A stretch of DNA of 17,255 nt. Origin: an uncultured Spirochaetia bacterium. GTDB taxonomy: Bacteria; Spirochaetota; UBA4802; JAGODF01. Each line of letters opens with the position of its first letter. The first letter of the stretch is position 1. The translations under genes were made by a program, and so were the position numbers. Below, piece after piece: positions 1-17,255 of this stretch. Below the pieces are notes generated by a model. The model was not told the origin of the DNA. It worked only from the letters and a program-made list of their open reading frames with translations, and ran no database searches. The stretch covers positions 1 through 17,255 of the forward strand of contig CALCJG010000021.1 in assembly GCA_937967705.1 (NCBI GenBank), written 5' to 3'.

Positions 1-948
1 TCCGAAAGAGGGGATGACCGTGCCCGGGAAGCCGAGAGACTGCACCTTCTCCATAACCGCCGTATGAACCTTCCCCACCGTATGGCCTGCCTTGAAGTTC
101 CTCACAATGGTGTCCGCCACCTGCACGTACATCTCCCCGTATTTCCTCTGCTCGGCCGTCGGCTCACCGATTATAAAGTTATGCGCAAGGTCGGAATAAT
201 AGAGGCGGTACATGGGATGTATGTCGACGATGATGTTTTCCCCCTTCTGGACGACCTTTTCCGTGGGTTGGGTGGTCCCGTTCAGGGCATAATAGGCCCG
301 GTATCCCGAGGCGACCTCGGAGGACCCCGTAAAGGCCCAGTGATACTCGCTCCCCCGTCGGCGCAGCTCCTTCTCCGCGATGCCGGCTATCTCCGTCTCG
401 GTGATTCCCGGGTAGAGCTCCTCCGCCACCCGCTCCATACCCGCGTCGGCGATGGCCGCCGCCTGCCGCAGGTATTTGATCTCCTCCGGCTCCTTGATGT
501 AGCAGGAACGGTCGACAACGCCCAGCGCCTTTTGGAACCGCGCGTCGGGCAGGGCCTCCCGGAGCATCTCGTACTCCGTGGCGAAGAGATACCCCGTGTT
601 CCCCCGGGGCGAGTGCCCCAGCTCCACGCCGATTTTCGCTTTACCGAACCCCTTCTCTTTTATCTGGGCTATGATGATGTCGAAGAGGTCCATGCCGGGG
701 AGCGGCGCGTAGGGGATGATGTTGTCCATCCGGGACTCGTTCCGTATCCGCTCCGAATCGATCAGGAGCGTCACGAGGGCCTCAAACCCGTCCCGGGAAA
801 CGAGCACCGCGCTCCTCCAGGGGACAAAGGCCCCCGACACGTAGGAGAGGCTTACCGTCCTCGTCCCCACGAAGAAATCCAGGTTGGACTTTTCCATCTC
901 CTCACGGATCTTTTTCATCCGCTTGCCGAAATCGATGTGCAGGTTCAT
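1..948 (-). CDS. M24 family metallopeptidase (Xaa-Pro aminopeptidase/dipeptidase-like), 3' end cut by window
   Basis: Reading the minus strand from ATG at 948 gives 316 uninterrupted residues that run off the window edge, so the C-terminus is missing. Residues 1-145 resemble the creatinase N-terminal domain. From about residue 150 the pita-bread M24 catalytic domain begins with the family-typical KEPEEIKYLRQAA stretch, a GSEYHWAFTGSS strand, and VDIHPMYRLYYSDLAHNF, which carries two metal-ligand aspartates (D242 and D253, spaced 11 apart). The remaining His and two Glu ligands would lie beyond the edge. The family cleaves the N-terminal residue before proline, or dipeptides Xaa-Pro, using two metal ions in the cytoplasm; creatinase-like hydrolases share the fold, so the substrate is not certain. 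The start is fixed by AAGGAGG, five bases before the ATG. It is probably co-oriented and possibly co-transcribed with the two small membrane-protein genes to its right. Confidence 0.93.
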   Translation of the reverse strand, partial: MNLHIDFGKRMKKIREEMEKSNLDFFVGTRTVSLSYVSGAFVPWRSAVLVSRDGFEALVTLLIDSERIRNESRMDNIIPYAPLPGMDLFDIIIAQIKEKGFGKAKIGVELGHSPRGNTGYLFATEYEMLREALPDARFQKALGVVDRSCYIKEPEEIKYLRQAAAIADAGMERVAEELYPGITETEIAGIAEKELRRRGSEYHWAFTGSSEVASGYRAYYALNGTTQPTEKVVQKGENIIVDIHPMYRLYYSDLAHNFIIGEPTAEQRKYGEMYVQVADTIVRNFKAGHTVGKVHTAVMEKVQSLGFPGTVIPSFG

Positions 949-1021
949 TGAGGCCTCCTTTATTCTTTTATATCAAACTGAAACTCAGCCAGCCAGGACT
1001 TCGAAGGAAAATACCCCCCCC

Positions 1022-1213
1022 TTACAGACTGCCTATGACCATTAACAGCGACAAGATGCCGACGAGGCCGCTCAGGACGAAGGCAATAAGAGCGGCGGCG
1101 CGGCGGCCCATCCCCGCGCCCGGCTCCCCCCGTAGATTCTTAACGGACAGGGGTTTTTTAAATGCCACAGGCCATGATGGATCAGGCAGTATAACGTATG
1201 GTGAAATCGGCAT
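1022..1213 (-). CDS. Small single-helix membrane protein, hypothetical
   Basis: This 63-residue frame ends in one strong hydrophobic helix (about residues 39-62) preceded by a basic stretch (GRR), which suggests an inner-membrane protein with its N-terminus in the cytoplasm. Its beginning overlaps the end of the upstream membrane-protein gene by 32 bases, so translation may be coupled. The ribosome site before the ATG at 1213 is weak (GGGGA about 13 bases away); an internal ATG at codon 35 would leave only the helix. I do not recognise a family. The hydrophobic pattern and GC-rich third positions in the second half favour a real gene, but the start is uncertain. Confidence 0.42.
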   Translation of the reverse strand: MPISPYVILPDPSWPVAFKKPLSVKNLRGEPGAGMGRRAAALIAFVLSGLVGILSLLMVIGSL

Positions 1214-1712
1214 TGTATCCGATGGTCCCCGAATCGCCGATCTCTTTCATATCGGCCACGATGGAGAAGCTGTCCCCCTTCAGGAGGAACCCCTGAAGCA
1301 AGTGTTCCTCACCGTCTGCTGCGTTTTTTTGGATGCGGTTTTTCCAGATCATGACGATCCTCTTCGGCTTACGGAATAATGCCAGATTGATGGGACACAC
1401 GATGACCCCGAGGAGGCTGATGATAAGAACGATCATTGCCGGAAAAAGACCGATGATGACCAGTATCACCGAGAGCAGAAGCAACACCGACCAGACAGCC
1501 AGTTGCCTTTTCTGCCCCCGTATCAAGCCCTCCCGGGGATCGAAGAAAAAGGAGTGCTCCGTTTCCACCATATCCACGCTCTTGAACTTCTGCCAGGAGA
1601 AGGCCCCGGTCCTGCTCATGCTCAACTTCATTTTAGCGAGCTTCTTCACCTGCAGGATTTTAACATCCGGGTAAACAGCCCTGACCAGCAGATCCAGACT
1701 TTTCATCTCCAT
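1182..1712 (-). CDS. Two-helix membrane protein of unknown function
   Basis: The predicted protein has 176 residues from the ATG at 1712. I chose this start because GGAG stands seven bases before it, whereas the longer frame beginning at 1745 has no good ribosome site. Residues 1-70 are polar and basic. Two closely spaced hydrophobic helices follow at about 71-89 and 91-112, forming a hairpin in the inner membrane, and then a basic KPKR and a soluble tail of about 60 residues. The N- and C-terminal parts should therefore both be cytoplasmic. No catalytic motif or family is recognisable. A likely minus-strand promoter lies about 110 bases upstream (TTGACA at 1855-1860). The gene precedes the small membrane protein and the M24 peptidase on the same strand, which suggests a loose operon. 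Confidence 0.7.
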   Translation of the reverse strand: MEMKSLDLLVRAVYPDVKILQVKKLAKMKLSMSRTGAFSWQKFKSVDMVETEHSFFFDPREGLIRGQKRQLAVWSVLLLLSVILVIIGLFPAMIVLIISLLGVIVCPINLALFRKPKRIVMIWKNRIQKNAADGEEHLLQGFLLKGDSFSIVADMKEIGDSGTIGYNADFTIRYTA

Positions 1713-2166
1713 TTCCCCTCTCCGTTTTTGAGGATTATTCACCAAAATCCCGTATTACCCGCCATTATCGGACCGCACCGATCTGCGCCTTACAGGCACA
1801 GGGGTTATTGGCTTTCCGTAGCGGTTCGTTTTAAAATCCTAAATACGGGTGCACTGTCAAGGATGATACCACTTCTCCCCTGTAAAAGGGAAAATCGAAG
1901 GGACGTCTTTACACGGTCTTGTCACGCTCCGGCATTTTCCTCCTCCTTACACCCATTTGTTCAGGGGACCGGATGACCATCAATAGGTACAGGGAAAAAA
2001 CCGCATCAATTCGTCGCATCCGACCTCTTCCCGGTTGATCCTCCGCTTATCTTCAATTTCCATCAGTGACCCCGGCATCGATATAAAATACTGTTTCCAG
2101 GGCTTGGAAAATATCCGGATGCTTCCGTTTCGTACTTGCCATTTCCTTTTAGGGTATTAGTTTTAA
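1713..2166. other. Intergenic stretch without a recognisable gene
   Basis: Apart from the minus-strand promoter candidate near 1832-1860, I see no gene or RNA here. A minus-strand ribosome site (AGGAGGAGG) near 1940 precedes an eight-codon frame only, MPERDKTV then stop, which could be a leader peptide or chance. Plus-strand open frames through here are not coding-like. Confidence 0.4.
1832..1860 (-). promoter_or_regulatory. Putative promoter for the 1712-1182 membrane-protein gene
   Basis: On the minus strand a perfect -35 box TTGACA (1860-1855) is followed after 17-18 bases by an AT-rich ATTTTAA segment that could act as a poor -10 box. Transcription would begin near 1826, giving a leader of about 110 bases. 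The -35 is convincing, the -10 less so. Confidence 0.4.
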
Positions 2167-2262
2167 TATAATATTTTCAATGATGTGAAAAATCAATACT
2201 CTTTTTCCTAATTCAATTGCCCAAAGAAATTTGCCCAACTAAAGTGGCAAATCATTGAATTG
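2167..2262 (+). promoter_or_regulatory. Promoter and three TTGCC half-sites ahead of the zinc-ribbon gene
   Basis: A perfect TATAAT lies at 2167-2172 in a very AT-rich block; no good -35 is visible at the right distance. Downstream, TTGCCCAA occurs twice in direct repeat (2217-2224 and 2231-2238, 14 bases apart). The second copy also forms a perfect inverted repeat ATTTGCC (2229-2235) / GGCAAAT (2246-2252) with a 10-base spacer. ATTGA is then repeated three times at 2254-2269. The block lies between the -10 box and the ribosome site, where a repressor or a transcript hairpin could act. Confidence 0.4.
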
Positions 2263-2284
2263 AATTGAATAGATGGAGATGCCC

Positions 2285-2548
2285 ATGAAAGAAACAAAGA
2301 CATGTTTTCTATGCGGGAACCGGGGTGCAGTCATGTATGATTACTGCATCTGCGAGTCATGCAAGTCGAAATTGGGATTATTCACCGATGGAACCATACG
2401 TCGCCACATTTCGGAATACACACCATCCAAAAAATACCGCACTTATGCAGAAGAGATCAACGACAGGCTGCACATTCTGGAACAGGATTATATTAAAAAA
2501 CGGATAAAACTGCTCCACGTTCTGGAACGGTTGAAATGTATTGACTGA
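2285..2548 (+). CDS. Small four-cysteine zinc-ribbon-like protein, hypothetical
   Basis: The protein has 87 residues from the ATG at 2285. That start is preferred over the ATG at 2273 because GGAG at 2275-2278 sits exactly six bases before it. The N-terminal third has a treble-clef-like arrangement: CFLC near residues 7-10 and CICESC near residues 22-27, so five cysteines in all, of which four in two CxxC pairs could bind zinc. The rest is a basic, probably helical segment ending in KKRIKLLHVLERLK, which could be an amphipathic helix or short coiled coil. Such small zinc-binding proteins often contact nucleic acid or regulate partners, but I do not recognise a family. The gene is a single transcription unit on the plus strand, flanked by minus-strand genes, with its own repeat-rich leader. 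Confidence 0.7.
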   Translation: MKETKTCFLCGNRGAVMYDYCICESCKSKLGLFTDGTIRRHISEYTPSKKYRTYAEEINDRLHILEQDYIKKRIKLLHVLERLKCID

Positions 2549-2934
2549 ATGTGTTTTACGCATTGAGAAAAAGGACCCGGCAGGCTTCAGAAAATCCATA
2601 CAACGCTTCTTTCAGCAGTAAAGAAAATAACGCTACACCAGGACCTCGAAGCGTCCGATGTTCCGATACGAGCACGCAAATCTACGGACAGCGAAAAAAT
2701 GATGCTGTACTCATTCCAGTCCGGGGAATCGATGGCAAACCGATTAAACATTTTCGTTCCATTAATATTCTCCAATAGCTGAAATACCGCATTATCTCAT
2801 GTCTTGAATGCGTCTGTCCGCTTATCCCAAACACCTACCGCACGGGAACAACGACACGAAATCCAAGACCGAGTAGCTGAACAGTTCGGGCAACCATCCA
2901 CGCCATGTCGTAAAGACCCCAGGGATTGGGGAGT
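2549..2934. other. Intergenic stretch, possible decayed coding sequence
   Basis: No complete gene is visible. In the same frame as the zinc-ribbon gene, reading continues after its TGA through a second TGA at 2564-2566 and then stays open for about 70 codons to 2779. The translated text there is polar and plausible (for example KKITLHQDLEASDVP) but has no start codon. It may be a decayed extension or chance. No terminator with a T-run is evident. Confidence 0.3.
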
Positions 2935-3360
2935 TTATCTCCCGCGGAGTGAGTTGTCTGGTCCGCATTCCGCGGGAACATCCTTCCATCCCTGCGGGGG
3001 ATTGACAATGGATGAATCCGCACAGGGAAAGGCTGTCAGCAACCGGCAGTTTGAAGGATCCTCAGGTTGATACATCACTATAAATTTCCGCCCCGCCATG
3101 TCCCTGCCGATGGAGGTGAATGCGGATCGCTTTTCCATTTGTTTTCCGTTGACGCTGAAACGGTATCTCACCTGGAACACCTTTCCCCTGTTAGCCGCCG
3201 AGTAGCTGTCATCGACAGCCGTCACAAAGGCCGCGGCATATCGGTGATTTTTGTCAAGATCCTGGACTCTGCCGTCATGATTGAAGATTCCATGAATGGC
3301 GAAGCCAAAGGCAATTGCAAAGGCAGCGACAATTCCGATCAGTTTGCGGTTTGATGTCAT
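2935..3360 (-). CDS. Membrane-anchored or exported hypothetical protein
   Basis: The protein has 141 residues. An N-terminal basic start (MTSNRK) is followed by one hydrophobic helix at about residues 7-25 with no obvious signal-peptidase site, suggesting an anchor with the remainder in the periplasm. The remainder contains a short beta-rich section (FVTAVDDSY, FQVRYRFSVNGK, KFIVMYQPEDPSNCRLL). This pattern resembles small DUF3592-like proteins in which a conserved YxPEDPxxxxL motif ends the domain. The C-terminal 30 residues are less ordered. The ribosome site is poor (GATGA, four bases before the ATG). A promoter candidate inside a palindrome lies 44 bases upstream. The role is unknown. Confidence 0.6.
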   Translation of the reverse strand: MTSNRKLIGIVAAFAIAFGFAIHGIFNHDGRVQDLDKNHRYAAAFVTAVDDSYSAANRGKVFQVRYRFSVNGKQMEKRSAFTSIGRDMAGRKFIVMYQPEDPSNCRLLTAFPCADSSIVNPPQGWKDVPAECGPDNSLRGR

Positions 3361-3403
3361 CGTTTCATCACATGTCGGTTTGAAAATTGTTGATCTGATC
3401 CCT

Positions 3404-3418
3404 CCGGTATTATACCGG
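3404..3418 (-). promoter_or_regulatory. Perfect 15-bp palindrome containing a -10 box
   Basis: The site reads CCGGTATTATACCGG on the plus strand: seven-base arms around a single central base. On the minus strand it contains TATAAT, placed to serve the gene starting at 3360. The -35 region (TTTTCC, 17 bases upstream) is weak, as expected for a regulated promoter. A dimeric repressor bound here would cover the -10 box directly. Confidence 0.4.
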
Positions 3419-3554
3419 CTCCCTTATCACGGGAAAAGACCAGGACGTCGCATTGCGGGCGAGGGTTTGTTTTTATGTCTTCAGGGAGACTGAAAACACA
3501 CAATTCCATCCCAGAGATCCCTGCATCATGTTTTATTAATTATGACAATATCTT

Positions 3555-4106
3555 TCAAACTTCCTTGATCTCTCCCTTGACCCTGTAATGGATGAGACAA
3601 TAATCCTTTCCCGTTTTATAGCAGGGCTCCACATCGATCTTTATGGAAGGATTGTAACCCTTGAGAAATGCGCCGTCTTCACATTCGCAATAGGGATGGG
3701 TTCCCGATTCATAACCCCAATCTTTTGCATAATGGTAAAAATTGCACTTTTTAACCTTGATTATCAGATCCCCGTCTTTGATTGAAATGGATGTCTTGAA
3801 ATTGTTGTCGGCAAGATCATTATAGACAAGCATGTTGCGCAAGGACAGGTCCTTCCCTTTTTGCAGAACAGTTTGAGCTGTTTCCTGACCCCTTTTCATC
3901 CCGAATTCATTAACGGCGTCGATTAAGATCTTATCACTGTTTTCTCCCGGTGATTTTGTCAGCTTCTCAGCGGTTATGCTGAAAAGTCTTCCCCCCAGAC
4001 CATAAGAGGGGGTTGTGTAACGGTTGAACGTCAGAAACTGCATAATGGCTCCAACGATGAAGTAGGGCCACGTAAAGCCTTTTTCATACTCTCTTTTTAT
4101 GCTCAT
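3555..4106 (-). CDS. L-2-amino-thiazoline-4-carboxylic acid (ATC) hydrolase family protein
   Basis: The protein has 183 residues. The C-terminal half carries the family pattern: KKCNFYHYAKDWGYESG (C121), the CEC motif (C140, C142) with aspartate D144, GYNPSIKIDVE, and a closing GKDYCLIHYRVKG (C170). This matches PF14196, named after the Pseudomonas enzyme that opens L-2-amino-thiazoline-4-carboxylate on the way to cysteine. Most members in anaerobes have no proven substrate, so the reaction here is an inference from family. The N-terminus has a hydrophobic patch (FIVGAIMQFLTF) that may pack in the fold and not span a membrane. It is the last gene of a tight operon, 19 bases after the sensor kinase stop, downstream of a class III aminotransferase. 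This suggests a link to amino-acid or sulfur-containing metabolite sensing. Confidence 0.85.
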   Translation of the reverse strand: MSIKREYEKGFTWPYFIVGAIMQFLTFNRYTTPSYGLGGRLFSITAEKLTKSPGENSDKILIDAVNEFGMKRGQETAQTVLQKGKDLSLRNMLVYNDLADNNFKTSISIKDGDLIIKVKKCNFYHYAKDWGYESGTHPYCECEDGAFLKGYNPSIKIDVEPCYKTGKDYCLIHYRVKGEIKEV

Positions 4107-4125
4107 TTATCCCCCTTCGTATATT

Positions 4126-7100
4126 CTACGGATCTATAATGATGATAGTCATATCATCTTCATATCTTCTGTTTTCATGCATATGAGACCAGCTTTTTAA
4201 CTGGGTGAACAATTTCTCAATCACCTCGTCCGGATGTAATTCCACGTTATCCCTTAAAAATTCATCGAATCCCTTGGATCCGAACATCTTCTGATCGGGG
4301 GTCATAGCCTCAATAATCCCGTCGGAGTACAAGACCAGCCGGCTGCCCTTTTTCAAAGGGAAGGTTGCTTTTTCTATCTTTATCTCAGGGAACCAGCCGC
4401 AGGCTCTCCCCTTCGGTTCAATTCTCTGTATACCCGCATCCTGCCTGTTGAGTATCAGCAGCGGCTCATGACCTGCCCTGACATAAGAAACCGTCTGTGT
4501 GCCGTAATCGAACTGAAGCAAGGACGCCGTCAAAAAGAGCGAACCCATTTTGTCATACAGGGTTTCGTTCATTTTCACCAGGAATTTCTCCGGATCGTAT
4601 TTTTCACTGGCAAAAATCGACGACACAACCTTAACCATCGACGCGATCAATGCCGCCGGGATACCGTGACCGGCTACGTCTACGATCAGAACCCCCAGTC
4701 TGTTATCGTCATAAACAAAGAAGTCATAGAAGTCCCCCCCCACGCTGGCAGTCGGATCACAGCGGCATGATATTGTGCAGTCCTGGAATTTGATCTCCCC
4801 CCCGGGGAAAAGGGATTGCTGAATACGCCGGGCAAGGGCCAGCTCTTCCTGAATGATTAAGAGGGTTTTGCTCTCCTCCACCGCGTATTTCAGAGTAATC
4901 AGGGTTGAAACGCGGGCCAGAAGTTCGTTTTTATTAAAGGGTTTCGAGAGATAATCGTTCGCCCCATAGGACAAACCGGTAACGATATCGTTTATCTGGT
5001 TCTTCGCGCTGAGGAGGATGACCGGCAGTTCGTAGAGAGAATGGGTTTCCCGGATCTCCTTCAAGACATCATAGCCGGAAATCCGCGGCATCATGATATC
5101 GAGTATGACAAGATCAAAATCGAACTGAGAACGGAGCAGCTCCAGGGCAATAATTCCGTTATGTGCTTTTTGGATAAGATAATTTTTTCCCGACAAATGA
5201 TTCTCGAGCACCTGAAGATTGATGACATCATCATCGACCAGGAGTATTCTATATTGCCTCTCGTCACCGGCTACCTGGTTTTCCGCGTTGCTGAAATCCT
5301 CATAGGATTGCACTGTCTGTTCTGGCATATAGCGGAGAGACGCTGTATCTTTTCGGGTTGAGCCGTCAATATTGAGCTTTTGAATCATGTCCGGTGCATA
5401 TTGCGGAAGGGTAAAGGTAAAGGTGGAGCCCTTTTGTTCCTCGGATTCGACCCTGATAGTGCCTCCCTGCAGTTCCACGAGTTTTTTCGTGATGGAAAGA
5501 CCGAGCCCGGTTCCCCCGAATCTTTTTGTTATTGTTCCGTCAGCCTGCTCGAATTCTTCAAAAATTATGCCCTGCTTGTCTCCGGGGATGCCGATCCCCT
5601 CATCCCGAATGGAGCAGTGCACCATACCGCCCTCGTCAACAGAGGCTGAAGCGGTTATACTGCCTCCCTCGGAGAATTTGATGGCATTCCCTATCAGATT
5701 GAACAGTATCTGCTGAATTCGCTCCTCATCGCCCAGCACAAGAACAAAATCGCGGGGTATCTCATTATGCAATTCGGCGGCATGCTCCCGGGCGACATTT
5801 CCCATGACGTCATAGACAATGGCGACCGCCTGATAGAGATCGACGGGTTTCAATTCAAGATTCAAATCATCATTTTTTATCCGCGTGAAATCCAGAATAT
5901 CATTGATCAGTCTCAGGAGCCGCTTGCCGCTTGTCGAGATCAATGAAAGATTGTTTTTAACGGGCTGCGACACTTCCCCCTGTGATCCGTCATATAAGGA
6001 TTCGGCGATTCCAATGATACCGTTCAGGGGCGTCCTCAGCTCATGAGAGGTGTTGGCAAGGAACTGGTCCTTCAACGCGTTCATGGAGCGAAGCTGCTGG
6101 ACCATCTCCTCCTGAGCGTATCGGGCTTTTTTCTCGTTTATTAACGCGGTTTCCTGTGCCGCATCCTTCTCGACCTGAATACGTCTGATCCTGTCCATTA
6201 TTCCTATGGTCATTAAAATGGTAACGGATACGGAGGCAAACTGCATGATGTATATGGTGAATACATTGGTCGGTATCAGGGCAAAGCTCTGCAGGGAAAA
6301 GAGAAGAACCCCGAGGGTAAAGGTAGTCCATGCCAGCAGAAAGAAAATTGCGGGCCGAAAACCCCTGTAGAGCGCTACGGATCCCGCCGCCAGTATAATA
6401 ACCACTATGACCTGTCCGAGGATTGCATACAACCGTATCTTCAACGGAATCAGGAAATCCGTCGCTGCGCTAAAAAAAACCAGAAAAGCGGAGAGGATGA
6501 TAACCCCCCAGAAGGCCATATGAAACAGCGGCATATTCTTTTTGGTGGACAAAAATATCTGCCCAAAGCGGGAGGCGGCCATGATAGGCAGAATTCCGGT
6601 GATAAGATAGGCCCTGAACTTCCACGGCATGGCATCCGGCTCCAGGAATTCGAAGAGAACGCCATTCTGCAATGTCTGAAAGACCGCAAAGGTTACAATA
6701 TACAACCAGAAATAAAGATAGCTCTTGTCCCGGAAAACCAGAAACAGCATGAAGTAGAGTATGATCATAACGATGGAGAGCCCGTAATAGGCGCCAAGAG
6801 CGTAATGAACGATGTCATCCCTTTCAATGTAGCTCTTTAATGACCATATCTCCAGGGGCAAACGAAATGTTCCCGGCGTCTCAAACCGGAAGTAATAGGT
6901 GCGCACCTCATTGTGATAAGGGAGGAAGAAAAGATAATGCCGGTGTTTAAAATCCCTCTTTGCGAAAGGGACATCATCGCCGGCACGCTTTTCAGTATAC
7001 GCGCCTTTTCCATCAGGGACATACAAACGAATGAAATTCATCAGCGGGTAGGAGAGTTCGACAATATACCTAAGGTGGTCTCCCATGTCTCCGTCAAACC

Positions 7101-7368
7101 GGAGGCTGAACCTGACCCAGTAGACGGAAGAGGTATAGCCGTAGTTAGGAACCTCGACCGTGCTCGGTTGGAACCTTTTTTGAACTGCCGGGTCCAGCAT
7201 ATCTTTGATCGTCAGTTTCCCGTCCCGGTCTTCGAGCAGATCAATTTTTTTCCCGATTTTACAGGAGATCATATCATTATTGATTACGATCACCTCTGAT
7301 GCCGCAGCAGACGCCGCATAGAAGGTAAGGAGAAGCATCAACAGGATATGTAATCTTTTCATAGTCAT
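4126..7368 (-). CDS. 7TMR-DISM hybrid histidine kinase with receiver and PP2C/SpoIIE phosphatase
   Basis: The protein has 1080 residues. A signal peptide (1-24) is followed by a periplasmic 7TMR-DISMED2-like domain (about 26-170), seven membrane helices (about 188-392), and a short coiled linker. The histidine kinase core then has its H-box SHELRTPLNG with H442, an N-box around N557-N561, G1 DEGIGIP near 589-595 and G2 GGTGLGLSI near 618-626. A receiver follows with acidic VDDD at 711-714, phospho-acceptor D757, S787 and K809. An RsbU-type linker (ELALARRIQQSLFPG) leads to a PP2C domain whose metal-binding aspartates are all present (D879, D897, D1016, D1071/D1072). A periplasmic ligand should thus drive His-Asp phosphotransfer inside one chain and switch a Ser/Thr phosphatase, whose usual target is a phosphorylated anti-sigma antagonist. 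No such partner is in the window. It starts nine bases after the aminotransferase stop; an ATG two codons later is an alternative start. Confidence 0.96.
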   Translation of the reverse strand: MTMKRLHILLMLLLTFYAASAAASEVIVINNDMISCKIGKKIDLLEDRDGKLTIKDMLDPAVQKRFQPSTVEVPNYGYTSSVYWVRFSLRFDGDMGDHLRYIVELSYPLMNFIRLYVPDGKGAYTEKRAGDDVPFAKRDFKHRHYLFFLPYHNEVRTYYFRFETPGTFRLPLEIWSLKSYIERDDIVHYALGAYYGLSIVMIILYFMLFLVFRDKSYLYFWLYIVTFAVFQTLQNGVLFEFLEPDAMPWKFRAYLITGILPIMAASRFGQIFLSTKKNMPLFHMAFWGVIILSAFLVFFSAATDFLIPLKIRLYAILGQVIVVIILAAGSVALYRGFRPAIFFLLAWTTFTLGVLLFSLQSFALIPTNVFTIYIMQFASVSVTILMTIGIMDRIRRIQVEKDAAQETALINEKKARYAQEEMVQQLRSMNALKDQFLANTSHELRTPLNGIIGIAESLYDGSQGEVSQPVKNNLSLISTSGKRLLRLINDILDFTRIKNDDLNLELKPVDLYQAVAIVYDVMGNVAREHAAELHNEIPRDFVLVLGDEERIQQILFNLIGNAIKFSEGGSITASASVDEGGMVHCSIRDEGIGIPGDKQGIIFEEFEQADGTITKRFGGTGLGLSITKKLVELQGGTIRVESEEQKGSTFTFTLPQYAPDMIQKLNIDGSTRKDTASLRYMPEQTVQSYEDFSNAENQVAGDERQYRILLVDDDVINLQVLENHLSGKNYLIQKAHNGIIALELLRSQFDFDLVILDIMMPRISGYDVLKEIRETHSLYELPVILLSAKNQINDIVTGLSYGANDYLSKPFNKNELLARVSTLITLKYAVEESKTLLIIQEELALARRIQQSLFPGGEIKFQDCTISCRCDPTASVGGDFYDFFVYDDNRLGVLIVDVAGHGIPAALIASMVKVVSSIFASEKYDPEKFLVKMNETLYDKMGSLFLTASLLQFDYGTQTVSYVRAGHEPLLILNRQDAGIQRIEPKGRACGWFPEIKIEKATFPLKKGSRLVLYSDGIIEAMTPDQKMFGSKGFDEFLRDNVELHPDEVIEKLFTQLKSWSHMHENRRYEDDMTIIIIDP

Positions 7369-7377
7369 GGACCGGAT

Positions 7378-8703
7378 CTACAGACCTGATGAATAGAGAA
7401 GTACATTTTTATAGGTGACATCGGGAATGGAATGTTTCCTGATTTCGTCCGCAACGGAAGCAATGGTCTGAACGATAAAACGGACATCCTCATCGGTGAT
7501 GATAAAAGGAGGTTCGATACGGACCACATTCTGATTGACACCGAAGTAACCGACATAAAGGCCCTTCTCCACGCAGCGGGTTGCGAAAACCGGGCCGGCC
7601 TTATCATCCTTCCTGTTAATTATTTCCACACCGATCATCAGGCCGCGTCCCCGGACGTCGGATATCACATCCGGATATTCATCCCTGACAACCAGCAGTT
7701 TCTGCAACAGATCATTTCCCTTGTTGCGGCATACATCAACCAGGTCATGAGTGACCATGTAATCAATGACCGCCAGGGCTGCCGCCGCGGAAGGGGCATG
7801 ACCTCCATAGGTCATGACCTGCTGGCCGTGGTTCATGGAGTTGACAATTTCTTCTCTGCCTATCGCGGCCGAGATCGGGGCATAACCCGCAGAAAGACCT
7901 TTTGCAGTAACCACAATATCCGGCTCGATTTCTTCATGCAAAGACGCCCACCACTGCCCTGTTCTCCCCATGCCGGTTTGAACCTCATCGGCAATAAGGA
8001 TCGATTCATGACTGTGAAGAAGCTCGACAAGCTCCCTGAAGAACCCCTTAGAGGGGATATTTATCCCCGCGTCCCCCTGGATTATTTCCGCGATGAAACC
8101 TCCCACCGTATCTCTCTTGAGCAATTTTTTTACCTTTTGCAGGGTCCGGTCGGCGCTGTCCGGACTGGCCGGAAAGGGAACCTCATGAAACCAGGGACTT
8201 GTCGGGTAAATACCCAGATCAAGAGTACCGAAATTGGATGCCGGCTGGGAAAGGCCCGTTGTTCCGTGATATGCATTGGTAAAGTGGATAAGCTCCATCC
8301 TGCCGGTGAATTTTCTCATGGCCTCTATGGCGCCGTCATTGGCATCGGAGCCGGACAGTCCCAAAATAACCCTCTTGTCAAAGGAGCCGGGAGTCAGCGA
8401 TATCAGTTTCTCCCCCAGGGCGACCGCCTGTTCATTGGGGGAATAGAGAAATCCCGTATGCTGCATGGATATGGCCTGGTCATAATAGGCCCTGGCAATA
8501 TCCCTATGGCCATATCCCAGGATGTTGGCAGATGCGGCAGTCAGACAGTCCAGGTATACATTGCCGTCCTGATCGGTTATATGGGTCCCCTCCCCTTTTT
8601 TAAAGGAGATGCCATAGAGTCCGGCACTGGAAGGACGGGCAATAATATTCTTACTTCTATAAAATAACTCTTGTGACAACTGCCCCGGGGGAAGGGATTT
8701 CAT
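7378..8703 (-). CDS. Class III PLP-dependent aminotransferase
   Basis: The protein has 441 residues, normal length for the 4-aminobutyrate/acetylornithine aminotransferase class. Hallmarks are the SGSDANDGAIEAMRKFTG cofactor-phosphate region (about 117-134), the AYHGTTG turn (144-150), ADEVQTGMGRTG with D239 that contacts the pyridine nitrogen, and TAKGLSAGYAPISA with the Schiff-base lysine K268. The C-terminus has the usual RGRGLMIGVE and RIEPPFIIT strands. The amino donor cannot be told from sequence; omega-amino acids such as GABA or ornithine derivatives are the common substrates. The start has GAGGT about six bases ahead. It is the first gene of a three-gene operon with the hybrid sensor kinase and the ATC-hydrolase-like protein, behind a promoter candidate at 8845-8874. 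Confidence 0.95.
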   Translation of the reverse strand: MKSLPPGQLSQELFYRSKNIIARPSSAGLYGISFKKGEGTHITDQDGNVYLDCLTAASANILGYGHRDIARAYYDQAISMQHTGFLYSPNEQAVALGEKLISLTPGSFDKRVILGLSGSDANDGAIEAMRKFTGRMELIHFTNAYHGTTGLSQPASNFGTLDLGIYPTSPWFHEVPFPASPDSADRTLQKVKKLLKRDTVGGFIAEIIQGDAGINIPSKGFFRELVELLHSHESILIADEVQTGMGRTGQWWASLHEEIEPDIVVTAKGLSAGYAPISAAIGREEIVNSMNHGQQVMTYGGHAPSAAAALAVIDYMVTHDLVDVCRNKGNDLLQKLLVVRDEYPDVISDVRGRGLMIGVEIINRKDDKAGPVFATRCVEKGLYVGYFGVNQNVVRIEPPFIITDEDVRFIVQTIASVADEIRKHSIPDVTYKNVLLYSSGL

Positions 8704-9111
8704 ATGGCTACCTCGACGATAGAATATCTATTGCCACACACGCGTTCAGCCAGGTATATGTGCCTGATAGATGTTGATTTTATTAAAATATGCCCATATC
8801 TATGTATAATTTAAACAGGAGAAAACGCCATTTATCATCAGGTTATAGTAATCAGAGATTCCCTATCAAGTCAACAACATTCTGTCGATCTATCTTATTT
8901 TGCAGGATACGACGAACCGTTCAGAATCTGAAATGAGCAAAGGGGGTTCTCATTCCTCCGATCAGGACGATCTGACGTCGGAAATCTTTTCAGCATGCCA
9001 TACAAGTGAAGGAGATTACCTGTCTTTGATCACCTTCCCTCCCGGCATATCGTCTATTGCCCTTATGGAACCTACCGTAATACCAGAAATCCCCTGGCGG
9101 AGTAAGCACAC
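8704..9111. other. Intergenic region with three consecutive potential hairpins
   Basis: No gene is convincing here. Besides the operon promoter, three inverted repeats follow each other: TTCAGA/TCTGAA (8920-8932), AATGAG/CTCATT (8932-8954), and TCCGATCAG (8957-8965) pairing with CTGA (8972-8975) plus TCGGA (8978-8982), which is followed by TTTT at 8987-8990. A plus-strand TATAAT stands about 110 bases upstream. This could be a small RNA or a regulatory leader; the evidence is structural only. Confidence 0.3.
8845..8874 (-). promoter_or_regulatory. Putative promoter of the aminotransferase-kinase operon
   Basis: On the minus strand TTGACT (8874-8869) is separated by 18 bases from TACTAT (8850-8845). 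Transcription would start near 8838 and leave a leader of about 135 bases. A perfect TATAAT also occurs on the plus strand at 8805-8810, without a good -35. Confidence 0.45.
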
Positions 9112-9135
9112 AAAAAAGGCCTCTTCGCAGAGGCC
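9112..9135 (-). terminator. Rho-independent terminator after the Cys-rich protein gene
   Basis: On the minus strand GGCCTCT, loop GCGA, AGAGGCC forms a perfect seven-base-pair stem followed by six T. It lies 38 bases beyond the stop codon at 9174. Confidence 0.9.
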
Positions 9136-9173
9136 CGTCACTCCCTGGCAGGCGGAAATTATTGCAAGGAGCC

Positions 9174-9434
9174 TTACTCTGAGTATTTTGACCTGGGAGA
9201 TTTCCCCGTATCGCAATCCTTTTTGCATTCGTCACAAGCTTCTTTGCACACTTTTTTCATGTTGCTTTGGCTCATGACTTCGCTCTTGGTCTCTTTCAGC
9301 TCCCTCATGCAGTCCTTATAGATCATGGTATGGCATTTTTTATAACACGCCTTTTTCGAGTCGGCACCCCGGACAGGCAGGTACGATACGGCACAGACCG
9401 CAATACCTATTATGACCGCAAAAACGCTTCTCAT
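9174..9434 (-). CDS. Small secreted cysteine-rich protein, hypothetical
   Basis: The protein has 86 residues from the ATG at 9434, which follows a strong AAGGAGGAAGG ribosome site; the longer frame to 9491 lacks one. Residues 1-23 form a signal peptide (MRSVF, hydrophobic core, then PVRG), with likely cleavage before A24. The C14 in the core is not in a proper lipobox. The mature part of about 63 residues is highly charged and holds seven cysteines (C30, C34, C42, C63, C67, C70, C74), arranged as CxxxC, then C, then CxxxCxxCxxxC. It could be a disulfide-bonded helical hairpin or bind metal or heme-like ligands in the periplasm; there is no CxxCH, so it is not a c-type cytochrome. I know no family match. 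It is a single-gene unit with its own operator candidate and terminator. Confidence 0.78.
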   Translation of the reverse strand: MRSVFAVIIGIAVCAVSYLPVRGADSKKACYKKCHTMIYKDCMRELKETKSEVMSQSNMKKVCKEACDECKKDCDTGKSPRSKYSE

Positions 9435-9459
9435 GTTCCTTCCTCCTTGTTTCAATAAA

Positions 9460-9498
9460 GTCAGGGTATAATCCATGCATCCCTGACGCAAAAGTCAA
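9460..9498 (-). promoter_or_regulatory. Promoter and inverted-repeat operator candidate for the Cys-rich gene
   Basis: Perfect seven-base arms GTCAGGG (9460-9466) and CCCTGAC (9481-9487) are centred 21 bases apart, two helical turns, as expected for a dimeric regulator. A -35-like TTGACT lies just upstream on the minus strand (9498-9493), and a GATTATA segment between the arms may serve as -10, with a rather long spacer. Confidence 0.45.
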
Positions 9499-9611
9499 CA
9501 TCATTACTATACATACAGCGCCTCCTCTTCTGTATTTGAGGGCGATGCAGCGGCGCTCCTGGCGGCAGACCCCGCCGGATGCAGTATGCGAAGGGGGGTG
9601 CGCCGCACGGC

Positions 9612-10532
9612 TCATCCCCTCCCGGTAATCTCCCCGATCCTCCTCTTCAGTTTCCCGTCCTTTACGGTGTACCAGATGCTCTCCAGCTCCTGAATGACCG
9701 CCGCCCGGACCATGGCATCCCCGTCCTCCGCGGCGTCCACCAGGGTCTTCACCGCGCTCTCGGATCTTATATCGCTCAGGGCCCAGACCGCAGCTTTGCG
9801 CACATCGCTCCAGGAGGTATTGTCGTTGTAATCATCCCTCGTGGTTTTCAGAATCCCTGATATCACCCCCTCCGCTTCCCCGTACTTCAGCGTTCCCAGG
9901 GAACGAACGGCCGCCTCCCGGACCCTCAGGCTGGGATCCTCCAGGACGGCCAGGAGCACCCCGGGAATGCGCGGATCGCTGTACGCCCCGAGAGACCTTG
10001 CCGCCCCGGTACGCACCCAGGCGTCCGGGTCGGATGCGGCTTCCATAAGGGGCTCGACGGCCGCCGGGCTGTTTATGTTCCCGAGGGCATTGGCCGCTGT
10101 CTGGCGGAATATGCCGCTTTCGTCCCGCAGAAGGGCGATCAGGGGGTCCGCCGCTTCGGGAAGGCCGATCTTCAGGACGATGTTGTTGAGCGCGGCGTAG
10201 AGGGGCTGCAGCTCCTTCATCTGGCCCGGTAAAGACATTCTGCTGTTGAGGACCTTCATGGTTTCTACGACGGGAGGAATCATTTCTGGGGTCTTTATCT
10301 TGGCCAGTTCCAGGACCGCTTCGCCCCTCTCCCGGGGGTTGCCGTCGAGTACGCAGGCAAGAAGCCTGCCGATACGATCCTTGATATCCACAGGCTCCAC
10401 CACCGTCGCCTCGATGGACACGGTATACTCCGTGGCACAGTAGGGACAGGTGACGGTAAACCGGTTCTCGCTTCCGCTCAGGGTTCCCCCGCACCGGAGG
10501 CAGGTTATGGTCGTGGTTATCAAAGGCTGCAT
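9612..10532 (-). CDS. Zinc-ribbon and HEAT-repeat protein
   Basis: The protein has 306 residues. The N-terminus is a zinc ribbon with CLRC (C11, C14) and CPYC (C29, C32). After a linker come about five HEAT or PBS-lyase-like HEAT repeats of roughly 31 residues each, beginning near residue 123. Each repeat carries the A/S-V-x-P-L and D/E-x-x-V-R-x-x-A-A-x-x-L-G core, for example AWVRTGAARSLGAY and LRVREAAVRSLGTL. The fourth repeat has an insertion with DDYNDNTSWSD. HEAT solenoids are protein-binding scaffolds; the ribbon suggests a nucleic-acid or protein docking head. No signal peptide is present, so it is cytoplasmic. The start is set by GGGAGG, six bases before the ATG. The specific partner is unknown; no phycobilin-related genes are near, so a lyase role is unlikely. 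Confidence 0.9.
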   Translation of the reverse strand: MQPLITTTITCLRCGGTLSGSENRFTVTCPYCATEYTVSIEATVVEPVDIKDRIGRLLACVLDGNPRERGEAVLELAKIKTPEMIPPVVETMKVLNSRMSLPGQMKELQPLYAALNNIVLKIGLPEAADPLIALLRDESGIFRQTAANALGNINSPAAVEPLMEAASDPDAWVRTGAARSLGAYSDPRIPGVLLAVLEDPSLRVREAAVRSLGTLKYGEAEGVISGILKTTRDDYNDNTSWSDVRKAAVWALSDIRSESAVKTLVDAAEDGDAMVRAAVIQELESIWYTVKDGKLKRRIGEITGRG

Positions 10533-10967
10533 GGCATCCTCCCGGTATATCCGCCGATAGAATAGAGCAGGATAACCACGATGTCAATCACTTACGGCTC
10601 ATCGGTCCTCTCACGGCTCCCAGCATACAATCTGCGGCAGGCCGGATACCCCGAGCCGGGCCAAGGAGGGAGGCCCCGGAATACAACAACTTCCATCCAT
10701 ATGTACAGAAAAAGCCCCGGACTGCCTCCGGACATCTTCCGTTTGTCCTCCGTACATCTTATTACCTCCGCCGTTTTGCTCCCTTCCTGCGCCAGGGAAC
10801 CGTTAATCCCGGCAGAAAAGACAACAATACTGCCGATTGTGTCCTAATATTGCTGTCAAAAAAGGCCCCTTGGGGTGTTAAAATTTGGAAAGATATCCAT
10901 TATTTGCTATCTTACAGTTAAGTTTTATTGCTTAAAATCAAGGATAAGTACAATCCAGGGGAATATA
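10533..10967. other. Intergenic region between divergent genes
   Basis: The region must hold promoters for the HEAT gene (minus) and the NHL lipoprotein (plus), but none is clear; near 10906-10933 TTGCTA and TTACAG stand ahead of TATTGC and TAAAAT at imperfect spacings. CCCCTTGGGG (10866-10875) preceded by six A (10858-10863) resembles a weak minus-strand terminator, with a very tight loop. I see no coding sequence. Confidence 0.35.
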
Positions 10968-11999
10968 TTGAAGATAAGAGTACTTTACATATCTCTCATA
11001 ATGTTAGCCTTAGGTCTCACGGCATGCAGCCATTCTGATTCAGACAGCGGTCGTCAGGTAACTACCATTGCCGACCTGGGGGGCAATCCCGACGGTGTTA
11101 CCGTTGCAGATTCCGGGAACATTTACGTCACTGACATTTCCAGCGGGGAGGTTATACAGATCACCCCCGCCGGTCAGACAAGCGTCATCGCCGATCTGGA
11201 CAGCACAAGCGACAACACCCACCCCGACGGGATCACCTCCGTTACGGACGGCAGCGGAAACGAGATTCTCTACATAGCAACAACAGGATCCAATGACCCC
11301 GAGGGCGGAACGCTCTCCACTGATGGAACCATCCGAAAGGTGGACGTGAACACCGGCAGCGTAACGACCTTCGTGAACAGCACCGTTCTCAACAACCCGT
11401 CCGGCATCGCTGCCGACAAATCCGGCAATCTCTATGTAGCCGAGCAGACCGGGGCCCTTTACAAGATACCGGTGGACGGCAGCGGAAATCCCGGCACGCC
11501 GGTAAACCTGACGACAGGAATCGCCAGTAGCGGCGCCGATATCGAAGCGCCCCACGGTCTTACCCTGGTCACCAACACGGACGGTTCAATCACGCTCTAT
11601 ACCACTGACCAGGGGGCAGGCAGCAACAACATACTAAAAGTCGATCTGACTTCAGCATCGGACCCCACCGTCACAGGAGCGGTCGAACTCACGATGGAGT
11701 CCACGGGAGGTTCCACCACGGACACTACCGCGGCCAATGCGAAGTTCAACAAGCCTCATGGGATTTCAACCAACGGAAAGGGGGCCATCTTCGTGGCAGA
11801 CGAGGACAACAACAGGATTCAAATTATAACCCCGGGTGGGAATGTGGTTACCTTCGCCGGAGACGGAACCGAAGGGGATGTGACAGGTGACCCCTCAACG
11901 GCCCGTTTCAGCAATCCCCGCGGAATGGCCGTGGATAAAAGCGGCAACGTTCTAGTTTGTGATTACGGCAACGGCAAGGTAAAGAAGATTACGAACTGA
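10968..11999 (+). CDS. NHL-repeat beta-propeller lipoprotein
   Basis: I start this gene at the TTG at 10968 because AGGGG precedes it by six bases and the result is a clean lipoprotein signal peptide: MKIR, hydrophobic core, lipobox LTAC with lipidated C20. Serine at +2 favours the outer membrane. The open frame upstream to 10875 adds an implausible extension. The mature protein, about 323 residues, is a ring of NHL-type repeats such as NPDGVTVADSGNIYVTD, NPSGIAADKSGNLYVAE, KPHGISTNGKGAIFVADEDNNRIQ and NPRGMAVDKSGNVLVCDYGNGKVKKI. This indicates a six-bladed beta-propeller. Such proteins bind ligands or act as surface scaffolds; some are lactonase-like, but no catalytic residues can be assigned. 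It is a stand-alone gene on the plus strand, running toward the sucrose synthase fragment. Confidence 0.9.
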   Translation: MKIRVLYISLIMLALGLTACSHSDSDSGRQVTTIADLGGNPDGVTVADSGNIYVTDISSGEVIQITPAGQTSVIADLDSTSDNTHPDGITSVTDGSGNEILYIATTGSNDPEGGTLSTDGTIRKVDVNTGSVTTFVNSTVLNNPSGIAADKSGNLYVAEQTGALYKIPVDGSGNPGTPVNLTTGIASSGADIEAPHGLTLVTNTDGSITLYTTDQGAGSNNILKVDLTSASDPTVTGAVELTMESTGGSTTDTTAANAKFNKPHGISTNGKGAIFVADEDNNRIQIITPGGNVVTFAGDGTEGDVTGDPSTARFSNPRGMAVDKSGNVLVCDYGNGKVKKITN

Positions 12000-12083
12000 A
12001 TATACGCCCCTACCCTGTAATCATCTGCCTTACCTGGGTTTCAGCCGGAAACACATCCTTTCATTTATGATGGAAAACCAGTT

Positions 12084-12523
12084 TCAGGCCCCAGCCCTCT
12101 GGCGGAAGAGAAAGTGGTAGAGCAGATCGCAATAGCGGGACATCTTCACCTTGCCCCGGCCGGACACGGCATAGCGCCAGAAGCCGTAGAGCTTCGTCAG
12201 GTTGATGAGCCGCTCGCTGTAATTCCTCCAGGTAAAGCGCTCCGCCACCCGGCGCATGCCGTTCTCCGATATCCTCCCCCATAGACCGGGGTCCTCGTCG
12301 CAGCGGACCCAGAAGGCCTCCAGGTCCCGGGCAATGAGCTTCGGCATGCTGGTGTTGAGGAGAAATCCGCTGATCCCCTCCTCGATGATCTCCAGGGGTC
12401 CGCCGAAGCGCGGCCCGAAGGTGGGAAGCCCCGAGGACATGGCCTCCAGTATGGTCAAACCGAAAGCCTCGAAGAGGGCGGGCTGCACAAAAACGCCCCC
12501 ACGGTCTGTCATGATGCGGTAGG
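12084..12523 (-). pseudogene. Truncated duplicate of the sucrose synthase 3' end
   Basis: This block repeats the last 145 codons and the stop codon of the sucrose synthase gene at 15150-15589, in the same orientation and at a constant offset of 3066 bases. I count five base differences in about 440 (12120, 12132, 12172, 12507, 12509). Homology begins at the stop codon and ends just before codon Y554 of the partial intact gene; a TGA lies a few codons further upstream in frame. The fragment keeps the C-terminal Rossmann half with the E-x7-E motif but lacks the acceptor domain and the donor-binding Arg/Lys. An ATG at 12512 would allow 142 residues, but it has no ribosome site. It is best seen as a gene remnant left by recombination. 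Confidence 0.95.
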
Positions 12524-12597
12524 CATCTCACGAAGGCCTAAGGGAAAGACACCATACAACACCAACCGGGCAAAGGTACTGTGCATATACTCATCCC

Positions 12598-12626
12598 AGT
12601 ACAGACTGTCCCCGTCTGGACTTTTT
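12598..12626 (+). terminator. Rho-independent terminator upstream of the YedE gene
   Basis: AGTACAGAC (12598-12606) pairs with GTCTGGACT (12614-12622) in a nine-position stem with one mismatch, a seven-base loop and a run of five T. It lies about 100 bases before the YedE start. It may stop read-through from the left or act as an attenuator. Confidence 0.7.
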
Positions 12627-12627
12627 A

Positions 12628-12725
12628 CGCTCTAATTATCAATATTATCATTCCCTGGACAAAAAAATACTTGATATTAATTATCCATATATTTGATTTA
12701 ATGCAACAAAAAATCCAATAGAGGG
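12628..12725 (+). promoter_or_regulatory. AT-rich promoter region of the YedE-TusA-DUF3343 operon
   Basis: Directly after the terminator the DNA turns strongly AT-rich. TTGATA at 12671-12676 can be a -35, and TTTAAT at 12697-12702 a -10, but the 20-base spacer is long, so the exact boxes are uncertain. No regulator site is evident. Confidence 0.35.
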
Positions 12726-12729
12726 CATA

Positions 12730-13806
12730 ATGAAAAATTTCTTCTCGTCCCGGTGGGGCATCATCGTCACCGGAGCGGTTATCGGCAGTATCGCGGTTAC
12801 ACTGCAGCAGTTGGGCAATCCTGCGAACATGGGCATATGTGTCGCATGCTTCGAGCGTGACATAGCGGGAGCCCTTGGTTTCCACAGAGCGGACGTTGTT
12901 CAGTATATTCGGCCAGAAATACCCGCCTTCGTACTTGGATCATTCATCATATCCCTTTTTACAAAGGAATACCAGCCACGGGCAGGTTCTTCAACCATCA
13001 TAAGGTTTTTCCTCGGCGTTTTTGCCATGATAGGAGCTCTTGTTTTTCTTGGATGCCCCTGGAGGGCTCTCCTCCGGCTTTCAGGCGGAGACTGGAATGC
13101 CCTTACAGGCATTGCAGGGCTCATAACCGGAATTTCAGCCGGCGTACTTTTCCTAAAAAACGGGTTCAGTCTCGGCCGAAACTATAAACTCAAGAAAGGT
13201 GCAGGATGGATATTCCCCGCATTTATGGTTGCTCTTCTGGTCATGCTCCTCTTTAAATTCAGGGTATCAGATACTGGCCCGCTGTTTTTCAGCGCAAAAG
13301 GTCCTGGTTCACAGTATACACCTGTTTTGATTAGCCTTGCGGCAGGGCTCATCATCGGCGCTATAGCGCAAAGAAGCAGATTCTGCACCATGGGTTCCCT
13401 CAGGGACATCATCCTTGCCCGTGACTTTCATCTTGCAAGCGGCATTCTTGCCATGGTTGTTTTCGCGACTGCGTTGAATCTTGTGTACGGGCAGTTCAAC
13501 CCCGGTTTCGACGGACAGCCCGTAGCGCATACAGCGCATCTGTGGAATTTCGCAGGCATGGCGCTTTCAGGCCTTTCATTCGCCCTGGCAGGCGGATGTC
13601 CGGGGCGCCAGTTGATCCTTTCGGGGGAGGGGGATTCGGATTCTGCTGTCTTTGTTGTGGGCATGATCGTCGGCGCAGGCGTATCACACAACTTCCTTCT
13701 GGCAAGCTCTTCTGCAGGCCCAGGGGCTTTCGGACCAGCCGCCGTAATAATCGGTATTGTGTTCTGCCTGATTATCGGCATTACGATGCGTGAAAAAGTA
13801 AATTAG
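12730..13806 (+). CDS. yedE: YedE/YeeE-family transporter, selenium-metabolism (YedE-related) type
   Basis: The protein has 358 residues and about nine or ten membrane helices. It matches the YeeE/YedE family (PF04143), whose characterised member TsuA imports thiosulfate through a path lined by cysteines. Conserved elements seen here are NMGICVACFERDIAGALG (C37, C40), GCPWR (C109), RSRFCTMGSLRD (C219) and GGCPGRQ (C290). The MGxCxACFxRDIAGALG signature and the adjacent TusA-like and DUF3343 genes are typical of the YedE-related subgroup tied to selenium metabolism. The substrate is therefore probably a reduced selenium or sulfur species, by inference. GAGGG precedes the ATG by four bases. It is the first gene of a three-gene plus-strand operon; the TusA-like gene follows after ten bases. 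Confidence 0.93.
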   Translation: MKNFFSSRWGIIVTGAVIGSIAVTLQQLGNPANMGICVACFERDIAGALGFHRADVVQYIRPEIPAFVLGSFIISLFTKEYQPRAGSSTIIRFFLGVFAMIGALVFLGCPWRALLRLSGGDWNALTGIAGLITGISAGVLFLKNGFSLGRNYKLKKGAGWIFPAFMVALLVMLLFKFRVSDTGPLFFSAKGPGSQYTPVLISLAAGLIIGAIAQRSRFCTMGSLRDIILARDFHLASGILAMVVFATALNLVYGQFNPGFDGQPVAHTAHLWNFAGMALSGLSFALAGGCPGRQLILSGEGDSDSAVFVVGMIVGAGVSHNFLLASSSAGPGAFGPAAVIIGIVFCLIIGITMREKVN

Positions 13807-13816
13807 GAGGATATGT

Positions 13817-14029
13817 ATGGCGGAAAGAATTGACGCCAGGGGGCTTTCATGCCCACAACCGGTCGTTCTGACACAGAAGGCGATAAAAAGCGGTCTTCCG
13901 GAGTTTGAGGTGCTGGTCGACAGCGAAGTGTCACGCGAAAACGTTACAAGGTGTCTCGAGAATAATAAAATGATTGTTGAGACAAGCTCGGAAGGTGATA
14001 CTTATGTTATAGTTGCCAAGAAAAATTAA
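13817..14029 (+). CDS. yedF: TusA/SirA-like sulfurtransferase, YedF type
   Basis: The protein has 70 residues, the length of a stand-alone TusA. The active-site CPxP motif is intact (GLSCPQPV, C12). The VDSEVSRENVTRCLENN segment resembles YedF-type members more than classical TusA. TusA-like proteins carry persulfide sulfur, or in this context possibly selenium, on the cysteine between donors and acceptors in the cytoplasm. The longer YedF proteins have a second domain; here that role may be taken by the separate DUF3343 gene 60 bases downstream. A strong AGGAGG sits six bases before the ATG. Next to YedE, it probably receives the imported chalcogen. Symbol assigned by family and context. Confidence 0.93.
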   Translation: MAERIDARGLSCPQPVVLTQKAIKSGLPEFEVLVDSEVSRENVTRCLENNKMIVETSSEGDTYVIVAKKN

Positions 14030-14089
14030 TGATATCGATTCCATATACAGAGAGAGGACTTTCCCGGATCTGAGGTAATCCAATACGAT

Positions 14090-14311
14090 ATGTCAGAATT
14101 CATGGTAATACTGTTCTTTTCGAATAACTACACGATGTGGGCATCGAATGTCTTGAAAAAAAACAGGGTGCCCCACAAACTTATTCCCATCCCCCGGCAT
14201 ATGAGTTCCGACTGCGGTTACTGTGTAAGAATTAACACATCCGATAAGGATATTGCGCTGGACCTGATGACCGGTTCAGATATTGAATTTGACAGGATAG
14301 AAGCATTATGA
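14090..14311 (+). CDS. DUF3343 putative Se/S carrier protein
   Basis: The protein has 73 residues and follows the DUF3343 pattern (PF11823, putative Se/S carrier-like): an initial beta strand ILFFSNNYTMWASNVLKK, then VPHKLIPIPRHMSSDCGYCVRI with the conserved SSDCG cysteine, and a short alpha/beta end. The cysteine is presumed to carry sulfur or selenium, by analogy with TusA; this has little biochemical proof. A second cysteine three residues later (CGYC) is not standard and could form a redox pair. TGAGGT is the likely ribosome site, a little far from the ATG at 14090; ATG at 14102 is an alternative start. It ends the YedE operon and converges on the Mop gene. Confidence 0.92.
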   Translation: MSEFMVILFFSNNYTMWASNVLKKNRVPHKLIPIPRHMSSDCGYCVRINTSDKDIALDLMTGSDIEFDRIEAL

Positions 14312-14456
14312 TCTATAACCGTAAATACGACAGCGGATTCCTGTTTCTCCACTGCTGCAATCTTCTAGAAAGAGCCACAATCATTCCACATAAACAAGGG
14401 GGATTTCCCTGATTCGACAGGCAGCAAGCCACCTGTAAAACGGTAGTCCTGAGCAG

Positions 14457-14666
14457 TTATTCCTTTACAGGGAGTACATGTATGGCCTTAATAATAAGGT
14501 GAACAGAATCCCCCTCTTTGAGGTCAAGCGATTTCACCGAATCTGTTGTAAGGACTGAACTCATTTCATGGGGGACAGTAATTTCAAACTTCACCTGGGA
14601 CATGATGTCGCCTGCTTTTATTGATTTTACCTTTGCAACAATATTGTTCTGAGCACCGTATTTCAT
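14457..14666 (-). CDS. Mop-domain molybdopterin/molybdate-binding protein
   Basis: The protein has 69 residues and is a single TOBE/Mop domain (PF03459). Diagnostic segments are MKYGAQNNIVAKVKSIKAGDIMSQVKFEI, the HEMSSVLTTDSVKSL helix that shapes the binding site, and LKEGDSVHLIIKAIHVLPVKE at the end. Molbindins of this size form hexamers that bind molybdate or tungstate for storage or homeostasis in the cytoplasm. The start is fixed by GGAGG, six bases ahead. It is convergent with the Se/S-carrier operon and stands 145 bases from it. A Mo-binding gene here fits genomes in which labile selenium is used with molybdenum hydroxylases, but no such enzyme is in the window. Confidence 0.93.
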   Translation of the reverse strand: MKYGAQNNIVAKVKSIKAGDIMSQVKFEITVPHEMSSVLTTDSVKSLDLKEGDSVHLIIKAIHVLPVKE

Positions 14667-15149
14667 AGCCTTCCTCCATCATTATTCTTATTGATCGAAA
14701 CATACAAAAGAATGACATCCCTTCCCGGCAAAAGAATCCCACAGGAGACCTTGAGATATACTGATGTCATTTAGTCAAACTCCTGTCCTTATTCCATGGA
14801 AGTATTCCGTTCCCTTACTAAGAAAGTACCTAAGTTACAATAACAATTCAAATATTTTGCACGGCTATGGAACAAAGGTCAGGCTCATCCCGGTCAGAGC
14901 CAGAAACATACGCTCCAGGGGCAGAACTCCCGCACGAGAATCATCCGTCCTACTCCTTCTGGCAAGGAGTTCAATCCCGGGGTTGAATTGGCTTTGCAGA
15001 GAGCATACCGGGCGGCATTCTCCCCGCACTCCTCAGATGTCAGAACCGCCGAACGCTCTCCCTATCATCACCGCCTTTTCCGGGCTGGAGAGACAATAAA
15101 GCTACAGACGAGAGGACGCAGAGAGAACTCCGGTATCCTTACATCCTCC
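14667..15149. other. Intergenic region with paired hairpins and a possible coding remnant
   Basis: No complete gene is supported. On the minus strand a frame without a start stays open from 15061 to 14894 and reads coding-like at first (TSEECGENAARYALCKANS), perhaps a decayed gene end or part of an interspersed repeat. Two adjacent inverted repeats lie inside it at 14953-14988 (separate entry). The sucrose synthase transcript would run into this region; no T-run terminator is visible. Confidence 0.3.
14953..14988. repeat. Two back-to-back inverted repeats
   Basis: ACTCCTT (14953-14959) and AAGGAGT (14965-14971) form a perfect seven-base stem with a five-base loop. They are followed at once by TTCAATCCC / GGGGTTGAA (14971-14988), nine-base arms with one wobble. 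No T-run follows on either strand. The layout resembles REP-like or terminal structures of interspersed repeats. Confidence 0.45.
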
Positions 15150-15589
15150 TCAGGCCCCAGCCCTCTGGCGGAAGAGAAAGTGGTAAAGCAGATCGCAGTA
15201 GCGGGACATCTTCACCTTGCCCCGGCCGGACACGGCGTAGCGCCAGAAGCCGTAGAGCTTCGTCAGGTTGATGAGCCGCTCGCTGTAATTCCTCCAGGTA
15301 AAGCGCTCCGCCACCCGGCGCATGCCGTTCTCCGATATCCTCCCCCATAGACCGGGGTCCTCGTCGCAGCGGACCCAGAAGGCCTCCAGGTCCCGGGCAA
15401 TGAGCTTCGGCATGCTGGTGTTGAGGAGAAATCCGCTGATCCCCTCCTCGATGATCTCCAGGGGTCCGCCGAAGCGCGGCCCGAAGGTGGGAAGCCCCGA
15501 GGACATGGCCTCCAGTATGGTCAAACCGAAAGCCTCGAAGAGGGCGGGCTGCACAAAAACGCCCCCACGGTCCGCCATGATGCGGTAGA
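15150..15589 (-). repeat. Intact-gene copy of the 440-bp direct repeat
   Basis: This is the sucrose synthase 3' end that matches 12084-12523 with five differences. Both copies share their last base at the stop codon; beyond it the flanks are unrelated. Confidence 0.95.
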
Positions 15590-17255
15590 CCTCCCCGGTG
15601 TCGGCCTTGGCGATGCTGGGCAGCCAGCAGACGCTCCCCTCCAGGCCGTAACGGCCGATCAGGTGATAGGCTCGCTGTATCTCATCCCTCTCCTCCGCAT
15701 CGTGGGATTCCTCCAGTCGGGTCGTTCCGGCCGCGAATATGAGATTACACCGCTCCCGCAGTTTTTTGCTCATCCCGAAGGCCTCGATGAGGCCTGTTAT
15801 GTTCTTGATGCGGTCGAATCGGGCCATCGTAAAGAGAGGCCTCTTGCCGGGGTCCTTCAGCCTGCCGAAGACATCCGGCATTTCCTCGTGAAAGATCCGC
15901 GATTCCCAGTACTCAGTGCTTCCGCTGATGCGGCGTTCCTTTTCCCCGAAGGGAAAGTACTGGTCCTCGTCCACGCCGGGGGGTATGACGTTGAAGCGGG
16001 GCGCGTAGAGGTTGATGCCGTTGATAACCCGGTAAAGCCCCGGCAGGGAGAAGTTCTGATAGGACTCGTACTGCCCCATGGTCTGCTCTGTGCCGAAAAT
16101 CTCCTGATGCGTGCTGGTGATAATGAAATCCGCCTTGTTCATGGCGATCAGGTCCGCCGTAAACTGCAGCGAAAAGCCGTACCTCTCCTCGTTGTCCTTC
16201 CAGTAAAGGTCGGAAAAGAGGTACTTCGTCTTCTCCAGGGCATGGGCGATATTGCACTGGATGACGTCCATCCTGTCGGAGAGGAGCGTGGCCACCAGGT
16301 TCCCGTCGGAGTAGTTGCCGATTATGAGGTCCGGCCGTCCCTGGAACTCGCTCTGTATCTCCCGGCAGGCGTCATCGGCAAACCGCTCCAGGTAGGGCCA
16401 GATGTGGAAGCGGGATATCCAGGGCCGCACAACGTTCTGCTCAGCGTCCCGGAAGGGGACTCTCAGTATCCAGCCGTTGACGGTGTGATGGATCTTCTCG
16501 AGTCTCCGGTCGCAGGAGGTCTCCCCGGCGTCAGGAATGAGCCGCGTGACCACCAGTATCTTAGGAACGATGGAGAGTCCCGCCTCGGCGATTTCCCGCG
16601 TCAGGTGGCGCTCCAGGGCCCTCACCTGGTCCAGAATATAGATCACCTGCCCGCCCGTGTCCGGCCGCCCCAGCACGTTCTCCTGGCCGAACCATCCGTG
16701 GGGCGAAATCACGGCCACCCGGGAGACCAGGGGCATGGGTACGCTGGATATGAATTTCTCCAGAAGTATATCGTCAGGCTCGTTGATGAGGTCCAGCAGC
16801 AGCTGCATCGTCTCCGCGATCCGGCCCGCCGTGCTGCCCCAGCCCGGCTCGAAGCCCACAGCCTTGAGCCGGGCCTCCAGGGAGGAGCAGGGCGTTGACG
16901 GGTCGTATGACCTGACCAGATCCACGGTGTTCTCCAGTTTCGAGAGAAACATCCCGAAATCCGTCACCAGGGAACCGTTCACCAGAAGCTGCTGCCCCTG
17001 GTATTTGTGCAGCTTAATGAATTCGAAGAGGTGATTGTTCCATTCCGCGGGCTTCTGAAAGATATTGCTCGACATGTAGCGGTTGAGAAACCGTATGCCG
17101 TTGCCCAGGGATTTGGTGTCCCGCATCGCGGGATAGTAGTCGTAGAAGGGCATAAAATCCACGTCCAGGGAGCGCTCGTCCGCGGACGTCCCCAGGGCAC
17201 GGGAATCCTTGAGGGAAAGGTACTCCGCCGTGGTGATCTCGTCCATGTGCTCCCC
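15150..17255 (-). CDS. Sucrose synthase (GT4 family), 5' end cut by window
   Basis: At least 701 codons are open to the window edge. The ATG at 17246 is internal, since the frame continues upstream and full enzymes have about 790-810 residues. Counting from that ATG, residues 1-165 belong to the plant-like N-terminal regulatory domains. The GT-B core follows with HGWFGQENVLGRPDTGGQ (183-200), which binds fructose and the nucleotide sugar. ARFDRIKNITG has donor-binding R476 and K481, and EAFGLTILEA holds the E-x7-E pair (E571, E579). The enzyme reversibly converts sucrose plus UDP or ADP into NDP-glucose and fructose in the cytoplasm. Bacterial members often prefer ADP, but I cannot tell here. 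The last 145 codons are duplicated at 12084-12523. A sucrose-phosphate synthase is excluded by the sucrose-synthase-specific N-terminus. Confidence 0.95.
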   Translation of the reverse strand, partial: GEHMDEITTAEYLSLKDSRALGTSADERSLDVDFMPFYDYYPAMRDTKSLGNGIRFLNRYMSSNIFQKPAEWNNHLFEFIKLHKYQGQQLLVNGSLVTDFGMFLSKLENTVDLVRSYDPSTPCSSLEARLKAVGFEPGWGSTAGRIAETMQLLLDLINEPDDILLEKFISSVPMPLVSRVAVISPHGWFGQENVLGRPDTGGQVIYILDQVRALERHLTREIAEAGLSIVPKILVVTRLIPDAGETSCDRRLEKIHHTVNGWILRVPFRDAEQNVVRPWISRFHIWPYLERFADDACREIQSEFQGRPDLIIGNYSDGNLVATLLSDRMDVIQCNIAHALEKTKYLFSDLYWKDNEERYGFSLQFTADLIAMNKADFIITSTHQEIFGTEQTMGQYESYQNFSLPGLYRVINGINLYAPRFNVIPPGVDEDQYFPFGEKERRISGSTEYWESRIFHEEMPDVFGRLKDPGKRPLFTMARFDRIKNITGLIEAFGMSKKLRERCNLIFAAGTTRLEESHDAEERDEIQRAYHLIGRYGLEGSVCWLPSIAKADTGEVYRIMADRGGVFVQPALFEAFGLTILEAMSSGLPTFGPRFGGPLEIIEEGISGFLLNTSMPKLIARDLEAFWVRCDEDPGLWGRISENGMRRVAERFTWRNYSERLINLTKLYGFWRYAVSGRGKVKMSRYCDLLYHFLFRQRAGA

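Follow-up and report, generated by a model that had tools for sequence, protein, structure and literature searches.

Gene content and repeat structure of the locus

We analysed a stretch of 17,255 nucleotides (hereafter the window), in which the 3' end of a sucrose synthase (SuSy) gene occurs twice in the same orientation on either side of a short run of selenium-related genes (Table 1). The repeat unit corresponds to the final 439 bp of the gene (146 codons including the stop), and the two copies align without gaps at 434 of 439 positions (98.9%) with a spacing of 3066 bp. The direct repeat of about 440 bp that an earlier note had placed at 12084..15589 is therefore real, although the coordinates given there run 1 bp too far on the inner side. 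Also as proposed there, only the copy at 15150 is joined to the remaining SuSy gene, and the roughly 2.6 kb between the copies (2627 bp, 12523-15149) holds selenium, sulfur and molybdenum genes, with matches to the yedE, tusA-like, Se_S_carrier and Mop families. The complete open SuSy frame described earlier stands for the 2.1 kb in the window, the first part of the protein lying beyond the right end; in the 797-aa protein P0001, 99 residues precede the ATG at 17246.

Table 1 Features of the SuSy repeat locus (positions in the window; strand given as +, - or., the last for features without one)
Feature	Position	Strand	Evidence
NHL-repeat protein, gene beyond copy 1	10875..11999	+	PF01436
Copy 1: detached last 439 bp of SuSy	12084..12522	-	434/439 vs 15150-15588; 142-aa ORF 12084-12512; probably silent 3' remnant
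Junction of SuSy fragment with selenium segment, and yedE upstream region	12523..12729	.	sequence; identity with copy 2 ends at 12522
Small hairpin, yedE upstream region	12602-12618	.	6 such sites vs shuffle mean 4.3, sd 2.2: not clearly above
yedE, putative selenium transporter	12730..13806	+	TIGR04112, 496 bits, cut-off 200
tusA-like (SirA-like) gene, YedF N-terminal domain only	13817..14029	+	PF01206; TIGR03527, 53 bits, below cut-off 110
Se/S carrier-like protein (DUF3343)	14090..14311	+	PF11823, 59.5 bits
Mop / TOBE domain protein	14457..14666	-	PF03459, 29.8 bits, cut-off 22.3; TIGR00638, 47.4 bits, below cut-off 55
483 bp without recognisable gene, up to SuSy stop codon	14667..15149	.	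ORFs 14764-15099 and 14988-15350: no Pfam/PHROG match
Copy 2: SuSy 3' end joined to gene	15150..15588	-	repeat comparison
Sucrose synthase, running off the right end of the window	15150..17255	-	TIGR02470, 974.6 bits, cut-off 810.4; 797-aa protein P0001

A scan of the window with an exact seed of 14 and a length of at least 25 bp listed 300 of the 439 bp as its sole direct repeat family, and no inverted repeats. Among the ORFs tested, which form part of those in the window, none matched a recombinase family, in agreement with the earlier note. The tRNA and Rfam scans of the window were empty, and promoter- and terminator-like sites in the region were not clearly above shuffled sequence.

Identity between the copies ends exactly at the SuSy stop codon (12522 on the copy 1 side), and the flanks have no clear similarity (the observed scores were reached by 7% and 26% of 300 shuffles), as would be expected if SuSy genes with different downstream neighbours had met. 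The five mismatches (12120, 12132, 12171, 12507 and 12509) are all transitions and touch four codons, three of them silently; the fourth reads GCG (Ala) in copy 2 and ACA (Thr) in copy 1. Four of the five fall at third positions against an expected silent share of 0.32 for transitions (P = 0.04 for at least four of five, in a test chosen after the data were seen), which hints weakly that most of the divergence arose while the copies were functional genes. All five lie at most 88 bp from one repeat edge or at most 16 bp from the other, leaving an identical core of 335 bp (P = 0.004, this test likewise chosen after the data were seen). The copies look young. At the Ala/Thr codon, alignment of 45 distinct SuSy rows gave Ala in 44, Gly in one and Thr in none; this replaced an earlier look with a loose pattern, which had caught 10 rows, all Ala. 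On this alignment, the Thr of copy 1 is the derived state, which fits copy 1 as a non-functional copy, but a simple duplicate undergoing decay would be just as likely to show it.

Sucrose synthase and selenium genes in related genomes

We searched the 46 genomes of the closest class (that of G001) and found a full or near-full SuSy gene in 10, including G033, in which two adjacent pieces were counted as one gene. No second SuSy 3' end was present in any of these 10 among matches listed by E-value to about 2e-4, a range in which a second end would score far better. Beyond the class, 35 of 36 genomes had exactly one SuSy match at 1e-20 and the remaining one had none, again with no second 3' end (0/36). 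The comparison with related genomes proposed earlier thus yielded the single SuSy 3' end, but no empty site was seen; the nearest relative is only 68% identical at the protein level and its flanks differ. Selenium genes bracketed by two SuSy 3' ends were seen in no relative searched, and the NHL flank had no counterpart among the ORFs around SuSy in the loci fetched. When the 142-aa fragment of copy 1 was compared with the protein database, there was no near-identical separate cluster (best identity 72% among 120 listed of 280 matches); this search is uninformative, since a fragment could have been absorbed into P0001, the full-length cluster, which has five member sequences.

The yedE, tusA/SirA-like and Se_S_carrier genes adjoin here in an order common to relatives such as L071-L073. 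In four relatives (L101, L102, L103 and L114, SelD above cut-off) selD adjoins yedE; the SelD proteins of L101 and L102 gave no tblastn match in the window at 1e-3, and LysR_Se was not found in it. In a search of 392 genomes drawn from the phylum, with matches listed at 1e-100 only, yedE was detected in 24 of the 46 class genomes. By these matches yedE is ordinary in what is likely the class of the host, and the entry of the cassette from outside, as described earlier, is therefore unsupported. Foreign composition was rejected as evidence, because the GC contents of YedE (0.52) and SuSy (0.60) fall inside the spread of their relatives (0.42-0.62 for six YedE genes and 0.36-0.62 for four SuSy genes).

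Nine pattern matches to YedE in viral_contigs yielded none that was confirmed, the hairpin motif upstream of yedE had no exact match in viral_contigs and no second site in the window, and the plasmid collection gave no match. The stretch 14667-15149 had no blastn or six-frame tblastn match in the fetched loci. Against the same loci, noncoding pieces gave four blastn matches of 17-40 bases (E 0.03-0.06) and the yedE upstream region one 23-residue tblastn match (E 0.009), all taken as chance.

The same relatives bear on a local segmental duplication, which we regard as a real possibility, if an unlikely one. On this view the selenium genes would have been downstream neighbours of SuSy beforehand, and template switching, unequal exchange or the decay of a second SuSy copy would have placed 439 bp of the SuSy 3' end about 3 kb away, in the gap separating yedE from the NHL gene; neither a circle nor mobility would be involved. 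This explains the same anatomy in fewer steps than a Campbell-type insertion, and it agrees with the residence of yedE in the class, with the same-class relatives of SuSy, yedE and the far-left M24 peptidase, and with the derived amino-acid change sitting in copy 1. However, it would then be chance that the repeat ends precisely at the stop codon, a bias towards silent differences would be unexpected in a dead copy (although n = 5), and SuSy and yedE lie on separate contigs in all six class genomes that carry both SuSy and a strong yedE match at the thresholds used. The other four SuSy genomes (G002, G003, G007 and G033), some possibly outside the draw, had no yedE match at 1e-100. If a local duplication is correct, the locus records a common kind of event.

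Candidate origins of the duplicated gene end

A single recombination or duplication event most likely produced the duplicated SuSy tail. Our preferred reading, to which we assign a probability of about 0.4, is a recent single-crossover (Campbell-type) insertion at the SuSy 3' end that left a silent 3' remnant. A circular DNA, presumably from a related strain, would have carried yedE-tusA-SeS-Mop together with the terminal ~440 bp of a SuSy gene almost identical to the resident one, and its SuSy end would have recombined with the chromosomal gene across the shared 3' end. After such a crossover the live SuSy gene would retain a full 3' end in the form of copy 2, and copy 1, severed from the body of the gene, would remain, probably silent, beside its original downstream neighbour, the NHL gene. 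RecA recombination could loop the segment out again; such looping-out of the cassette, reversible according to the earlier note, is plausible but hypothetical.

In its anatomy the locus matches a Campbell-type insertion, with a direct copy of the recombining sequence on either side of the insert; one copy completes the SuSy gene and the other is truncated. One-crossover entry, as the earlier note had proposed, is further consistent with the young appearance of the copies and with relatives that have a single 3' end and, where both genes were found, yedE on another contig, but a local duplication accounts for the same anatomy. Also counting against the insertion, neither a donor nor an excised circle was seen, and the circle requires a prior event fusing the interior of SuSy to the yedE upstream region. 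A single crossover with a linear segment would break the chromosome, and linear entry, which had also been suggested, was rejected on this ground.

The contig itself could also, as the earlier note had cautioned, be an artefact of assembly, arising from strains that are nearly identical or from a circle, a reading we consider somewhat less likely. Here the path from the NHL gene through repeat, cassette and repeat to SuSy may join the NHL-SuSy arrangement of one strain with another molecule, for example a 3066-bp circle or a tandem array of repeat and cassette. Short-read assemblies usually use k-mers shorter than 335 bp. The identical core exceeds these, and the contig path may therefore join separate molecules. 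The mismatches, confined to the edges, could be phased by unique flanks, and the centre of the copies may accordingly be an assembly consensus. SuSy is broken by the end of the window, while the database entry for the 797-aa protein names one contig, of 4568 bp, and an identical YedE is listed with four contigs of up to 97,483 bp. Short-read graphs may join places that share k-mers and so produce chimeric contigs (PMC7299287). Against this reading, copy 1 has its own alleles by the inner junction (12507 and 12509) and others near the outer edge, and in the alternative paths drawn the selenium segment still meets SuSy 3' ends on both sides. A simple misjoin of SuSy reads at 12522 was rejected on account of the two inner alleles, which mark the truncated end as a distinct sequence. 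If assembled from short reads, a contig of this kind could come from an integrated cassette, a circle plus an intact gene, or two strains. If it reflects a strain or circle artefact, it serves as a warning for short-read contigs with long identical repeats.

Comparison with known systems

The gene content resembles the described clusters of YedE, SirA-like, DUF3343 and SelD genes, in which yedE lies beside a SirA-like gene together with a DUF3343 gene (PMC5322559). In contrast to those clusters as reported, the window has no selD or LysR_Se that we found, and SuSy 3' ends flank the segment. The microcin H47 genomic island likewise has long imperfect direct repeats at its flanks and no recombinase of its own, according to its description (PMC3191183). 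It differs in that excision and integration were shown experimentally, also without RecA, and in that its repeats are 144-148 bp at 76% identity, its length is 13 kb and its cargo is unrelated (PMC3191183).

In Escherichia coli, the prophage e14 supplies the 3' end of icd, the native 163-bp end persists as a pseudogene copy, and excision of e14 restores icd (PMC6379469). A similar site-specific element, stripped down to its cargo and dependent on an integrase acting in trans, would bring a replacement 3' end and leave the native end as a remnant, and the geometry reported for e14, with mostly silent differences, is the same (PMC6379469). Nevertheless, the ORFs tested between the repeats included no recognised integrase or phage recombination gene, the repeats yielded no attachment core, and the cargo resembles resident metabolic genes. 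As reported, e14 is moreover a 15-kb prophage with site-specific integration (PMC6379469), unlike the 2.6-kb SuSy locus with its 439-bp repeats and no recognised recombinase; we hold such an origin to be highly improbable.

A further parallel is the C-terminal displacement at rhs loci, for which a two-step circle model by homologous recombination has been proposed (PMC2935791). As described there, fragments of the gene persist downstream of the intact copy, which they repeat in direct orientation, and the proposed homologous recombination involves a small circle without a known accompanying integrase (PMC2935791). The rhs C-terminal tips differ and arrays form in that account (PMC2935791), whereas the SuSy C-termini are alike bar one residue and a single remnant lies in a metabolic gene. 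By analogy, though we judge it improbable, the SuSy locus might represent a cassette without a recombinase, for which the 3' end of a core metabolic gene serves as the point of both entry and exit. Such a cassette would bring a full replacement 3' end and so leave the gene intact in either state, and RecA alone would suffice for gain, loss or amplification of the selenium genes in the form of a 3066-bp circle; the proposal for rhs tips is similar, whereas the cargo here would be metabolic. If the cassette is mobile, an ordinary metabolic gene would join the rhs loci as a site of this proposed mechanism, and genes could be gained at a gene's 3' end without an integrase and without loss of the target.

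Anatomy of the repeat and reliability of its assembly

The selenium genes are flanked by a direct, same-orientation repeat of 439 bp whose copies are spaced 3066 bp apart and agree, without gaps, at 434 of 439 positions. The earlier note's description of a duplicated sucrose synthase (SuSy) 3' end around this segment was therefore correct to within one base. Copy 1 begins at the SuSy stop codon and extends 439 bp into the gene, with the sequence differing beyond 12522; the flanks have no clear similarity on either side (7% and 26% of 300 shuffles reach an equal score). Copy 2 is the 3' end of a SuSy gene (TIGR02470, 974.6 bits vs a cut-off of 810.4), the product of which is contained in the full-length database protein P0001 (797 residues), for which one contig, of 4568 bp, is listed.

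Features of the window
Feature	Position	Strand	Note
PF14196 protein	3555-4106		L-2-amino-thiazoline-4-carboxylic acid hydrolase domain
1080-aa ORF	4126-7368		adjoins PF14196 gene
Aminotransferase	7378-8703		acetylornithine/4-aminobutyrate kind
Repeat copy 1	12084-12522		detached
Hairpin, then T-run	12602-12618		upstream of yedE
yedE	12730-13806	+	TIGR04112, 496 bits
tusA-like gene			between copies, beside yedE; family match
Se/S-carrier gene			between copies; family match
Mop gene	14457-14666	opposite to yedE	family match
Repeat copy 2	15150-15588		joined to SuSy
SuSy	15150-17255	-	cut by right end of window

All five mismatches lie close to the ends of the repeat, within 88 bp at one and 16 bp at the other, with 335 identical bp between them; five random changes leave a clean run at least that long in 0.4% of draws. 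This pattern is expected if reads phase variants only beside unique flanks, leaving a consensus in the core, and gene conversion would produce the same. A short-k-mer graph would not distinguish the order NHL gene, repeat, cassette, repeat, SuSy from NHL gene, repeat, SuSy plus a repeat-cassette circle; PMC7299287 makes the general point about repeats and chimeric contigs in short-read assembly. Copy 1 has its own alleles at 12507 and 12509, next to where it is cut off, and these mark it as a distinct sequence, which makes it likely that its junction is real.

Content of the selenium segment

The set of yedE, tusA-like and Se/S-carrier genes is described as a selenium cluster in PMC5322559. 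Matches to YedE at 1e-100 occurred in 24 of 46 class genomes, the best three (84, 81 and 77% identity) all lying in the class, and an identical YedE is listed with four contigs (largest 97,483 bp). We compared 30 yedE loci with flanks of up to 1.5 kb (24 loci from the class, six from other parts of the phylum) and found a tusA-like gene at 28, a Se/S carrier at eight and Mop at one, the class locus L074, where Mop (2784-2990) lies beside yedE and is 84% identical to that of the window. L074 also has a second tusA-like match and a Se/S-carrier match near yedE.

In all four relatives checked (loci L101, L102, L103 and L114), selD adjoins the cluster. In L102, yedE is preceded by the gene of a selenium-associated LysR regulator that scores slightly under its family cut-off (243.6 vs 250). 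The window has yedE-tusA-SeS at 12730-14311 without selD, and a comparison of the window with SelD of L101 and L102 and LysR of L102 gave no match; selD may have been lost or be located elsewhere in this genome. The segment thus looks by content like part of an ordinary resident cluster minus selD, not specialised mobile cargo. Of the 2627 bp that separate the copies, the last 483 bp before copy 2 held no recognisable gene in ORF family searches and comparison with relatives' loci. The window contains a single instance of the hairpin motif, which was not found in viral_contigs.

Relatives and host affinity

None of the relatives searched shares the arrangement. A second SuSy 3' end was found in none of the 10 SuSy-carrying genomes (46 class genomes searched), and the C-terminal 142 residues, at 1e-20, gave exactly one match in 35 of 36 further genomes and none in the other. 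These loci do not count as true empty sites, since the assemblies compared are at draft level and even the closest relative is distant. The relatives' SuSy neighbourhoods that were compared contained no ORF similar to the NHL, HEAT or selenium genes, and SuSy and YedE (1e-100) were on separate contigs in all six class genomes with both. At L050 (G033:C3:1233-3252), a relative's SuSy was matched as two adjacent pieces, a frameshift- or gap-like split.

Among 40 loci compared, SuSy is 65-68% identical to four Spirochaetota MAGs and similarly so to Desulfobacterota MAGs. The far-left M24 peptidase has 67-69% identity in six of 46 class genomes, and SuSy, YedE and this peptidase fit one Spirochaetota-like host. 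By contrast, the HEAT protein had a single match in the 46 genomes (39% identity), and the aminotransferase, for which a search lacking a positive control gave 0/46 at 1e-60, was possibly acquired. Judged by eye, the 1080-aa ORF resembles a hybrid sensor kinase whose tail is phosphatase-like.

Origin of the arrangement and precedents

Recombination by one crossover between chromosomal SuSy and a circle bearing a SuSy 3' end and selenium genes would yield intact gene, insert, displaced 3' remnant and old downstream neighbour, exactly the order in the window if the NHL gene is that neighbour. We assign this insertion a probability of roughly 0.4. Copying of 439 bp of the adjoining SuSy gene nearby, without a circle, would give an identical gene order, and we consider it only somewhat less likely. 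At the only residue that differs, copy 1 has the derived state (Ala in 44 of 45 distinct SuSy rows, Gly in one); this change is equally consistent with duplication and fits a silent copy 1 under both models. Between copies, three of four changed codons and four of five nucleotide changes are silent (P = 0.04), and because identity stops at the stop codon and the differences are mostly silent, the sequences suggest that both genes were functional as they diverged.

The single-crossover interpretation, already proposed in the earlier note, is partly supported: by the anatomy, by the single 3' end in the relatives searched and by the ORFs tested, among which no integrase was recognised, in line with that note's statement that no recombinase gene is present. 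The resident character of the segment's content gives no sign of an incoming segment. Precedents, named without assigning this cassette to any of them, are the rhs displacement model, in which fragments of the gene stay behind downstream (PMC2935791), prophage e14 in icd, which displaces the native 3' end of its target (PMC6379469), and the microcin H47 island, itself recombinase-less (PMC3191183).
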